From: Oerskovia paurometabola
GTDB taxonomy: Bacteria; Actinomycetota; Actinomycetes; Actinomycetales; Cellulomonadaceae
DNA length: 64,000 nucleotides
Assembly: GCF_016907365.1 (NCBI RefSeq)
Contig: NZ_JAFBBV010000001.1
Location: forward strand, 2,976,001 to 3,040,000
Direction of reading: 5' to 3'
The position numbers were made by a program, and so were the translations under genes. The notes below the pieces were generated by a model. The model did not search any database. It was not told where the DNA came from and saw nothing but the letters and a program-made list of their open reading frames with translations. Of this stretch, positions 1 to 64,000 are shown in pieces (the stretch's first letter is position 1; each line of letters begins with the position of its first letter).

Positions 1-1
1 G

Positions 2-871
2 GTCTCGGGCATCGACCTCGTGCGCGAGCAGCTGCGCATCGCGGCGGGCGAGCCGCTCGGCTACTCCTCGGTGGCCACTCGCGGCCACTCGCTCGAGTTC
101 CGCATCAACGGCGAGGACCCGGCCGCGAACTTCCTCCCCGCCCCCGGCCGCATCTCGCGCCTGCACTTCCCCAGCGGGCCGGGTGTCCGCGTCGACAGCG
201 GCGTCACGCAGGGCGACGTCATCTCGGGGGCGTTCGACTCCATGATCGCCAAGATCATCGTCACGGGTGCCACGCGCCGCGAGGCCGTCGAGCGTGCCCG
301 CCGCGCACTGCGCGAGACGGTCGTCGAGGGCATCCCCACGGTCCTGCCGTTCCACCGGGCCGTGCTCGACGCCGAGGACTTCGTCCCGGCCGACGACTCG
401 GCCTTCCGTGTGCACACCCGCTGGATCGAGACGGCCTTCGCCGACGAGCTCAAGCAGCTCACGCCTGCGACCCCCGCCCCGGCCCCCGACGAGGACGAGG
501 CGCCCGCGACCGAGCGCGTCGTGGTCGAGGTCGGCGGCAAGCGCCTCGAGGTCGTCCTGCCCGCCGGGCTCGGGATGGCCGCGGGGCGCGCACGTACGGC
601 CAACGCCGCCCGTCGTCCCGCGCGTCGCGCCGCCGCCAAGGCCACCGCGGGCAACGGCACGACCCTCGCCTCGCCCATGCAGGGCACGATCGTCAAGGTC
701 GCGGTCGCCGACGGCGCCGTGGTCGCCGAGGGAGACCTCATCGTCGTCCTCGAGGCCATGAAGATGGAGCAGCCGCTCGTCGCGCACCGTGCGGGCCGGG
801 TCACGGGCTTGTCGGCCGGCGTCGGCGCGAGCGTGAGCTCGGGCACCGCGATCTGCGAGATCGTCGACTGA
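2..871 (+). CDS. Acetyl/propionyl-CoA carboxylase alpha chain, C-terminal part (5' truncated by window edge)
   Basis: The reading frame is open from base 2, so the start lies outside the window. The first ~130 residues are the C-terminal lobe of a biotin carboxylase (motif EFRINGEDP and following). The last ~75 residues are a biotinyl carrier domain with the canonical EAMKMEQP site; the biotinylated Lys is codon 761-763. A Pro/Ala-rich linker joins the two. Carboxylase and carrier fused in one chain is the actinobacterial AccA/PccA arrangement, which supplies malonyl- or methylmalonyl-CoA together with a separate carboxyltransferase beta subunit. Which acyl-CoA is used cannot be told from this part. 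The gene ends 33 bases before a strong terminator hairpin. Confidence 0.93.
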   Translation, partial: VSGIDLVREQLRIAAGEPLGYSSVATRGHSLEFRINGEDPAANFLPAPGRISRLHFPSGPGVRVDSGVTQGDVISGAFDSMIAKIIVTGATRREAVERARRALRETVVEGIPTVLPFHRAVLDAEDFVPADDSAFRVHTRWIETAFADELKQLTPATPAPAPDEDEAPATERVVVEVGGKRLEVVLPAGLGMAAGRARTANAARRPARRAAAKATAGNGTTLASPMQGTIVKVAVADGAVVAEGDLIVVLEAMKMEQPLVAHRAGRVTGLSAGVGASVSSGTAICEIVD

Positions 872-903
872 CGACGCGTCGGGCGACCTGACGCGTCGAC
901 CCC

Positions 904-945
904 GAGGCCGGTCGGGCGGCTCCTACGAGCCGCCCGACCGGCCTC
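904..945. terminator. Bidirectional terminator hairpin
   Basis: A perfect 19-bp inverted repeat (904-922 with 927-945) closed by a 4-base loop lies between two converging genes, the carboxylase chain and the MFS exporter. There is no clear U tract, as is usual in high-GC actinobacteria. Confidence 0.85.
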
Positions 946-967
946 TGCTCGTCCTCCCCCGGTGCCG

Positions 968-2386
968 CTACGCGCCGGCGCTGCTGTGCGCGTCGGCCGC
1001 GCGCATCGCGCGGCGCCCCGAGGGGACGAGCACCGCGATCGCGATCACCAGGAACATGAGCGCGCCTGAGACGATCAGGAGCGACTCGACCGAGTACCGG
1101 TCCGCGAGCGGCCCGAAGATCAGCATCCCGACCGGCATCGCGAGCGCCATCACGATGCCGACGAACCCGAAGACACGCCCCTGCCGGTCGGGTTCGACCG
1201 TCTCCTGCAGGACCGTCATCGAGGTCGTGGCGAACGCGGGCACGGCGACGCCGAGCAGGAACATGAACGTGAAGAAGACCCACATGTTCGTCGAGAGCCC
1301 CAGCCCGACGGAGAGCACGCCGAACACGAACGTCGCGCCCACGATCATCGCGACGCGGTTCTTGAGCCCACCCCACGTCGCGAGCAGCACGCCGCCGACG
1401 ATCGCCCCGAACGAGAACGCGAGCTCGTTGGCCGTGAGCTTCCAGACCTCCTCGCCGAACGTGCGCACCACCATGAGCGGCGTGAGGTAGGACGGGGCCA
1501 CGATCAGCAGGAACACGACCGCGTACAGGCCCAGGACCCAGCGCACAAAGGTGTGGCCGCGCAGGTAGCGCAGGCCGCCCACGAGGTCGTCGAAGTACCC
1601 GACCTTCTCACCGGCCGCGACGTCGGCGCGCAGCACCTTGGTCACGGGGATCAGGGCCAGGAGGCCGATCCCGATCACGGCCGTGACGACGTCGACGAAG
1701 AAGATCGCGACGATCGAGGCGCTCGCGTAGACGCCCGCCGCTACCGCGGGGGCCAGCAGCGTCATGGCCGACTGGATCGACCCGTTGATCCCGTTGACCC
1801 GCATGAGCTTGCTCACCGGGACGAGCTGCGGCAGGAGCGAGGACACCGCGGGCATCTGGATCCCCGCGCCGACCGAACGGATCGCGAGCGCCGCGTAGAC
1901 GAGCCACAGGTCGTCGGTGCCCGAGAGCATGAGCAGCGCGAGCGCGAGGGTGGTCACGGCGATCGAGGCGTCGGCCGCGATGATCAGGACCTTGCGGTTG
2001 AGCCGGTCGGCCCAGACCCCGCCGAAGATCGACACGACCGCCTGCGGCAGGAATCCGAAGACCGTCGCGAGCGCCAGCACGGACCCGGACTTCGTCTCGA
2101 GGGTCAGGTGCCACATGATCGCGTACTGCACGAGCATCGACCCGAACAGCGAGACGGTCTGGCCGCCCAGGAAGATCGTCGCGTCGCGTCGCCAGCGCGG
2201 CTTGTCCGCCTCGTCGTCCGCCGGGGTCGCTCCGGCCCGGGCTGCGGGGTCGACGGGGTCGACGGGGCCATGGTCGGCGGCTGCGGGGTCGGCGGACTCA
2301 CGGGGGTGGTAGGGCGTGGCGTCGGCGCCTGTCGAGGCATCCTCTGCGGTCGGGTCGGACACGGTGTTCGGCTCGGGATGGCTCAC
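968..2386 (-). CDS. MFS transporter (DHA3/EntS-like exporter)
   Basis: A 472-residue membrane protein with 12 predicted helices after a ~70-residue acidic, Pro/Ala-rich cytoplasmic N-terminus. The loop between helices 2 and 3 carries the MFS motif A (GGVWADRLNRK), and a second DRQGRVFGFV motif stands at the cytoplasmic side of the second half. The sequence resembles the EntS/DHA3 drug and siderophore exporters; the substrate is unknown. The frame stays open far upstream (to 3145), but that part is antisense to the Nudix gene. I chose GTG at 2386 because the transporter-like sequence starts there and CACCAT stands six bases upstream, fitting the leaderless promoter pattern seen elsewhere in the window. 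Confidence 0.88.
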   Translation of the reverse strand: MSHPEPNTVSDPTAEDASTGADATPYHPRESADPAAADHGPVDPVDPAARAGATPADDEADKPRWRRDATIFLGGQTVSLFGSMLVQYAIMWHLTLETKSGSVLALATVFGFLPQAVVSIFGGVWADRLNRKVLIIAADASIAVTTLALALLMLSGTDDLWLVYAALAIRSVGAGIQMPAVSSLLPQLVPVSKLMRVNGINGSIQSAMTLLAPAVAAGVYASASIVAIFFVDVVTAVIGIGLLALIPVTKVLRADVAAGEKVGYFDDLVGGLRYLRGHTFVRWVLGLYAVVFLLIVAPSYLTPLMVVRTFGEEVWKLTANELAFSFGAIVGGVLLATWGGLKNRVAMIVGATFVFGVLSVGLGLSTNMWVFFTFMFLLGVAVPAFATTSMTVLQETVEPDRQGRVFGFVGIVMALAMPVGMLIFGPLADRYSVESLLIVSGALMFLVIAIAVLVPSGRRAMRAADAHSSAGA

Positions 2387-2392
2387 CCGTCC

Positions 2393-2398
2393 ATGGTG
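2393..2398 (-). promoter_or_regulatory. Leaderless -10 element of the MFS gene (CACCAT)
   Basis: CACCAT is followed by exactly six bases and the GTG start. It is one of the weaker (CANNNT) members of the series. Confidence 0.45.
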
Positions 2399-2536
2399 CG
2401 GGGCGGGGGGTTGCACGTCCAGGAATTTCCACCGGTGATCGATCGCGCCGGGGGCACCGCGGGTGCGCGTCACGAGCGCGGGGGTCCACGTGGTGGGCAC
2501 CCGGGCGACGCGCTGTCCTGGGACTCGCCCGGATGG

Positions 2537-2542
2537 CAGGGT
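2537..2542 (+). promoter_or_regulatory. Leaderless -10 element of the Nudix gene (CAGGGT)
   Basis: CAGGGT, six bases, then the GTG start at 2549. The partly G-rich spacer could also act as a poor ribosome binding site, so the reading is uncertain. Confidence 0.4.
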
Positions 2543-2548
2543 GGGACC

Positions 2549-3091
2549 GTGACGATCCCGACCGAACCCACGCCTCCCCGCGACGCAGCCGACACCCCGC
2601 ACGCACCGCGCCACCTCCAGCCCGGGGACGGGTGGGTCGAGTGCACGTGCGGCAGGCGGCACTGGGGGCTCGCGGGCGCCGCGGGGCTGCTCGTCGCCCG
2701 CCGGGACGAGGACGGCCGCGTGAGCCACGTGCTCCTCCAGCACCGGGCTCCCTGGAGCGACCAGGGCGGCACGTGGGGCGTGCCCGGCGGCGCGATCCAT
2801 CCCGACGAGACGCCCGAGCAGGGCGCGCTGCGCGAGGCGCACGAGGAGGCGGGCGTCGATCCCGCGCTCGTGACGATCGTGGGCGACCGGGTCCTGGACC
2901 ACGGGCCCTGGCGGTACACGACCGTCCTCGCGGAAGTCGTGCACGGCGCGCACCTCGAAGCCCGCGCGACCGACGCGGAGAGCCTGGAGATCGCGTGGGT
3001 CGCGGTCGGTGACGTCCTCTCGCTCCCGTTGCTGGAGGCGTTCCGGGACGCGTGGCCCGAGCTCGTGGGGCGCTTCGCCGAGGTCGCCTGA
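2549..3091 (+). CDS. Nudix hydrolase
   Basis: A 180-residue MutT-like protein. The Nudix box spans residues 81-103 (G-x5-E-x7-REAHEEAGV) with all catalytic Glu residues present, so it should hydrolyse a nucleoside diphosphate-linked substrate with Mg2+. Before the fold, residues 32-40 read CTCGRRHWG, a Cys/His cluster often seen in actinobacterial Nudix proteins of this size and possibly a zinc site. A longer open frame reaches back to 1553, but only the part after GTG 2549 is protein-like. Divergent from the MFS gene with 162 bases between the starts. Substrate unknown. Confidence 0.88.
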   Translation: MTIPTEPTPPRDAADTPHAPRHLQPGDGWVECTCGRRHWGLAGAAGLLVARRDEDGRVSHVLLQHRAPWSDQGGTWGVPGGAIHPDETPEQGALREAHEEAGVDPALVTIVGDRVLDHGPWRYTTVLAEVVHGAHLEARATDAESLEIAWVAVGDVLSLPLLEAFRDAWPELVGRFAEVA

Positions 3092-3140
3092 CCAGGGCGC
3101 CGCCGGAGCGGAGCCCGTCGCCGGAAGTCCTCCGGATGCA

Positions 3141-3187
3141 CGCACGGCCCGTGACCGCCCGCTGTGCGGGTGGTCACGGGCCGTGCG
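3141..3187. terminator. Bidirectional terminator hairpin
   Basis: A 22-base arm (3141-3162) pairs with 3166-3187 with one G-T pair and a 3-base loop. It separates the converging Nudix and SMR genes. Confidence 0.8.
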
Positions 3188-3199
3188 GTGGCGCGGTCT

Positions 3200-3580
3200 C
3201 TACGGGGTGCCGGTCCCGGACGCCTCCGCCCCGCGTCCGGGCGTCGCAGGTTTCTTCGCGGGGCCGTGCGGGACGAGCTTGAGCCCCACGACCGCGGCGA
3301 TGATGCCCGCGATGAAGACGACCTTGCCGACCGAGGCGGACTCGTCACCGGTGAGGATCGCGTAGGACACGGTCAGGGCCGCGCCGATCCCGACCCACAC
3401 CGCGTACGCGGTGCCGATCGGGATGTGCTTGACGGCCCAGCCGAGCCCGCCCATGCTGACGGCGAGCGCGACGAAGAAGACGATCGACGGGACGAGCTGC
3501 GAGAACCCGTCGGACTTGCCGAGGGCCGTGGCCCAGACGGCCTCGAACACGGCGCTGACGAGCAGGACGATCCACGGCAT
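3200..3580 (-). CDS. SMR family exporter, second subunit (Gdx/SugE-like guanidinium exporter)
   Basis: A 126-residue protein with four membrane helices and a hydrophilic C-terminal tail of about 20 residues. Glu13 in helix 1 (VFEAVWA) is the substrate- and proton-binding Glu of the family, and PIGTAYAVWVGIGA in helix 3 is the usual SMR signature. It starts one base after the stop of the first SMR gene, so the two are co-translated and probably form a heterodimer, as in YkkCD-type pairs. The riboswitch upstream makes guanidinium the most likely substrate; quaternary ammonium drugs are the alternative. Confidence 0.9.
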   Translation of the reverse strand: MPWIVLLVSAVFEAVWATALGKSDGFSQLVPSIVFFVALAVSMGGLGWAVKHIPIGTAYAVWVGIGAALTVSYAILTGDESASVGKVVFIAGIIAAVVGLKLVPHGPAKKPATPGRGAEASGTGTP

Positions 3581-3581
3581 G

Positions 3582-3896
3582 TCAGCTCACCACCTTGAGG
3601 CCGACCACGGACCCGACGAGCAGGACCAGGAGGAGCCCGCGCAGCCAGGTGAAGGTCTCGGAACCGGTGATGAAGCCCCAGACGACCGTGAGCGTCGCCC
3701 CGATGCCGACCCAGACCGCGTACGCGGTGCCGGTGGGCAAGGAGGTCATCGCCCAGGCGAGACCGACCATGCTCAGCGTCAGGGAGACGAGGAAGACGAC
3801 CGTCGGCCGTCTGCGCGTGAAGTTCTCGGATGCGGACAGCGCCGTCGCCCAGACGGCCTCCAGCATCCCGGAGAGGACGAGGACAACCCAAGCCAT
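3582..3896 (-). CDS. SMR family exporter, first subunit (Gdx/SugE-like guanidinium exporter)
   Basis: A 104-residue four-helix SMR protein with the essential Glu13 (MLEAVWA) and the PTGTAYAVWVGIGA segment. It is about 50% identical by eye to the second subunit, so the pair arose by duplication. The ATG at 3896 has a ribosome binding site, GAGGGG (3906-3911), nine bases upstream. This site follows directly on a guanidine-III type aptamer (3913-3952). Known families: Gdx exporters swap guanidinium for protons and often sit behind guanidine riboswitches. That these two carry guanidinium is inference from the riboswitch and family. Confidence 0.92.
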   Translation of the reverse strand: MAWVVLVLSGMLEAVWATALSASENFTRRRPTVVFLVSLTLSMVGLAWAMTSLPTGTAYAVWVGIGATLTVVWGFITGSETFTWLRGLLLVLLVGSVVGLKVVS

Positions 3897-3926
3897 GACA
3901 AGTAACCCCTCTGAGTCAGTCTTGTC
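3897..3926 (-). promoter_or_regulatory. Predicted start-site occluding helix (expression platform of the riboswitch)
   Basis: CUUGUC, directly before the ATG (3897-3902), is exactly complementary to GACAAG inside the aptamer (3921-3926). If these six bases pair, the ribosome binding site at 3906-3911 is held in the loop. Ligand binding needs GACAAG within the aptamer fold, which would free the start site. This predicts an ON switch; it is inference from complementarity. Confidence 0.5.
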
Positions 3927-3952
3927 CGTGCGGGTACTGCTCCCTCGTCCGC
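3913..3952 (-). ncRNA. Guanidine-III riboswitch aptamer (ykkC-III class)
   Basis: Read on the minus strand, the 40 bases match the short Thermobifida fusca guanidine-III aptamer as I remember it, in all its conserved blocks: GGACGAGG, GUACCCG and GGACAAGAC in the right order and spacing. Helix P1 is GCGG with CCGC, where T. fusca has CCGG with CCGG. Helix P2 is GAG-CAG with CUG-A-CUC (one bulged A), where T. fusca has GCGCCG with CGGCGC. Both helices keep pairing with different bases, which supports a real structure. It sits directly upstream of the ribosome binding site of an SMR exporter pair, the expected target. A covariance model search would settle it. Confidence 0.85.
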
Positions 3953-4094
3953 GCGTCCCTCGTCGGAGGAACTTGGTACCAGCGTACCGACATCGTGTCG
4001 TCTTGGCCAGGGATCGTCGCGTCTACCACCGTGGCTTCACACGGCCACCCCTCGCTCCCCGACCGGCCTCCACCTTCGGGTACGGCCGTCCCGC

Positions 4095-4100
4095 CAGGAT
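4095..4100 (+). promoter_or_regulatory. Leaderless -10 element of the methyltransferase gene (CAGGAT)
   Basis: CAGGAT, six bases, then ATG at 4107. No ribosome binding site is visible. Confidence 0.45.
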
Positions 4101-4106
4101 CGTCGG

Positions 4107-4883
4107 ATGTCGACCGCCTTCGAGCCCTCCCCTCCCGACGACTACCTGATGCGCCTCGCCGCCTCCGACCTGGGCCGGGGCTACAAGGCTCTCGCCACGG
4201 CCCAGCTCGACCTGCACGACGGCCTCGACGTGCTCGACCTGGGCTGCGGCCCGGGTGCCGACCTGCTCGCGTACGCGAAGGCGGTCGGGCCGACCGGGAG
4301 CGTCCTCGGGCTCGACCACGACGCCGACGCCGTGGCCCGGGCCCGCGAGCGGGTCAGCGACCTGGCCACCGTCCGGGTCGAGGAGGCGGACGTCCACCGC
4401 CTCGACCTCGCCGACGGCAGCGTCGACCGCGCACACACCGACAGGGTGCTCCAGCACGTGGCGCATCCCGGGCTCGTCCTCGCGGAGACGTTCCGGGTCC
4501 TTCGCCCCGGCGGTCGCGCGGTGCTCGCGGAGCCGGACTGGGGCACGCTCGTCGTCGACGGCCCCGACGCCGCGACGAGCGACGCCTACGGACGCTTCGT
4601 CGTCGAGCAGGTCGTCCGCAACGGCAGGATCGGGCGCCGGCTCACCGGCCTCGCCGAACGGACGGGCTTCACGGTCGAGCGCGTCGTCCCCGTGACCGCC
4701 GTCTTCCGCGACGTCCGCGAGGCGGACAGGGTCCTGGGCCTGGCACGGGTCGCCCGCCGAGCCGTCGAGGCGGGATACCTGCGCGAGCGTGCGGGGGCAC
4801 GCTGGACCGAGCACCTCGCGACGCAGCCGTTCTTCGCGTCGGTGACTCTCTTCGTGGTCGTGGCCGACCGCCCGCCGGCCTAG
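4107..4883 (+). CDS. Class I SAM-dependent methyltransferase
   Basis: A 258-residue protein with the SAM-binding glycine motif VLDLGCGPG at residues 42-50, an acidic residue after strand 2 (GLDHD) and the later FRVLRPGGRAVLAEPDW segment typical of the Methyltransf_11/UbiE-like group. No membrane segment or signal peptide. The acceptor substrate cannot be predicted. It stands alone between the SMR riboswitch and the efe operon and ends at its own hairpin. Confidence 0.85.
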   Translation: MSTAFEPSPPDDYLMRLAASDLGRGYKALATAQLDLHDGLDVLDLGCGPGADLLAYAKAVGPTGSVLGLDHDADAVARARERVSDLATVRVEEADVHRLDLADGSVDRAHTDRVLQHVAHPGLVLAETFRVLRPGGRAVLAEPDWGTLVVDGPDAATSDAYGRFVVEQVVRNGRIGRRLTGLAERTGFTVERVVPVTAVFRDVREADRVLGLARVARRAVEAGYLRERAGARWTEHLATQPFFASVTLFVVVADRPPA

Positions 4884-4907
4884 CCCCTCGCGCCCCTCGC
4901 GCCCCTG

Positions 4908-4933
4908 GGGCGCGGCGCACCAGCGCCGCGCCC
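4908..4933 (+). terminator. Terminator hairpin of the methyltransferase gene
   Basis: A perfect 10-bp stem with a 6-base loop starts 25 bases after the stop codon. Confidence 0.7.
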
Positions 4934-5029
4934 GATGGTCGCCCGACCCGACGCGGCGCCGCCGTGTGGGGCGAGTCACGCGGACGCGGGTTCGCGCACC
5001 CCGACGACAGGAGTACTGTTCTCGCGGAG

Positions 5030-5048
5030 GAAGGCAAGCCTTACCAAA
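5030..5048 (+). promoter_or_regulatory. DtxR/IdeR-like iron box upstream of efeU
   Basis: The 19 bases keep the AGG, AGCCT, ACC and AA blocks of the actinobacterial iron box (TTAGGTTAGCCTAACCTAA), about 14 of 19 positions by eye. It lies 107 bases upstream of the efeU start, so iron-dependent repression of the operon is likely. The rest of the 4884-5154 gap holds a terminator and no other gene. Confidence 0.7.
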
Positions 5049-5154
5049 CTAGGACGCGAGTCCCAAGTCGGCCGGGCCCCACCGCTGCGACCACCGGCCG
5101 CCACGGCCTCCGGCTCCCGGGCTTCCCCGCCCCGCGACCCGTCGAAGGACTCCC

Positions 5155-6030
5155 GTGTTCGCCAACTTCCTCATCGGCCTGCGTGAAGGTCTCGAGGCCG
5201 CGCTCGTCGTCAGCATCCTCGTCGCCTACCTGGTCAAGACCGGACGGCGCGACCTGCTCCCCTTCCTCTGGCTCGGCGTCGGCATCGCCGTGGTCGTCTC
5301 GATCGGCTTCGGCGCAGCCCTGACCTACGGGCCGCAAGGGCTGACGTTCGAGGCCCAGGAGGCCATCGGCGGGACGCTGTCGATCCTCGCGGTCGGCCTC
5401 ATCACCTGGATGATCTTCTGGATGGGCAGGACCGCCCGGCACCTCAAGGCCGACCTCCAGCACAAGCTCGACGACGCCGTCGCCGCCGGGAGGTGGGCCG
5501 TCGTCGTCATGGCGCTCCTCGCCGTCGGGCGCGAGGGCCTCGAGACCGCCCTGTTCCTCTGGGCCGGCGCCCAGGCCACGGGCACCACGACCAAGCCGCT
5601 GCTCGGCGCGGTGCTGGGGCTCGCCGTCGCCGTCGTGCTCGGCTGGGCCGTCTACAAGGGTGCCGTGAGGCTCAACCTGCGCGTCTTCTTCGCCTGGACC
5701 GGCGTGTTCCTGATCGTCGTCGCCGCCGGGGTGCTCGCCTACGGCGTGCACGACCTCCAGGAGGCCGGCATCCTGCCCGGGCTGCACAACCTTGCGTTCG
5801 ACGTCAGCGCGCAGATCCCGCCCTCGAGCTGGTACGGCACGGTCCTCAAGGGCGTCTTCAACTTCTCCCCCGCGACCACCTGGCTCGAGCTCGCCGCCTG
5901 GTGGCTCTACCTCGTCCCCACGCTGTTCTTCTTCGTCCGGACCGTCTGGTTCAGCGCGCCTCGCAGCAGTGCCCCCGCGCAGGCCAGCACCCCGGCACCT
6001 GCCATCACGACTCCCGGAGGAAACCGATGA
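5155..6030 (+). CDS. efeU: Ferrous/ferric iron permease EfeU (FTR1 family)
   Basis: A 291-residue membrane protein with about seven helices. Both iron-binding REGLE motifs of the FTR1 family are intact, at residues 10-14 in helix 1 and 126-130 in helix 4. It moves iron across the cytoplasmic membrane in the EfeUOB system, probably after oxidation by EfeB. The GTG start has AAGGA upstream. Its stop overlaps the efeO start by four bases (ATGA), so efeU, efeO and efeB form one operon, controlled by the iron box upstream. Confidence 0.95.
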   Translation: MFANFLIGLREGLEAALVVSILVAYLVKTGRRDLLPFLWLGVGIAVVVSIGFGAALTYGPQGLTFEAQEAIGGTLSILAVGLITWMIFWMGRTARHLKADLQHKLDDAVAAGRWAVVVMALLAVGREGLETALFLWAGAQATGTTTKPLLGAVLGLAVAVVLGWAVYKGAVRLNLRVFFAWTGVFLIVVAAGVLAYGVHDLQEAGILPGLHNLAFDVSAQIPPSSWYGTVLKGVFNFSPATTWLELAAWWLYLVPTLFFFVRTVWFSAPRSSAPAQASTPAPAITTPGGNR

Positions 6031-7247
6031 CCCGCTCACGGGCCACCCGCGTCGCAGCGCCGCTGCTCGCTGCCGCACTGCTCGTCCCCGTCCTGGCCGC
6101 CTGCACGCCCAACGACCCGGCCCCCGGCGGCGCGAGCGGCTCCGCGGCCGGCTCCGCGAAGCTCACGGTCGACTCGTCGGCGGACGCGTGCACGCTCTCG
6201 GCCGCAGAGGCCCCCTCGGGCAACATCGTCTTCACCGTGACCAACACGGGCGACGACGTGACCGAGTTCTACCTGCTCGCCGAGGACGGCCTGCGCATCG
6301 TGTCCGAGGTCGAGAACATCGGCCCCGGCATCAGCCGCGACCTGGTGCTCACCGCCAAGCCAGGGCAGTACGTCACCGCGTGCAAGCCCGGCATGATCGG
6401 CGACGGCATCCGCTCCGACTTCACCGTGACCGACTCGGGCGCGGACGTCGAACCCACGGGCGCGGTCGCCGACCAGATCGCCCTGGCCTCGACCAACTAC
6501 GTCGCGTACGTCAAGGACCAGACCGAGCAGCTCCTCGAGGGCACCCAGGAGTTCGTGACCGCGTACGAGGCGGGCGACGACGAGGCCGCCAAGGCCCTCT
6601 ACGCCCCGGTGCGCGTCCACTGGGAGCGCATCGAGCCCGTGGCCGAGTCGTTCGGCGACCTCGACCCCAAGATGGACCTGCGCGAGGCCGACCTCGAAGA
6701 GGGCCAGGAGTGGACCGGCTGGCACCTGCTCGAGAAGGACCTGTGGCAGCCCGCGCCCGACGCCAACGGCGGCGAGACCTACGTGGCGCTGACGCCCGAG
6801 CAGCGCGCGCAGTACGCCGACCAGCTCCTCGCCGACACCCAGGAGCTCTTCGACCGCACGCACGAGGCGTCGTTCGCGGACGGCATCGACGCGCCCGCGA
6901 TCGGCAACGGCGCCAAGGGCCTGCTCGACGAGGTCGCGACGGGCAAGGTCACGGGCGAGGAGGAGATCTGGTCGCACACCGACCTGTGGGACTTCCAGGC
7001 CAACGTCGACGGCGCCAAGGTCGCCTACGACGGTCTGCGCGACGTGGTCTCGGCCAAGGACGAGAAGCTCGCCACGACGCTCGACGAGCGATTCCAGGCC
7101 CTTCAGGGCTTGCTCGACGAGCAGCGGCAGGGCGACGGGTTCGTGCTCTACACCGACCTGACGCCCGAACAGGTCAAGGCCCTCTCGCAGGCCGTGGACT
7201 CGCTGAGCGAGCCGCTCTCGCAGCTCACCGCCGCCGTGGTGCTCTGA
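6027..7247 (+). CDS. efeO: Iron uptake lipoprotein EfeO (cupredoxin + M75 imelysin domains)
   Basis: A 406-residue secreted lipoprotein: hydrophobic signal with lipobox LAAC and lipidated Cys26, a cupredoxin-like domain at about 44-130, then an M75 (imelysin-type) domain carrying the metal-binding HxxE motif at His198-Glu201 (HWERIE). EfeO binds iron outside the membrane and hands it to EfeU. A strong ribosome binding site (GGAGG) lies inside the end of efeU. The length is that of the two-domain EfeO type, not the short M75-only type. Confidence 0.95.
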   Translation: MTRSRATRVAAPLLAAALLVPVLAACTPNDPAPGGASGSAAGSAKLTVDSSADACTLSAAEAPSGNIVFTVTNTGDDVTEFYLLAEDGLRIVSEVENIGPGISRDLVLTAKPGQYVTACKPGMIGDGIRSDFTVTDSGADVEPTGAVADQIALASTNYVAYVKDQTEQLLEGTQEFVTAYEAGDDEAAKALYAPVRVHWERIEPVAESFGDLDPKMDLREADLEEGQEWTGWHLLEKDLWQPAPDANGGETYVALTPEQRAQYADQLLADTQELFDRTHEASFADGIDAPAIGNGAKGLLDEVATGKVTGEEEIWSHTDLWDFQANVDGAKVAYDGLRDVVSAKDEKLATTLDERFQALQGLLDEQRQGDGFVLYTDLTPEQVKALSQAVDSLSEPLSQLTAAVVL

Positions 7248-7260
7248 GGACCGACGCGAC

Positions 7261-8664
7261 ATGACGACAGTGCCTGACCAGCCCGACCAGCCCGACCAGC
7301 CCGACTCCCGTCCCTCCTCGCCCGGCGCCCCGGCGGGACCTGCCGAACCCGCGCACGAGGCGCGCCGCATCTCGCGGCGCGCGCTCCTGGGGATGGCCGG
7401 CGTCGGGCTGGCCGGGGCGGGGCTCGCCGGCGGCTTCGCGGCCGGGAACGCCGCGGCCCGCACCGCGGCGCCCAGCGCGGGCCCCGCCGAGGGGGACGGC
7501 GCGTACGCCTTCGCGGGCGAGCACCAGGCCGGGATCACGACCCCGGTCCAGGACAGCCTGCACTTCGCGACCTGGGACGTCACGACCCAGGACCGCGACG
7601 AGGTGGTCGCGCTGCTGCGCGCCTGGACGCTCGCGGCCTCGCGCATGACGCAGGGCCTGCCCGCCGGGGAGTTCGGGCCCATGTCGGGTCCGTACGACGC
7701 GCCGCCGGACGACACGGGCGAGGCCGAGGGGCTGCCTGCCTCCAGGCTGACGATCACGTTCGGGTTCGGCCCCTCGTTCTTCACGGCCGCCGACGGGTCG
7801 GCCCGCTTCGGCCTCGACGGGCGCAGGCCCGACCTCCTCGCGGACCTGCCGCACTTCCCGGGCGACATGCTCGAGGACGCGCGCTGCGGCGGTGACCTCG
7901 CGGTCCAGGCGTGCGCGAACGACCCGCAGGTCGCGGTCCACGCGATCCGCAACCTCGCGCGCATCGCGTTCGGGACGGCGTCGGTGCGGTGGAGCCAGCT
8001 CGGCTACGGGCGCACGTCGTCGACCACGACGACCCAGCCCACGCCCCGGAACCTGTTCGGCTTCAAGGACGGCACGGCCAACATCACGTCCGAGGAGTCG
8101 GCGGCGATCGAGGAGCACGTGTGGGTCGCCCCGGGCGACGGGGCCGACGGAGCCGACTGGCTGGCGGGCGGCTCGTACCTGGTCGCGCGCCGCATCCGCA
8201 TGACGATCGAGACGTGGGACCGGGCTCCCCTGCGCGAGCAGGAGACCATCGTGGGCCGCACCAAGGGCTCGGGGGCTCCGCTGTCCGGCGGCGAGGAGCG
8301 GACCGAGCCCGACTTCGAGGCGGCGGGCCGCGGCGGCGCCCCGCTCATCGACCCGGCCTCGCACGTGCGCCTCGCGCACCCCACGAGCAACGGCGGGGCG
8401 CGCATGCTGCGCCGCGGCTACAACTACACCGACGGCTCGGACGGGCTGGGCAGGCTCGACGCGGGGCTGTTCTTCCTCGCGTACGTGCGCGACCCGGCCA
8501 CGCAGTACGTGCCCCTGCAGAACGCGCTCGCCAAGCACGACCTCATGAGCGAGTACCTGCGGCACACGGGGTCGGGGATCTGGGCCGTGCCGCGCGGGGT
8601 CGCCGAGGGCGCCACGCTGGGCGGGGCCCAGGGCGCGTTCGTCGGTCAGGACCTGTTCTCCTGA
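7261..8664 (+). CDS. efeB: Tat-exported dye-decolorizing haem peroxidase EfeB
   Basis: A 467-residue DyP-type peroxidase. The N-terminus holds a PDQ repeat, then a twin-arginine signal (SRRALLG, Arg39-Arg40) and a hydrophobic stretch, so it is exported folded with haem by Tat. Haem-pocket residues are visible: GFKDG with distal Asp270, proximal His368 (SHVRLAHP) and distal Arg384/385 (MLRRGYNY). In EfeUOB it is thought to oxidise Fe(II) to Fe(III) for EfeU. It is 13 bases after efeO and is the last gene of the operon, followed by a terminator. Confidence 0.95.
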   Translation: MTTVPDQPDQPDQPDSRPSSPGAPAGPAEPAHEARRISRRALLGMAGVGLAGAGLAGGFAAGNAAARTAAPSAGPAEGDGAYAFAGEHQAGITTPVQDSLHFATWDVTTQDRDEVVALLRAWTLAASRMTQGLPAGEFGPMSGPYDAPPDDTGEAEGLPASRLTITFGFGPSFFTAADGSARFGLDGRRPDLLADLPHFPGDMLEDARCGGDLAVQACANDPQVAVHAIRNLARIAFGTASVRWSQLGYGRTSSTTTTQPTPRNLFGFKDGTANITSEESAAIEEHVWVAPGDGADGADWLAGGSYLVARRIRMTIETWDRAPLREQETIVGRTKGSGAPLSGGEERTEPDFEAAGRGGAPLIDPASHVRLAHPTSNGGARMLRRGYNYTDGSDGLGRLDAGLFFLAYVRDPATQYVPLQNALAKHDLMSEYLRHTGSGIWAVPRGVAEGATLGGAQGAFVGQDLFS

Positions 8665-8671
8665 GCCGTCC

Positions 8672-8698
8672 GCCGCGCCCGGGCACCACGGGCGCGGC
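8672..8698. terminator. Bidirectional terminator hairpin
   Basis: A perfect 10-bp stem with a 7-base loop between the converging efeB and LLM oxidoreductase genes. Confidence 0.7.
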
Positions 8699-8702
8699 CC
8701 GC

Positions 8703-9818
8703 TCACTCCCTGACCCGGCCCGCCCCCTGCACGGCCGGGCGGACCAGCTCGCCGTACGCCTGGAGCGTCTCGTCGTTCGCGTCGTGCTGGAGATAGAGCG
8801 CGAACTGGTCGACGCCGAGGGCCTTGAGCTCGAGCAGCCGCTCGACGTGCCGCGCGGGCGGCCCGATCAGGCAGAACCGGTCCAGGATCTCGTCGCTCAC
8901 GAACGCGGTGTGCGTGTTCCCCGCACGACCGTGCTCGTTGTAGTCGTAGTCGACGCGCCCGGCCACGAAGTCGGTCAGGGCGCGGGGGATGCTCGGCCCG
9001 CCGCCACCCAGCCCTGTGCCCGTGCCGTCCCCCGCCCCGTAGCGCGCGACGATCTCCGCGACGTGGTTGCCGACCATGCCGCCGAACCAGCGGCACTGGT
9101 CGTAGGCGTGGGCGAGCGACCGCCCGCCCGCGCTCCCACCCGTGCCCGACGGCGCCTCGTCCGTCACGTACGCGGGTGCGGCCACGCAGATGGTCACCTC
9201 GGCCGGGTCGCGGCCGGCCCGCTCGGCCGCCTGGCGCACCGCGTCGATCGACCAGGCCACGATGTCGGGGTCGGCGAGCTGGAGGATGAAGCCGTCCCCG
9301 ACCTCGCCCGCGAGCGCCAGCGCACGCGGGCCGTAGGCCGCGACCCACACGGGGGTGCGGCTGTCGGGGGCCCACGGCAGGTGCAGGGTCGTGCCGTGGT
9401 ACTCGACCGACTGCCCGCCGGCGAGCCCCCGGATGGTCGTGACCGCTGCCCGCAGCTCGGCCAGGGTCACGGGCTTGCCGTTGGTCACCCGGACCGCGGA
9501 GTCCCCGCGACCGATCCCGCAGACGGTGCGGTTGCCGAACATGTCGTTGAGGGTCGCGAAGAGCGAGGCGGTCACGGTCACGTCCCGCGTCGCGGGGTTG
9601 GTGACCATGGGCCCCACGGTCACGCGGTGGGTCGCGGACAGGACCTGGGAGTAGATGACGAACGGCTCCTGCCACAGCAGGTGGGAGTCGAACGTCCACA
9701 CGTGGCTGAACCCGTGGAGCTCGGCGCGCCGCGCGAGGTCGACCACGCGCCAGGCGGGCGGGTTGGTCTGCAGGACGACGCCCAGGTCGAGGCGCGCGGC
9801 GGTGCCTGCTGCGGTCAT
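8703..9818 (-). CDS. LLM-class flavin/F420-dependent oxidoreductase (TIGR03842-like) of the pyrimidine operon
   Basis: A 371-residue luciferase-like TIM-barrel protein. It has the LLM layout: DLARRAELHGFSHVWTFD at the first strand, VGPMVTNPATR, a GNRTVCGIGRGDS loop and VWVAAYGPRALALAGEVGDG near the middle. Family members use FMN or F420. It is the last gene of the operon, 16 bases after the dihydropyrimidinase gene. I remember this subfamily as a frequent neighbour of hydantoinase genes, with no firm function. Because no dihydropyrimidine dehydrogenase gene is visible, it may be the missing redox enzyme of the pathway; this is a guess. Confidence 0.82.
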   Translation of the reverse strand: MTAAGTAARLDLGVVLQTNPPAWRVVDLARRAELHGFSHVWTFDSHLLWQEPFVIYSQVLSATHRVTVGPMVTNPATRDVTVTASLFATLNDMFGNRTVCGIGRGDSAVRVTNGKPVTLAELRAAVTTIRGLAGGQSVEYHGTTLHLPWAPDSRTPVWVAAYGPRALALAGEVGDGFILQLADPDIVAWSIDAVRQAAERAGRDPAEVTICVAAPAYVTDEAPSGTGGSAGGRSLAHAYDQCRWFGGMVGNHVAEIVARYGAGDGTGTGLGGGGPSIPRALTDFVAGRVDYDYNEHGRAGNTHTAFVSDEILDRFCLIGPPARHVERLLELKALGVDQFALYLQHDANDETLQAYGELVRPAVQGAGRVRE

Positions 9819-9834
9819 GGCTGGTTCCCGCCCG

Positions 9835-11271
<1,437 letters not shown>

Positions 11272-11330
11272 GGCGTGCGTCCTCTCGTTCGTCGGTCGGT
11301 GCGGGGTCGGCTGGGCCGGCTAGGACGGCG

Positions 11331-12164
11331 TCAGGGCGCGGTCAGCGGGCCGTACGCGTCGGGGCGGCGGTCGCGGTAGAACTGCCACCGGTTGCGGACC
11401 TCGGTCAGCAGGTCGAGGTCGAGGTCGCGCACCACGAGCTCCTCCTCGTAGGCGTCGGCCGGCTCCCCCACCAAGGCCCCCTCGGGGCCGACGAAGTAGC
11501 TCGTGCCGTAGAAGTCGTTCGACCCCAGCTCCTCGAAGCCGACCCGGTTGATGGCTCCGACGAAGTACTCGTTGGCCACGGCCGCCGCGGGCTGCTCGAG
11601 CCGCCACAGGTAGTTGGACAGGCCGCGGCTCGTGGCGCTCGGGTTGAGGACGATGGTCGCCCCCGCGAGCCCCAGCGCTCGCCACCCCTCGGGGAAGTGC
11701 CGGTCGTAGCAGATGTAGACCCCGATCCGCCCGACCGCGGTGTCGAAGACCGGGTAGCCGAGGTTCCCGGGGCGGAAGTAGAACTTCTCCCAGAACCCGG
11801 GCAGGTGCGGGATGTGGGTCTTGCGGTACTTGCCGAGGTAGCGGCCGTCGGCGTCGATCACGGCCGCGGTGTTGTAGAGGATCCCGGGCTGCTCGAGCTC
11901 GTACACGGGCAGCACGACCACGATGCCCAGCTCCCGGGCGAGGGCCGCGAAGCGTTCGGTCGTCGGGCCCGGGACGGACTCGGCGTAGGAGTAGAACGCG
12001 GCGTCCTCGACCTGGGGGAAGTAGGGCGCGTTGAACACCTCCTGGAAGCAGATGACCTTCGCCCCCTGGTCCGCGGCGAGGCGCAGCTGCGTCTCGTGGG
12101 CCGCGACCATGGACTCCTGGTCGCCGGTCCAGCGGACCTGGGTGAGGGCGGCACGCACGATCAT
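11331..12164 (-). CDS. Beta-ureidopropionase (nitrilase-superfamily carbamoylase)
   Basis: A 277-residue carbon-nitrogen hydrolase with the complete catalytic triad: Glu42 (FQEVF), Lys115 (YRKTHIP) and Cys152 (ICYDRHFPEGWR). Members of this branch release CO2 and NH3 from N-carbamoyl-beta-alanine or N-carbamoyl-beta-aminoisobutyrate, the products of the dihydropyrimidinase encoded next to it. Its ATG overlaps the stop of the aminotransferase gene by four bases, so translation is coupled. An aliphatic amidase role is less likely in this context. Confidence 0.9.
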   Translation of the reverse strand: MIVRAALTQVRWTGDQESMVAAHETQLRLAADQGAKVICFQEVFNAPYFPQVEDAAFYSYAESVPGPTTERFAALARELGIVVVLPVYELEQPGILYNTAAVIDADGRYLGKYRKTHIPHLPGFWEKFYFRPGNLGYPVFDTAVGRIGVYICYDRHFPEGWRALGLAGATIVLNPSATSRGLSNYLWRLEQPAAAVANEYFVGAINRVGFEELGSNDFYGTSYFVGPEGALVGEPADAYEEELVVRDLDLDLLTEVRNRWQFYRDRRPDAYGPLTAP

Positions 12165-13618
12165 GGGGTCTCCTCGGGTGGGGGCTGGGCAGGACGCGGG
12201 CGGTGACCGTTGTGCTCGGCCGACGGCGCCGACGACACGGCGCGTCGCCGGTGCTGAGCCGGCTCGACGACGTACCGGTCGGCGACGTCGAGCGCCGCGT
12301 CGACGACGTCGAGGCCGTGCTCGAGGTCCTCGACCGACGTGACGAGGGGCGGGGCGAGGTGCAGGCGGTTGACCTGCGGAAAGGGCCAGACGCCGCCCGA
12401 GGTCACCGCGGCGACGACCTCGGCCATGGGGGCGTTCTGCTCGGGCGTGCCCTGGAACGGCACGAGGCGTTCGCGCGTGACCTGGTCGCGGACGAGCTCG
12501 ATCGCCCAGAGAAACCCGAGGCCACGGACCTCGCCCACGCTGGGGTGCCGGGCGGCCATGTCGCGCAGCCGGTCGCCCAGGACCCGCTCACCCAGCGACC
12601 GGACCCGGTCGAGGATGCCCATCTCCTCGAACACGTGGATGCTCGCGACGCCGGGCGCGCACGCGAGCGGGTGGCCCGAGTAGGTCAGCCCGCCGGGGAA
12701 CGGGGTGCGGTCGAAGCTCGCGGCGACGGGCTCGGACACGATCACCCCGCCGAGCGGGACGTAGCCCGAGTTGACGCCCTTGGCGAAGACCACGAGGTCC
12801 GGCACCACGTCCCAGTGGTCCACGGCGAACCACTCGCCCACGCGCCCGAAGCCCACCATGACCTCGTCCGCGACGTACAGGATGCCGTGCTCGTCGCACA
12901 GCTCGCGGACGCCGGCGAGGTAGCCGTCGGGGGGCACGAGCACGCCGTTGGTCCCGACCACGGTCTCGAGCAGGATCGCGGCGATCGTCGCGGGCCCTTC
13001 GAGCTCGACGACCTCGCGCAGGTGGCGCAGCGCCGCGACGCACTCGTCGGCGTCGGTCGCGGCCCCGAACGCCGACCGGTAGGTGAACGGCCCGAAGAAG
13101 TGCCGCACCCCCGGGTCCACCTCGTTGGGCCAGCGCCGCGGGTCGCCCGTCGCGGTCACGGCCGTCCCGGTGTTGCCGTGGTAGGAGCGGTAGGCGGCGA
13201 GGACCTTCTGCCGACCCGTGTGACGCCGGGCGAGGCGCACGGCGTTCTCGACGGCGTCGGCGCCCCCGTTCGTGAAGAACACCCGGTTCAGCCCGCCGTC
13301 GGCGCCGCCCGGTGCACGCTCGACGATCAGGCGCGCGAGCTCGCTGCGCACCGGGTTCGCGAACGAGGGCGCGACGGTCGCGAGGCGTCCGGCCTGCGCC
13401 TGGATCGCGCCCACGAGCGCGGGGTGCTGGTGGCCCAGGTTGAGGTTGATGAGCTGCGAGGCGAAGTCGAGGTAGCGCGTGCCCTGCTCGTCCCAGAACC
13501 AGGCCCCCTCCCCGCCTGCGATCGTCACGGGGCTGATCAGCTCCTGCGCGGACCACGAGTAGAAGACGTGGGCGTCGTCGCGCCCGGCCCGCCCGGTCCG
13601 TCTCGTCGCGTCGCTCAT
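12161..13618 (-). CDS. Class III aminotransferase (probable beta-alanine/beta-aminoisobutyrate transaminase)
   Basis: A 485-residue PLP enzyme. Asp251 (YVADEVMVGFGR) contacts the pyridine nitrogen and Lys280 (VVFAKGVNSGY) is the PLP lysine. The fold and HQHPALVGAIQ segment place it among omega-amino acid transaminases. In the operon it would convert beta-alanine or beta-aminoisobutyrate, made by the carbamoylase, to malonate or methylmalonate semialdehyde. The last ~30 residues are an Arg/Pro/His-rich tail with no counterpart in the fold. It begins 13 bases after the dehydrogenase gene. Confidence 0.88.
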   Translation of the reverse strand: MSDATRRTGRAGRDDAHVFYSWSAQELISPVTIAGGEGAWFWDEQGTRYLDFASQLINLNLGHQHPALVGAIQAQAGRLATVAPSFANPVRSELARLIVERAPGGADGGLNRVFFTNGGADAVENAVRLARRHTGRQKVLAAYRSYHGNTGTAVTATGDPRRWPNEVDPGVRHFFGPFTYRSAFGAATDADECVAALRHLREVVELEGPATIAAILLETVVGTNGVLVPPDGYLAGVRELCDEHGILYVADEVMVGFGRVGEWFAVDHWDVVPDLVVFAKGVNSGYVPLGGVIVSEPVAASFDRTPFPGGLTYSGHPLACAPGVASIHVFEEMGILDRVRSLGERVLGDRLRDMAARHPSVGEVRGLGFLWAIELVRDQVTRERLVPFQGTPEQNAPMAEVVAAVTSGGVWPFPQVNRLHLAPPLVTSVEDLEHGLDVVDAALDVADRYVVEPAQHRRRAVSSAPSAEHNGHRPRPAQPPPEETP

Positions 13619-13631
13619 CTCGCCCCGCCCC

Positions 13632-15170
13632 TCACCGCGTCCGCGGAAAGCCCAGGTCGATGCTGCTGGTCGCGGGGTCCGGCCACCGCGACGTCACGAC
13701 CTTGGTCCGGGTCGCGAAGTGGATGCCCTCGGGCCCGTACATGTGCGAGTCCCCGAACAGCGAGCCCTTCCAGCCGCCGAACGAGTAGTAGCCGACGGGT
13801 ACCGGGATGGGGACGTTGACCCCGATCATCCCGGCCTGCGCCTCGACCTCGAAGCGTCGGGCCGCTCCCCCGTCTCGCGTGAAGATCGCCGCGCCGTTGC
13901 CGTACGGGTTCTCGTTGACGAGCCGCAGGGCGTCGTCGAACGTCTCGGCGCGCACGACCGAGAGCACGGGCCCGAAGATCTCCTCGCGGTACACCGTGTG
14001 CTCGGGTCGCACGTGGTCCACGAGGCTGGGTCGCAGGAAGAACCCGCCGCTCGTGTCCTGCCCGTCCGGCCCCGGCCCGACAGGCGGCCCGTCCCGCCCG
14101 TCCAGGACCAGGACCGCCCCCTCCTCGACCGCGCTGCCCACGCGCGCCGCGACCCGGTCCCGGTGCTCGGCCGTGATGAGCGGCCCCATCTGGGAGGCGG
14201 GGTCGTTCCCCGGCCCGACGACAAGCCCCGCCACGCGCGTCCGGATCGCCTCGACGAGGGCGTCGGCGACGTCGCCCACCGCGACCACGACCGAGATCGC
14301 CATGCACCGCTCGCCCGCGGACCCGTACCCCGCCGAGACCGCAGCGTCCGCCGCGGCGTCGAGCTCGGCGTCGGGCAGGACGACCAGGTGGTTCTTCGCC
14401 CCGCCCAGCGCCTGGACCCGCTTGCCGTGGCGCGTGCCCGTCTCGTAGACGTGGCGGGCGACGGGCGTGGAGCCGACGAAGCTGATCGCGGCGACGTCGG
14501 GGTGCTCCAGGAGCCGGTCGACCGCGACCCGGTCGCCCTGCACCACGTTGACGACGCCGTCGGGCAGACCCGCCTCGGCCAGGAGGCGCACGACGAGCAA
14601 CGAGACCGACGGGTCGCGCTCGCTCGGCTTGAGGACGAACGTGTTGCCGCACGCGATGGCCGTCGGGATCATCCACAGCGGCACCATGGCCGGGAAGTTG
14701 AAGGGCGTGATGCCGACCATGACGCCCAGCGGCTGCTTGACCTCGTGCACGTCCACGCCCGTGGAGACCTGCTGGCTGAAGCCCCCCTTGAGCAGGTGCG
14801 GGATCCCGGCCGCGAACTCCACGTTCTCGAGCGCCCGCGCCACCTCCCCCTCGGCGTCGGACACGACCTTGCCGTGCTCGGCCGAGACCAGGTGGGCGAT
14901 CTCGTCCCGGTGCCCGCGCAGCAGCTCGTGGAACGCGATCAGGATCTCGACGCGCCGCGACAGGCCCGTCCGGGACCAGCCCGGGAAGGCCGCGACCGCC
15001 GCTGCGACGGCCGCGTCCACGTCGGCCGGCGAGGCGAGGGCCACGCGCCCCGTGACGCGTCCGGTCGCCGGGTCGTGGACGGTTCCGTACCGTTGCGCCT
15101 CGTCCACGCGTCGGCCACCGACGACGTGTCCGATCACCCCTGGGGTCTGCTCGGGGGTGCTGCTCGTCAT
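13632..15170 (-). CDS. mmsA: CoA-acylating methylmalonate/malonate-semialdehyde dehydrogenase
   Basis: A 512-residue aldehyde dehydrogenase with catalytic Cys289 (AGERCMAIS). At the place where hydrolytic family members have the general-base Glu it reads GGAKNH, the Asn typical of CoA-acylating MMSDH enzymes. It turns malonate or methylmalonate semialdehyde into acetyl-CoA or propionyl-CoA plus CO2 with NAD+. The ATG at 15170 has GGAGG upstream; a longer open frame exists but is not protein-like. It is the first gene of the pyrimidine catabolic operon; the carboxylase chain at the window start could use the propionyl-CoA. Confidence 0.93.
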   Translation of the reverse strand: MTSSTPEQTPGVIGHVVGGRRVDEAQRYGTVHDPATGRVTGRVALASPADVDAAVAAAVAAFPGWSRTGLSRRVEILIAFHELLRGHRDEIAHLVSAEHGKVVSDAEGEVARALENVEFAAGIPHLLKGGFSQQVSTGVDVHEVKQPLGVMVGITPFNFPAMVPLWMIPTAIACGNTFVLKPSERDPSVSLLVVRLLAEAGLPDGVVNVVQGDRVAVDRLLEHPDVAAISFVGSTPVARHVYETGTRHGKRVQALGGAKNHLVVLPDAELDAAADAAVSAGYGSAGERCMAISVVVAVGDVADALVEAIRTRVAGLVVGPGNDPASQMGPLITAEHRDRVAARVGSAVEEGAVLVLDGRDGPPVGPGPDGQDTSGGFFLRPSLVDHVRPEHTVYREEIFGPVLSVVRAETFDDALRLVNENPYGNGAAIFTRDGGAARRFEVEAQAGMIGVNVPIPVPVGYYSFGGWKGSLFGDSHMYGPEGIHFATRTKVVTSRWPDPATSSIDLGFPRTR

Positions 15171-15223
15171 GCTGGCCTCCCTCCCGGGTACGGCACGCAG
15201 GGCGGCGGCCCGGGTCGTCGACG

Positions 15224-15236
15224 ACTGAGTCTCAGT
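15224..15236 (-). promoter_or_regulatory. Operator-like palindrome ACTGAG-T-CTCAGT
   Basis: A perfect 6-bp inverted repeat around one base, 54 bases upstream of mmsA. Position and symmetry suit a repressor or activator site for the pyrimidine operon; the protein is not encoded nearby. Confidence 0.4.
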
Positions 15237-15257
15237 GTGGCACGAGGACGCCATTGG

Positions 15258-15273
15258 TGTGAGGTCGATCACA
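15258..15273. promoter_or_regulatory. CRP/GlxR-like site upstream of the pyrimidine operon
   Basis: TGTGA-GGTCGA-TCACA has both half-sites of the CRP/GlxR consensus intact; the dyad extends one base further on each side. It lies 88-103 bases upstream of mmsA and about 95 bases upstream of the divergent membrane protein gene. Confidence 0.6.
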
Positions 15274-15355
15274 CCGCTCGGGGTCTGCCCGGGTGAAGCG
15301 TGCTGGAGCGCCGCGCCGCCGTGCGTGCCGCTGTCGTCGCGCCACCGGGCCCGGG

Positions 15356-15361
15356 TACGGT
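15356..15361 (+). promoter_or_regulatory. Leaderless -10 element (TACGGT)
   Basis: TACGGT, six bases, then the GTG at 15368. It decides the start of the membrane-anchored phosphatase gene, whose frame is open further upstream. Confidence 0.65.
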
Positions 15362-15367
15362 CGGGCC

Positions 15368-18067
15368 GTGACCGACGAGCACCGCACGAGCAGCCACGAC
15401 CCGGGCGACGGCCGAGCCCCGACAGGGCCTCTCCCTCCCGGACCGGACCCCGCTCCCGCACTGCCGATGACCCGCGCCGAGCGACGCGCTGCCGAGCAGG
15501 CCGCCCTGGAGCGCCAGGCGGGCACGTCGTGGCGCTCACCGACCCCCACCGGCGCGCTGCCCACCGCACGCCCGGCGACAGCGGCGCTGCCCACCACGAC
15601 CGGTGCCACGGCCTGGGAACGGGTCGAGGTGTCGGCCGAGCCGTCACCGCCGCCCTCGGCCTGGCGCGAGCGCGCAGCACGCTTCGCCCCGACTCTGGCA
15701 CCGGCGCCGGCGCCGGGCACCGACGTGCCGGCAGTCCAGGCAGCCCCGGCCGGACCCGACGCGCCGTCCCCGAGGAGGTCCGTCGGGGCCTCTCGCGAGG
15801 TCGAGGACCCTTCTGAGGGAGCCTCGTCGCACACCCAGCCGACGCTCACCCTCACGGGGCCCCCGCCCAGCACCGAGGGCAGCGTCCCCACCGCCGCAGT
15901 CAGCTCCTCGACGCCGTTCCCGACCCGTCGCCAGATCTCCCACGCGGCCCGGCACGTGACGCGCCTCGGGCGCGGAAACGCAGCCCGCCTCCTCCTGCTC
16001 ACCGTGGTCACGGCGATCGCGGTCGAGATGATCCGGGCGAGCGGCCCGCTGCTGGACCGCGCCTTCGCCTCCGGCGTGACCATCGCGGCCGGGACGGCCC
16101 TGATCACCTACGCCGCTCCCGCGCTCGCCGTGACGATCATCGCCGCGCGGCTGCCGATCTCGGGGCGGGTCACGCTCGGAGCGGTCCTCGCCCTGGTCGG
16201 TTGGCGGCTGGGTCTGCAGGGGCTCGGGGTCGCCGCCGGCGCGGACGGCGTGCTCGGGTCGGCCCGCTACGGGCTGGGGCTAGGGGGCACCGCGCTCGCG
16301 GTCGCCACGCTCGTCATCGTGGCCGCGTTCGTGAGCGGTGTCCGTCCGGTCCCCGCCGACGACTCCCCCGAGCGGGTCGCGGGTGCCTGGACACCGCTCG
16401 CGAACGGCCGGATGGTCGCGCTGGGCGTCTCGCTGGGGGTGCTGGGCGCCGCGGGGGTGAGCCTGCTCCACGGGACGTGGGACGCGTACTGGCGCACGGG
16501 GCCGCTCTCCTGGGTGGCTCCCCTCGCGCTCGGCGGCATGGCGGTCGTCTCGGCGTGGCTGCTGCGCCGCGACACCGCCGCCCCCGGGGCCCGCGGGTTC
16601 TGGGTGCTCGGTCCGTACCTGGCGCTGGGTGTCCTGGTGTTCGGCAACCCGGCCTTCATCGCCTCCCAGACGGGCCTCCCGCTGTCGGTGGCCGCGGGTG
16701 CCGTCGCGACGATGGCCCTCATGGTCGGGTTGACCACCGTTCGAGGCACGGCTCGGTCGAGCCGCCCCGGGGGCAACGCCCTCCTGTCGGCACTGGGACG
16801 GTGCGCCGACCTCGTGGCCCTCCTCGCCTTCGCCCTCGTGGTCTTCGCGCTGCCCGGCCGGACCGAGGTGCTCGACGGCCTGCTCTCCTGGGCGCTCCTG
16901 GTGTGCATCGTCGGCCTCGCCGTCGCCGCGACCGACGCCGTGGTGCACGCCCTCACCCGCCCCGCCCAGGACATCGGCTGGTTGCGACTGGCCGGGGCGA
17001 GCACCGCCGTCGGGCTGGGGCTCATCCTCCCGCTCCTGGTCTACCAGCTCGACTACGACGTCCCGCTGCCCGTGCCCAACGCCGTCGTGCCGGTCCTGGT
17101 CGCGCTCGCGATCGGGGCCGCGGGTCTGCGCCGCACCCGTCTCCTGCCGCAGGCCGCCGCGGGCACCGCAGCGGCAGCGCGTGTCGCTCCGCCGAGCGTG
17201 CGGGTCGCCCTGCCCGTCGTCGCCGCGGTCGCCGTGCTGGCCGCGGGCGGCGCTGCCGTGCAGCTCGTCGACCTGCCGACGGGCACGTCGGGCAGCCCGG
17301 CGGCTGGCGCCGAGCCGGGACTCGTCGTCCTCGACTGGAACCTGCACTACGGGGTCAGCGCGACGCCGTCGGTCGAGCTCGACGACGTCGCAGCGACCAT
17401 CCGTGACTCGGGCGCCCAGGTCGTGACGCTCCAGGAGGTCTCGCGCGGCTGGGTGCTGGGCGGCGGCGTCGACATGGCGAGCTACCTCGCGCGCGCGACC
17501 GACATGGAGGTCGCCTTCGTCGGGGCCGCCGACCGCCAGTTCGGGAACGCGATCCTGTGGGACCCGGCGGCGGTCACCGTGGCCGACGTCTCCCGTCTCG
17601 CGCTCCCGTTCGGTGCGGGCCCTCAGCACCGCTCGGCGATCTCGGCGACCGTGGCCCCGCGGGCAGGGACGGAGACCGCGTGGGCCGGCGGTGTGCGCGT
17701 GACCTCGGTGCACCTGCAGCACCGCGAGCAGAGCACGCCGACCCGGCTCGACCAGCTCGACGCGCTGTTCGCCGCCGAACCGGTCGACGGGACGTACCTG
17801 CTCGCGGGGGACTTCAACGCCGAGCCGGACTGGGAGGAGATCACCCTCGTCGAGTCGCAGGGCCTGGTCAGCGGGCAGGACACGGCGGGCAACCCCGACG
17901 ACCTCACGTCGCCGGCCGACGCACCGCGCCACCGCATCGACTGGATGTTCGGGTCGGGCATGACCTTCGAGCGCTTCAGGGTCCTGGACGACGTCTCGTC
18001 CGACCACCGCCCGCTCGTGACCGTGGTGCGACCCGGGCAGGAGCCGGAGCCCGCCCCGGCCGGGTAG
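15368..18067 (+). CDS. Membrane protein with C-terminal endonuclease/exonuclease/phosphatase domain
   Basis: An 899-residue protein in three parts. Residues 1-200 are a disordered Pro/Ala/Thr-rich cytoplasmic head. Residues ~215-630 hold a dozen or more hydrophobic helices. The last ~250 residues are an EEP-superfamily domain with the metal and catalytic residues in order: Asn in DWNLHYG, Glu in LQEVSRG, Asp and Asn in AGDFNAEPDW, and Asp-His in SSDHRPL. EEP domains cut phosphodiester bonds in nucleic acids, lipids or sugars; the substrate here is unknown. The membrane part suggests the domain faces the outside. Start chosen at GTG 15368 from the promoter element. Confidence 0.85.
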   Translation: MTDEHRTSSHDPGDGRAPTGPLPPGPDPAPALPMTRAERRAAEQAALERQAGTSWRSPTPTGALPTARPATAALPTTTGATAWERVEVSAEPSPPPSAWRERAARFAPTLAPAPAPGTDVPAVQAAPAGPDAPSPRRSVGASREVEDPSEGASSHTQPTLTLTGPPPSTEGSVPTAAVSSSTPFPTRRQISHAARHVTRLGRGNAARLLLLTVVTAIAVEMIRASGPLLDRAFASGVTIAAGTALITYAAPALAVTIIAARLPISGRVTLGAVLALVGWRLGLQGLGVAAGADGVLGSARYGLGLGGTALAVATLVIVAAFVSGVRPVPADDSPERVAGAWTPLANGRMVALGVSLGVLGAAGVSLLHGTWDAYWRTGPLSWVAPLALGGMAVVSAWLLRRDTAAPGARGFWVLGPYLALGVLVFGNPAFIASQTGLPLSVAAGAVATMALMVGLTTVRGTARSSRPGGNALLSALGRCADLVALLAFALVVFALPGRTEVLDGLLSWALLVCIVGLAVAATDAVVHALTRPAQDIGWLRLAGASTAVGLGLILPLLVYQLDYDVPLPVPNAVVPVLVALAIGAAGLRRTRLLPQAAAGTAAAARVAPPSVRVALPVVAAVAVLAAGGAAVQLVDLPTGTSGSPAAGAEPGLVVLDWNLHYGVSATPSVELDDVAATIRDSGAQVVTLQEVSRGWVLGGGVDMASYLARATDMEVAFVGAADRQFGNAILWDPAAVTVADVSRLALPFGAGPQHRSAISATVAPRAGTETAWAGGVRVTSVHLQHREQSTPTRLDQLDALFAAEPVDGTYLLAGDFNAEPDWEEITLVESQGLVSGQDTAGNPDDLTSPADAPRHRIDWMFGSGMTFERFRVLDDVSSDHRPLVTVVRPGQEPEPAPAG

Positions 18068-18142
18068 CGGGCGGCAACGCTCGACGCCGCTGCCCGTGCC
18101 GGCCGGGCGCCGTCGGCCCCGCTGGCCGCCGCTGCCCGCGCC

Positions 18143-19591
18143 TCAGTCCTCGCGGTGGTGCAGCATGCGCGCGACCTCGGCGATCGACCCGGACAGCGAC
18201 GGGTAGACCGTGAAGGCCTCCGCGACGTCGTCGACCGTGAGGCGGTGCGCGACCGCGAGAGTGATGGGGAAGATGAGCTCGCTCGCGCGCGGGGCCACGA
18301 CGACGCCGCCCAGGACGACGCTCGCCTCGGGGTGCGCGAACAGCTTGACGAACCCGTCGCGCATGCCGAGCATCTTGGCGCGCGGGTTGCGGGCCAGCGG
18401 GAGCGTCGTGGTCACGTACCTCGACCCCTGCTCCTTGAGCTTCTCCTCGCTGTACCCGACCGTCGCGATCTCGGGGGCCGTGAAGATGTTCGCGGCGACC
18501 GTGCGCAGCTTGATGGGGCTCACGGCGTCGCCCAGGGCGTGCGACATGGCCACGCGGCCCTGCATCGCCGCGACCGAGGCGAGCGGCAGGATGCCCGTGC
18601 AGTCACCGGCCGCGTAGATGCCGCGCACCGAGGTGCGGGAGACCTTGTCGACCTGCACGTGGCCGCTCGGGGTCAGCCGCACGCCGGCCTCCTCGAGGCC
18701 GATGCCCGCGGTCGAGGGGATGGACCCGACGGCCAGCAGCACGTGCGAGCCCTTGACCACGCGACCGTCGGCGAGCGTGACCTCGACGCCCTCGTCGGTG
18801 CGCACGGCGGCCTCGGCGCGCGTGCGCGACATGACCGTCATGCCGCGCGAGCGGAAGACGCCCTCGATGAGCTCGGCCGCGTCGGCGTCCTCGCCCGGCA
18901 GCACGCGGTCGCGGCTCGAGACGAGCACGACGTCGGAGCCCAGCGCGTTGTAGGCGCCCGCGAACTCGGCGCCCGTGACGCCCGAGCCCACGACGATCAG
19001 GCGCTCGGGGAGCTCCTTGAGGTTGTAGAGCTGGGTCCACGTGAGGATGCGCTCCCCGTCGGGGATCGCGGTCGGCAGGACGCGGGGGGTCGCGCCGAGC
19101 GCGAGCAGGATCACGTCGGCGTCGACCGGGACCTCGGCCCCGTCCTCCTGGAGCGTGACGTGCACGCGGGACGGGCTCTCGAGGCGCCCCTGCCCGATCA
19201 GGACGCGCACGCCCTCGCGCTCGAGGCGGGCGTGGATGTCGGCGGACTGCGCGGCCGCGAGCGCCATGACGCGGGTGTTGACGGCGTCGAGGTCGACCAT
19301 GTGGCGGCGCATCGCGGGGTGCGCGGCCTTGACCGTGTCGACGGGGAGGCGGATACCGAGGTCGGCGGCACGGTCGGCGATCGTCATCCAGTCGGCCGTC
19401 GCGATGAGGGTCTTGGACGGCACCACGTCGGTGAGCACGGCGGCGCCGCCCAGCCCCTGGCGCTCGACGACGGTGACGTCGGCACCGAGCCGACGGGCGA
19501 CGAGCGCCGCCTCGTAGCCTCCGGGTCCACCGCCCAGGATCACGATGCGGGTGGCCTGCAGGTCGGGGTTCTCGTTCGTCACGGGTGCCAT
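18143..19591 (-). CDS. NAD(P)H:quinone-type flavoprotein disulfide reductase homologue (LpdA/Rv3303c-like)
   Basis: A 482-residue protein with the fold of dihydrolipoamide dehydrogenase: FAD motif GGGPGGYEAA near residue 20, a second dinucleotide motif VGSGVTGAEFAG and GIYAAGDCTG. The redox-active CxxxxC is missing; residues 46-60 read GLGGAAVLTDVVPSK. This matches M. tuberculosis LpdA (Rv3303c), which lacks the disulfide and reduces quinones instead. The start is uncertain: CAGAAT overlaps the first codon, and GTG at 19582 (three codons later) fits the leaderless pattern with seven bases. Divergent from the PNP gene. Confidence 0.88.
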   Translation of the reverse strand: MAPVTNENPDLQATRIVILGGGPGGYEAALVARRLGADVTVVERQGLGGAAVLTDVVPSKTLIATADWMTIADRAADLGIRLPVDTVKAAHPAMRRHMVDLDAVNTRVMALAAAQSADIHARLEREGVRVLIGQGRLESPSRVHVTLQEDGAEVPVDADVILLALGATPRVLPTAIPDGERILTWTQLYNLKELPERLIVVGSGVTGAEFAGAYNALGSDVVLVSSRDRVLPGEDADAAELIEGVFRSRGMTVMSRTRAEAAVRTDEGVEVTLADGRVVKGSHVLLAVGSIPSTAGIGLEEAGVRLTPSGHVQVDKVSRTSVRGIYAAGDCTGILPLASVAAMQGRVAMSHALGDAVSPIKLRTVAANIFTAPEIATVGYSEEKLKEQGSRYVTTTLPLARNPRAKMLGMRDGFVKLFAHPEASVVLGGVVVAPRASELIFPITLAVAHRLTVDDVAEAFTVYPSLSGSIAEVARMLHHRED

Positions 19592-19689
19592 TCTGTCAGC
19601 ATCCGAGGTGCGTTCGTGTCAGCATGCGGACACCGCGACCCGATGAGGCGAGGACGGGCGTTCCGCGCGGCGCTGCGCCCCAGAACGGA

Positions 19690-19695
19690 TAGCCT
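19690..19695 (+). promoter_or_regulatory. Leaderless -10 element of the PNP gene (TAGCCT)
   Basis: TAGCCT, six bases, then ATG 19702; there is no ribosome binding site. Confidence 0.65.
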
Positions 19696-19701
19696 CGTCC
19701 T

Positions 19702-20541
19702 ATGACGACGACCTTGTCTCTCGACGACCCCACGACCGACCCGTTCCTCGTGGCCCGCGCCGCTGCGGACCACATCGCCGAAGCCACCGGGATCGAGGGC
19801 CACGACGTCGCCCTCGTGCTCGGGTCGGGCTGGGGCGGGGCGGCAGAGCTCCTGGGCGACGTCGTCGCGGAGATCCCCACGAACGAGATCCCCGGGTTCT
19901 CCAAGCCTGCCGTCGCCGGCCACGTCGCGACGACGCGCTCGATCCGCATCGAGCGCGCCGACGGCTCGGTCCGCCACGCGCTCGTGCTCGGCTCGCGCAC
20001 CCACCTGTACGAGGGCAAGGGCGTGCGGCACGTCGTGCACGGCGTGCGGACCGCGGCGGCGACCGGCGCGCAGACCGTCATCCTCACCAACGGGTGCGGC
20101 GGCCTGAACCTCGACCACGGCCCGGGCACCCCGGTCCTCATCCGTGACCACCTCAACCTCACCGCGACGTCGCCCCTGGAGGGCGCGACGTTCGTCGACC
20201 TGACGGACCTCTACTCCCCGCGCCTGCGGGACCTGGCCCGGTCGGTCGACGGCTCGCTCGGCGAGGGCGTGTACGCCCAGTTCCCCGGACCGCACTACGA
20301 GACCCCGGCCGAGGTGCGTATGGCGGGCATCCTGGGGGCGGACCTGGTCGGCATGTCGACCACGCTCGAGGCCATCGCCGCGCGTCACGCGGGGCTCGAG
20401 GTGCTGGGCATCTCGTTGGTCACGAACCTCGCCGCGGGCATCAGCCCGACGCCGCTCTCGCACGGCGAGGTCATCGAGGCCGGCCAGGCGGCCGGCCCCC
20501 GGATCAGCTCCCTGCTCGCCGAGATCGCGAAGCTGGTGTGA
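19702..20541 (+). CDS. Purine-nucleoside phosphorylase
   Basis: A 279-residue trimeric-type PNP: phosphate loop VLGSGWGG, ILTNGCGGLN, FPGPHYETPAEV and GMSTTLEAIAARHAG are all present, with the purine-binding Asn in SLVTNLA. It splits guanosine, inosine and deoxy forms with phosphate to a base and (deoxy)ribose-1-phosphate in the cytoplasm. The mutase gene starts one base after its stop, so the sugar phosphate product would be isomerised by the next enzyme. Confidence 0.93.
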   Translation: MTTTLSLDDPTTDPFLVARAAADHIAEATGIEGHDVALVLGSGWGGAAELLGDVVAEIPTNEIPGFSKPAVAGHVATTRSIRIERADGSVRHALVLGSRTHLYEGKGVRHVVHGVRTAAATGAQTVILTNGCGGLNLDHGPGTPVLIRDHLNLTATSPLEGATFVDLTDLYSPRLRDLARSVDGSLGEGVYAQFPGPHYETPAEVRMAGILGADLVGMSTTLEAIAARHAGLEVLGISLVTNLAAGISPTPLSHGEVIEAGQAAGPRISSLLAEIAKLV

Positions 20542-20542
20542 C

Positions 20543-22375
20543 ATGACGAACCCCCACGACTCCCTCGACGTGGACGACCCCGGCTACGAGGCCGGGCAGG
20601 GCCACGCGTCCTTCCTGGCGCAGGTCGAGGCCTGGATCGAGGCGGACCCCGAGCCGCGCGACCAGGCCGAGCTGCGCACGCTCCTCGCGGAGGCCGACTC
20701 CCCCGACCCGCGCGACCACGAGGTGCGCGCCCGGGCACGAGCCGAGCTGCGTGACCGCTTCGTGGGCACGCTCCAGTTCGGCACCGCGGGCCTGCGCGGG
20801 GAGATGGCGGCGGGCCCCAACCGGATGAACCGTGCGGTCGTGATCCGGGCCGCTGCGGGCCTCGCGTCGTTCCTGCGCGACGCCCTGCCGGGGCAGACGC
20901 CGCGTGTCGTCATCGGGTACGACGCCCGTCACCACTCGCACACGTTCGCGCTCGACAGCGCCGCGGTGTTCACGGCCGCGGGCGTCGAGGCGTCGATCCT
21001 GCCGTCCGCGCTCCCGACGCCCGTGCTCGCCTACGCGGTGCGCCACCTGGGCGCCGACGCGGGCGTCATGGTGACCGCGAGCCACAACCCTCCGGCCGAC
21101 AACGGCTACAAGGTGTACCTCGGCGGCCGCGTGGTCACGGACTCGGGCCAGGGGGCGCAGATCGTGCCCCCGTACGACGCCGAGATCGCGGCCGCGATCG
21201 ACCGCTCCCCCGTGGCCGCGCAGGTTCCCCGCGCGACCGACGGCTGGACGGTCCTGGGGCGCGACCTGGCGCTCGGCTACGTCGAGTCCGTGGGCAGGTT
21301 GTCCGACGGCGCCGCTCGCGACCTGCGCATCGTCGCCACCCCGCTGCACGGAGTGGGCGGCGAGGTGCTCAACCGGGTCCTCGAGGACGCGGGGTTCACC
21401 GACGTCATCAGCGTCGCCGAGCAGTTCGAGGCGAACCCGCTGTTCCCGACCGTCGCCTTCCCCAACCCCGAGGAGCCCGGCGCGATCGACCTCGCGCTCG
21501 CGTACGCGCAGGACGCCAAGGCGGACCTCGTCATCGCGAACGACCCCGACGCGGACCGGTGCGCCCTGGCGGTGTACGACCCGCGCGTCGGGACGTACCA
21601 GGGGGCCGAGACCGCCCGGTCGAACGGGTGGCGCATGCTGCACGGCGACGAGGTGGGATCGCTGCTCGGCGAGGAGATCGGCCGACGGGCGGCACACGAC
21701 GGGCGCGTCCGCGCCGATCACGGGACCCCGTTCTTCGCGAGCTCGATCGTGTCCTCGCGGCTGCTGCGCAAGATCGCCGACAGCCACGGGCTGGGCTACT
21801 CCGCGACGCTCACGGGGTTCAAGTGGATCTCGCGCGTCGACGGCCTGGTCTACGGCTACGAGGAGGCGCTCGGCTACTGCGTCGACCCGCAGGTCGTGCG
21901 GGACAAGGACGGCATCAGCGCCGCCCTGCTCCTCGCCCAGCTCGCGAACCGCCTCAAGGCCGAGGGGCGCACGCTCGTCGACGCGCTCGACGACCTGGCC
22001 CGTGCTCACGGTCTGCACGTGACCGACCAGCTCTCGGCCCGGTTCACCGACCTCGACCAGATCCCGGCGGCCATGTCCCGGCTGCGGGCGGCGCCTCCGC
22101 GCACGCTCGCGGGCTCGGGGGTCAGCGACGTCGTCGACCTGTCCGAGGGTCTGGACGGGCTGCCGCCGACCGACGGCGTCCGGCTGCTGTCCGCGGACGG
22201 CACCCGGGTCATCGTCCGCCCCAGCGGCACCGAGCCCAAGGTCAAGTGCTACCTCGAGGTGATCGTCCCGGTCGCGCCCGACGCGAGCTACGACGACCTC
22301 ACGGCCGCCCGCGCCTTCGCCCGGACACGCCTCGACCACGTGCGCCAGGACGTCGCGGCCGCGCTCGGCATCTGA
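20543..22375 (+). CDS. Phosphosugar mutase (alpha-D-phosphohexomutase family, PmmB-type)
   Basis: A 610-residue phosphohexomutase. The phosphoserine is Ser180 in TASHNPP, the Mg2+ loop DPDADR starts at Asp334, and RPSGTEPKVKCY near the C-terminus binds the substrate phosphate. The ~100-residue N-terminal extension and length fit the PmmB/PGM2 branch. Members of that branch can convert ribose-1-phosphate to ribose-5-phosphate, and the tight coupling to PNP makes phosphopentomutase activity the likely role here; phosphomannomutase activity remains possible, since manC lies 18 kb away. Confidence 0.9.
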   Translation: MTNPHDSLDVDDPGYEAGQGHASFLAQVEAWIEADPEPRDQAELRTLLAEADSPDPRDHEVRARARAELRDRFVGTLQFGTAGLRGEMAAGPNRMNRAVVIRAAAGLASFLRDALPGQTPRVVIGYDARHHSHTFALDSAAVFTAAGVEASILPSALPTPVLAYAVRHLGADAGVMVTASHNPPADNGYKVYLGGRVVTDSGQGAQIVPPYDAEIAAAIDRSPVAAQVPRATDGWTVLGRDLALGYVESVGRLSDGAARDLRIVATPLHGVGGEVLNRVLEDAGFTDVISVAEQFEANPLFPTVAFPNPEEPGAIDLALAYAQDAKADLVIANDPDADRCALAVYDPRVGTYQGAETARSNGWRMLHGDEVGSLLGEEIGRRAAHDGRVRADHGTPFFASSIVSSRLLRKIADSHGLGYSATLTGFKWISRVDGLVYGYEEALGYCVDPQVVRDKDGISAALLLAQLANRLKAEGRTLVDALDDLARAHGLHVTDQLSARFTDLDQIPAAMSRLRAAPPRTLAGSGVSDVVDLSEGLDGLPPTDGVRLLSADGTRVIVRPSGTEPKVKCYLEVIVPVAPDASYDDLTAARAFARTRLDHVRQDVAAALGI

Positions 22376-22406
22376 CGGCGCAGGCGCCCGGCGCCGCGAC
22401 CCCGTG

Positions 22407-22458
22407 ACGACGAGGGCCGTCGCCCCCTCCGCGAGGAGCGGGCGACGGCCTTCGTCGT
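22407..22458. terminator. Bidirectional terminator hairpin
   Basis: A stem of about 19 bp (left arm 22407-22425, right arm 22440-22458, one G-T pair) between the converging mutase and DUF4352 genes. Confidence 0.8.
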
Positions 22459-22480
22459 GCGCGGCGGGCCCTCCCGGCCG

Positions 22481-23182
22481 TCAGCCGAGCGCGACCGTCG
22501 TGCCGCCCGACATGAACGAGTCGTGCAGCTCGACGCTCGCCGGCACCGCGTCGGCAGGCACGTCGAACACCACGACGCCCTGGATCGAGTTCCCGGGGTT
22601 GATGTCGTTGAGGAAGCTGTTGGCGTCCCCGAGGTAGATCCCGGCCGTCGAGTCGGCCGAGTGCTCGCGTCCCTGGGTGTCGAACAACTTCTGCGAGCTC
22701 GCGTCGAACATCTGGGCAGCGTCCCCGATGTTCGTCACCGTGACGTGCACCAGGACGAACTGCCCCTGCGCGTCCACGCTCAGGAACTCGTCGCCCACGT
22801 TCGTGACCCCCGGCTCGACGGCCGTGACCGTGAACTCGAGCTTCCCGTCGCGCACCGCCGTGCCGAGGCCAGGGACGGTCTCCTCGGGGGCTGCGGCGGC
22901 CGGAGCCTGCGCACCGCCCGCCGTGTCCGCGGTGCCGGCCGTCCCCGTGGTCGTGTCACCGCCGCCGAGGCTCGAGGCGACCGACACGACGACGATCAGC
23001 GCGACGATCGCCAGGAAGACCGTGAGGACCTTGTGCCGGGCGAAGAACGACTTCCGCGGGGCGGGCTCCGGCTGCCCCCGGTAGGGCTGCCCGGGGTAGG
23101 GCTGGCCCGGGTGCTGCTGCGGGGCGTGCGGCTGGTGCGGGTACTGCTGGACGGGCGGCTGCTGCGCAGGGTCGTTGCTCAT
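22481..23182 (-). CDS. DUF4352 (telokin-like) membrane-anchored protein
   Basis: A 233-residue protein: a Pro/Gln/His-rich cytoplasmic head with HPGQPYPGQPY-like repeats (residues 1-40), one membrane helix (about 48-68), a Thr/Ala-rich linker and an extracellular beta-rich domain with the DUF4352 pattern (FVLVHVTVTNIGDAAQ, LFDTQGREHSADS, INPGNSIQGVVVFDVP). Members are exported immunoglobulin-like proteins of unknown function. ATG 23182 was chosen because the upstream 13 codons of the open frame are not conserved-looking. Confidence 0.8.
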   Translation of the reverse strand: MSNDPAQQPPVQQYPHQPHAPQQHPGQPYPGQPYRGQPEPAPRKSFFARHKVLTVFLAIVALIVVVSVASSLGGGDTTTGTAGTADTAGGAQAPAAAAPEETVPGLGTAVRDGKLEFTVTAVEPGVTNVGDEFLSVDAQGQFVLVHVTVTNIGDAAQMFDASSQKLFDTQGREHSADSTAGIYLGDANSFLNDINPGNSIQGVVVFDVPADAVPASVELHDSFMSGGTTVALG

Positions 23183-23341
23183 GGGAGGGCCTCTCGTGGT
23201 TCCGGATCGGTACGGGACCACTTCATCGCCTCACGCCGCGCGGGCGCGTCGGCGGAACGGCTACGGCCTGCGCACCGAAAGTCGTACACGCGGACGGGGC
23301 CGCCGACCTGGTCGGTGGACCACGCCGTCGGCGGTGTTCCC

Positions 23342-23347
23342 TACGCT
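23342..23347 (+). promoter_or_regulatory. Leaderless -10 element of the histidine kinase gene (TACGCT)
   Basis: TACGCT, six bases, then GTG 23354. The response regulator gene has the same arrangement (TACGAT at 25893), so the two halves of the pair may be expressed together although they are not in one operon. Confidence 0.65.
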
Positions 23348-23353
23348 GGGTCC

Positions 23354-24802
23354 GTGACCACCCCGTACCCACCCCCGGGCTCCTCCTGGCCCCGTGCGAC
23401 GCCGCCGCGCGGCGGGCCCGTGCCGCCGAGCCCGCCCGGCGCGGTCCCCGACCGCCCGACCGCCGGGCGTCGGTGGTGGTCGAGGGTCGCGACGGTCTGG
23501 ATCGTGGTCGCCTCCTTCGTCGCCTCGACGCTGTGCATCGCCTTCGCGGGGTCGGCGGGAGGGATGGTCGACGGCGCCGCCCCCAGCGGAGGCACGGTGC
23601 TCTGGGTCGCCCTCGGCTGGATGTACGCGCTCGGCGTCGCGACCCTCCTCGTCTTCCGGCGCCGCTACCCCGTCGCGGTGTGCCTGGTCGCGTGCGCGGG
23701 CGCGCTGGTCTTCCCGCTCGACGCGGTCGGGGCGCTCGTCGCGCTGTCCTGGGTGATCTCGTCGCGCCCGGCCCGGCAGGGCTGGATCCTCGGCGTGCTC
23801 ACCGCCCTCGCGACGACGGTCGCCCTCGGGCGGGACCTGCTCCGTGCGCCCGAGCAGCAGATCTTCTCGTTCACCCCCACGGGTTCCCAGACGCCCGTGG
23901 GCGCGGCGGCCTGGGTCTACGTGGTGCTGCTCGTCGCGGGTCTCGCGCTCTCGGTCAGCGTGGGCTGGGCCCGCCGGGCTCACTACCAGGTCGGTCGCTT
24001 CCGGGGCGAGGTGCAGCGCCACGAGGTCGTGGCCGAGCACCTGCGCGACGAGGTCGCCCGGCAGGACGCCGAGGCCGAGAGGCTGCGGGACGAGGTGACC
24101 CGGCAGCAGGAGGAGGTGGCCCGCCAGCAGGAACGGCACCTGATCGCCCGCGAGGTGCACGACACGCTCGCCCACAGCCTCTCGCTCGTCTCGTTGCACT
24201 CGGGGGTGCTCGAGGTGTCGGTCCCCGAGGAGGACGGGCAGCTGCGCGACGCGGCCAAGGTGGTCCGCGAGAACGCTCACCGGTCGCTCGAGGACCTCCG
24301 GGACCTGATCGAGATCCTGCGCGATCCGGACGGGCTGGCCCAGCGCCAGGCCCGACGCGCGGGCGGGACGTTGGCGGACCTGTCGGCACTGCTCGCCACG
24401 ACGCGGGCCGCAGGCACGCGCCTGGTCGCGACCGTGGTCTTCGACGACGCCTCGTCGGTCGGCCCGCAGGTCGCGCGCGCGACGTACCGGATCCTCCAGG
24501 AGTCGCTGACCAACGTGCACAAGCACGCGCCGGGGAGCGAGGTCCTCATCGATCTCGGCGGTACCCCGGCGAGCGGTGTGAGCCTGCGCGTCACCAACGT
24601 GCTCCCGGAGTCGCCGGGCCCGCGAGCACCCGGGAGCCGCGCGGGGGTCACGGGCATCGCCGAGCGGGTCAAGCTGCTCGGGGGACGGTCGACGGTCGGG
24701 CCGCGAGACGGCAGCTTCGTCGTCGAGGTGTGGCTGCCGTGGGTCAGCGACGTCGTCGACCTCGGTGAACCGCCGCCCGCCACGGCGGGTCGCCGGCCCT
24801 GA
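23354..24802 (+). CDS. NarL-type sensor histidine kinase
   Basis: A 482-residue kinase. A Pro-rich head is followed by about six membrane helices (residues ~45-210), a long coiled coil rich in Glu/Arg/Gln heptads (~215-265) and the HisKA_3 dimerisation domain with phosphorylated His269 (REVHDTLAHSL). The HATPase_c domain carries the N box (ESLTNVHKHA) and the G1 motif GVTGIAERVKLLGG. No extracellular sensor domain is visible, so the signal is probably sensed in or at the membrane. Its partner is the LuxR-type regulator 1.1 kb downstream. Confidence 0.9.
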   Translation: MTTPYPPPGSSWPRATPPRGGPVPPSPPGAVPDRPTAGRRWWSRVATVWIVVASFVASTLCIAFAGSAGGMVDGAAPSGGTVLWVALGWMYALGVATLLVFRRRYPVAVCLVACAGALVFPLDAVGALVALSWVISSRPARQGWILGVLTALATTVALGRDLLRAPEQQIFSFTPTGSQTPVGAAAWVYVVLLVAGLALSVSVGWARRAHYQVGRFRGEVQRHEVVAEHLRDEVARQDAEAERLRDEVTRQQEEVARQQERHLIAREVHDTLAHSLSLVSLHSGVLEVSVPEEDGQLRDAAKVVRENAHRSLEDLRDLIEILRDPDGLAQRQARRAGGTLADLSALLATTRAAGTRLVATVVFDDASSVGPQVARATYRILQESLTNVHKHAPGSEVLIDLGGTPASGVSLRVTNVLPESPGPRAPGSRAGVTGIAERVKLLGGRSTVGPRDGSFVVEVWLPWVSDVVDLGEPPPATAGRRP

Positions 24803-24825
24803 CCGCACGCCGCACGCGTGCGGTC
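24801..24825. terminator. Bidirectional terminator hairpin overlapping the kinase stop codon
   Basis: A perfect 10-bp stem (24801-24810 with 24816-24825) and 5-base loop begin inside the TGA of the kinase gene. It separates it from the converging DUF2332 gene. Confidence 0.75.
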
Positions 24826-24830
24826 CTCCC

Positions 24831-25784
24831 TCACAGGCGCACGAGTCCCCGCCCGTGCGGGTCCGCCCGCGCGACCGGGACGTCGTCCACGGTGAGCACG
24901 GTCCTGCCGTCGTGCACCAGACCGGCGGAGGACTCCAGCACCAGGGACCCTTCGTTGGAGATCCATGTCCCGTCGAGCCCGCGCATGCGCTCGACGAACC
25001 TCTGTCGAGGCGCGGGCTCGACGTACGTGAGCACCGAGCTGTGGAAGACCACCAGGTGCGCGTCCGGGGGCGCGGACCCCAGGAGCGCGTCGAGGTCGTC
25101 GAGGAGATCTCCGCGGACGAGGTGCGGGGGCTCGGTGGCCACCAGTGCGCACGCGGCCTCGAGGCGCTCGCGACGGTCGTGGTGCTCGGGCCACACGAGG
25201 GCCCGCAACCACGCGACGTCGTCGGGATCGCGGACGTCGAGCGGGTTGAGGTCGATGCCCGCTCGCCACACCACGTCGGGCAGCCGCGTCGGCGCCGCGC
25301 TCTCGTCGTCGATCCTGCACTCGATCACCACGGGCGAGGGACCCGGGACGGGGTCGAGCGTGACGACGCCGTCCGGCGTGCGGTAGCGGTAGGAGTACCG
25401 GTCCGGGTAGAGGCACAGTCCTGCGGACGCGCCGACCTCGACGAGCGCGAGCGGGCCCTCGAGGCGGGCCAGCTCGGGCAGGAGGACTGCGCAGCGCGCC
25501 GCTTCGTTGGTCTGGGTGGAACGGGCGAGCACGATGTCCACGACGTCGGACCAGTGCTGGACGAGCCACGGGCGGAACCGCTGGTAGACGTCGAGCGGGG
25601 CGCCCGCCGTCCGGGCCGCGGCGAAGACGAGGTTGGGCTGCCGCTTGCGGGCGGGCAGGGCCTCGATGAGGGCGAGCACCTGGTCGTCGCCCGCGATCGC
25701 GCGCGCCCATCCCTCGTACGACGGGGACGACCCGCGCGTCTCGATGTCGGCCCACCGCACGTATGCCTCCGCCAGCGACGTCAT
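24831..25784 (-). CDS. DUF2332 family protein
   Basis: A 317-residue soluble protein of the DUF2332 family, recognised by YVRWADIETRGSSPSYEGWARAIA at the start, LALVEVGASAGLCLYPDRYSYRY in the middle and a VVFHSSVLTYVEP strand. The AGASAG loop after an acidic strand resembles a Rossmann methyltransferase site, but binding of SAM is unproven. It is encoded against the two-component genes, between kinase and regulator, and points at the kinase. Function unknown. TACGCT lies eight bases before the ATG and may be its -10. Confidence 0.82.
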   Translation of the reverse strand: MTSLAEAYVRWADIETRGSSPSYEGWARAIAGDDQVLALIEALPARKRQPNLVFAAARTAGAPLDVYQRFRPWLVQHWSDVVDIVLARSTQTNEAARCAVLLPELARLEGPLALVEVGASAGLCLYPDRYSYRYRTPDGVVTLDPVPGPSPVVIECRIDDESAAPTRLPDVVWRAGIDLNPLDVRDPDDVAWLRALVWPEHHDRRERLEAACALVATEPPHLVRGDLLDDLDALLGSAPPDAHLVVFHSSVLTYVEPAPRQRFVERMRGLDGTWISNEGSLVLESSAGLVHDGRTVLTVDDVPVARADPHGRGLVRL

Positions 25785-25892
25785 GCGCCCAGAGCGTAGC
25801 CGACCCGGCGCACGCCGCAGGCCCGCCCGGGCTGCACACGACCGGCGGCCGGCTCGGACGCCGCGGAGGAGGAGGCCGTGGGCGCCACCCCC

Positions 25893-25898
25893 TACGAT
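25893..25898 (+). promoter_or_regulatory. Leaderless -10 element of the response regulator gene (TACGAT)
   Basis: TACGAT, six bases, then GTG 25905. It makes GTG 25905 the start rather than the in-frame ATG nine codons upstream. Confidence 0.65.
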
Positions 25899-25904
25899 CG
25901 ACGC

Positions 25905-26549
25905 GTGATCCGAGTCCTCCTGGTCGACGACGACGCGCTCGTCCGTACGGGCCTGCGCCTCATCCTCTCGAGCAACCCCGGCATCGAGGTCGTCGCAGAG
26001 GCGACCGACGGCGACGAGGCCGTCCCGGCGTTCCTCGCGCACCGTCCTGACGTCGTGCTCATGGACCTGCGCATGGCGCGGGTCCAGGGGGTCGAGGCGA
26101 CGCGCGCCCTGCGGGCCCTCCCCGATCCCCCGGTCGTGCTGGTCCTGACGAGCTTCGAGAGCGACACCGACGTCCTGGGGGCGCTGGAGTCGGGGGCGGG
26201 CGGCTTCCTCCTCAAGGACGCCTCGCCGGACGAGCTCATCGGCGGAGTCCTCGCGGTCGCGGGTGGCGAGTCGGTGCTCGCGCCGCGGGTCGTCCGCTAC
26301 GTCGTCACGCGGGTCGCGCAGGGGCAGGTGAGCAGCGAGCAGCAGCGTGCCCGCGCGCTCGTCGGTCGGCTCACCGAGCGTGAGCGGGCGGTCGCCCAGG
26401 GAGTCGCGGAAGGGCTGAGCAACGCGCAGATCGGCGAGCGGCTCTACTGCGCCGAGGCGACGGTCAAGACGCACCTGAGCCGCGCCATGACCAAGCTCGA
26501 CCTTCCCAACCGGGTCGCGCTCGCGATCGCGGTCGAGCGCGCCCGCTGA
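25905..26549 (+). CDS. NarL/LuxR-type response regulator
   Basis: A 214-residue regulator. The receiver domain has the acidic pair near residues 8-10, phosphorylated Asp54 (VVLMDLRM) and the conserved Lys at about 105 (FLLKDAS). A C-terminal LuxR helix-turn-helix (LTERERAVAQGVAEGLSNAQ onward, about 147-200) contacts DNA. It pairs by family and position with the HisKA_3 kinase at 23.4 kb. The receiver begins directly after the GTG, supporting this start. The target genes are unknown; DUF4352 or DUF2332 neighbours are candidates. Confidence 0.92.
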   Translation: MIRVLLVDDDALVRTGLRLILSSNPGIEVVAEATDGDEAVPAFLAHRPDVVLMDLRMARVQGVEATRALRALPDPPVVLVLTSFESDTDVLGALESGAGGFLLKDASPDELIGGVLAVAGGESVLAPRVVRYVVTRVAQGQVSSEQQRARALVGRLTERERAVAQGVAEGLSNAQIGERLYCAEATVKTHLSRAMTKLDLPNRVALAIAVERAR

Positions 26550-26564
26550 GCACACCGCTCAGCG
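26544..26564. terminator. Short hairpin at the end of the regulator gene
   Basis: A perfect 8-bp stem with 5-base loop overlapping the stop codon, between the converging regulator and siderophore-interacting protein genes. Weaker than the other terminators. Confidence 0.5.
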
Positions 26565-26604
26565 CGTCCGCTGCGGCCGCCGTCGGCTCGGCGCTGAGGA
26601 ACCG

Positions 26605-27417
26605 TCAGGTGTGGAGCGCGGGCTCCTCGTCGAGCGCGACGGCGGCCTTCCAGTCGGCCTTCTCGGCGCGCCACCCCTCTTCGGTGCGCCCGCGACGCCA
26701 GTAGCCGGACGCGGAGAGCGCCGTGACGGGCACGCCGCGCTCGAGGCGCAGGTGGCGGCGCAGCGTGCGCACGAACCCGGCGTCGCCGTGCAGGAACACC
26801 TGGGGCTGCCCGGGCAGGAACGTGAGCGCCTCGACGGCCTCGACGAGGACCTCGCCGGGCGCTCGGTCCGGGTGGGCGTCCCGGTGGACCCAGCGCAGGT
26901 CGAGGTCCCCGGGCGACGTGAGGGTCTGCTCCTCCGCTGCCGAGGCGACCTCGACGACCGCGAGGACGGGTGCGCCGTCGGGCACGGCCTCGAGGGCCGC
27001 CGCGATGGCGGGCAGGGCGCTCTCGTCGCCCACGAGCAGGTGCCAGTCGTAGCCGCCCGACGGCGCGTAGTCGCCACCGGGGCCGTAGAAGGACATCGTG
27101 TCACCGGGCCGGGCGGCGGACGCCCAGGGGCCCGCGAGGCCCTCGTCGCCGTGCGCGACGAAGTCGATGGCCAGCTCGTGCGCCGCGGGGTCCCACGAGC
27201 GGATCGTGTAGGTGCGCATCGGGACGCGTCCCTCGGGGCCGGCCGCGGCCGGGAAGAGCAGCTTGACGTAGCGGTCGGTGTGCGGGCCGGGGTCGAAGCC
27301 GTCGAGCCCCTCTCCCCCGAGGACCACACGGATCATGTGCGGCGTGAGGCGCTCGGTGCGCACGACCACGGCGTGGGTCGCGACGCGCTCGGGCTTGCGG
27401 GGGGCAGGGTCGGTCAT
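26605..27417 (-). CDS. Siderophore-interacting protein (ferric-siderophore reductase, ViuB family)
   Basis: A 270-residue FAD/NAD(P)H reductase of the SIP family. The FAD-binding barrel carries MRTYTIRSWD and ELAIDFVAHG; the C-terminal NADPH half has HLLVGDESALPAIAAALEA and the Trp-Arg-rich end GYWRRGRTEEGWR. It releases iron from imported ferric siderophores by reduction in the cytoplasm. The ATG has GGAGG upstream, and an iron box lies 39 bases before it, so it is very likely iron-repressed along with efeUOB. No siderophore synthesis or uptake genes are next to it. Confidence 0.92.
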   Translation of the reverse strand: MTDPAPRKPERVATHAVVVRTERLTPHMIRVVLGGEGLDGFDPGPHTDRYVKLLFPAAAGPEGRVPMRTYTIRSWDPAAHELAIDFVAHGDEGLAGPWASAARPGDTMSFYGPGGDYAPSGGYDWHLLVGDESALPAIAAALEAVPDGAPVLAVVEVASAAEEQTLTSPGDLDLRWVHRDAHPDRAPGEVLVEAVEALTFLPGQPQVFLHGDAGFVRTLRRHLRLERGVPVTALSASGYWRRGRTEEGWRAEKADWKAAVALDEEPALHT

Positions 27418-27455
27418 ACGGTCCTCCAGGGTGCGCTCCGCCCGCGATGACGAAG

Positions 27456-27474
27456 TGAGGCTAGCCTAACCCCG
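27456..27474 (-). promoter_or_regulatory. DtxR/IdeR-like iron box upstream of the siderophore-interacting protein gene
   Basis: The core AGGCTAGCCTAACC matches the actinobacterial iron box at all but one position (about 15 of 19 over the whole site). It lies between the deoC terminator and the start codon. Confidence 0.78.
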
Positions 27475-27481
27475 GATGCAC

Positions 27482-27519
27482 CGAGGGGTGACCGCCCGTC
27501 CAGGCTCGGCCACCCCTCG
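27482..27519 (-). terminator. Terminator hairpin of the add-deoC operon
   Basis: A 9-bp perfect stem (27482-27490 with 27511-27519), partly extended inside, lies 16 bases after the deoC stop and before the iron box of the next gene. Confidence 0.65.
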
Positions 27520-27534
27520 ATCCGTGAGAACAGG

Positions 27535-28242
27535 TCAGTAACCCCCTGCGCCGCCCTCGGCCGGCTCGACCCCGTCGAAGCCTGCGAGCACCGCGGCGGT
27601 GCCCGACAGGCCCAGGCGCGTCGCACCGTGCTCGATCATGGCGAGCGCGTCGGCGAGCGTCCGCACGCCCCCCGAGGCCTTGACCCCGAGGCGTCCGCCG
27701 ACCGTCTCGGCCATGATGGACACCGCGTGCGTCGAGGCGCCGCCGGCCGGGTGGAAGCCCGTGGAGGTCTTGACGAAGTCGGCACCGGCGGCCTCCGAGG
27801 CGCGGCACGCCTCGACGATCTCGTGGTCCGTCAGCGCGGCGGACTCGATGATGACCTTGAGGACCTTGGGGGCAGGGACTGCGGCTCGGACGGCCGCGAT
27901 GTCGGACTGGACGTACGCCCAGTCGCCTGCCTTGGCCGCACCCAGGTCGATGACCATGTCGACCTCGTCCGCGCCGTCGGCGATCGAGCGGGCCGCCTCG
28001 GCGGCCTTGACCTCGCTGTGGTGCGTCCCGGACGGGAACCCGCACACGGTCGCGATCTTCAGGCCCTTGCCGTCGAGCGGCAGGACCGAGGGCGAGACGC
28101 ACACCGAGTAGACGCCGAGCGCGACGCCCTCGTCGACGAGCGCCTCGAAGTCCGCGCGGGTGGCCTCGGGCTTGAGCAGGGTGTGGTCGACGAACTGCGC
28201 GAGGGCCGCGCGGTCCAGCGGGGACGTGCCGGGGGTGCTCAC
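27535..28242 (-). CDS. deoC: Deoxyribose-phosphate aldolase
   Basis: A 235-residue class I aldolase. The Schiff-base lysine is Lys158 ([10 protein letters not shown]) and the second catalytic lysine Lys188 ([10 protein letters not shown]). It splits 2-deoxyribose-5-phosphate into acetaldehyde and glyceraldehyde-3-phosphate, the last step of deoxynucleoside breakdown. The GTG start overlaps the add stop by four bases. The frame continues upstream inside add, but the aldolase fold begins here. It completes the pathway begun by DeoA, PNP and Cdd encoded within 15 kb. Confidence 0.95.
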
Positions 28243-29354
28243 AGCTGTGCTCCTTGGATCTCCTGGTAACCGGGAAGGATGACGTCGTCGATGAGCGCGC
28301 GCCGCTCGTCGTGGTGGATGAAGGCGCTCCACGCGGCCGTGGCCGTGACGTCGTAGAGGTCCTCGAGCGTCCAGCCGGCCTGCTCGACGAGCAGCGTCAT
28401 CTCGTGGGTCATGGACGTGCCCGACATGAGGCGGTTGTCCGTGTTGAGCGTGACCGCGAAGTCGAGCTCCTTGAGCCGCGTGATGGGGTGCGCCGCGATC
28501 GAGGTCGCCGCCGCACCGGTCTGCAGGTTCGAGACGGGGCACAGCTCGAGCGGGATCTGGTGGTCGCGGACCCAGTGGGCGAGCTGCCCCAGGGCCGCGG
28601 TGCCGTGGTGCTCGTCGAACGAGATGTCCTCGATGAGGCGCACACCGTGCCCGACGCGCGAGGCCTGGCCCAGGTGGACGGCCTCGGCGATCGACGAGAC
28701 GCCCGAGGCCTCGCCCGCGTGGATCGTCACGGGGAAGTTCTGGTCCGCGAGGTACTGCCACACGCCCGGGAAGCGCGAGGGCGGGAAGCCGTCCTCGGCG
28801 CCCGCGATGTCGAACCCGACGACGCCGTTGCCCCGGTTGGCCACGGCGAGCTCGGCGATCTCCTGCCAGCGGTCGGCGTGCCGCATTGCGGTCACGAGCT
28901 GGCCGACACGGATCGTGCGACCCTGCGCCGCCACGAGGGCGACGCCCTCCTCGAGCCCGGCCTGGACCGCGTCGACCGTGTCCTGCAGGCTCAGGCCGGC
29001 GCGCAGGTGCTGCTCGGGGGCCCACCGCTGCTCGGCGTACACGACGCCGTCGGCGGCGAGGTCCAGGACGGACTCGCGCGCGACCCGCACGAGCGCGTCG
29101 CGCGTCTGCATCACGGCGATCGTGTGGTCGAAGGTCTCGAGGTAGCGCACGAGCGAGCCCGAGTCGGCCGACTCGACGAACCAGGCGCCCAGCGCGTCGG
29201 CGTCGGTCGCGGGCAGGTCGTGCCCGATCTCGGCGGCGAGCTCGATGATCGTCTGGGGCCGAAGCCCACCGTCGAGGTGGTCGTGCAGGACGACCTTGGG
29301 GAGCGCGGCGATCGCCGCGACGGTCTCGCTCACGGAGGAGGGTGTGGAGGTCAT
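28239..29354 (-). CDS. add: Adenosine deaminase
   Basis: A 371-residue metal-dependent deaminase. Zinc ligands His24 and His26 (LHDHLDGG), His in TIHAGE, and Asp in LNTDNR are present, together with the catalytic Glu of HAGE and the GHGVRL motif. It converts (deoxy)adenosine to (deoxy)inosine, the substrate of PNP. A TAGCGT element six bases before the ATG indicates a leaderless transcript. First gene of a two-gene operon with deoC. Confidence 0.94.
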
Positions 29355-29360
29355 GGGCTC

Positions 29361-29366
29361 ACGCTA
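29361..29366 (-). promoter_or_regulatory. Leaderless -10 element of add (TAGCGT)
   Basis: TAGCGT, six bases, then ATG 29354. Confidence 0.65.
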
Positions 29367-29409
29367 CCGGGCGCGGGGCGGGCGCACGCGACAACGGCCC
29401 GGTCCCAGG

Positions 29410-29431
29410 TCACGGGTGCATCACGGGTGCG
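29410..29431. repeat. Two tandem 11-bp repeats upstream of add
   Basis: TCACGGGTGCA followed by TCACGGGTGCG, then a partial third unit TCACG. The repeats lie 44 bases upstream of the add -10 element. One unit per helical turn suits a protein binding site, but short length makes chance possible. Confidence 0.4.
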
Positions 29432-29454
29432 TCACGCCGGGCTCCTGCCTGCCT

Positions 29455-29703
29455 TCACTCCCCGTCGGCGTCCGCGTCCTCGCCGAGGGGCACCACGGAC
29501 GCCTGCTCGACGACGTCGGCCTCGTCCGCCGCGCCGTCGAGGTCGGGGCGCGGCGTCCGGGGGCTGTAGTCCTCCACGTCGTCCGTGTCGCCAGGGGCGT
29601 CCGGGGGCGTCAGCTCCTCCTCGACCAGGTTCTTCGGGGCGTCGTCGTCGGGCGTGACCAGGCCTGCGTCCCGCCAGGAATCGGTACCGGGGACCGTGCT
29701 CAT
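29455..29703 (-). CDS. Small acidic protein of unknown function
   Basis: An 82-residue, very acidic protein, rich in Asp, Glu, Pro and Ala, with no hydrophobic segment and no recognisable domain; probably disordered. The ATG has a good ribosome binding site (AGGAG, eight bases upstream), so the gene looks real and not a shadow. It follows the papain-like protein gene by 28 bases on the same strand and is likely co-transcribed with it. Confidence 0.65.
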   Translation of the reverse strand: MSTVPGTDSWRDAGLVTPDDDAPKNLVEEELTPPDAPGDTDDVEDYSPRTPRPDLDGAADEADVVEQASVVPLGEDADADGE

Positions 29704-29731
29704 GGTGAGCTCCTCTCGTCTCTCCCCATCG

Positions 29732-30784
29732 TCACCCGACGCGGCGCGACCCGCCAGCCCGTCCGGCGGGCAGGACGGCCCAGGTGACGTGCGACCACCC
29801 ACCGAGCGCGCGTCGCACGCCCTTGCCGGGCTCGCCGTCCTCACCGACCCCCGCGAGCAGGTCCGCGACACGCAGCCGGTGCAGCGTCCCGGAGGACGGT
29901 TCGTAGACCGCGCACCAGCGTCCGCCGAACGCCGAGGCGGCGTCCTCCTGCGGGCCGCTCACGCCCGCGAGCAGCACGACGTGACGCGGCACGGCGGTCG
30001 ACCACCCCGTCCCGACGTCCCCGCCCGTGTACAGCGGCACGGGCACGCCGGCGGCGGCCGAGCGCAGCGCGCTCGCGAGCACGGGGTCGCGCTCGCCGTC
30101 GCCGACGATCCGGTGGGCGTAGCGGACGTCGGCGTAGCGGGCGTCGCGCGCGGCGGTCCAGGGCGGCGTGCCGAGCGCCCCCGGCCAGGGCAGGGGGCCG
30201 AGCGCGGCGTGCGTCGTGCGGGCCTTCAGGACGCGCTGGAGCGCCGCGAACCGGCCCGACGACGTCTCGAGCTCTCTGGCGGTCGCGCCGCCCTGGCCCT
30301 CGCTCACCACGTGCGTCGACGCCCCCTGCGAGACGTCCGTGCCCGCGACGAGCCACAGCGCCACCACGGGGTCGCCCGCTGCTGCGAGGACCGCGAGCAC
30401 CGCCGAGCCGCACGTCGTCTGGTCGACCTGGACCGCGCGGGCGCTGCCCAGCACGAGCGGCTCGCCGAAGCGGGCGTCGGGCCCTGCAGGGGGCGAGGCC
30501 GGTCCCCCCGCCACCTCCCCGTGCGCCGGGTCGGGCGCGGCCCGACGCAGCGGGTCGAGCACGTGCGCCCGCTCCCACGGGCGCAGCGTCCCGAGCGCGT
30601 CGACCAGGCGGTCGGCGACCTGCTCGGGGTGACCTGCGCGGCGGGCGAGCCGACGGACCGCGGGTGCGGCACCGTCGGGCCCGGGGGCGCCGTAGCGTCC
30701 CGACGGCGGCGCAGGCGGCAACGGCCCGCGCCCCGCTCCCAGAGCACGCAGGACCCGGGTCAGATGGAGGTCGGCGACGATCAT
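29732..30784 (-). CDS. Possible papain-like (C39-type) cysteine peptidase or related protein
   Basis: A 350-residue protein without signal peptide. Residues near 125 read VQVDQTTCGSAVLAVLAAAG, a Gln-x-Cys-Gly pattern at the start of a helix as in C39-like peptidases; later PRHVVLLAGV could give the His and VYEPSSG the third residue. The 120 N-terminal residues are Pro/Ala/Arg-rich and match nothing I know. If real, the triad would make it a cytoplasmic cysteine peptidase or transglutaminase-like enzyme. The assignment rests on these motifs only. CAGGCT six bases before the ATG indicates its own promoter. Confidence 0.6.
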   Translation of the reverse strand: MIVADLHLTRVLRALGAGRGPLPPAPPSGRYGAPGPDGAAPAVRRLARRAGHPEQVADRLVDALGTLRPWERAHVLDPLRRAAPDPAHGEVAGGPASPPAGPDARFGEPLVLGSARAVQVDQTTCGSAVLAVLAAAGDPVVALWLVAGTDVSQGASTHVVSEGQGGATARELETSSGRFAALQRVLKARTTHAALGPLPWPGALGTPPWTAARDARYADVRYAHRIVGDGERDPVLASALRSAAAGVPVPLYTGGDVGTGWSTAVPRHVVLLAGVSGPQEDAASAFGGRWCAVYEPSSGTLHRLRVADLLAGVGEDGEPGKGVRRALGGWSHVTWAVLPAGRAGGSRRVG

Positions 30785-30790
30785 GCCGAC

Positions 30791-30796
30791 AGCCTG
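30791..30796 (-). promoter_or_regulatory. Leaderless -10 element of the papain-like protein gene (CAGGCT)
   Basis: CAGGCT, six bases, then ATG 30784. Confidence 0.45.
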
Positions 30797-30827
30797 CCAT
30801 CCCCTCCGGTCCACCGACGACCCGCTC

Positions 30828-31142
30828 TCACAGCAGGCTCACGACCGCGCTCGCCGCACCGAGGAACCCGAGGACGCCCACGAGCGTCGCGACCCGCACG
30901 AGGAATCCCCAGGAGCGCAACCGACCGTCCTTGGGCAGGCCGCCCGACGGAGGCCGCAGGACGGCGGGCACCAGGGTCGTGACCGCGAGGGCGCCCGCGA
31001 GCACGGACAGGACGGGCTGCCCCACCCGCAGGTTCACCGCGGCCAGCAGGACCGACCCGATCACGACGCCGAGGACCGTGCGCTGCCACGCGAGGGCGGT
31101 GCGCTCGGGCTGCAGGCCGGGGTCGCGGGCCGCGGAGGTCAC
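30828..31142 (-). CDS. DUF202 membrane protein, second copy
   Basis: A 104-residue protein with the DUF202 start signature LQPERTALAWQRTVLG, followed by about three membrane helices. The GTG start overlaps the stop of the first DUF202 gene by four bases, the usual arrangement of YidH/YidG-like pairs. Function unknown. It ends the operon that begins with the nucleoside transporter. Confidence 0.85.
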   Translation of the reverse strand: MTSAARDPGLQPERTALAWQRTVLGVVIGSVLLAAVNLRVGQPVLSVLAGALAVTTLVPAVLRPPSGGLPKDGRLRSWGFLVRVATLVGVLGFLGAASAVVSLL

Positions 31143-31576
31143 GTCCGCCAGACCTCGGTGACCGCGTACCCGGCCACGAGCAGCGCGAGGACGAGCACGC
31201 CCGCGACGAGCACGGGCAGCCCCGTCGGCGCGGGCAGCGGTTCGCCGCGGCGCATGGCCCGTTCGTTGCGTCGCCACGCGAGCAGCGCATAGGCCGCGAA
31301 GCCCGCCCCCGCGAGGCATGCGACCGCCGCGATCACGTCGACGAAGCCCGACATGCTCGCGAGCGACGCGAACGACGTGAGCGCGACACCGCCCGCGACG
31401 AGACCGAGCCCCGTCCGCACCCAGGCCAGCGCGGTGCGCTCGTTGGCCAGGCTGAAGCGGATGTCGGGCTCCTCCCCCACGCCGTACACCGAGCGCGGGC
31501 GACGGTCGTCGGGCGGGGGCGCCCCCGGGCCACGCGTCGCCGCGTCGTCCGAGGGCTCCCCCGCCTGCGCCGTCAT
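31139..31576 (-). CDS. DUF202 (YidH-like) membrane protein, first copy
   Basis: A 145-residue protein: a Pro/Asp-rich cytoplasmic head, then the DUF202 signature FSLANERTALAWVRTGLGL and three helices (about 55-145). It resembles E. coli YidH, an inner membrane protein of unknown function. It starts one base after the deoA stop and is coupled to the second DUF202 gene. Whether it has a role with the nucleoside genes or is carried along is unknown. Confidence 0.87.
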   Translation of the reverse strand: MTAQAGEPSDDAATRGPGAPPPDDRRPRSVYGVGEEPDIRFSLANERTALAWVRTGLGLVAGGVALTSFASLASMSGFVDVIAAVACLAGAGFAAYALLAWRRNERAMRRGEPLPAPTGLPVLVAGVLVLALLVAGYAVTEVWRT

Positions 31577-31577
31577 C

Positions 31578-32924
31578 TCAGCTCAGGCGGTCGAGGATCA
31601 GGGCCGGGGTCTCGACGACCGTGCCCGGGTCCGCGACGCCCCACGCCCCGTCGAGGGCCTCGACCGCGCGGTCGAAACGCTCGGGGGTGTCGGTGTGCAG
31701 GGTCAGCAGGTGCTGGCCCTTGGTCACGACGTCGCCCGGCTTGGCGTGGATCTCGACACCGGCCCCCGCCTGCACGGGGTCCTCCTTGCGGGCCCGGCCC
31801 GCCCCCAGGCGCCAGGCCGCGACCCCGACGCCGAACGCGTCGAGGTGCGAGAGCACGCCGTCGCGGTCCGCGACCACGTGCTCCTTCTCGCGTGCCACGG
31901 GCAGCGGCGCACGGGCGTCGCCGCCCTGCTCCGCGATCATCTCGCGCCACTTGTCCATGGCCCGGCCGTTGGACAGCGCGTGCCGGACCTCCTCCTCCGG
32001 GACGGGCTTGCCAGCGGCGGAGAGCATCTCGACCGCGAGCGCGACCGTGAGGTCCACGACGTCGCGCGGGCCACCGCCCGAGAGCACCTCGAGGGTCTCG
32101 CGGACCTCGAGCGCGTTGCCCGCCGTCAGGCCGAGCGGCGTCGACATGTCGGTCAGGAGCGCGACCGTGCGCACGCCCGCGTCGGTGCCCAGGTCCACCA
32201 TGGTGCGCGCGAGCTCGCGCGCCTGGTCGAGATCCTTCATGAACGCCCCGGAACCCACCTTGACGTCCAGGACCAGCGCGCCCGTGCCCTCGGCGATCTT
32301 CTTGCTCATGATCGACGACGCGATGAGCGGGATCGCCTCGACCGTGGCCGTGACGTCGCGCAGCGCGTAGAGCTTGCGGTCCGCGGGCGCCAGCCCGGAG
32401 CCCGCCTGGCAGATGACCGCACCCACGTGCTCGAGCTGGTGCATCATCTGCTCGTTGGTCAGCGCAGCACGCCAGCCCGGGATCGACTCGAGCTTGTCGA
32501 GCGTGCCTCCCGTGTGCCCCAGGCCGCGCCCCGAGAGCTGCGGCACGGCCACGCCGAAGACCGCGACGAGCGGGGCGAGCGGCAGCGTGATCTTGTCGCC
32601 CACGCCACCGGTCGAGTGCTTGTCCGCGGTGGGCCGGGAGAGCTCCGAGAAGTTCATGCGCTCGCCCGAGGCGATCATCGCGGCCGTCCACCGGCCGATC
32701 TCCGTGCGGTCCATGCCGTTGAGCAGGATCGCCATGTTGAGGGCAGCCATCTGCTCCTCGGCCACGACGCCACGGGTGTAGGCGTCGATGACCCAGTCGA
32801 TCTGCTCGGCGGACAGCCGGCCCTTGTCCCGCTTGGTGCGGATGACGTCGACCGCGTCGAACGACTCGGTCGCCTTGTCGGGCAGCGCGCCGGAGGCGCC
32901 CGCCGGGATGCTCTTCGTGCTCAT
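31578..32924 (-). CDS. deoA: Thymidine (pyrimidine-nucleoside) phosphorylase
   Basis: A 448-residue phosphorylase of the DeoA/Pdp family: TADKHSTGGVGDKITLPLAP binds phosphate, SGRGLGHTGGTLDKLESIPG is the family signature, and the C-terminal PYNP domain holds the GDVVTKGQHLLTLHT loop. It converts thymidine, deoxyuridine and perhaps uridine to base and sugar-1-phosphate. ATG 32924 overlaps the cdd stop by four bases, so Cdd (making deoxyuridine) and DeoA are made together. The frame is open further upstream without similarity. Confidence 0.94.
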   Translation of the reverse strand: MSTKSIPAGASGALPDKATESFDAVDVIRTKRDKGRLSAEQIDWVIDAYTRGVVAEEQMAALNMAILLNGMDRTEIGRWTAAMIASGERMNFSELSRPTADKHSTGGVGDKITLPLAPLVAVFGVAVPQLSGRGLGHTGGTLDKLESIPGWRAALTNEQMMHQLEHVGAVICQAGSGLAPADRKLYALRDVTATVEAIPLIASSIMSKKIAEGTGALVLDVKVGSGAFMKDLDQARELARTMVDLGTDAGVRTVALLTDMSTPLGLTAGNALEVRETLEVLSGGGPRDVVDLTVALAVEMLSAAGKPVPEEEVRHALSNGRAMDKWREMIAEQGGDARAPLPVAREKEHVVADRDGVLSHLDAFGVGVAAWRLGAGRARKEDPVQAGAGVEIHAKPGDVVTKGQHLLTLHTDTPERFDRAVEALDGAWGVADPGTVVETPALILDRLS

Positions 32925-33352
32925 GCTCGCTCCACCAGATCCTCGGGCCCGAAAGCGTCGGGCAGCACTTCGCTCATGGGCTTGATGCCACGGGTCGTCT
33001 CGACGAGCAGCGTGGGACCGCCGTGCTCCCACAGGAGCTGGCGGCACCGCCCGCACGGCATGAGCGTGTTGCCATGACCGTCGACGCACGCGAACGCCAC
33101 CAGGCGACCGCCCCCGCTCCCGATCAGGTCGCTCACGAGCGAGCACTCGGCGCACAGCGTCACGCCGTACGCCGCGTTCTCGATGTTCGCGCCCGTCACC
33201 AGACGGCCGTCGTCGACGAACGCCGCCGCCCCGACCTTGAAGGACGAGTACGGCGCGTACGCCTTCTGCATGGCGACCCGTGCGGCGTCGCGCAGCGCCG
33301 GCCAGTCGAAGCGGTCGCCCGCGTCGACGGCCGCGCGGTTGCTCTCGCTCAC
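32921..33352 (-). CDS. cdd: Cytidine deaminase
   Basis: A 143-residue tetrameric-type deaminase with zinc ligands Cys67, Cys100 and Cys103 and proton-shuttling Glu69 (CAECS, PCGRC); NIENAAYG binds the ribose. It deaminates cytidine and deoxycytidine to uridine forms for DeoA. The GTG start follows the permease stop by four bases and its own stop overlaps deoA, so it sits in the middle of the uptake and salvage operon. Confidence 0.95.
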   Translation of the reverse strand: MSESNRAAVDAGDRFDWPALRDAARVAMQKAYAPYSSFKVGAAAFVDDGRLVTGANIENAAYGVTLCAECSLVSDLIGSGGGRLVAFACVDGHGNTLMPCGRCRQLLWEHGGPTLLVETTRGIKPMSEVLPDAFGPEDLVERA

Positions 33353-33356
33353 GCCG

Positions 33357-34634
33357 TCACCCCTTCACGTAGGGCTGACCCGCCGCGGCGGGACCACGGA
33401 CGCGGCCGACGAGACCCGCCACGGCGAAGATCGTGACGATGTACGGCAGCATCAGCATGAACTGGTTGGGGATCGGCGTCTCGAGGACACCGAGCACCTG
33501 CTGGAGCTTGTCGGCGAAGCCGAAGAGGAGAGCTGCGCCGAGCGCACCCCACGGGGTCCACCGACCCAGGATCATGGCGGCGAGCGCGATGTACCCCTTG
33601 CCGGCCGTCATCTCCTGGCCGAACGCCCCCACGGAGCCGATCGTGAAGAACGCGCCACCGAGCCCCGCGACCATGGACCCGAGCAGGACGTTGCGCCACC
33701 GCGTGCGGTTGACGTCGATGCCGACCGTGTCGGCCGCCTGCGGGTACTCGCCCACCGAACGGACACGCAGACCCCACTTGGTGCGGAACAGCGCGATGCT
33801 GATCACGATGACCGCGACGTAGAGCAGGTAGACGATGATCGACTGGCGGAACAGCACCGGTCCGACGATCGGGATCTCCGACAGCAGCGGGATCGGCAGC
33901 GTCGGCAGGCGCGGCGGGGTGTTGAGCGTGGCCGCGTCGTTCTTGAGCACCGAGCTGAACAGGAAGCTCGTCAGGCCCACGGCGAACACGTTGAGCACCA
34001 CACCGACGATGATCTGGTTCACGTGGTACTTCACCGTGAACAGCGCGAGCATCGCGCCGATGAGCAGACCCGCGATCGGGGCGGCGACCAGCCCGATGTA
34101 GGCGTTGCCCACGACCGAGGCGAGCACCGCGGCGCCGAAGGCCCCCGTCAGGAGCTGACCCTCGATCGCGATGTTGACCACGCCCGCCCGCTCGTTGAGC
34201 AGGCCGCCGAGGGCGCCGAACGCGAGCGGGACCGCGAGGAGCAGCGACCCCTGGAGAAGGCTCACGATCGAGGTGCTCTTGTCCGCGACGGCCCACACGA
34301 GGAACGTCAGGACCCACAGGACACCGAAGACGGCGACCACCCACCGGCCGACCGGCTGGTCCGCGCGCACCCGGACGTACGCGTAGCCCGCGAGCAGGAG
34401 GCACAGGACCGAGAGCACGATCGCGGTCGCCCTGGTCGGGACGGCGACCGGGTCGAACTGGAGCAGGTCAGCCCCGGTCGAGATGCCGAACGTCGTGACC
34501 GACCCCGCCGGTCCGAGGAGACCGAACAGGACGAACGAGAGGAGCCCGAAGACGCCCAGGGTGATGGGGAGCTTCCAGCTGCGGGCCGCGGTGACGGTAG
34601 CGACCTGGGTAGCAGGTGCAGCCATGGCGGTCAT
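33357..34634 (-). CDS. Nucleoside ABC transporter permease, second subunit
   Basis: A 425-residue permease of the BPD_transp_2 family with about ten helices; GALGGLLNERAGVVNIAIEGQLLTG is the typical motif of the second permease in BMP-type nucleoside importers. ATG 34634 overlaps the stop of the first permease by four bases; the frame runs on upstream inside that gene but does not look like protein. With the other permease, the ATPase and the BMP lipoprotein it forms a complete importer. Confidence 0.93.
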   Translation of the reverse strand: MTAMAAPATQVATVTAARSWKLPITLGVFGLLSFVLFGLLGPAGSVTTFGISTGADLLQFDPVAVPTRATAIVLSVLCLLLAGYAYVRVRADQPVGRWVVAVFGVLWVLTFLVWAVADKSTSIVSLLQGSLLLAVPLAFGALGGLLNERAGVVNIAIEGQLLTGAFGAAVLASVVGNAYIGLVAAPIAGLLIGAMLALFTVKYHVNQIIVGVVLNVFAVGLTSFLFSSVLKNDAATLNTPPRLPTLPIPLLSEIPIVGPVLFRQSIIVYLLYVAVIVISIALFRTKWGLRVRSVGEYPQAADTVGIDVNRTRWRNVLLGSMVAGLGGAFFTIGSVGAFGQEMTAGKGYIALAAMILGRWTPWGALGAALLFGFADKLQQVLGVLETPIPNQFMLMLPYIVTIFAVAGLVGRVRGPAAAGQPYVKG

Positions 34635-35895
34635 GCGCTGACTCCCTTCATGACGACGGGGTTCGGGGCGGGCAGGCGGAAGATCGCCCGCACGAGCGGC
34701 GGCGCCGCGATGAAGAGGACGACGAGCGACTGGATGACCAGGACGATGTTGATCGAGGTCCCGGTCGAGGCCTCCATCGCGCGCCCGCCGACGTTGAGCC
34801 CGGCGTACAGGAGTCCGGCGAAGAAGATGCCCAGCGGCTTGGAACGCCCGAGGAGGGCGACGGTGATCGCGTCGAACCCGATCGAGCCCGCGATGCCGCC
34901 CGTGAGCGCCTTCTCGGTGCCGAGGATCTGCACGGCACCTGCGAGCCCGGCGAGGGCACCGGAGACGACCATGACGAGGACGAAGGACGACGCGACGCCC
35001 ATGCCCGCGGTCCGGGCGGCCTGCTGGTTCGAGCCCACGGCCCGGAAGCGGAAGCCCCAGGTCGAGCGCGTCATGAGCCACCACACGAAGACCGCGGCAA
35101 GGATCGCGACCAGGAAGCCAGCGTTCAGGCGGAACTGGTCACCGAGGAGCAGCGGGAGCTGCGCGGTGTCCTTGACCCCGGGGCTCTTGGGCTGGTTCGA
35201 CCCGGGCCGGGTGAAGGCGCTCGTCGTGAGGAACCACGCCACGAGGTAGAGCGCGACGTAGTTCAGCATGATCGTCACGATCACCTCGTGCGCACCGGTG
35301 CGTGCCTTGAGGAAGCCCGCGATGCCGGCCCAGAAGCCACCGGCGAGGATGCCGCCCAGCAGGGCGAGCAGCAGGTGCAGCACCGGCGGGAGGTTCCACG
35401 CGAAGCCGACGTAGCCGCCGATCGCGGCCCCCATGATGACCTGGCCCTGGGCGCCGATGTTGAACATCCCCGCGCGGAAGCCGACCGCCACGCCGAGCGC
35501 GGCGATGATCAGCGGGGTCGAGACCGTCATGGTCTCCGTGAGGGAACGGATGCCGCGCGCGAACGTCGGTGCGTCGTAGTTGTACACCGCTCCGCGGAAC
35601 ATGGCGGCGTAGGCCTCGCTCACGGCCGTCCAGGCCGCACCGAAGAAGTCGGCCGGCTTGGCGAAGAGGTAGCTCGCGGCCGCGGTCACGTCGGGGTCGG
35701 TGACGATGATCAGGAGCCCGCCGATGACCAGTGCGAGGACGAACGCCAGGACGGTCACGCCGAACGGTCCGGTCGTGATCTCGCGGAAGGTGGCGGTCCA
35801 GCGAGCGGACTCCGAGCCCTCGGGCTGAGGCTTTGCCGCGCCGGCCGGCTCGGGCGCCGGCTCTCCCGTCGGTGGCGGGGCGGGCTGCTGGTCGG

Positions 35896-35899
<4 letters not shown>
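34631..35899 (-). CDS. Nucleoside ABC transporter permease, first subunit
   Basis: A 422-residue permease. A Pro-rich cytoplasmic head (1-45) is followed by about ten helices; GVAVGFRAGMFNIGAQGQVI is the family motif. A large extracytoplasmic loop lies near residues 65-115. The GTG start overlaps the ATPase stop by four bases. It pairs with the second permease in the BMP-type nucleoside importer. Confidence 0.93.
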
Positions 35900-37449
<1,550 letters not shown>

Positions 37450-37503
37450 GTACGGTCTCCTTCGATGCACAGGCAGCCTTGCCTGCGACGTTAGCCCAAG
37501 ACT

Positions 37504-37542
37504 GGTCGAGCCGGCCCGGCGAGGTGCCGGGCCGGCTCGACC
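37504..37542 (-). terminator. Intra-operon hairpin between the BMP gene and the ATPase gene
   Basis: A perfect 17-bp stem (37504-37520 with 37526-37542) and 5-base loop, 18 bases after the BMP stop. It probably stops part of the transcripts or protects the 3' end, so that the binding protein is made in excess over the membrane parts. Confidence 0.75.
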
Positions 37543-37560
37543 ACGATGTACTGCGTCAGG

Positions 37561-38655
37561 TCACGGCGAGCTCGGGGACTCCACGACGATCGTGCCGTCG
37601 ATGATGTCCTTGCGGAGCTGGTCGATCTCGTCCTTGAGCTCCTGAGGAACCTTCGAGTCGAAGTCGTGGTACGGCGCGATGTCCACGCCGCCGTTCTCGA
37701 GCGTGCCCACGTAGGGCTCGTTCGAGAACTCGTCCTCGGAGGCCGCCGTGATGACGTCCTCGACGCCCGCACCGATCTCCTTGAGCACGGAGGTCAGGAT
37801 GAGGTCGCCGCTGTCGGGGTTGGTCTCGAAGCCGTCGGCGTCGACCCAGATGACCGACACGTCGGTCGCGTCCTTGGCGGCGGCGAGCGTGCCGACGCCG
37901 ACCGGACCGGCGACGGGCATGATGATGTCCGCCCCCTGGTCGATGAAGGTCTGGGTCAGCTGCTGGCCCTGGGACTGGTCCTCGAAGCCACCGGCGAACG
38001 AGCCGTCCTGGGTGTCCTTGTTCCAGCCGAGCGTCTTGACGTCGGTGCCGTGCGTCTCGTTGTAGTTCGCGACGCCGTCGACGAAGCCGTCCATGAAGAT
38101 CGTCACGGACGGGATCTCCAGGCCACCGTAGGTCGCGACGGTGCCGGTCTTGCTCATGCCCGCGGCGAGGTAGCCCGCGAGGAACGAGGCCTGGGCGGTG
38201 TCGAAGCTGATCGGCTTGACGTTGTCGAGCTCGATCGTGTTGCCGTCAGCGTCTTGTGCCGTCGAGTCGACGATCGCGAAGTCGACGTCCGGGTTGGCCT
38301 GGGCGGCGTCGCCCGTTGCCGTCGCGAGGAGGAAGCCGACCGTCACGATGACGTTGCAGTTCTCGGAGATCAGGTTGTCGATGTTCGGAGCGAAGTTCGA
38401 CTCCTCCTTCGACTCGGCGGTGGCGGTCTGGATGCCCAGGCTCTTCTCGGCAGCCTTGAGGCCGTTGTAGCCCGACTCGTTGAAGGACTTGTCGTCGAAG
38501 CCTCCGGCGTCGGACACCATGCACGCCTTGAAGCTCGACTCCGAGCCCCCGGCCGTGCCCGACGCGCTGCCCTCGTCGGGTGCGCTCCCACATGCAGCCA
38601 GCGCCAGCGCGGCGACGGCCGCGAGCGCTGTCATCTGCGTTGCTCTCTTCACCAT
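37561..38655 (-). CDS. BMP family nucleoside-binding lipoprotein
   Basis: A 364-residue secreted lipoprotein. The signal peptide ends in the lipobox ALAAC with lipidated Cys22; the mature part has the PnrA/BMP features CMVSDAGGFDDKSFNESGYNGL, NVIVTVGF and DIIMPVAGPVGVG. It captures nucleosides outside the membrane for the ABC importer encoded downstream. ATG 38655 has GGAG upstream. First gene of a long operon that runs through the transporter and salvage enzymes to the DUF202 genes at 30.8 kb. Confidence 0.93.
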   Translation of the reverse strand: MVKRATQMTALAAVAALALAACGSAPDEGSASGTAGGSESSFKACMVSDAGGFDDKSFNESGYNGLKAAEKSLGIQTATAESKEESNFAPNIDNLISENCNVIVTVGFLLATATGDAAQANPDVDFAIVDSTAQDADGNTIELDNVKPISFDTAQASFLAGYLAAGMSKTGTVATYGGLEIPSVTIFMDGFVDGVANYNETHGTDVKTLGWNKDTQDGSFAGGFEDQSQGQQLTQTFIDQGADIIMPVAGPVGVGTLAAAKDATDVSVIWVDADGFETNPDSGDLILTSVLKEIGAGVEDVITAASEDEFSNEPYVGTLENGGVDIAPYHDFDSKVPQELKDEIDQLRKDIIDGTIVVESPSSP

Positions 38656-38785
38656 GAGCTCCGTTCGATCTCGTCGATGGCCCCCGGGAGAAAACCGGGA
38701 CCTGCCCGCGCGACGTTGCACGGGTAGGTCACGGGGTCCGTCGGCCTGTATTGATCGAACACTAGCCACGTCGAGGGACGTCGGA

Positions 38786-38803
38786 CGTTACTTGCGGGTA
38801 ACG
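38786..38803. promoter_or_regulatory. Inverted repeat CGTTAC-N6-GTAACG, operator candidate
   Basis: Perfect 6-bp arms around six bases, about 130 bases upstream of the BMP start. Size and spacing fit a dimeric repressor. Confidence 0.5.
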
Positions 38804-38805
38804 CG

Positions 38806-38827
38806 GACGCTTCGTTATGGAAGCGTC
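38806..38827. promoter_or_regulatory. Inverted repeat GACGCTTC-N6-GAAGCGTC, operator candidate
   Basis: Perfect 8-bp arms around six bases, only two bases from the previous repeat. The two share the six-base spacer but not the arm sequence. Confidence 0.5.
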
Positions 38828-38963
38828 ATCTGACGTCTCAGCCGTGACCGTTCGCGTTCCAGCCGTCGGACACTTGGTTGCACAAGGCAACGGTTCGTCC
38901 TGCGTGCGTCCCCGGCCGTACGCGACAGAGCACCCGGGACCCGGGTTCCGGTTTCCGGGCCGC

Positions 38964-40238
38964 TCAGCCCAGCGCGACGCGCGCGAGCAGGCGGACGCCC
39001 GCGCCGATCGCGCTCTCGTCCACGCGCAGGTCCCCCTGATGGATGTCGTACGACCGCCCACCGGGCGTCCGCGTGCCCAGCCGGGCCATCGCGCCGGGCA
39101 CCTTCGTCAGGTACCACGCGAAGTCCTCGCCGCCGAGCGACTGCTCCGTGAGCAGCACCGACGCGGGTCCGAGCACGTCGCGCGCAGCAGCCTCGAGCGA
39201 GGCCGTGCAGTCCTCGGCGTTCTCGACCGGCGGAACCCCACGGGTGTGGTTGACCGTGACCTCGACCTCGTAGGGGGCGACGACCTGCTCGACCGCGTCG
39301 TGCAGCACCTGACCCGCGAACTCCCACGCCCGGACGTCGAGGCAGCGCAGCGTCCCGCGGACGGTACCCGTGCTGGGGATCGCGTTGTGCGCCGACCCTG
39401 CGTGCACCGCGCCCCACGTGAGGTTGACGCCCGAGCGCGGGTCGAGGCGCCGGCCGAGCACCGCGGGGACCTGCGTGATGACCTGCCCGAGCGCATAGAC
39501 CACGTCGCCGGTCAGGTGCGGGCGGGACGTGTGCCCGCCGGGCGAGGTGATGGTCACGGAGACCTCGTCGGACGCCGAGGTGATGGGGCCGATGCGCGTC
39601 CCGATCTGCCCGGCGTCGACCTTGGGGTCGCAGTGGACCGCGTAGATCTCCTCGATCCCGTCCAGGCCGCCCGCGGCGATCACGTCGAGCGAGCCGCCGG
39701 GCTGGACCTCCTCCGCCGGCTGGAACACGAGCCGGACCGGACGGGGCAGCTCACCCTGCTCGGCGAGCGCGGCCAGGACGAGCCCTGCGCCCAGCACGAC
39801 GGTCGCGTGCACGTCGTGCCCGCACGCGTGCGCGACCCCCGGTGTGGTCGAGGCCCACGGGAGCTCGCAGCGGTCCTGGACCGGGAGCGCGTCGATGTCG
39901 GCCCGCAGCGCGACCCTCCCGGGCGCCGCGCCGTCGGGCCCGTCGCCGATGTCGCACACGAGGCCGGTGCCCGGCAGGAGCCGTGGCTCCAGGCCCGCGG
40001 CGCGCAGCCGGTCGGCGATCAACGCCGTCGTGCGGGTCTCGGTGCGCGACACCTCGGGATGCTCGTGGATGTCCCGGCGGATCGCGACGAGCTCGTCCTC
40101 GAAGGCCGCCGCGAGCTCGACCACCCTGTCCCCGCGCACCGTCCGCGGCAGCACGTGCACCGACGCGGGCGGCCTCGCCCCCGTCCCGGCACGGTCCGAC
40201 GGGGTGCTGTTCTCGGTGCTCTCCTCAGGACTGCTCAC
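38964..40238 (-). CDS. M20D family amidohydrolase (aminoacylase/hippurate hydrolase type)
   Basis: A 424-residue zinc peptidase-like protein. The M20D motifs are present: DIHEHPEVS, LRADIDALPV, HACGHDVHATVVLGA and FQPAEEVQPGG, with the lid domain containing GGHTSRPH. It removes acyl groups from N-acyl amino acids or related amides; the substrate is unknown. The GTG start is preceded by TAGTCT at the leaderless distance. It stands alone between the nucleoside operon control region and manC. Confidence 0.88.
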   Translation of the reverse strand: MSSPEESTENSTPSDRAGTGARPPASVHVLPRTVRGDRVVELAAAFEDELVAIRRDIHEHPEVSRTETRTTALIADRLRAAGLEPRLLPGTGLVCDIGDGPDGAAPGRVALRADIDALPVQDRCELPWASTTPGVAHACGHDVHATVVLGAGLVLAALAEQGELPRPVRLVFQPAEEVQPGGSLDVIAAGGLDGIEEIYAVHCDPKVDAGQIGTRIGPITSASDEVSVTITSPGGHTSRPHLTGDVVYALGQVITQVPAVLGRRLDPRSGVNLTWGAVHAGSAHNAIPSTGTVRGTLRCLDVRAWEFAGQVLHDAVEQVVAPYEVEVTVNHTRGVPPVENAEDCTASLEAAARDVLGPASVLLTEQSLGGEDFAWYLTKVPGAMARLGTRTPGGRSYDIHQGDLRVDESAIGAGVRLLARVALG

Positions 40239-40244
40239 CAGCCG

Positions 40245-40250
40245 AGACTA
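40245..40250 (-). promoter_or_regulatory. Leaderless -10 element of the amidohydrolase gene (TAGTCT)
   Basis: TAGTCT, six bases, then GTG 40238. Confidence 0.65.
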
Positions 40251-40305
40251 TCCCCGGCCTCGTCGGCGCGGGCGACGGGGTCACGCACCGGACGGCACGG
40301 GACGG

Positions 40306-40352
40306 GCGTCGCCGTCGGGCAGGAGGAACTCCTCCGTGCCCGACGGCGACGC
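40306..40352 (-). terminator. Terminator hairpin downstream of manC
   Basis: A 15-bp perfect outer stem, a small internal loop and a 5-bp inner stem, 34 bases after the manC stop. Confidence 0.75.
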
Positions 40353-40386
40353 TGGCCCGTGCACCAGCGCACCCGGGCGCGAGGCG

Positions 40387-41556
40387 TCAGAGCAGCTCGT
40401 CCAGGCCGCGCTCACGCACGAGGTCGACCATCGACTTGACCTGCTGGGCCCGCGCCCGCGTGGTGACCAGGAGCGCGTCGGGCGTGTCGACGACCACGAC
40501 GTCGTCGAGCCCCAGGACGGTCACGACCCGGTTGCTCGCGGGGACGACGACCGAGCCCGCGCTCTCGTGTCGCACGACGCGCCCGACGTCGCCGAGGACC
40601 TTGGAACCCGACTCGTCGGCCGAGGGGAGCAGCGCGGCGAGAGAGTTGAAGTCACCGATGTCGTCCCAGCCGAAGTTCCCCGGGACGACCGCGACCCCGC
40701 CCACGGCCGCGACCGGCTCCGCGACCGCGTGGTCGATCGCGATCTTCTCGAGACCGGGCCAGACCTCCGCCAGGACGCGGTCGCGGTCCGGGGTGTCCCA
40801 GGCCGCGGCCACGGTACGCAGACCGTCGTGCAGCTCGGGGCGCTGGTCCGCGAGGTGCCCCAGCAGGACCGACGTGCGGGTGATGAACATGCCCGCGTTC
40901 CAGCGGTACTCCCCCGAGCGGACGTACCGCTGGGCGGTCGCCGCGTCGGGCTTCTCGGTGAACCCCTCGGCGTGCAGCGCGCTGGGAGCGCCCTCGAGGT
41001 CGAGCGAGGCCCCGCTCTTGACGTAGCCGAAGGCCGTCGACGGCCGGGAGGCCGCGATCCCGACCGTGACGACGTATCCCGCCCGGGCCGCCTCCACACC
41101 CTCACGGACGGCCTGCTCGAACGCCGCCCGTCCGGTGATGACCTGGTCCGCCGCGAACGAACCGATCACGACGTCGCCGTGCCGCTGCTCGAGCACCGCG
41201 GCGGCCAGGCCGATCGCGGCCATCGAGTCCCGGGGAGAGGGCTCGGCCAGCAGCGCGTCGTCCCGCAGGGTCGGGAGCTGGGTGCGTGCCGAGGCGACGT
41301 GCTGCCGGCCCGTCACGAGGACGATGCCTTCCTCACCGGCGAGGGGGACGAGCCGGTCGACCGTGGCCTGCAGCAGCGATCGCCCGGCCCCGGTGAGGTC
41401 CAGCAGGAACTTGGGGTTGCCACGGCGCGAGAGGGGCCAGAGCCTGGTGCCGGCTCCCCCTGCGGGGATCACGGCGTAGAAACCGGGGATCGCCGGGACC
41501 TGCGAGGTCGAGTCGGCGGGTGCGGGAGCAGGAGCGGGAGAAGGGTGCGTCGACAT
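40387..41556 (-). CDS. manC: Mannose-1-phosphate guanylyltransferase
   Basis: A 389-residue nucleotidyltransferase. The signature AVIPAGGAGTRLWPLSR at about 28-44 binds GTP, GFTEKPD and GNFGWDDIGDF are the sugar-phosphate and metal motifs. It makes GDP-mannose for glycans and lipomannan-type polymers. The single-domain length (no isomerase domain) is that of the actinobacterial ManB/ManC enzymes. TATGCT six bases before the ATG indicates a leaderless transcript. Confidence 0.93.
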   Translation of the reverse strand: MSTHPSPAPAPAPADSTSQVPAIPGFYAVIPAGGAGTRLWPLSRRGNPKFLLDLTGAGRSLLQATVDRLVPLAGEEGIVLVTGRQHVASARTQLPTLRDDALLAEPSPRDSMAAIGLAAAVLEQRHGDVVIGSFAADQVITGRAAFEQAVREGVEAARAGYVVTVGIAASRPSTAFGYVKSGASLDLEGAPSALHAEGFTEKPDAATAQRYVRSGEYRWNAGMFITRTSVLLGHLADQRPELHDGLRTVAAAWDTPDRDRVLAEVWPGLEKIAIDHAVAEPVAAVGGVAVVPGNFGWDDIGDFNSLAALLPSADESGSKVLGDVGRVVRHESAGSVVVPASNRVVTVLGLDDVVVVDTPDALLVTTRARAQQVKSMVDLVRERGLDELL

Positions 41557-41562
41557 CCTCGA

Positions 41563-41568
41563 AGCATA
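41563..41568 (-). promoter_or_regulatory. Leaderless -10 element of manC (TATGCT)
   Basis: TATGCT, six bases, then ATG 41556. Confidence 0.65.
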
Positions 41569-41601
41569 GTGACCGACGCGTGACCGACGCGTGACCGGGC
41601 G
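41569..41601. repeat. Three tandem 11-bp repeats abutting the manC promoter
   Basis: GTGACCGACGC, GTGACCGACGC and GTGACCGGGCG follow each other and begin at the base next to the manC -10 hexamer. They fill the place of the -35 region, so an activator site is possible. Confidence 0.5.
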
Positions 41602-41647
41602 TGCGGCGACCTCCCGTGGACGGGCATCCACGAGCCATCGACCCCCG

Positions 41648-41663
41648 TGTGGAATGGGTCACA
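41648..41663. promoter_or_regulatory. CRP/GlxR-like site upstream of sdhC
   Basis: TGTGG-AATGGG-TCACA matches the CRP/GlxR consensus in nine of ten half-site positions, 229 bases upstream of sdhC and 92 bases upstream of manC. Confidence 0.5.
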
Positions 41664-41891
41664 AACAGGGGTGGCCGGGCCGCCTGGAACCCCCCGCGGT
41701 CCGCACCACGATGCCGGTGTCACTATGGTGGAACCCCAGAGACGGATATCGGCGGACTCCGGCGAGCCCTGGATCTGCCGCTCCACCGGACTCGCCAGAG
41801 CCTCGGCGCGGAGCGGTCGTGAACGGCCCCCGGCGGACGACGTCGTCCAGCTCGATATCTCACCCCTGAACTCGCCACAGGAGGCCCCTAA

Positions 41892-42275
41892 GTGCCCAGT
41901 GCACCTGCTGGCACGCTGTACCGCGGCCGTGAAGGCATGTGGTCGTGGGTCGCGCATCGCGTGACCGGCGTGCTCATCTTCTTCTTCCTCCTCGTGCACG
42001 TGCTGGACACAGCACTTGTACGAGTCTCGCCCGAGGCGTACGACGCCGTGATCGGCACCTACAAGACCGTGATCATGGGACTCGGAGAGGCCGGCCTCGT
42101 GGCCGCCATCGTGTTCCACGCCTTCAACGGTGTCCGGATCATCCTCGTCGACTTCTGGGCCAAGGGGCCCAAGTACCAGCGCACCATGCTCTGGGTCGTC
42201 GTCGGCCTGTTCGCCGTGACGATGGCGGGCTTCCTGCCCCGCCACCTCATGAACGTCTTCGGAGGTGGGCACTGA
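41892..42275 (+). CDS. sdhC: Succinate dehydrogenase cytochrome b556 subunit
   Basis: A 127-residue membrane protein with three helices. GMWSWVAHRVTGVLIFFFLLVHVLDTALV holds the His that ligates haem b in this family, and VFHAFNGVRIIL a second conserved His. It anchors SdhAB and passes electrons to menaquinone or ubiquinone. The GTG start has AGGAGG nine bases upstream. First gene of sdhCDAB; sdhD starts within its stop codon. Confidence 0.93.
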   Translation: MPSAPAGTLYRGREGMWSWVAHRVTGVLIFFFLLVHVLDTALVRVSPEAYDAVIGTYKTVIMGLGEAGLVAAIVFHAFNGVRIILVDFWAKGPKYQRTMLWVVVGLFAVTMAGFLPRHLMNVFGGGH

Positions 42276-42736
42276 TGAGCACCACGAGCACCAGCTCTCC
42301 CCTCGCGGCCCCCCGCGACCCGTACAAGCGGCAGAAGTCCACGCGCTCGAACTACGAGCTGTACAGCTGGGTCTTCATGCGCGCCTCGGGCGTCGTGCTG
42401 ATCGTCCTGATCTTCGGGCACCTGTTCGTCAACCTCATGGTCGGCGAGGGCGTCCACGCGATCGACTTCGGCTTCGTCGCCGGCAAGTGGGCCTCCCCGT
42501 TCTGGCAGGTCTGGGACCTCCTGATGCTGTGGCTCGCGATGATCCACGGCACCAACGGCGTCCGTACGATCATCAACGACTACGCGCAGCGTGACGGCAC
42601 GCGCCTCGTGCTCAAGCTCGCGCTGTACCTCGCGTTCGTGGTCGTCACCGTGCTCGGCACGCTCGTGGTCTTCACGTTCGACCCGTGCCCCCCGAACGCC
42701 CTGGACTACCAGCTCCCGTCGTTCTGCACCGCCTGA
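42275..42736 (+). CDS. sdhD: Succinate dehydrogenase hydrophobic membrane anchor subunit
   Basis: A 153-residue protein with three helices after a ~30-residue cytoplasmic head. FMRASGVVLIVLIFGHLFVNL and LAMIHGTNGVRTIINDY carry the conserved His residues. ATG 42275 shares a base with the sdhC stop (TGATG), so translation is coupled; the longer open frame is a shadow of sdhC. With SdhC it forms the quinone site of the complex. Confidence 0.92.
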   Translation: MSTTSTSSPLAAPRDPYKRQKSTRSNYELYSWVFMRASGVVLIVLIFGHLFVNLMVGEGVHAIDFGFVAGKWASPFWQVWDLLMLWLAMIHGTNGVRTIINDYAQRDGTRLVLKLALYLAFVVVTVLGTLVVFTFDPCPPNALDYQLPSFCTA

Positions 42737-42747
42737 CGGACCCGCCC

Positions 42748-42771
42748 GGCGACGTTCCCCCAGCCGTCGCC
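42748..42771 (+). other. Small hairpin between sdhD and sdhA
   Basis: GGCGACG and CGTCGCC form a 7-bp stem with a 10-base loop in the 83-base gap. It may tune the ratio of membrane to soluble subunits; function is a guess. Confidence 0.35.
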
Positions 42772-42819
42772 TGACGTCCCGTCCCCCCTTCCCACTCGTC
42801 ACAGGAGGCATCGACACCG

Positions 42820-44651
<1,832 letters not shown>

Positions 44652-44652
<1 letters not shown>

Positions 44653-45425
44653 TGACTGCCACACTCGAAGCCCCTGCCGGTTCTGAGAAGACCGAGGTCG
44701 GTGCCGTGCCCTCCTTCGAGGTCACGATCAAGCTCCGCCGGTACAACCCCGAGTCCGAGCACGGTGAGGACGCGTACTGGGAGGAGTACACGGTCCTGGC
44801 CCACGGCACGGACCGCGTCCTCGACGCCCTGCACAAGATCAAGTGGGAGCACGACGGCTCGCTGACCTTCCGTCGCTCGTGCGCGCACGGGATCTGCGGG
44901 TCGGACGCGATGCGGATCAACGGCCGCAACCGCCTGGCCTGCAAGACGCTGCTCAAGGACGTCAACCCGGACAAGCCGATCACCGTCGAGCCCATCAAGG
45001 GCCTGCCGGTCATCAAGGACCTGGTCGTCGACATGGAGCCGTTCTTCGCCTCCTACCGCGAGATCATGCCGTTCCTCATCACCTCGGGGAACGAGCCCAG
45101 CAAGGAGCGCCTGCAGTCGGCCGAGCAGCGCGAGCGGTTCGACGACACGACCAAGTGCATCCTGTGCGCGGCGTGCACGTCGTCCTGCCCCGTGTTCTGG
45201 ACCGACGGGCAGTACTTCGGCCCCGCGGCGATCGTCAACGCCCACCGCTTCATCTTCGACTCGCGCGACGAGGGAGCGGCCCAGCGCCTGGAGATCCTCA
45301 ACGACAAGGAGGGCGTGTGGCGCTGCCGCACGACCTTCAACTGCACCGAGGCGTGCCCTCGTGGCATCGAGGTCACCAAGGCCATCCAGGAGGTCAAGCG
45401 CGCGATGATCACCCGCGCGTTCTGA
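44652..45425 (+). CDS. sdhB: Succinate dehydrogenase iron-sulfur subunit
   Basis: A 257-residue ferredoxin-type protein. The 2Fe-2S cluster is held by CAHGICGSDAM and the later Cys of NRLAC; the 4Fe-4S cluster by CILCAACTSSCP; the 3Fe-4S cluster by the Cys residues of WRCRTTFNCTEACPRG. It passes electrons from FAD in SdhA to the quinone site. Its ATG shares a base with the sdhA stop. Last gene of the operon, followed by a terminator. Confidence 0.96.
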
Positions 45426-45444
45426 CACCTCTTCCCCGCACTGC

Positions 45445-45485
45445 CCGACGGCGGTCCCCGGCTCCTGCCGGTGGGCCGCCGTCGG
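45445..45485. terminator. Bidirectional terminator hairpin
   Basis: A 10-bp perfect stem (45445-45454 with 45476-45485) with further inner pairing, between the converging sdhB and YihY-type genes. Confidence 0.7.
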
Positions 45486-45496
45486 CGTTCGTCGGC

Positions 45497-46702
45497 TCAG
45501 ATCTTGACGGACACCCTGGGCGCTCTGCCCCGGCGGACCCCACGGACGACGGGGCTCCAGGGATAGCCGTACCCGGCCCCGCGACGGACCCGGGCCTCGA
45601 GGCGTTCGTCCTGCTCCGCCTCGGCCCGCTCCCGCAGCTCGTCCGCGGTCGGTTGTGCCGGCGGGTCCGCGATCCACGCCGCGACCATCAGCAGGATCCG
45701 TGTGACGAAGTTGGCGAGCAGCAGGATCGTCACGAACGTCGCGAACGAGCCCAGCAGCGCGTTGCGCGACGAGCTCCCGACGATGATGCTCGTCCCGAGG
45801 TACCGCAGCACCCCGAAGGCGGCCGCCGCCGCCAGGGCGCCGATGTACAGGTCCTTGCGCGGCGGCTGTACGCCCGCGACGAAGCGGATGATCAGCAGGA
45901 CCACGATCGCGTCGAAGACGAGCCCGACGAAGATGCCGACCACGGGCACCAGGACCGACGCCAGGACGCCGTCGCCGAAGAGCGTCGCCCCGAGTGTCTG
46001 GACCACGACGGTCGCTGCCGCAGAGATGACGACGCTGATCCCGAGCACGGCGAACCCGCCCAGCTCGCGCAGCTTGGACAGCACAGGGTTCTGCCCCACG
46101 TCCGTGAGCGAGAACATCGCCCGGGTCGAGGTGCGCAGCGCCGCCATGAAGGAGATCGCGCTGAAGAGCAGCACGAACACCGCGATGATGCTCGACAGGT
46201 CGAAACCACGGTCCAGGATCAGGTCGTCGGGCGAGATGACGCCCGGCCCGTTGGGCGTCTGCTTGATCAGTCCCGGGATCGCCTTGTCGATCTGCGCGAA
46301 GATCTCGTCGCGCAGCTCCTCCCTGTTGCCCAGGAACGCCATGAAGGCCGTGTAGAAGATCGTCAGCCCGGCGAACAGCGAGAACAGCGCCGAGTAGGCC
46401 ATGCCACCGCACAGGAGGGCTCCGCGCTGGACCCCGTACTGCGCGAGCGCCCTGGCCGGGCGGGTCGTGTTCCACCAGGCCTGGACGGCCTTCGCACGGG
46501 CCGTCAGGCGGGCGACCGTCCCCGGGGCCCCGGGGGCGTCGGGGGCGTCGGGGGCGCTGCCGTCGGGCGTGGTGCCGCGCGCGGTGCGGGGCGTGCGGGC
46601 GTGCGGGGTACTCGTCTTCTGGGCGTCGGAGGAGGGGCCGTCACGGCCCGGACGTACGGCCCCGGCCTTGCGATCGGGTGCCGGGTTGGTTGCCTGGGTC
46701 AT
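45497..46702 (-). CDS. YihY/UPF0761 family membrane protein
   Basis: A 401-residue protein: a disordered head of about 75 residues rich in Ala/Pro/Gly, then six membrane helices with the family motif GGMAYSALFSLFAGLTIFYTAF, and a basic C-terminal tail. Once annotated as ribonuclease BN, the family is now regarded as membrane proteins of unknown role. TAGGCT six bases before the ATG marks a leaderless transcript. It converges on sdhB. Confidence 0.86.
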   Translation of the reverse strand: MTQATNPAPDRKAGAVRPGRDGPSSDAQKTSTPHARTPRTARGTTPDGSAPDAPDAPGAPGTVARLTARAKAVQAWWNTTRPARALAQYGVQRGALLCGGMAYSALFSLFAGLTIFYTAFMAFLGNREELRDEIFAQIDKAIPGLIKQTPNGPGVISPDDLILDRGFDLSSIIAVFVLLFSAISFMAALRTSTRAMFSLTDVGQNPVLSKLRELGGFAVLGISVVISAAATVVVQTLGATLFGDGVLASVLVPVVGIFVGLVFDAIVVLLIIRFVAGVQPPRKDLYIGALAAAAAFGVLRYLGTSIIVGSSSRNALLGSFATFVTILLLANFVTRILLMVAAWIADPPAQPTADELRERAEAEQDERLEARVRRGAGYGYPWSPVVRGVRRGRAPRVSVKI

Positions 46703-46708
46703 CGCCCG

Positions 46709-46714
46709 AGCCTA
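46709..46714 (-). promoter_or_regulatory. Leaderless -10 element of the YihY-type gene (TAGGCT)
   Basis: TAGGCT, six bases, then ATG 46702. Confidence 0.65.
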
Positions 46715-46731
46715 GAAGACGACCGCCCGTC

Positions 46732-47282
46732 TCACCCGTCCGACAGCCCGGTGAGCTCGAACCTGCGGGCCGGCCGCCACACGCCGTCGTCCCCGTGCTC
46801 GTAAAGGTGGATGCCCGTGACGTCGAACGCCGCCTCGAACCCGGCCATCTCGTCGAACGCGAGGTCCAGCGCCTCGTCGTCGACCTCGTGCGCGACCGTC
46901 ACGTGCGGGTGGTAGTTGAAGCGCAGCTCCTGGTCGAGGATGCCCGACCGCACCGCCCCCTCGAGCCCCTCGCACTCGGCGATCCCCTGCGCGACGATCA
47001 CGAAGACCACGGGCGAGACGGGGCGGAACGTCCCCGACCCGCGCAGGATGACCCGGAACGGCGCCGCCTGAGCCACGACGCCCTCGAGATGGGCGTAGAC
47101 CTCGTCGAGGTCGGACTCGTCCACCACGGTCGGCCCGAGCAGCGTGATGTGCGGCGGGATGTCTCCCGCGAACGGGTCGCCGAACGCGGCCCGTGCCTCC
47201 TGGAGGGCGGTGCCGTAGGGCTCGGGGATCTCGATCGCGATACCGATCCGCACCTGGTGCGGACCCCGCTCCGGGAGGTTCA

Positions 47283-47283
<1 letters not shown>
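46732..47283 (-). CDS. 2H phosphoesterase (2'-5' RNA ligase family)
   Basis: A 183-residue protein with both HxT motifs of the 2H superfamily: His45-Ile-Thr47 (PPHITLLG) and His126-Val-Thr128 (HPHVTVAH). Members open or close cyclic phosphates on RNA ends or small nucleotides. The exact substrate is unknown. Its ATG shares a base with the trpS stop, so it is translationally coupled to trpS, an arrangement found in several actinobacteria. Confidence 0.88.
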
Positions 47284-48770
<1,487 letters not shown>

Positions 48771-48772
48771 TC

Positions 48773-48778
48773 AGACTA
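48773..48778 (-). promoter_or_regulatory. Leaderless -10 element of tatB overlapping the htrA stop (TAGTCT)
   Basis: TAGTCT, six bases, then GTG 48766. Its first three bases are the TAG stop codon of htrA. Confidence 0.5.
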
Positions 48779-50371
48779 CTCGCTCGTGGCTTCGTCGAGC
48801 ACGACGCGGACGTCGCGCTCCTGGTCTTCCGTGCGGACGCGCAGCGTCACGGTGTCCCCGGGCGCCTTGGCCCTGATCGCGACGATGAGCTCGTCGCTCT
48901 GGCTCACAGGCCTGCCGTCGATCGACAGGATGACGTCACCCGCCTGGATCCCGGCCACGGCGGCCGGGCCGTCGGCCGTCACGGGTGCCTGACCACCCTG
49001 CGGCTCGGTCGTCACCTGGACGCCCTCGCCCTGGTAGCGCGAGTCGAGCAGCACGCCGATCACCGGGTAGGTGGCCGTACCGCTCGCCATGAGCTCCTCC
49101 GCGGTGCGCCGTGCCTGGTTCGACGGGATCGCGAACCCCAGCCCGATGCTGCCCGTGGCCGCACCCGTGCCCGGCGGCTGCGCGATCGCCGAGTTCACCC
49201 CGACGACCTCCCCCGCCCCGTTGACGAGCGGTCCCCCCGAGTTGCCGGGGTTGATCGCGGCGTCCGTCTGGATCGCGTCGATGAAGGCGGTCTCCGCCGA
49301 GTCGCCGGCTGCGACCGGTCGGTGCAGCGCGCTCACGATCCCCGTGGTGACCGTCCCGTTGAGACCGAGCGGCGCACCGATCGCGACGACGGGGTCGCCG
49401 ACGACGACCGCGTCGCTGTCGCCCAGCACGAGAGGGGTCAGCCCCGTCTCGTCGACCTTGACGACCGCGAGGTCGTAGTCGGGGGTGCGGCCGACGATCT
49501 CGGCAGGACGCTCGCTGCCGTCGGCGAAGAGCACCGTGACCTCACCACCGGACGCACCTCCCGCGACGACGTGGTTGTTCGTGAGGATGAACCCGTCCTC
49601 CCGGATCACGAAGCCCGACCCCGTGGAGACGCCGTCGGCTCCCTCCACCTGGAGCGAGACCACGCTCGGCAGGACGCTCGCCGCGACGGCCGCGACCGAT
49701 CCCGCAGGGCGCTCCTCCCCCGGCGCCGTGCCCGCTGCGGGGAGCGAGACGTCCACGGGTCGGCGGTCCGTCCCGTCGACGATCCGTTCGGCCGCGACTC
49801 CGCCCACGGCGCCGGCGACCAGGGCGAGCGCCGCGATACCGGCGACCGCGCCCGCACCGAGCCGGCGTCGCTTCGGCGGGGCCACCGCCGTCTGCGCGGC
49901 CCAGGGCTCGACGGGGGTCGGCGACGGTCCCGGCTGCGGGTGCGTCGGCAGCTCCTGCTGCTGGGGCATCTGCCCCGGCGGGTACGTCCCGGGGCGGCGC
50001 ACCTGGTAGGACGGCGGTGGCGGGACCGGGGGCTGCGTTCCCTGGGCGGCGCCGTAGCCCGGAAGGCCGGGGCGCGCGACGGGCAAGGAGCCGAGCGGTG
50101 CACCGTACGGGCGCGTGTCGTGCTGTGCCGTCGGCGCGGGGGCGGCCGGAGCCGCAGGAGGTGTCTGGACGGCGGGCGTCAGCGGTGCACCGGGCGTGGG
50201 CCGGTAGGCCGACGGCGGCGCGAAGGGGTTGCGCGGCTCGGGCGGCGGCGCCGCGGCCTGCGTCGCGGCCTGCGCGGGCTCGGGCGTCGTCGGTGCGGGC
50301 TCCGGCGTGGGGCGCGGCGGTAGGGCCGGCTGCGGCTCCGCGGGTCCGGGCGCTGAGTCGTGTGCGGTCAT
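48776..50371 (-). CDS. htrA: HtrA/DegP-type serine protease with PDZ domain
   Basis: A 531-residue protein. Residues 1-165 are a long Pro/Ala/Gln-rich cytoplasmic head, one membrane helix follows (~172-192), then a trypsin-like domain with the triad His (LTNNHVVAG), Asp (DYDLAVVKV) and Ser (GNSGGPLV), and a C-terminal PDZ domain (GVLLDSRYQGEG onward). It acts outside the membrane on misfolded proteins and may cut the anti-sigma factor. ATG 50371 overlaps the anti-sigma stop by four bases. Member of the sigE envelope-stress operon. Confidence 0.92.
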   Translation of the reverse strand: MTAHDSAPGPAEPQPALPPRPTPEPAPTTPEPAQAATQAAAPPPEPRNPFAPPSAYRPTPGAPLTPAVQTPPAAPAAPAPTAQHDTRPYGAPLGSLPVARPGLPGYGAAQGTQPPVPPPPSYQVRRPGTYPPGQMPQQQELPTHPQPGPSPTPVEPWAAQTAVAPPKRRRLGAGAVAGIAALALVAGAVGGVAAERIVDGTDRRPVDVSLPAAGTAPGEERPAGSVAAVAASVLPSVVSLQVEGADGVSTGSGFVIREDGFILTNNHVVAGGASGGEVTVLFADGSERPAEIVGRTPDYDLAVVKVDETGLTPLVLGDSDAVVVGDPVVAIGAPLGLNGTVTTGIVSALHRPVAAGDSAETAFIDAIQTDAAINPGNSGGPLVNGAGEVVGVNSAIAQPPGTGAATGSIGLGFAIPSNQARRTAEELMASGTATYPVIGVLLDSRYQGEGVQVTTEPQGGQAPVTADGPAAVAGIQAGDVILSIDGRPVSQSDELIVAIRAKAPGDTVTLRVRTEDQERDVRVVLDEATSE

Positions 50372-51384
50372 GGGGTGCCCAAGGCTCCTGTCATGGTCGT
50401 CCATCCCCGGGAGATGCGGGCCGGGACCCCCTCGTCGAAGTCGTGCGCCGGGAACGTCGCCACGAACGCGGCGAGGACCTCCTTGCGAGCCTCGGCCACC
50501 ACGTCGATCACCGTGTCCCCAGCCTGCCACACGACGTGCCACGGCTCGTCGGACAGGACGTAGACCGCGCGTCCGTCGAACCCTTCGGACCGGGTCAGCG
50601 ACGTGGTGTCCAGCCGGCCCAGCTGCTCGCGCACCACGATCGTCCCCGCGGGGCCCGCGAGGTCGACCTGCAGGACGTCCTTGTCCTCGCCGACGAGGTG
50701 GACGCCCGTCACGTCGAACCCTTCGAGCATCCCTGACGGGCTCGTCCAGCCGTGGTCGGCCATCCATGCGAGCGCGGCCGAGTCGACCAGGTCCATCGAG
50801 TCGCCGGATGCCGCGCCCGGGTCCGCACCCGCGGCGCTCGTCCCCGACCCGCCCGTCGAGGGCAGCACCGGCACCAGGTCGGCGCCGGCCGCGTCGCGCA
50901 CCTCGTTCCCGGCCTGCGCGAGAAGGGTCAGCGGGGCTGCCACGTGCCGGTCGGGCACGACCACCGGACGGTCACCGAGCGTGAACAGCGCGACGGCGAG
51001 CACGGCGACCCCGCTCGAGGCCGCGACGGCCACGCGACGCGCGCGACGTCGTCGGGCGTGCGCCACGAAGTCCCCCGTGAGGGCGTCCCGCAACGCTCCG
51101 GCCTCGGGCGACGCGGCCCACGGGTCTCGCACCGGTGGCCCCTGCCGCAGCGGGTCCCCCTGCGCGGCGGGCATCTCCGACGACAGCGCGAGCAGACGAG
51201 AGGTCAGGTCCGTCGTGGGCAGCACGTCCCGTGCGCACGACAGCCGCTTGCGCACCGCACGCGCCACCGCGAGCTCCGCGGCGCACTGGTCGCAGCCCGC
51301 GACGTGAGTCAGTGCACGCTCACGCGTGGCCGGTGAGAGCTGGTCGTCGGCGAGAGCGCTGACGAGCGTCCCGAGGTGCGTCAT
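50368..51384 (-). CDS. Membrane anti-sigma factor of SigE (RseA-like)
   Basis: A 338-residue protein with a zinc-binding anti-sigma domain at the N-terminus: His27-x3-Cys31-x2-Cys34 (HVAGCDQC). One membrane helix lies at about residues 118-136, and the rest is a large extracellular domain, much longer than M. tuberculosis RseA, that resembles a MucB/RseB-type lipid-sensing fold only loosely. It would hold SigE until an envelope signal triggers proteolysis. Start overlaps the sigE stop by four bases. Confidence 0.87.
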
Positions 51385-52025
51385 GGTCCCCCCGGTGCGT
51401 TGTGCGTCGCGAGCGCGGCCAGCTCGTCGACGGCGGTGTCCGCCGAGGTCAGGTCGCCGACGTCGTTCCCGGGGCGCTCCGAAGGATCACGGTGCGGCAG
51501 CGCCGCCCGGAGCTGGGTGCGGGCGCGATGGATGCGCGAGCGCACCGTGCCCAGCTTGATCCCGAGCGTGACGGCGATCTCCTCGTAGCTCAGTCCCTCG
51601 ATGTCGCACAGCACGACCGCCGCACGGTACTCCGGGGACAGGGCGTCGAGCGCCCGCTGCACGTCGTGGTCGAGGTTCGTGTGCTCATACCCTCGCTCCG
51701 GGTGGGTCATCTCGCCCGTGGCCGGGTACTGCGCCGAGTCGTCCCCCATGGCCTCCATACGGATGCGCTGCTTGCGCCGCACCTGGTCCAGGAAGAGGTT
51801 GGTCGTGATGCGGTGCAGCCAGCCCTCGAACGTCCCGGGCGTGTAGCTCGACAACGAGCGGAACACCCGGATGAAGGTCTCCTGGGTCAGGTCCTCGGCG
51901 TCGTGCTGGTTCCCCGTCAGGCGGTACGCCAGCCGGTACACGCGCGCGGAGTGCTCCCGCACGATCTGGTCCCACGAGGGGGGCGTCCAGGGCTGGGCAC
52001 TCACGTCACTGCTCACACGGTCCAT
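51381..52025 (-). CDS. sigE: ECF RNA polymerase sigma factor SigE
   Basis: A 214-residue ECF sigma factor. Region 2 (about 22-90) includes [28 protein letters not shown]; region 4 (about 125-180) includes [45 protein letters not shown]. It directs genes of envelope stress. The ATG has GAGAGGGG upstream. Gene order and sequence match SigE of mycobacteria and other actinobacteria. A promoter of ECF type precedes it, suggesting autoregulation. Confidence 0.94.
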
Positions 52026-52036
52026 TGTCCCCTCTC

Positions 52037-52063
52037 AACGCCGCGGGACCCGCATCCGTTCCC
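52037..52063 (-). promoter_or_regulatory. ECF-type promoter upstream of sigE (GGGAAC-N17-CGTT)
   Basis: On the minus strand GGGAAC is followed after 17 bases by CGTT, the -35/-10 pattern used by SigE/SigH-type factors. The -10 ends 12 bases before the sigE ATG, so the transcript leader would be only a few bases long. Confidence 0.5.
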
Positions 52064-52146
52064 ACGCGCACGGGGACGTCGACACGACGTGCACGAAACC
52101 TCCCCCCGAACACGCTCCAGCCAGCGCTCAGAGGGCCTTCGACCGG

Positions 52147-52152
52147 TACGAT
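52147..52152 (+). promoter_or_regulatory. -10 element of the O-methyltransferase gene (TACGAT)
   Basis: TACGAT fits the -10 consensus. No start codon stands at the leaderless distance, so the transcript would have a leader of about 85 bases with the AGGAGG at 52231. Confidence 0.4.
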
Positions 52153-52241
52153 CGCATCACCTGCACCGCGCGGTGCCGCCGCACCGCAGCAGTCCGTCCG
52201 GGTCTCCGGCGACACGCGGTGCCCAAGACCAGGAGGGTTCT

Positions 52242-52892
52242 ATCACCACCGACATCGGCCGGACCAACGCCAAGGCGTCGAGCTGGACCTACTGCGAGGA
52301 GTTCGTGCCGGAGGACGACGTCCTCCTGCGCGCTCGCGCGCGCGCTGCCGAGCTGGGTTGTCCCGCCGTCCTGCCCGGCGTGGGAGCGGTCCTCCAGGCC
52401 CTCGCCGCCGCCCTGGCCGCCCGAGCCGTCGTCGAGATCGGCACGGGCACCGGCGTGGCCTCCCTGTGGCTGCTCCGCGGGATGCCCGAGGACGGCGTCC
52501 TGACGACGATCGACGTCGACGTCGAGCACCAGCGCGCCGCCAAGGAGGCCTTCTCCGAGGCAGGGATCCGCCCGACCCGCACCCGGACCATCCCCGGCCG
52601 GGCGAGCGACGTGCTGCCTCGCCTGACCGACAACGCCTACGACCTCGTGCTCGTCGGCGCCGACCGGCACAGCTACCCCGAGTACGTCGAGCAGGCGCTG
52701 CGCCTCCTGCGTCCGGGCGGGATCGTGGCGGTGGACGGCGCTCTGGTGGGCGACCGCGTGGCGGACCCCGCACGCCGCGACGAGGTCACGGCGATCGTCC
52801 GTGAGGTCGGCCGCTCCCTGCGCGCCGACGAGCGTGTCCTGCCCGCCCTGATCCCCAGCGGCGACGGCCTCCTGCTGGGCGTCCGTCGGTAG
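52242..52892 (+). CDS. O-methyltransferase (Rv1220c-like), probable AUC start codon
   Basis: A 216-residue class I methyltransferase of the PF01596 type with the SAM motif VVEIGTGTGVASLWLL at about 63-78 and DLVLVGADRHSYPEY later. It corresponds to Rv1220c, divergent from sigE. The start is odd: AGGAGG at 52231-52236 is followed after five bases by ATC at 52242, and no ATG, GTG or TTG is near. The next in-frame choices are GTG 52173, which would put 23 extra Pro/Ser-rich residues and the ribosome site inside the gene, or GTG 52305, which would cut into the conserved SSWTYCEEFVPED segment. Acceptor substrate unknown. Confidence 0.85.
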   Translation: MTTDIGRTNAKASSWTYCEEFVPEDDVLLRARARAAELGCPAVLPGVGAVLQALAAALAARAVVEIGTGTGVASLWLLRGMPEDGVLTTIDVDVEHQRAAKEAFSEAGIRPTRTRTIPGRASDVLPRLTDNAYDLVLVGADRHSYPEYVEQALRLLRPGGIVAVDGALVGDRVADPARRDEVTAIVREVGRSLRADERVLPALIPSGDGLLLGVRR

Positions 52893-52901
52893 CCGGAACC
52901 A

Positions 52902-52941
52902 CGAGAGGGCCCCTCACCGAGGACGGTGAGGGGCCCTCTCG
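52902..52941. terminator. Bidirectional terminator hairpin
   Basis: A perfect 18-bp stem (52902-52919 with 52924-52941) and 4-base loop between the converging O-methyltransferase and pepA genes. Confidence 0.88.
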
Positions 52942-52952
52942 CACGTCGAGGG

Positions 52953-54581
52953 TCAGTCCAGGTCGCGCAGGAACTGCAGCAGGAGGCGGGCCCCGTAGCC
53001 GGTCGCCCCCTCCGTGACCTCGTGCCGCGACGCCGTGGCACGCGCCGGCCCCGCGATGTCGAGGTGGACCCACGGCAGACCGCCCGTGAACTCGCGCAGG
53101 AACAGGGCAGCGGTGATCGAGCCACCACCACGGGCCTCGAGCGGCACGTGACGCAGGTCTGCGACGTCCGAACGCAGCGCGCTCGTGTAGTCCTCGACGA
53201 GCGGCATGTGCCAGACCCGCTCCCCCGTCACCGCGGCTGCCGCCTCGAAGCCGCTCACGAGCTCGGGGCTCGTGGCGTACAGCGCAGCGTGCCCCCGCCC
53301 GAGGCCGACGCTGGCCGCACCCGTGAGGGTCGCGACGTCGACCAGCAGGTCCGGTGCGAGCGTGGCGACCGCGTACCCGAGCGCGTCGGCGAGCACCAGG
53401 CGCCCCTCGGCGTCGGTGTTCGCGATCTCGACGGTCGTGCCGGAGTACGTCCGCAGGACGTCGCCCGGCCGGTAGGAGTCCGCGCCGAAGTGGTTCTCGG
53501 CGAGCGGCAGGACGGCCGTGACCTTGTGGCGCACGCCCGACTCCGCGGCGCCGAGCACCGCGGCCAGCGCGACGGCGGCGCCGGCCATGTCCGTCTTCAT
53601 GGGCACCATGGCCTCGCGCGGCTTGATCGAGAGACCGCCGGTGTCGTACGTGATGCCCTTGCCGACGAGCACCACGTGCCGCTCGGCGGCCTCCGGCTCG
53701 TACGTGACGGTCACGAGGCGGGGCGGGCTGGCCGAGGCCGCTCCGACCGCCAGGATCGCGCCGAAGCCCTGCGCCGCGAGCTCCTTCGGCCCGAGCACCT
53801 CGACGGCCAGACCGGCAGCGCCGGCCAGGGTCGTGGCCTGCTCGGCGACCCACGCAGGGTCCTTGACGTTGGAGGGGGTGTTGGCCAGGTCTCGCACGAG
53901 CCACGTCGCGGTCGCGGCGACGCGGGCCGCCTCGAGCTGCGGCTCCCGGCTCTCGCCGAGGAGCACGAGCTGTTCGGCAGGACCGTCCTGCGCGGCGCCC
54001 TCTCCTGTCCGGGCGGCGGCCGGGCGGCCGAAGCGCGGGATGCGGTAGGCCGCGAGGAGGTAGCCCTCGACGAAGGCCTGCACGCCGGTCGCGGTCGCGT
54101 CCCCGGTGGCCGCGCTCACGACGCGTTCGAGGCCCCGGGTGGCACCGGCCAGTGCCGCGCCGGCGCGGCGCAGCTCCAGGTCCGTCCCGCCACCGATCCC
54201 GAGCAGCACGATCGTCGACGGCAGCCCCGCCCAGGGCAGGCGGTGCGTGGAACCGGTGTGGGTGCGCGGGAGGTCGACCGTGGCGACCTGACCGGCCGCG
54301 CCGCGGAAGGAAGCGCCCCCGGAACGGTCCGCGAGCTCGGCCAGGTCGATGCCATAGCGTGCGGTCGCGTCCACGGTCCCCGCACGCGGCTGGAGGCCGT
54401 CCTCCTCCTCGAGCGGAGGAGCGACGGCGACCACGAGCGCGGCGACCGCGTCATCGGTGAGGAACGGGCAGTCCAGGACCGTGCCTGGCGCCTCGACCAC
54501 CTCGGGCAGGTGCCGGGGAACGCCCCCGACGGGCGGGAGGTCCGGGACTGGCTGTGGAGCCTGGGCTGCGCGCGCGGTCAA
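52953..54581 (-). CDS. pepA: Leucyl aminopeptidase (M17 family)
   Basis: A 542-residue M17 peptidase. The two-metal site is intact: VGKGITYDTGGLSIK (Lys and Asp ligands), KTDMAGAAV (Asp) and EIANTDAEGRLVLADAL (Asp, Glu and catalytic Arg). It removes N-terminal residues from peptides in the cytoplasm and helps turn over peptides and cysteinyl conjugates. The best start is TTG 54581, six bases after the DUF3117 stop, with no good ribosome site; a later GTG is possible. M. tuberculosis has pepB elsewhere, so its place here breaks the otherwise conserved order. Confidence 0.93.
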   Translation of the reverse strand: MTARAAQAPQPVPDLPPVGGVPRHLPEVVEAPGTVLDCPFLTDDAVAALVVAVAPPLEEEDGLQPRAGTVDATARYGIDLAELADRSGGASFRGAAGQVATVDLPRTHTGSTHRLPWAGLPSTIVLLGIGGGTDLELRRAGAALAGATRGLERVVSAATGDATATGVQAFVEGYLLAAYRIPRFGRPAAARTGEGAAQDGPAEQLVLLGESREPQLEAARVAATATWLVRDLANTPSNVKDPAWVAEQATTLAGAAGLAVEVLGPKELAAQGFGAILAVGAASASPPRLVTVTYEPEAAERHVVLVGKGITYDTGGLSIKPREAMVPMKTDMAGAAVALAAVLGAAESGVRHKVTAVLPLAENHFGADSYRPGDVLRTYSGTTVEIANTDAEGRLVLADALGYAVATLAPDLLVDVATLTGAASVGLGRGHAALYATSPELVSGFEAAAAVTGERVWHMPLVEDYTSALRSDVADLRHVPLEARGGGSITAALFLREFTGGLPWVHLDIAGPARATASRHEVTEGATGYGARLLLQFLRDLD

Positions 54582-54587
54582 GACGTC

Positions 54588-54755
54588 TCAGCCCACGACG
54601 GCTTGGAGGGCCTCGCCCAGCTCGCTGGCCTCGGTCGCGTTGAGCTCCACCACGAGTCGACCGCCACCCTCGAGCGGGACGCGCATGACGATGCCGCGAC
54701 CTTCCTTGGTGACCTCGAGCGGGCCATCCCCCGTACGCGGCTTCATCGCAGCCAT
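54588..54755 (-). CDS. DUF3117 small protein (Rv1211-like)
   Basis: A 55-residue protein, MAAMKPRTGDGPLEVTKEGR at the start and LNATEASELGEAL near the end, nearly the full DUF3117 family length. The family is restricted to actinobacteria and its function is unknown. The ATG has GGAGAG upstream. Its location between the folP2/PIG-V genes and the sigE region is the same as Rv1211 in M. tuberculosis. Confidence 0.92.
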   Translation of the reverse strand: MAAMKPRTGDGPLEVTKEGRGIVMRVPLEGGGRLVVELNATEASELGEALQAVVG

Positions 54756-54807
54756 TGTGGGCTCTCCATTCCGTAGTCCAGTACTGCTGTGGTCGACGTC
54801 CCGGCAG

Positions 54808-54832
54808 GTCGGCGGCGCGTCTCCGCGCCGAC
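54808..54832 (-). other. Hairpin in the DUF3117 leader
   Basis: GTCGGC and GCCGAC with a further 3 bp inside form a stem-loop in the untranslated leader. No known RNA class is recognised. Confidence 0.3.
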
Positions 54833-54855
54833 CGTCCAGAGGACGTCCAGGTACC

Positions 54856-54861
54856 ATTCTA
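54856..54861 (-). promoter_or_regulatory. -10 element of the DUF3117 gene (TAGAAT)
   Basis: TAGAAT is close to the consensus TATAAT and is the best -10 in the 202-base gap; it would give a leader of about 95 bases. No convincing -35 is seen. Confidence 0.45.
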
Positions 54862-54957
54862 GTTCACCGATACGACACGCCGTGGCCGCAAATGCCCAGA
54901 TCGTGACCTGTGTCGCGCTAGGGGCCCCTTCCGTGACGTCAGGAGGCACCTCGGGTC

Positions 54958-56304
54958 CTACGGCGGCCAGCCGCTCGGCGGTGTGAGACGCCACAGGGAC
55001 CACACCCACCACACCTGCCCGGCCACTCCTGCGGCCAGGCATGCCCAGAGCCACCAGCGTGCGCGGGTCCACCCGAGCGTGACCGCACCCAGGGGGAACG
55101 CCAGCAGCAGGAACCTGACGAGGCTCGTCCACGGTTCGATCACCGCGACCAGGTATCCCAGGTAGGCCAGCGGCCAGGCCTGGAGCTCCGGGCCCAGCCG
55201 GCGCGCGACCGGGCTCAGCCCGAGGGCCGCCACGCCTGCCAGCACGGCCGCCAGCACCCACGGGCCGGCTCCGCCGAAGAGCGCGTGCGACACGTCCAGC
55301 CAGGGCTGGAACGGCACCACGGGACCGGTCCCGCGCCAGGCGCCCTGCGTCAGGAAGTACGCGTCCGAGCGCCCCGTGACGATCCCGCACACGAGCTGCC
55401 AGAGGAGCCCGCTGACCACGGTGACGACGAGGAGGACGGCGATCCGTGCGCCGTCCCCCCACGGGAAGGGCACGCGGGCGCGGGGGTCGGCGAGGGCCAC
55501 CGCACCCGTGGCTGCCGCGCCCGTCCGCGTCGTGCCCGCCGAGCGGGTCCGCCGCCACTCCTGGTACCGCACGACCGCGTGCCATGCCACGACCAGCGCG
55601 AGCGGCAGCGCGACCGCGCGCGTGAAGCCGAGGAGCACGATCACGAGCCCGGCCCACTCGTAGCGCCGTGCCCAGAGCAGGTACAGGGCCGAGGCGACCA
55701 GCAGCAGCGCGAGCGCCTCGGTGTAGGCGACCTGGAGGACGACCGAGGACGGGAAGACGCTCACGAGCGCGACCGTGGCGAGCGGCAGGCCGGGCCGTCG
55801 CTCGACGGCCCGGTGCCCGGCCCGTTCGACGAGGCGATGGATGACGAGCACGGCCCCCGCACCGCAGAGCAGGGCGATCGTGGGTGCCACGACGTCCCAG
55901 CCGAGCCCGGTCACCTGCTGGACCGCGCGGACCAGGAACGGGAACAGGGGGTAGAAGGCCCAGACGTTCTGCTGCACCGCACCGTCGGGCCCCACGGGCA
56001 GCTCTGCCGGGTACCCGTTCTCGGCGATCTGCTGGTACCACGAGGCGTCCCACATCCGCCCCGTCCACGCGCTGTACGACGGCGCGGCGTCGGTCCAGAG
56101 GTTGGCCTCCTGCCAGCGCGAGACGACCAGGAGGATCACGGCGGTCACGAGCCGGGCCACGGCGTACACGGCGAGCACCCTGGCCCACCAGGGCCACCGT
56201 GCGGGGGTGAGCACGGCGGCCAGGGAGCGGGAGGGCTGGGACCGCGACGGGGCGGGTGCGTCCGCGCCGCGCGTGCCGCCCGTGGCCACGTCGCGCCGAC
56301 TCAT
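54958..56304 (-). CDS. PIG-V-like GT-C mannosyltransferase (membrane)
   Basis: A 448-residue membrane protein with about ten helices. After helix 1 the long extracytoplasmic loop carries WTGRMWDASWYQQIAENGYP, the WDxxWY pattern of PIG-V and related GT-C enzymes, whose Asp acts on polyprenyl-phosphate sugars; VWAFYPLFPFLVR follows as in the family. It probably adds mannose to a lipid or protein outside the membrane. The start overlaps the folP2-like stop by four bases. At this place M. tuberculosis has gpgS and other genes instead. Confidence 0.82.
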   Translation of the reverse strand: MSRRDVATGGTRGADAPAPSRSQPSRSLAAVLTPARWPWWARVLAVYAVARLVTAVILLVVSRWQEANLWTDAAPSYSAWTGRMWDASWYQQIAENGYPAELPVGPDGAVQQNVWAFYPLFPFLVRAVQQVTGLGWDVVAPTIALLCGAGAVLVIHRLVERAGHRAVERRPGLPLATVALVSVFPSSVVLQVAYTEALALLLVASALYLLWARRYEWAGLVIVLLGFTRAVALPLALVVAWHAVVRYQEWRRTRSAGTTRTGAAATGAVALADPRARVPFPWGDGARIAVLLVVTVVSGLLWQLVCGIVTGRSDAYFLTQGAWRGTGPVVPFQPWLDVSHALFGGAGPWVLAAVLAGVAALGLSPVARRLGPELQAWPLAYLGYLVAVIEPWTSLVRFLLLAFPLGAVTLGWTRARWWLWACLAAGVAGQVWWVWSLWRLTPPSGWPP

Positions 56305-57323
56305 GCCAGACCGCGCAGCGCGCGCGCCGGTGGGGCGTCACCGCGGATCGCGGCGACGGTCTCCAGGACCCGACGGGTCGCGGCGACGTCGTGGGCGCGG
56401 AACACGCGGGCACCGAGCCACGCAGCGACCGCGGTCGCCGCGAGCGTCCCCTCGAGCCGCTCATCGGCGGGCAGGTCGAGCGTCTCGCCCACGAAGTCCT
56501 TGCGCGAGAGCGCCATGAGCAGCGGGTGGCCGAGGCCCGCGAGCGCCTGCGTCCTGCGCACCAGGTGGAGCGAGTGCCAGGTGTTCTTGCCGAAGTCGTG
56601 GGTCGGGTCGACGAGGACCGACGCTGGGGGCACGCCGCACGCGACCGCGCGCGCGGCGGCAGCCGTCAGGGTCGCCACGACGTCCTGCACGACGGCGTCG
56701 CGAGGGTCGTGCTGCCGGGTCGCCCCGTCCTGCTCCACGGTCGGGTACGCGACGCGGAACGGGTCGGTCCGCGGCACGGCGCCCCCCGTGTGCGAGCACA
56801 CGACGCCCACGCCGAGCTCACCCGCGACCTCGACGAGGGCCGGGTCGTGCCCTGCCCAGGTGTCGTTGATCAGGTCGGCCCCGGCCAGGGCCGCCTCGCG
56901 GGCGACCTCGGCCCGCCAGGTGTCGACGCTCACGAGCAGGTCGGGGAACTCCGCGCGCACCCGCTCGACGAAGGGGACGACGCGACGGATCTCCTCGGCC
57001 GGGGTGACCTCGGGCCCGGTCCCGGCACGCACTCCCCCGACGTCGACGATCGCAGCCCCCTCGGACCACGCCCGCGCGACCGCCTCGAGAGCCGCGCCGT
57101 CGTCGAGCTGGCGCGCAGGGGCGTAGAACGAGTCGGTCGTGCGGTTGACGATCGCCATGACGACGGGGCGTTCCGGGCGACCGGGCGCCGACTCGTCGAC
57201 GCCGACCTCCCGCCCCCGCAGGACGAGCGGTGCGCACTGCGGAGGGACCGGCGAGGGGGCTTGCGACGACACGTGTCGTCCTGACGCCCGGTCTCCCTGC
57301 ACCGGGGGCGAAGCACCGGTCAC
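56301..57323 (-). CDS. Dihydropteroate synthase homologue (FolP2-like)
   Basis: A 340-residue TIM-barrel protein of the pterin-binding family. Motifs are present but altered from true FolP: VMAIVNRTTDSFYAPARQ in place of MGIxNxTPDSFSDGG, VSVDTWRAEVA, LINDTWAG, VDPTHDFGKNTWHS and LSRKDFVGE. The M. tuberculosis counterpart FolP2 (Rv1207), to my knowledge, lacks synthase activity. The role is therefore uncertain; a glycolipid or C1 function is possible. GTG 57323 overlaps the LOG stop by four bases. Confidence 0.83.
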   Translation of the reverse strand: MTGASPPVQGDRASGRHVSSQAPSPVPPQCAPLVLRGREVGVDESAPGRPERPVVMAIVNRTTDSFYAPARQLDDGAALEAVARAWSEGAAIVDVGGVRAGTGPEVTPAEEIRRVVPFVERVRAEFPDLLVSVDTWRAEVAREAALAGADLINDTWAGHDPALVEVAGELGVGVVCSHTGGAVPRTDPFRVAYPTVEQDGATRQHDPRDAVVQDVVATLTAAAARAVACGVPPASVLVDPTHDFGKNTWHSLHLVRRTQALAGLGHPLLMALSRKDFVGETLDLPADERLEGTLAATAVAAWLGARVFRAHDVAATRRVLETVAAIRGDAPPARALRGLA

Positions 57324-58138
57324 CGGTCGCCGGACGCCCGCTGCTGGGCGGCCGCCGTGTCGGCCACGGCCTCGAGCTCTTCAGCACGCAGCTCCGCCCC
57401 CCGCTCGCACACGTACTCGACGGCCTCGGCCGGGTCGTCGCACAGGTACAGCAGGTCGAGGTCGTGCGCGCTGATCATGCCGCGCCCGGCGACCGTCGTG
57501 CGCGCCCAGTCGAGCAGGCCCTGCCAGTACTCGGTGTCCACGAGCGCGATGGGGAACTCGGTGACCTTGTGCGTCTGGACCAGGGTCAGCGCCTCGAAGA
57601 GCTCGTCGAACGTGCCGAACCCGCCCGGCAGGACGACGAACCCCTGCGCGTACTTGACGAACATGGTCTTGCGGGCGAAGAAGTACCGGAAGTTCACGCC
57701 GAGGTTGACGTACTTGTTCATGCCCTGCTCGAACGGGAGCTCGATCCCGAGGCCGATCGACAGGCCGCCCGCCTCGTTGGCGCCCTTGTTCGCGGCCTCC
57801 ATGATCCCGGGGCCACCACCCGTGATGACCGCGAGGTCGCGCTCGGCCAGGAGGCGGCCGACCTGCTCGGCCAGCGCGTAGTCCGGGTGGTCGGGACTCG
57901 TGCGCGCCGACCCGAAGACCGACACCGCCGGCCCGACCTCGGCGAGGGCTCCGAAGCCCTCGACGAACTCGCTCTGGATCCTCATGACCCGCCACGGGTC
58001 GCTGTGCACCCAGTCCGCGCTGCCCGCGGTGTCGAGCAGCCGCTGGTCGGTCGTCTGCTGGGGGATCTGCTCGCCCCGCAGCAGCACCGGTCCCTTGCGA
58101 TAGCCGGTGCCTGCCTGGGGAACTCCGTCGTCGCTCAT
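57320..58138 (-). CDS. LOG family nucleotide 5'-monophosphate phosphoribohydrolase (TIGR00730)
   Basis: A 272-residue Rossmann-fold protein. The signature PGGFGTFDELFE binds the nucleotide and GGGPGIMEAANKGA is the phosphate loop. LOG enzymes split cytokinin or adenosine monophosphates into base and ribose-5-phosphate. The longer N-terminus (about 65 residues before the core) matches the type found near dapE in actinobacteria. A TAGGCT lies seven bases before the ATG, so the transcript may be leaderless. First gene of a LOG, folP2-like, PIG-V operon. Confidence 0.88.
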   Translation of the reverse strand: MSDDGVPQAGTGYRKGPVLLRGEQIPQQTTDQRLLDTAGSADWVHSDPWRVMRIQSEFVEGFGALAEVGPAVSVFGSARTSPDHPDYALAEQVGRLLAERDLAVITGGGPGIMEAANKGANEAGGLSIGLGIELPFEQGMNKYVNLGVNFRYFFARKTMFVKYAQGFVVLPGGFGTFDELFEALTLVQTHKVTEFPIALVDTEYWQGLLDWARTTVAGRGMISAHDLDLLYLCDDPAEAVEYVCERGAELRAEELEAVADTAAAQQRASGDR

Positions 58139-58145
58139 GCTCTCG

Positions 58146-58151
58146 AGCCTA
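58146..58151 (-). promoter_or_regulatory. -10 element of the LOG operon (TAGGCT)
   Basis: TAGGCT, seven bases, then ATG 58138; one base wider than the usual pattern here. Confidence 0.55.
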
Positions 58152-58180
58152 AGCGTTCCCGGGACCCGTGGCGGGGACGA

Positions 58181-59350
58181 TCAGCGGGTGAGCCACGCGC
58201 GCAGCGCGTCGTGGCACAGCGCGAGGTGCCCGACCGGGCAGCGCTCGTCGTCCTTGTGCGCGAGCACGGGGTCGCCGGGGCCGAAGTTCACCGCCGGGAT
58301 CCCCATCTCGGCGAAGCGCGCGACGTCGGTCCAGCCGTACTTGGGTGCCGGGGCGCCCCCCGTGATCTCGAGCACGGTGGCCGCGAAGTCGGCGGCGAGC
58401 GGGTCGTCGAGCCCGGGCCGCGCACCAGGAGCGGCATCGGTGACGACCACCTCGAAACCGGAGAAGAGGTCGCGGACGTGCGCCTCGGCGTCGGGCAGCG
58501 AGCGCGAGGGCGCGAAGCGGTAGTTGACCGTGACCACGCACTCGTCCGGGATGACGTTGCCCGCGATGCCGCCGCGGATGCCGACCGCGTTCATGCCCTC
58601 CCGGTAGACGAGGCCCTCGACCTCGATCGACGCGGGCTCGTAGGCCGCGAGACGGTCGAGCACGACCGACGCCGAGTGGATCGCGTTGGAGCCCATCCAC
58701 GCGCGCGCCGAGTGCGCCGTGACCCCGGGGACGCGGACCTCGACCCGCAGCGTGCCGTTGCAGCCGCCCTCGATGCCCGCAGCCGTGGCCTCGCCGAGGA
58801 TCGCGAAGTCGCCCTGCAGGAGCTCGGGGTGGTTGCGCGCGAGGCGCCCCAGGCCGTTGAGGTCGGACGCGACCTCCTCGAGGTCGTAGAAGACCCAGGT
58901 GACGTCCTGGGTGGGGGCGGTGAGCGAGGCCGCGAGCGCGAGCTGGACCGTGAGGCCGCCCTTCATGTCGACCGTCCCACGCCCCCAGACCTCGGCCTGG
59001 GCGCCCTCGCCGACCACCCGGGTGGGCAGGTTCGGCGGGTCGGTGAGCGGCACGGTGTCGATGTGCCCCGCGATGACCACGCGGCGCGAGCGCCCCAGGT
59101 GCGTACGCGCGACGATCGCGTTGCCGTCGCGCACGACGTCGAGGTGCGCGAGCGGTCGTAGCGCGGCCTCGATCGCGTCGGCCAGGGCCCTCTCGTCCCC
59201 GCTCACGGACGGCACGTCGCACACCGCGCGGAAGAGCGCGGTGAGGTCGCCGTCGACGTCGAGCCGGATCGCCGGCACCGACGGCACAGGCGGCGCAGTC
59301 TGGCCCGCGGTCTGGTCGGAGGTCTGGTCGGGAGTCTCGTCGCTGGTCAC
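58181..59350 (-). CDS. dapE: Succinyl-diaminopimelate desuccinylase
   Basis: A 389-residue M20A metallopeptidase. Zinc ligands lie in AGHIDTVP, GRGTVDMKGG and YDLEEVAS, with a later His in LAHKDDERC. It removes succinate from N-succinyl-LL-diaminopimelate in the lysine and peptidoglycan precursor pathway. The N-terminus holds an irregular DQTSDQT repeat. GTG 59350 lies six bases after TAGGGT. It is divergent from dapD, the first committed succinylase-branch enzyme. Confidence 0.94.
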   Translation of the reverse strand: MTSDETPDQTSDQTAGQTAPPVPSVPAIRLDVDGDLTALFRAVCDVPSVSGDERALADAIEAALRPLAHLDVVRDGNAIVARTHLGRSRRVVIAGHIDTVPLTDPPNLPTRVVGEGAQAEVWGRGTVDMKGGLTVQLALAASLTAPTQDVTWVFYDLEEVASDLNGLGRLARNHPELLQGDFAILGEATAAGIEGGCNGTLRVEVRVPGVTAHSARAWMGSNAIHSASVVLDRLAAYEPASIEVEGLVYREGMNAVGIRGGIAGNVIPDECVVTVNYRFAPSRSLPDAEAHVRDLFSGFEVVVTDAAPGARPGLDDPLAADFAATVLEITGGAPAPKYGWTDVARFAEMGIPAVNFGPGDPVLAHKDDERCPVGHLALCHDALRAWLTR

Positions 59351-59356
59351 ACGCAG

Positions 59357-59362
59357 ACCCTA
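59357..59362 (-). promoter_or_regulatory. Leaderless -10 element of dapE (TAGGGT)
   Basis: TAGGGT, six bases, then GTG 59350. The divergent dapD gene has the identical hexamer. Confidence 0.7.
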
Positions 59363-59397
59363 CCCGGACGTTTCACCGTCCGGCCGGGAGTGACGGA

Positions 59398-59403
59398 TAG
59401 GGT
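59398..59403 (+). promoter_or_regulatory. Leaderless -10 element of dapD (TAGGGT)
   Basis: TAGGGT, six bases, then ATG 59410. The two back-to-back hexamers are 35 bases apart, so the -35 zones must overlap and the promoters may be co-regulated. Confidence 0.7.
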
Positions 59404-59409
59404 GAAGGC

Positions 59410-60393
59410 ATGACTTCAGCGACTCCCACCGGCGCCGCACCCGGCCCCCGCACCGCCTGGGCCTTCGGCCTCGCCACCGTGACCGACGAGGGCACCGTCC
59501 TCGACGTCTGGTACCCGTCACCCGCCCTCGGGCAGGCCCCGGCGGACGAGACCGCGCCCGCCTCCCTCGACGTCCTCACGGAGCGCGACGACGCGCGCCG
59601 CGTCGACGTCGTGGTCGTGCGCACCGAGATCGACCTCGACGCGGCCCCGGCGGGCGCGGCGGACGCCTACCTGCGCCTGCACCTCCTCTCGCACCGCCTC
59701 GTCGCACCGCACGGCCTCAACCTCGACGGCGTCTTCGGCGCGCTCGCCAACGTCGTCTGGACCAACCACGGCCCGTGCGCGGTCGAGGGCTTCGAGGAGA
59801 CCCGTCTGCGCCTGCGCGCCGCGACGGGCCAGCCGGTGCAGGTCCTCGGGGTCGACAAGTTCCCCCGCATGGTCGACTACGTCGTCCCCTCGGGCGTCCG
59901 CATCGCCGACGCCGACCGGGTCCGCCTCGGCGCGCACCTCGCTGCGGGCACGACCGTCATGCACGAGGGCTTCGTCAACTTCAACGCGGGCACCCTCGGC
60001 ACCTCCATGGTCGAGGGCCGCATCTCGGCCGGCGTGGTCGTGGGCGACGGCTCGGACATCGGCGGTGGCGCCTCCATCATGGGCACGCTGTCCGGCGGCG
60101 GCCGCGAGGTCATCTCGATCGGCCAGCGCTCGCTGCTCGGCGCCAACGCCGGGCTCGGCATCCCGCTCGGGGACGACTGCGTCGTCGAGTCCGGCCTCTA
60201 CGTGACGGCGGGGACCAAGGTGACCCTCGTCGGCCGCAGCGGACCCGACGGCGCCCCGGTCGTCGTCAAGGCGCGCGAGCTCTCGGGACAGGCCAACCTG
60301 CTCTTCCGTCGCAACTCGCTCACGGGCGGTGTCGAGGCGGTCTCGCGCACAGGCGTCGGGATCGAGCTCAACGCCGCGCTGCACGCCAACTGA
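59410..60393 (+). CDS. dapD: Tetrahydrodipicolinate N-succinyltransferase
   Basis: A 327-residue enzyme with a left-handed beta-helix of hexapeptide repeats ([58 protein letters not shown]) and the actinobacterial N-terminal domain. It transfers succinate from succinyl-CoA to tetrahydrodipicolinate. The length is that of the mycobacterial DapD type, longer than the E. coli enzyme. The next gene starts two bases after its stop. Confidence 0.95.
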
Positions 60394-60394
60394 C

Positions 60395-61393
60395 GTGACC
60401 ACCTCCAAGGGTCCCTCCGGTCCGCAGGGCGGCGCGCCCTTCTTCGGACCGGAGGGCCCGGGGGCGGGGCCGCGCACGCCCCGTGTCCGGCGGCGACGAC
60501 GCCCCCTCCGTCTCGCTGTCACGGTCGTCACCGTGCTCGCGGTCGCCACGACGGGAGTCGTCCTGGCCCTCAACCGGCTCGACGACCACAGCCCGGTCGC
60601 CGAGAGGTGCGCCGCGACGGCCGACGGGCAGGCCTGGCACCTGTCCCCCGCGCAGTCGGACAACGCGGCCCTCATCGCGGTCACGACCGTGCGGCGCGGG
60701 ATGCCCGCCCGGGCGGCGACGATCGGCCTCGCGACCGCCCTGCAGGAGTCGAGACTGCTCAACATCGACTACGGCGACCGCGACTCGATCGGCCTGTTCC
60801 AGCAGCGCCCCTCGCAGGGCTGGGGGACGATCGAGCAGATCATGGACCCGGTCTACTCGACGACGGCGTTCTACGACGGCCTGGACAAGGTCGACGGCTA
60901 CACCGAGCTGCCCGTCACCGTCGCCGCCCAGGCCGTGCAGCGCTCGGGGTTCCCCGACGCGTACGCCCAGCACGAGTCCCGGTCGCGTGCCTGGGCCTCC
61001 GCCCTCACGGGCAACTCCCACGGCACGCTGACCTGCGACCTGGCCCCCGTCGACCCCTCGACGCTCACGAGCACCGAGGAGTCCGTCGCGGGGCTCGAGG
61101 CACGCGTGCAGCGCGACCTGGGCGACCTGCCGACCAGCGTCGACGGAGCGGCCGTGACGGTCGACTCCCTGCCGCTCGCGGGAAACCCGCCGGAGACGGG
61201 GCGGGCCGGGTGGGCCGTCGCCCAGTGGGCCGTGGCGAGCGCGGACGCGACCGACGTCGTGCAGGTCGACGTCGGGGACAGGACCTGGTCCCGCGAGTCC
61301 CCGGAGTGGACCGTCAGCGAGCCGACCGACGAGGCGCCGCACCCCGGTACGGGACAGGTCCGGATCACGGTCGCGACGACCGACGAGCCCTGA
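60395..61393 (+). CDS. Membrane-anchored lysozyme-like (transglycosylase-fold) protein
   Basis: A 332-residue protein with a basic Gly/Pro-rich head, one membrane helix (about 40-60) and an extracellular domain. GLATALQESRLLNIDYGDRD and SIGLFQQRPSQGWGT are the conserved core shared by many actinobacterial proteins of lysozyme-like fold; the Glu of LQES is in the place of the catalytic acid. The following ~120 residues match no family I know. GTG 60395 is two bases after dapD. It may cut cell wall glycan, which fits the DAP genes beside it; activity is unproven. Confidence 0.75.
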   Translation: MTTSKGPSGPQGGAPFFGPEGPGAGPRTPRVRRRRRPLRLAVTVVTVLAVATTGVVLALNRLDDHSPVAERCAATADGQAWHLSPAQSDNAALIAVTTVRRGMPARAATIGLATALQESRLLNIDYGDRDSIGLFQQRPSQGWGTIEQIMDPVYSTTAFYDGLDKVDGYTELPVTVAAQAVQRSGFPDAYAQHESRSRAWASALTGNSHGTLTCDLAPVDPSTLTSTEESVAGLEARVQRDLGDLPTSVDGAAVTVDSLPLAGNPPETGRAGWAVAQWAVASADATDVVQVDVGDRTWSRESPEWTVSEPTDEAPHPGTGQVRITVATTDEP

Positions 61394-61420
61394 GCCCCAC
61401 CTCGCCCAGGCCCAGACGCG

Positions 61421-61460
61421 CCGACGGCGCCCCGCACCGGGAGGTGCGAGGCGCCGTCGG
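61421..61460. terminator. Bidirectional terminator hairpin
   Basis: An 11-bp outer stem (61421-61431 with 61450-61460), one mismatch, and a 6-bp inner stem with 4-base loop, between the converging lysozyme-like and gltA genes. Confidence 0.8.
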
Positions 61461-61477
61461 GCGCGGGCGGGGTGAGG

Positions 61478-62776
61478 TCAGCGACCGTCGACCGGCACGT
61501 ACGGACGCTCGGTCGCGCCGGTGTAGACCTGGCGCGGGCGCCCGATCTTGGTCTGCGGGTCCTTCATCATCTCGCGCCACTGCGCGATCCAGCCGGGCAT
61601 GCGTCCCAGCGCGAACAGCGGCGTGAACATGGCCGGCGAGAAGCCCATGGCCTTGTAGATCAGGCCGGTGTAGAAGTCGACGTTCGGGTAGAGCTTGCGC
61701 TCGATGAAGTAGTCGTCGTTGAGCGCGATCTCCTCGAGGCGCAGTGCGATGTCGAGGAGCTCGTCCTTCTTGCCGAGGGTCGACAGGACCGCGTCGGCCT
61801 TGGCCTTGACGATCGCGGCGCGCGGGTCGTAGTTCTTGTAGACCCGGTGCCCGAAGCCCATGAGCCGGACGCCGTCCTCCTTGTCCTTGACCTTCTTCAT
61901 GAAGGTGTCGACGTCGAAGTCGCTGTTCTGGATCTTGTCCAGCATCGACAGGACGGACTCGTTCGCGCCGCCGTGCAGCGGTCCCGAGAGGGCGTTGACC
62001 CCGGCCGCGACCGAGGCGTAGAGGTTGGCGTGGCTCGAGCCCACGACGCGGACCGTCGAGGTCGAGCAGTTCTGCTCGTGGTCCGCGTGAAGGATGAGGA
62101 GCTTGTCGAGGGCGTCGACCACCGTGGGGTCCGACTCGTACTTCTCGTACGGCGTCGCGAAGGTCATGCGCAGGAAGTCGTCGACGTACCCGCGCGAGTA
62201 GTCCGGGTAGAGCAGCGGCTCGCCGACCCGGCGCCGGTGCAGGTACGACGTGATGGTCCGCGTCTTGGCGAGCAGCAGGACCGTCGCGAGCTCGACCGTG
62301 TCGTCGTCGAAAGGATCGAGGGAGTCGGGGTAGAACGTCGACAACGCGTTGATGGCCGAGGAGAGCACGGCCATGGGGTGCGCGTTGCGGGGGAAGGTCC
62401 CCATGAACGTCCGGAAGTCCTCGTGCACCATGGTGTGGCGGTTGACGCGCTCGACGAACGCGTCGAGCGTCGGAGCGTCCGGCAGCTCGCCGTGGATCAG
62501 GAGGTACGCGACCTCGAGGAACGTCGACTTCTCGGCGAGCTGGTCGATCGGGTACCCGCGGTAGCGCAGGATGCCCGCGTCACCGTCGATGTACGTGATC
62601 TCCGACTCGCACGAGGCGGTGTTCATGAACCCGGGGTCCACGGTGACGAGCCCGGTCGACTTCAGCAACGAGGAGACGACGATGCCGTCGTTGCCCTCGG
62701 TCGCTGCGACCACGGGCAGGTCCTGGCTCGATTCGTTGACGACGAGCCGAACTGTCGCCTGCTGGGTGGTGGTCAT
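61478..62776 (-). CDS. gltA: Citrate synthase
   Basis: A 432-residue type II (hexameric-type) citrate synthase. Catalytic residues are His in LHADHEQNCST and in SGPLHGGANE, and Asp in YPNVDFYTGL; GFGHRVYKNYDPRA binds the substrates. It makes citrate from acetyl-CoA and oxaloacetate. ATG 62776 follows AAGGAAGGAAGAC, a good ribosome site; the open frame upstream is not conserved. A perfect CRP/GlxR-like palindrome lies about 200 bases upstream. Confidence 0.96.
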   Translation of the reverse strand: MTTTQQATVRLVVNESSQDLPVVAATEGNDGIVVSSLLKSTGLVTVDPGFMNTASCESEITYIDGDAGILRYRGYPIDQLAEKSTFLEVAYLLIHGELPDAPTLDAFVERVNRHTMVHEDFRTFMGTFPRNAHPMAVLSSAINALSTFYPDSLDPFDDDTVELATVLLLAKTRTITSYLHRRRVGEPLLYPDYSRGYVDDFLRMTFATPYEKYESDPTVVDALDKLLILHADHEQNCSTSTVRVVGSSHANLYASVAAGVNALSGPLHGGANESVLSMLDKIQNSDFDVDTFMKKVKDKEDGVRLMGFGHRVYKNYDPRAAIVKAKADAVLSTLGKKDELLDIALRLEEIALNDDYFIERKLYPNVDFYTGLIYKAMGFSPAMFTPLFALGRMPGWIAQWREMMKDPQTKIGRPRQVYTGATERPYVPVDGR

Positions 62777-62973
62777 GTCTTCCTTCCTTGCGCGCTGCCG
62801 CACCCCCTGCGGGTGGCTGCGCGTGTCTTTCCGAGGTGTCGCTGCGAGATCGTCACCTGTCCGGCCTGGGTCATTCGATGGCCGAGAGCGTCGGACAGCA
62901 TTGGCCTGGGTCGACGGTACTCGCTTCACCCACACGTGACCAATCTGGAACGGTCACGAAACCGTCACGCGGC

Positions 62974-62989
62974 TGTGACGCGAGTCACA
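62974..62989. promoter_or_regulatory. CRP/GlxR-like site upstream of gltA
   Basis: TGTGA-CGCGAG-TCACA has two perfect half-sites and lies 198-213 bases before the gltA ATG. The rest of the 296-base gap (62777-63072) holds the leader of gltA and the dapC terminator, no gene. Confidence 0.6.
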
Positions 62990-63024
62990 GGCGAGAACGG
63001 GGAGGGATTGCACCAACAATCTCC

Positions 63025-63056
63025 CCGTGACCGTGCGGGCCACCGCACGGTCACGG
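63025..63056 (-). terminator. Terminator hairpin of dapC
   Basis: A perfect 14-bp stem (63025-63038 with 63043-63056) and 4-base loop, 16 bases after the dapC stop. Confidence 0.8.
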
Positions 63057-63072
63057 CGTGGTCACCTCGTGG

Positions 63073-64000
63073 TCACCGCGCGGAGAGCCTGGACGCGGCC
63101 TCGTGCACCCGCTCGTCGCTCGCGGTGAGCGCGACCCGCACGTGCCCTGCGGCCGTCGGGCCGTAGAACGCCCCCGGGCCGACCAGGATCCCGAGGTCCG
63201 CGAGGTCCCCGACGACCGACCAGCAGTCCTGCTGCGCATCGACCGCGCCCGCGGGGCGCGACCACAGGTAGAGCCCCGCCTGGGAGCCGTCGACCTGGAG
63301 GCCGACCTCGCCGAGCGCGGGCAGCAGCACGTCCCGACGGCGCCGGTAGACCTCGCGCTGCGCCGCGACGTGCGCGTCGTCCGTGAGAGCCGCGACCATG
63401 GCCGCCTGGACCGGCGCGGGCACGATCATGCCCAGGTGCTTGCGCGTCGTGAGCAGGTCCGCGACGACCGCGGGGTCACCCGCGACGAACGCGGCCCGGT
63501 ACCCGGCGAGGTTCGACTGCTTGGACAACGAGTACGCCGCGAGCAGGCCGTCCGCCGAGCCCCCGCTCACGCGCGGGTCGAGGATGCTCGGCACCCCCTG
63601 GCTCGCGAACGGCTCCTCCCAGGCCAGCTCGGCGTAGCACTCGTCGCTCACGACGAGCGCGCCGATCTCCCGGGCTGCGGCGACGACGCGCGCGAGCTCC
63701 TCGACGTCCAGGACCTGCCCTGTCGGGTTCCCCGGCGAGTTGACCCAGACGAGCCGCACGTCGCTGCGGCCGGCCCAGTCCTCGACGCGGTCGGTCGCGA
63801 GCGGCGTGGCCCCGGCGAGGCGCGCGCCCACGTCGTAGGTGGGGTACGCCGTGGCGGGATGCACGACGACGTCCCCCGGGCCCAGCCTCAGCAGCGAGGG
63901 CAGCAGGCCCACGAGCTCCTTCGAACCGACCGTGGGCAGGACCGCGTCCGGGTCGAGGCCGGGCACGCCGCGACGGCGGTCGAACCACCCGACGACGGCC
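63073..64000 (-). CDS. dapC: Succinyldiaminopimelate transaminase, C-terminal part (5' end outside window)
   Basis: About 309 residues of a class I aminotransferase, open to the window edge. VWVNSPGNPTGQVLD, VVSDECYAELAWE and AYSLSKQSNLAGYR contain the PLP contacts; the Lys of LSKQSN binds PLP. The NLAGYRAAFVAGD form is typical of actinobacterial DapC, which transaminates N-succinyl-2-amino-6-ketopimelate between the DapD and DapE steps. With dapE and dapD 4 kb away, this assignment is well supported; a general aspartate-type aminotransferase is the alternative. Confidence 0.88.
   Translation of the reverse strand, partial: AVVGWFDRRRGVPGLDPDAVLPTVGSKELVGLLPSLLRLGPGDVVVHPATAYPTYDVGARLAGATPLATDRVEDWAGRSDVRLVWVNSPGNPTGQVLDVEELARVVAAAREIGALVVSDECYAELAWEEPFASQGVPSILDPRVSGGSADGLLAAYSLSKQSNLAGYRAAFVAGDPAVVADLLTTRKHLGMIVPAPVQAAMVAALTDDAHVAAQREVYRRRRDVLLPALGEVGLQVDGSQAGLYLWSRPAGAVDAQQDCWSVVGDLADLGILVGPGAFYGPTAAGHVRVALTASDERVHEAASRLSAR

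Follow-up and report, generated by a model that had tools for sequence, protein, structure and literature searches.

A Guanidine-III (ykkC-III) riboswitch was predicted from sequence on the minus strand of the window, which here means the whole stretch of 64,000 nucleotides of Oerskovia paurometabola DNA that was analysed, and we consider it genuine. It very probably acts as an ON switch on the translation of a two-subunit guanidine exporter, modelled here with one conserved strand, GACAAGAC, that would serve both the aptamer and a hairpin over the RBS and AUG. The aptamer, its pseudoknot, the hairpin that excludes the aptamer and a class-wide excess of pre-AUG bases complementing GACAAGAC were all computed in this study (Table 1 and below).

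Table 1. Features of the predicted riboswitch and of its target operon (window positions).
Feature	Position	Strand	Evidence or remark
SMR1, Gdx-like exporter subunit, 104 aa	3582..3896	-	PF00893 E 5.1e-20; best PDB chain 6wk5 E 5.2e-21; charge bias -2
SMR2, Gdx-like exporter subunit, 126 aa	3200..3580	-	PF00893 E 8.7e-21; best PDB chain 8vxu E 5.7e-20; charge bias +4
Guanidine-III (ykkC-III) aptamer, RF01763	3910..3977	-	cmscan, full length
P1 hairpin GUUCCUC-CGAC-GAGGGAC	3955..3972	-	fold; genus variants keep pairing (by eye)
Pseudoknot 5' strand GCGG, start of block GCGGACGAG	3949..3952	-	partner 3933-3930
Pseudoknot 3' strand CCGC in L2	3930..3933	-	pair statistics over leaders
P2 5' strand GAGCAGU, partner ACUG-(A)-CUC 3920-3913	3936..3942	-	cmscan alignment
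Conserved strand GACAAGAC	3919..3926	-	would be aptamer core when bound and 5' arm of the RBS-covering hairpin when free
Possible promoter -10 element TACGCT	3981..3986	-	sequence; the transcript would then start at about P1
Expression platform hairpin GACAAG-ac-UGACUC / agag / GGGUUA-CUUGUC, 12 bp	3897..3926	-	MFE and centroid
Shine-Dalgarno stretch AGAGGGG	3906..3912	-	half hairpin loop, half stem (sequence and fold)
CUUGUC anti-core element adjoining AUG, ends in class-wide GUC	3897..3902	-	leader counts

The initial annotation had recognized a ykkC-III aptamer at 3897..3952, and this observation was confirmed by the covariance search that it had proposed. RF01763 matched over the full model (1-67 of 67) with 38.4 bits, above the gathering score of 36, and an E of 0.00018. 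This was the sole Rfam match at the gathering threshold within the 64-kb window and the sole RF01763 match reported genome-wide. The annotated interval spans J1/2 to the start codon, and P1 (3972-3955) lies outside it. The conserved blocks were all present, as the initial annotation had stated: ACGA, GUACCC and GACAAGAC were found in the Rfam alignment of the window, in which two model positions are deleted ahead of GACAAG. RF01763 matches were detected in 107 of 221 genomes of the family, including seven listed genomes of the own genus, and in 192 of 396 genomes sampled across the order.

The claim that base changes leave both helices paired also held. P1 variants within the genus keep pairing, as judged by eye on the listing, and three tested positions of P2, which carries one bulged A in its 3' strand, were paired in 224, 227 and 243 of 244 leaders. 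The same applied to the pseudoknot, whose outer pair was C-G in 213, G-C in 21, U-A in one and unpaired in one of 236 distinct leaders, being formed in 235 of them. Most relatives combine CCGG with CCGG and the window combines GCGG with CCGC; this two-sided change from C-G to G-C places it in the smaller G-C pseudoknot subtype. The J1/2-L2 layout of the pseudoknot is presumably that of the published Guanidine-III structure. The structure line that Rfam gives for the match contains no pseudoknot, therefore the changed pair is not credited by the model, which may partly explain the low RF01763 score. Upstream of the aptamer, the TANNNT pattern at the possible -10 element is kept in the seven genus genomes with varying inner bases; a consensus scan of 3150-4120 returned no sigma-70-type site.

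The aptamer 3' end is followed after 13 bases by the start of SMR1 on the same strand, and a single base separates the SMR1 stop from the SMR2 start. Both are Gdx-like SMR genes and their Arg/Lys biases are opposite (Table 1; loop limits were drawn by eye on alignments to a solved SMR structure), which agrees with the heteromeric Gdx-like target named in the initial annotation. The best PDB chains of both proteins belong, as we assume, to the guanidinium exporter Gdx-Clo. The best NCBIfam family, PRK11431.1 SugE, scored 86.3 and 92.2 bits against a cut-off of 126, and because this cut-off was not reached the pair is called Gdx-like and not a certified SugE equivalog. Guanidine export by the SMR1/SMR2 pair is accordingly termed putative here. 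Upstream, a gap of 210 bases lies between the SMR operon and a divergent plus-strand ORF (4107-4883), which appears methyltransferase-like by eye. A nearly perfect long inverted repeat, noticed by eye, follows SMR2 at 3186-3141 (GCACGGCCCGTGACC...GGTCACGGGCCGTGC) and has no T run; it is possibly the terminator of the SMR operon and was not listed by the consensus scan of 3150-4120.

The CUUGUC ahead of the SMR1 start codon is exactly complementary to GACAAG (3926-3921) of the aptamer core. The initial annotation had predicted this complementarity as the lock of the ligand-free RNA, and the present analysis retained it and widened it to a 12-bp hairpin and to a pre-start element of the whole class. 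CUUGUC/GACAAG makes up half of the helix and UGACUC/GGGUUA continues it, giving 12 pairs with a two-base bulge and an AGAG loop. Over 3926-3891 the hairpin was both the MFE and the centroid structure at -12 kcal/mol (z -2.41; 6 of 200 dinucleotide shuffles at least as stable), and it was also contained in the MFE of longer transcripts. The 5' arm of the hairpin consists of the core strand and the P2 3' strand, therefore the hairpin and aptamer P2 are mutually exclusive. When either was forced on 3984-3881, the free-state hairpin gave -37.3 and P2 -25.8 kcal/mol, in energies that exclude the pseudoknot and the ligand. By computation, the structure that covers the ribosome site is thus incompatible with the aptamer. 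With the Shine-Dalgarno sequence fixed, an equally stable hairpin was obtained from 2 of 213 spacers of other genes of the genome and from 2% of 5000 shuffled spacers; the -30..-1 region folds equally well in 42 of 213 other genes of the same GC-rich genome. Taken alone, the window makes a moderate case for a hairpin beyond chance. No transcription terminator-like site was returned for the leader by the consensus scan of 3150-4120.

From these features we infer ligand binding and switching of the riboswitch in the window. In the free state, GACAAGAC and the P2 3' strand would pair with the ribosome site and with the pre-AUG bases, over 12 bp in this case, and the resulting hairpin would hide the Shine-Dalgarno sequence and the start codon. 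In the bound state, guanidine would lock GACAAGAC into the aptamer of P1, P2 and pseudoknot, and the ribosome site would become free. Because the aptamer is transcribed first in the cell, the outcome of switching is probably kinetic.

The initial annotation had named the conservation of the CUUGUC/GACAAG complementarity in close relatives as a check on the occlusion model. The complementarity is kept in all seven genomes of the genus, which agree at every base from GACAAG through ATG, so that the genus is uninformative as a conservation test; neighbouring genera were informative. In the next genus, CUUGUC was kept in three of four switch leaders (L105, L107 and L109), with the spacer changed or one base shorter. 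L106 of that genus and L098, L100, L101 and L108 of a third genus form a similarly shaped hairpin built on GAC, AGAC and GUCU, GUC. No such hairpin was found in L163 and L164, which share the pseudoknot subtype of the window. Overall, CTTGTC preceded the start in 11 of 279 parsed leaders, seven of them from the own genus. A variant core, GACACGAC, replaces GACAAGAC in L104, L151, L167 and L173, and its changed base is unpaired in the class-wide start-site register described below; L156 carries a further, doubtful core variant.

For the class as a whole, 279 leaders were parsed from 293 loci, and 244 of them were distinct. Unparsed were 12 of the 175 loci L001-L175 (L019, L029, L031, L095, L097, L099, L102, L110, L111, L118, L140 and L144) and two of the 118 loci L196-L313 (L208 and L262). 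The latter came from a collection scan and are among the matches listed; the order survey contributed the 30 loci given, some of which overlap with earlier loci, and 40 further places, together a part of the matches listed. Energy tests used subsets of 222 leaders whose core and start lie 22-36 bases apart, 207 distinct leaders, and 196 or 195 with ATG. The start codons of background genes were set by a simple rule and are uncurated.

Of the 244 distinct Guanidine-III leaders, 133 had GTC immediately ahead of the start codon, compared with 10 of 213 other genes in the genome of the window. Among the named-record loci (116 parsed), it was found in 64 of 116 switch leaders and at 17 of 501 other genes; the leaders share descent, so these counts are not independent. 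The remaining 111 of the 244 leaders carried no GTC in this position. Within the 133 leaders with GTC, the bases at -5/-4 were TC in 42, CT in 22 and TT in 15, a composition that suits the pairing too. Divided by target in a homology count, GTC was found before 125 of 229 SMR genes and before 8 of 15 other targets, three of which (L254, L284 and L291) have no clear Shine-Dalgarno sequence and doubtful starts. Among 20 Gdx-type genes that have no switch, it preceded one; these genes are a partial control because 17 of the 20 fall in a different SMR subgroup by sequence. In the six of these 20 control loci that were scanned at lax Rfam thresholds, no hidden switch was detected upstream, and the genomes of all 20 are absent from the RF01763 matches of the family survey, in which stricter filters applied. 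These counts indicate that the GUC before the start goes with the switch and not with the type of gene. Outside the Actinobacteria, the start-site GTC occurred in two of the seven leaders placed there by record title, among the matches listed, therefore the element is claimed for Actinobacteria.

Some of the leaders and control genes showed further peculiarities. The SMR1-related exporter genes L361, L362 and L363, which have no detectable switch, carry GCC, GCC and ACG before the start. Six leaders (L038, L047, L057, L084, L091 and L291) precede a hydrophobic protein of 84-99 aa that begins like VVQVxGSLLxLAxF and gave no SMR1 match. By eye, L159, L171 and L296 precede acetyltransferase-like proteins, none with GTC before the start, and L103 precedes a His-rich protein of 396 aa. 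The distance from core to start is 48-65 bases in L218, L233, L237, L270, L276 and L285, four of which end in CGTC before the start; the first four are Streptomyces or Kitasatospora records, and an extra inverted repeat was seen by eye in some of the six.

Ensemble folds of 243 leaders were used to locate the partners of the start site. The bases -3..-1 paired at a probability of 0.27 with the 3' strand of P2, the one containing the second GAC, and at 0.20 with GACAAG; the AUG paired with GACAAG at 0.21. The value for the block GGACGAn was 0.02. The ribosome site lay on the P2 3' strand with a mean of 0.196 against 0.017 for GTACCCG. The duplex of GACAAGAC with -6..+6 scored -4.53 in 196 switch genes and -2.90 when the last six bases were shuffled, compared with -0.39 in 127 other genes and -0.48 in 18 Gdx-type genes without a switch. 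Two control genes (L349 and L353), whose starts were misplaced and whose upstream ATG is also without GTC, were left out of this energy test. When the comparison was restricted to -8..-1, switch genes did not significantly exceed the 18 Gdx-type genes that have no switch (p 0.08). Among 299 other letter permutations of GACAAGAC two performed better, both with similar GAC repeats. The core block GGACGAG was another preferred partner, which by duplex energy came behind GACAAGAC in most ranges, and its complement CUCGUC is a common 6-mer before the start (18 leaders); the GGACGAG strand may contribute to start-site pairing.

The register GACA.A.GAC / GUC.A.UG(UC), in which the AUG itself is paired, suits the majority of leaders, and the window clade uses the shifted, longer GACAAG / CUUGUC. 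In the class-wide register 75.7% of cells were paired (222 leaders) versus 22-47% at nine registers slid by -4 to +5. Among the variable pairs compared with 1000 shuffles, +9/-5 exceeded expectation (0), whereas +8/-4 (227), +10/-6 (253) and +11/-7 (977) did not. The core strand is invariant, therefore two-sided covariation is not showable for it. When P2 3' strands were permuted between leaders, the hairpins became weaker, with a mean of -8.50 against -9.38 for the own strands, and none of 300 permutations was as good (n=207). A test for covariation between -5/-4 and the bases that follow the second GAC (19 matches versus 13.3 permuted, p 0.037) was considered and not relied on.

Taken together, we regard it as rather likely that actinobacterial Guanidine-III riboswitches have one platform in common, in which a pre-AUG GUC (often UCGUC, UUGUC or CUUGUC) and the AUG pair with GACAAGAC. 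GACAAGAC would then be conserved for two jobs, guanidine binding and the hiding of the start codon, and clades would slide the register, to CUUGUC in the clade of the window, while keeping the hairpin. The pre-AUG GUC might instead be inherited, or reflect a start-context preference without any pairing, the hairpins being a product of GC-rich sequence. The shared descent of the leaders and the equally stable -30..-1 folds of other genes agree with such an origin. A Ser codon at position 2, which might have spoken for AUG-UC pairing, was rejected as support, since its bias (0 of 115 AGY) is equalled by that of a control Ser near the start of these genes (1 AGC in 193). This explanation is nevertheless unlikely: GUC is rare in both the same-genome and the neighbouring-gene backgrounds, it is found at one of the 20 switch-less Gdx-type genes of the partial control set but at about half of the unrelated switch targets, permuting the P2 strands between leaders worsens the fit, and neighbouring genera keep the shape rather than the sequence.

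Similarly improbable is an action mainly on mRNA stability, in which the folded aptamer would stop the scanning of RNase E, with a minor part left to the RBS hairpin. It leaves the excess of anti-core bases right before the AUG unexplained, and an effect on stability and the RBS hairpin are able to act together.

Occlusion by other pairings is very improbable, although two can be drawn, that of GUACCC with the ribosome-site sequence GGGUUAC, which had also been put forward in the initial annotation, and core GGACGAGG with CCUCGUCC in codons 6-9. The first is a fairly strong duplex in the window (-5.6 kcal/mol, a strength reached in 6-8% of 195 leaders), and GUACCC pairing with the ribosome site was stronger in switch genes than in background genes in two of three ranges (p 0.004 and 0.0002). 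However, it showed no excess over shuffles of the own bases (p 0.07, 0.24 and 0.48), its mean pairing probability in the ensemble was the low value given above, and it is absent from the predicted window structure, in which UGACUC of P2 is the partner of GGGUUA. The second occurs in the MFE of a longer transcript and was rejected as no better than synonymous recoding, since 21% of recodings were as good and the mean percentile was 0.61 over 244 leaders. The interpretation in the initial annotation is thus partly supported, with a riboswitch, target and lock that agree with ours.

The translational ON switch proposed for the window can be placed among known systems. For the Guanidine-III class, the available part of the literature (PMC12186494) already describes the aptamer, where it is placed and a translational ON mechanism. 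The window resembles this class in its full-length model match, conserved blocks, pseudoknot and downstream SMR genes; it differs from most members in its low score, the G-C pseudoknot pair, the two deleted model positions and the RBS hairpin made through CUUGUC/GACAAG. In Guanidine-II (mini-ykkC), ligand binding has likewise been proposed to free the ribosome site, according to the accessible portion of the source (PMC10907184). That class differs in having mainly two identical stem-loops, as stated in the accessible text of PMC7266159, and the Rfam scan gave no Guanidine-II match in the 64-kb window. Adjacent genes with opposite Arg/Lys bias are the pattern of antiparallel heterodimers among paired Gdx exporters of the SMR family (PMC9574504, available in part), and the pair in the window follows it. 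In comparison with the described heterodimers, the substrate and the heterodimer of the window pair are putative, and it does not reach the NCBIfam SugE cut-off.

In the literature searched, which was available in part and whose scope lacks the primary Guanidine-III papers, no description of the start-site element was met. The present case contributes a concrete proposed lock, together with evidence that this lock is a local form of a start-site element that about half of the Guanidine-III leaders examined have in common. Expression platforms are usually poorly conserved, as noted in the accessible sections of PMC7266159. Here roughly half of 244 leaders show a recognizable three-base signal beside the start codon. 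This pre-start signal would tie ligand binding to start-codon access within a very short leader. It would also yield single-base predictions for a class whose switching is otherwise described only in outline, as far as the partly available literature searched goes.
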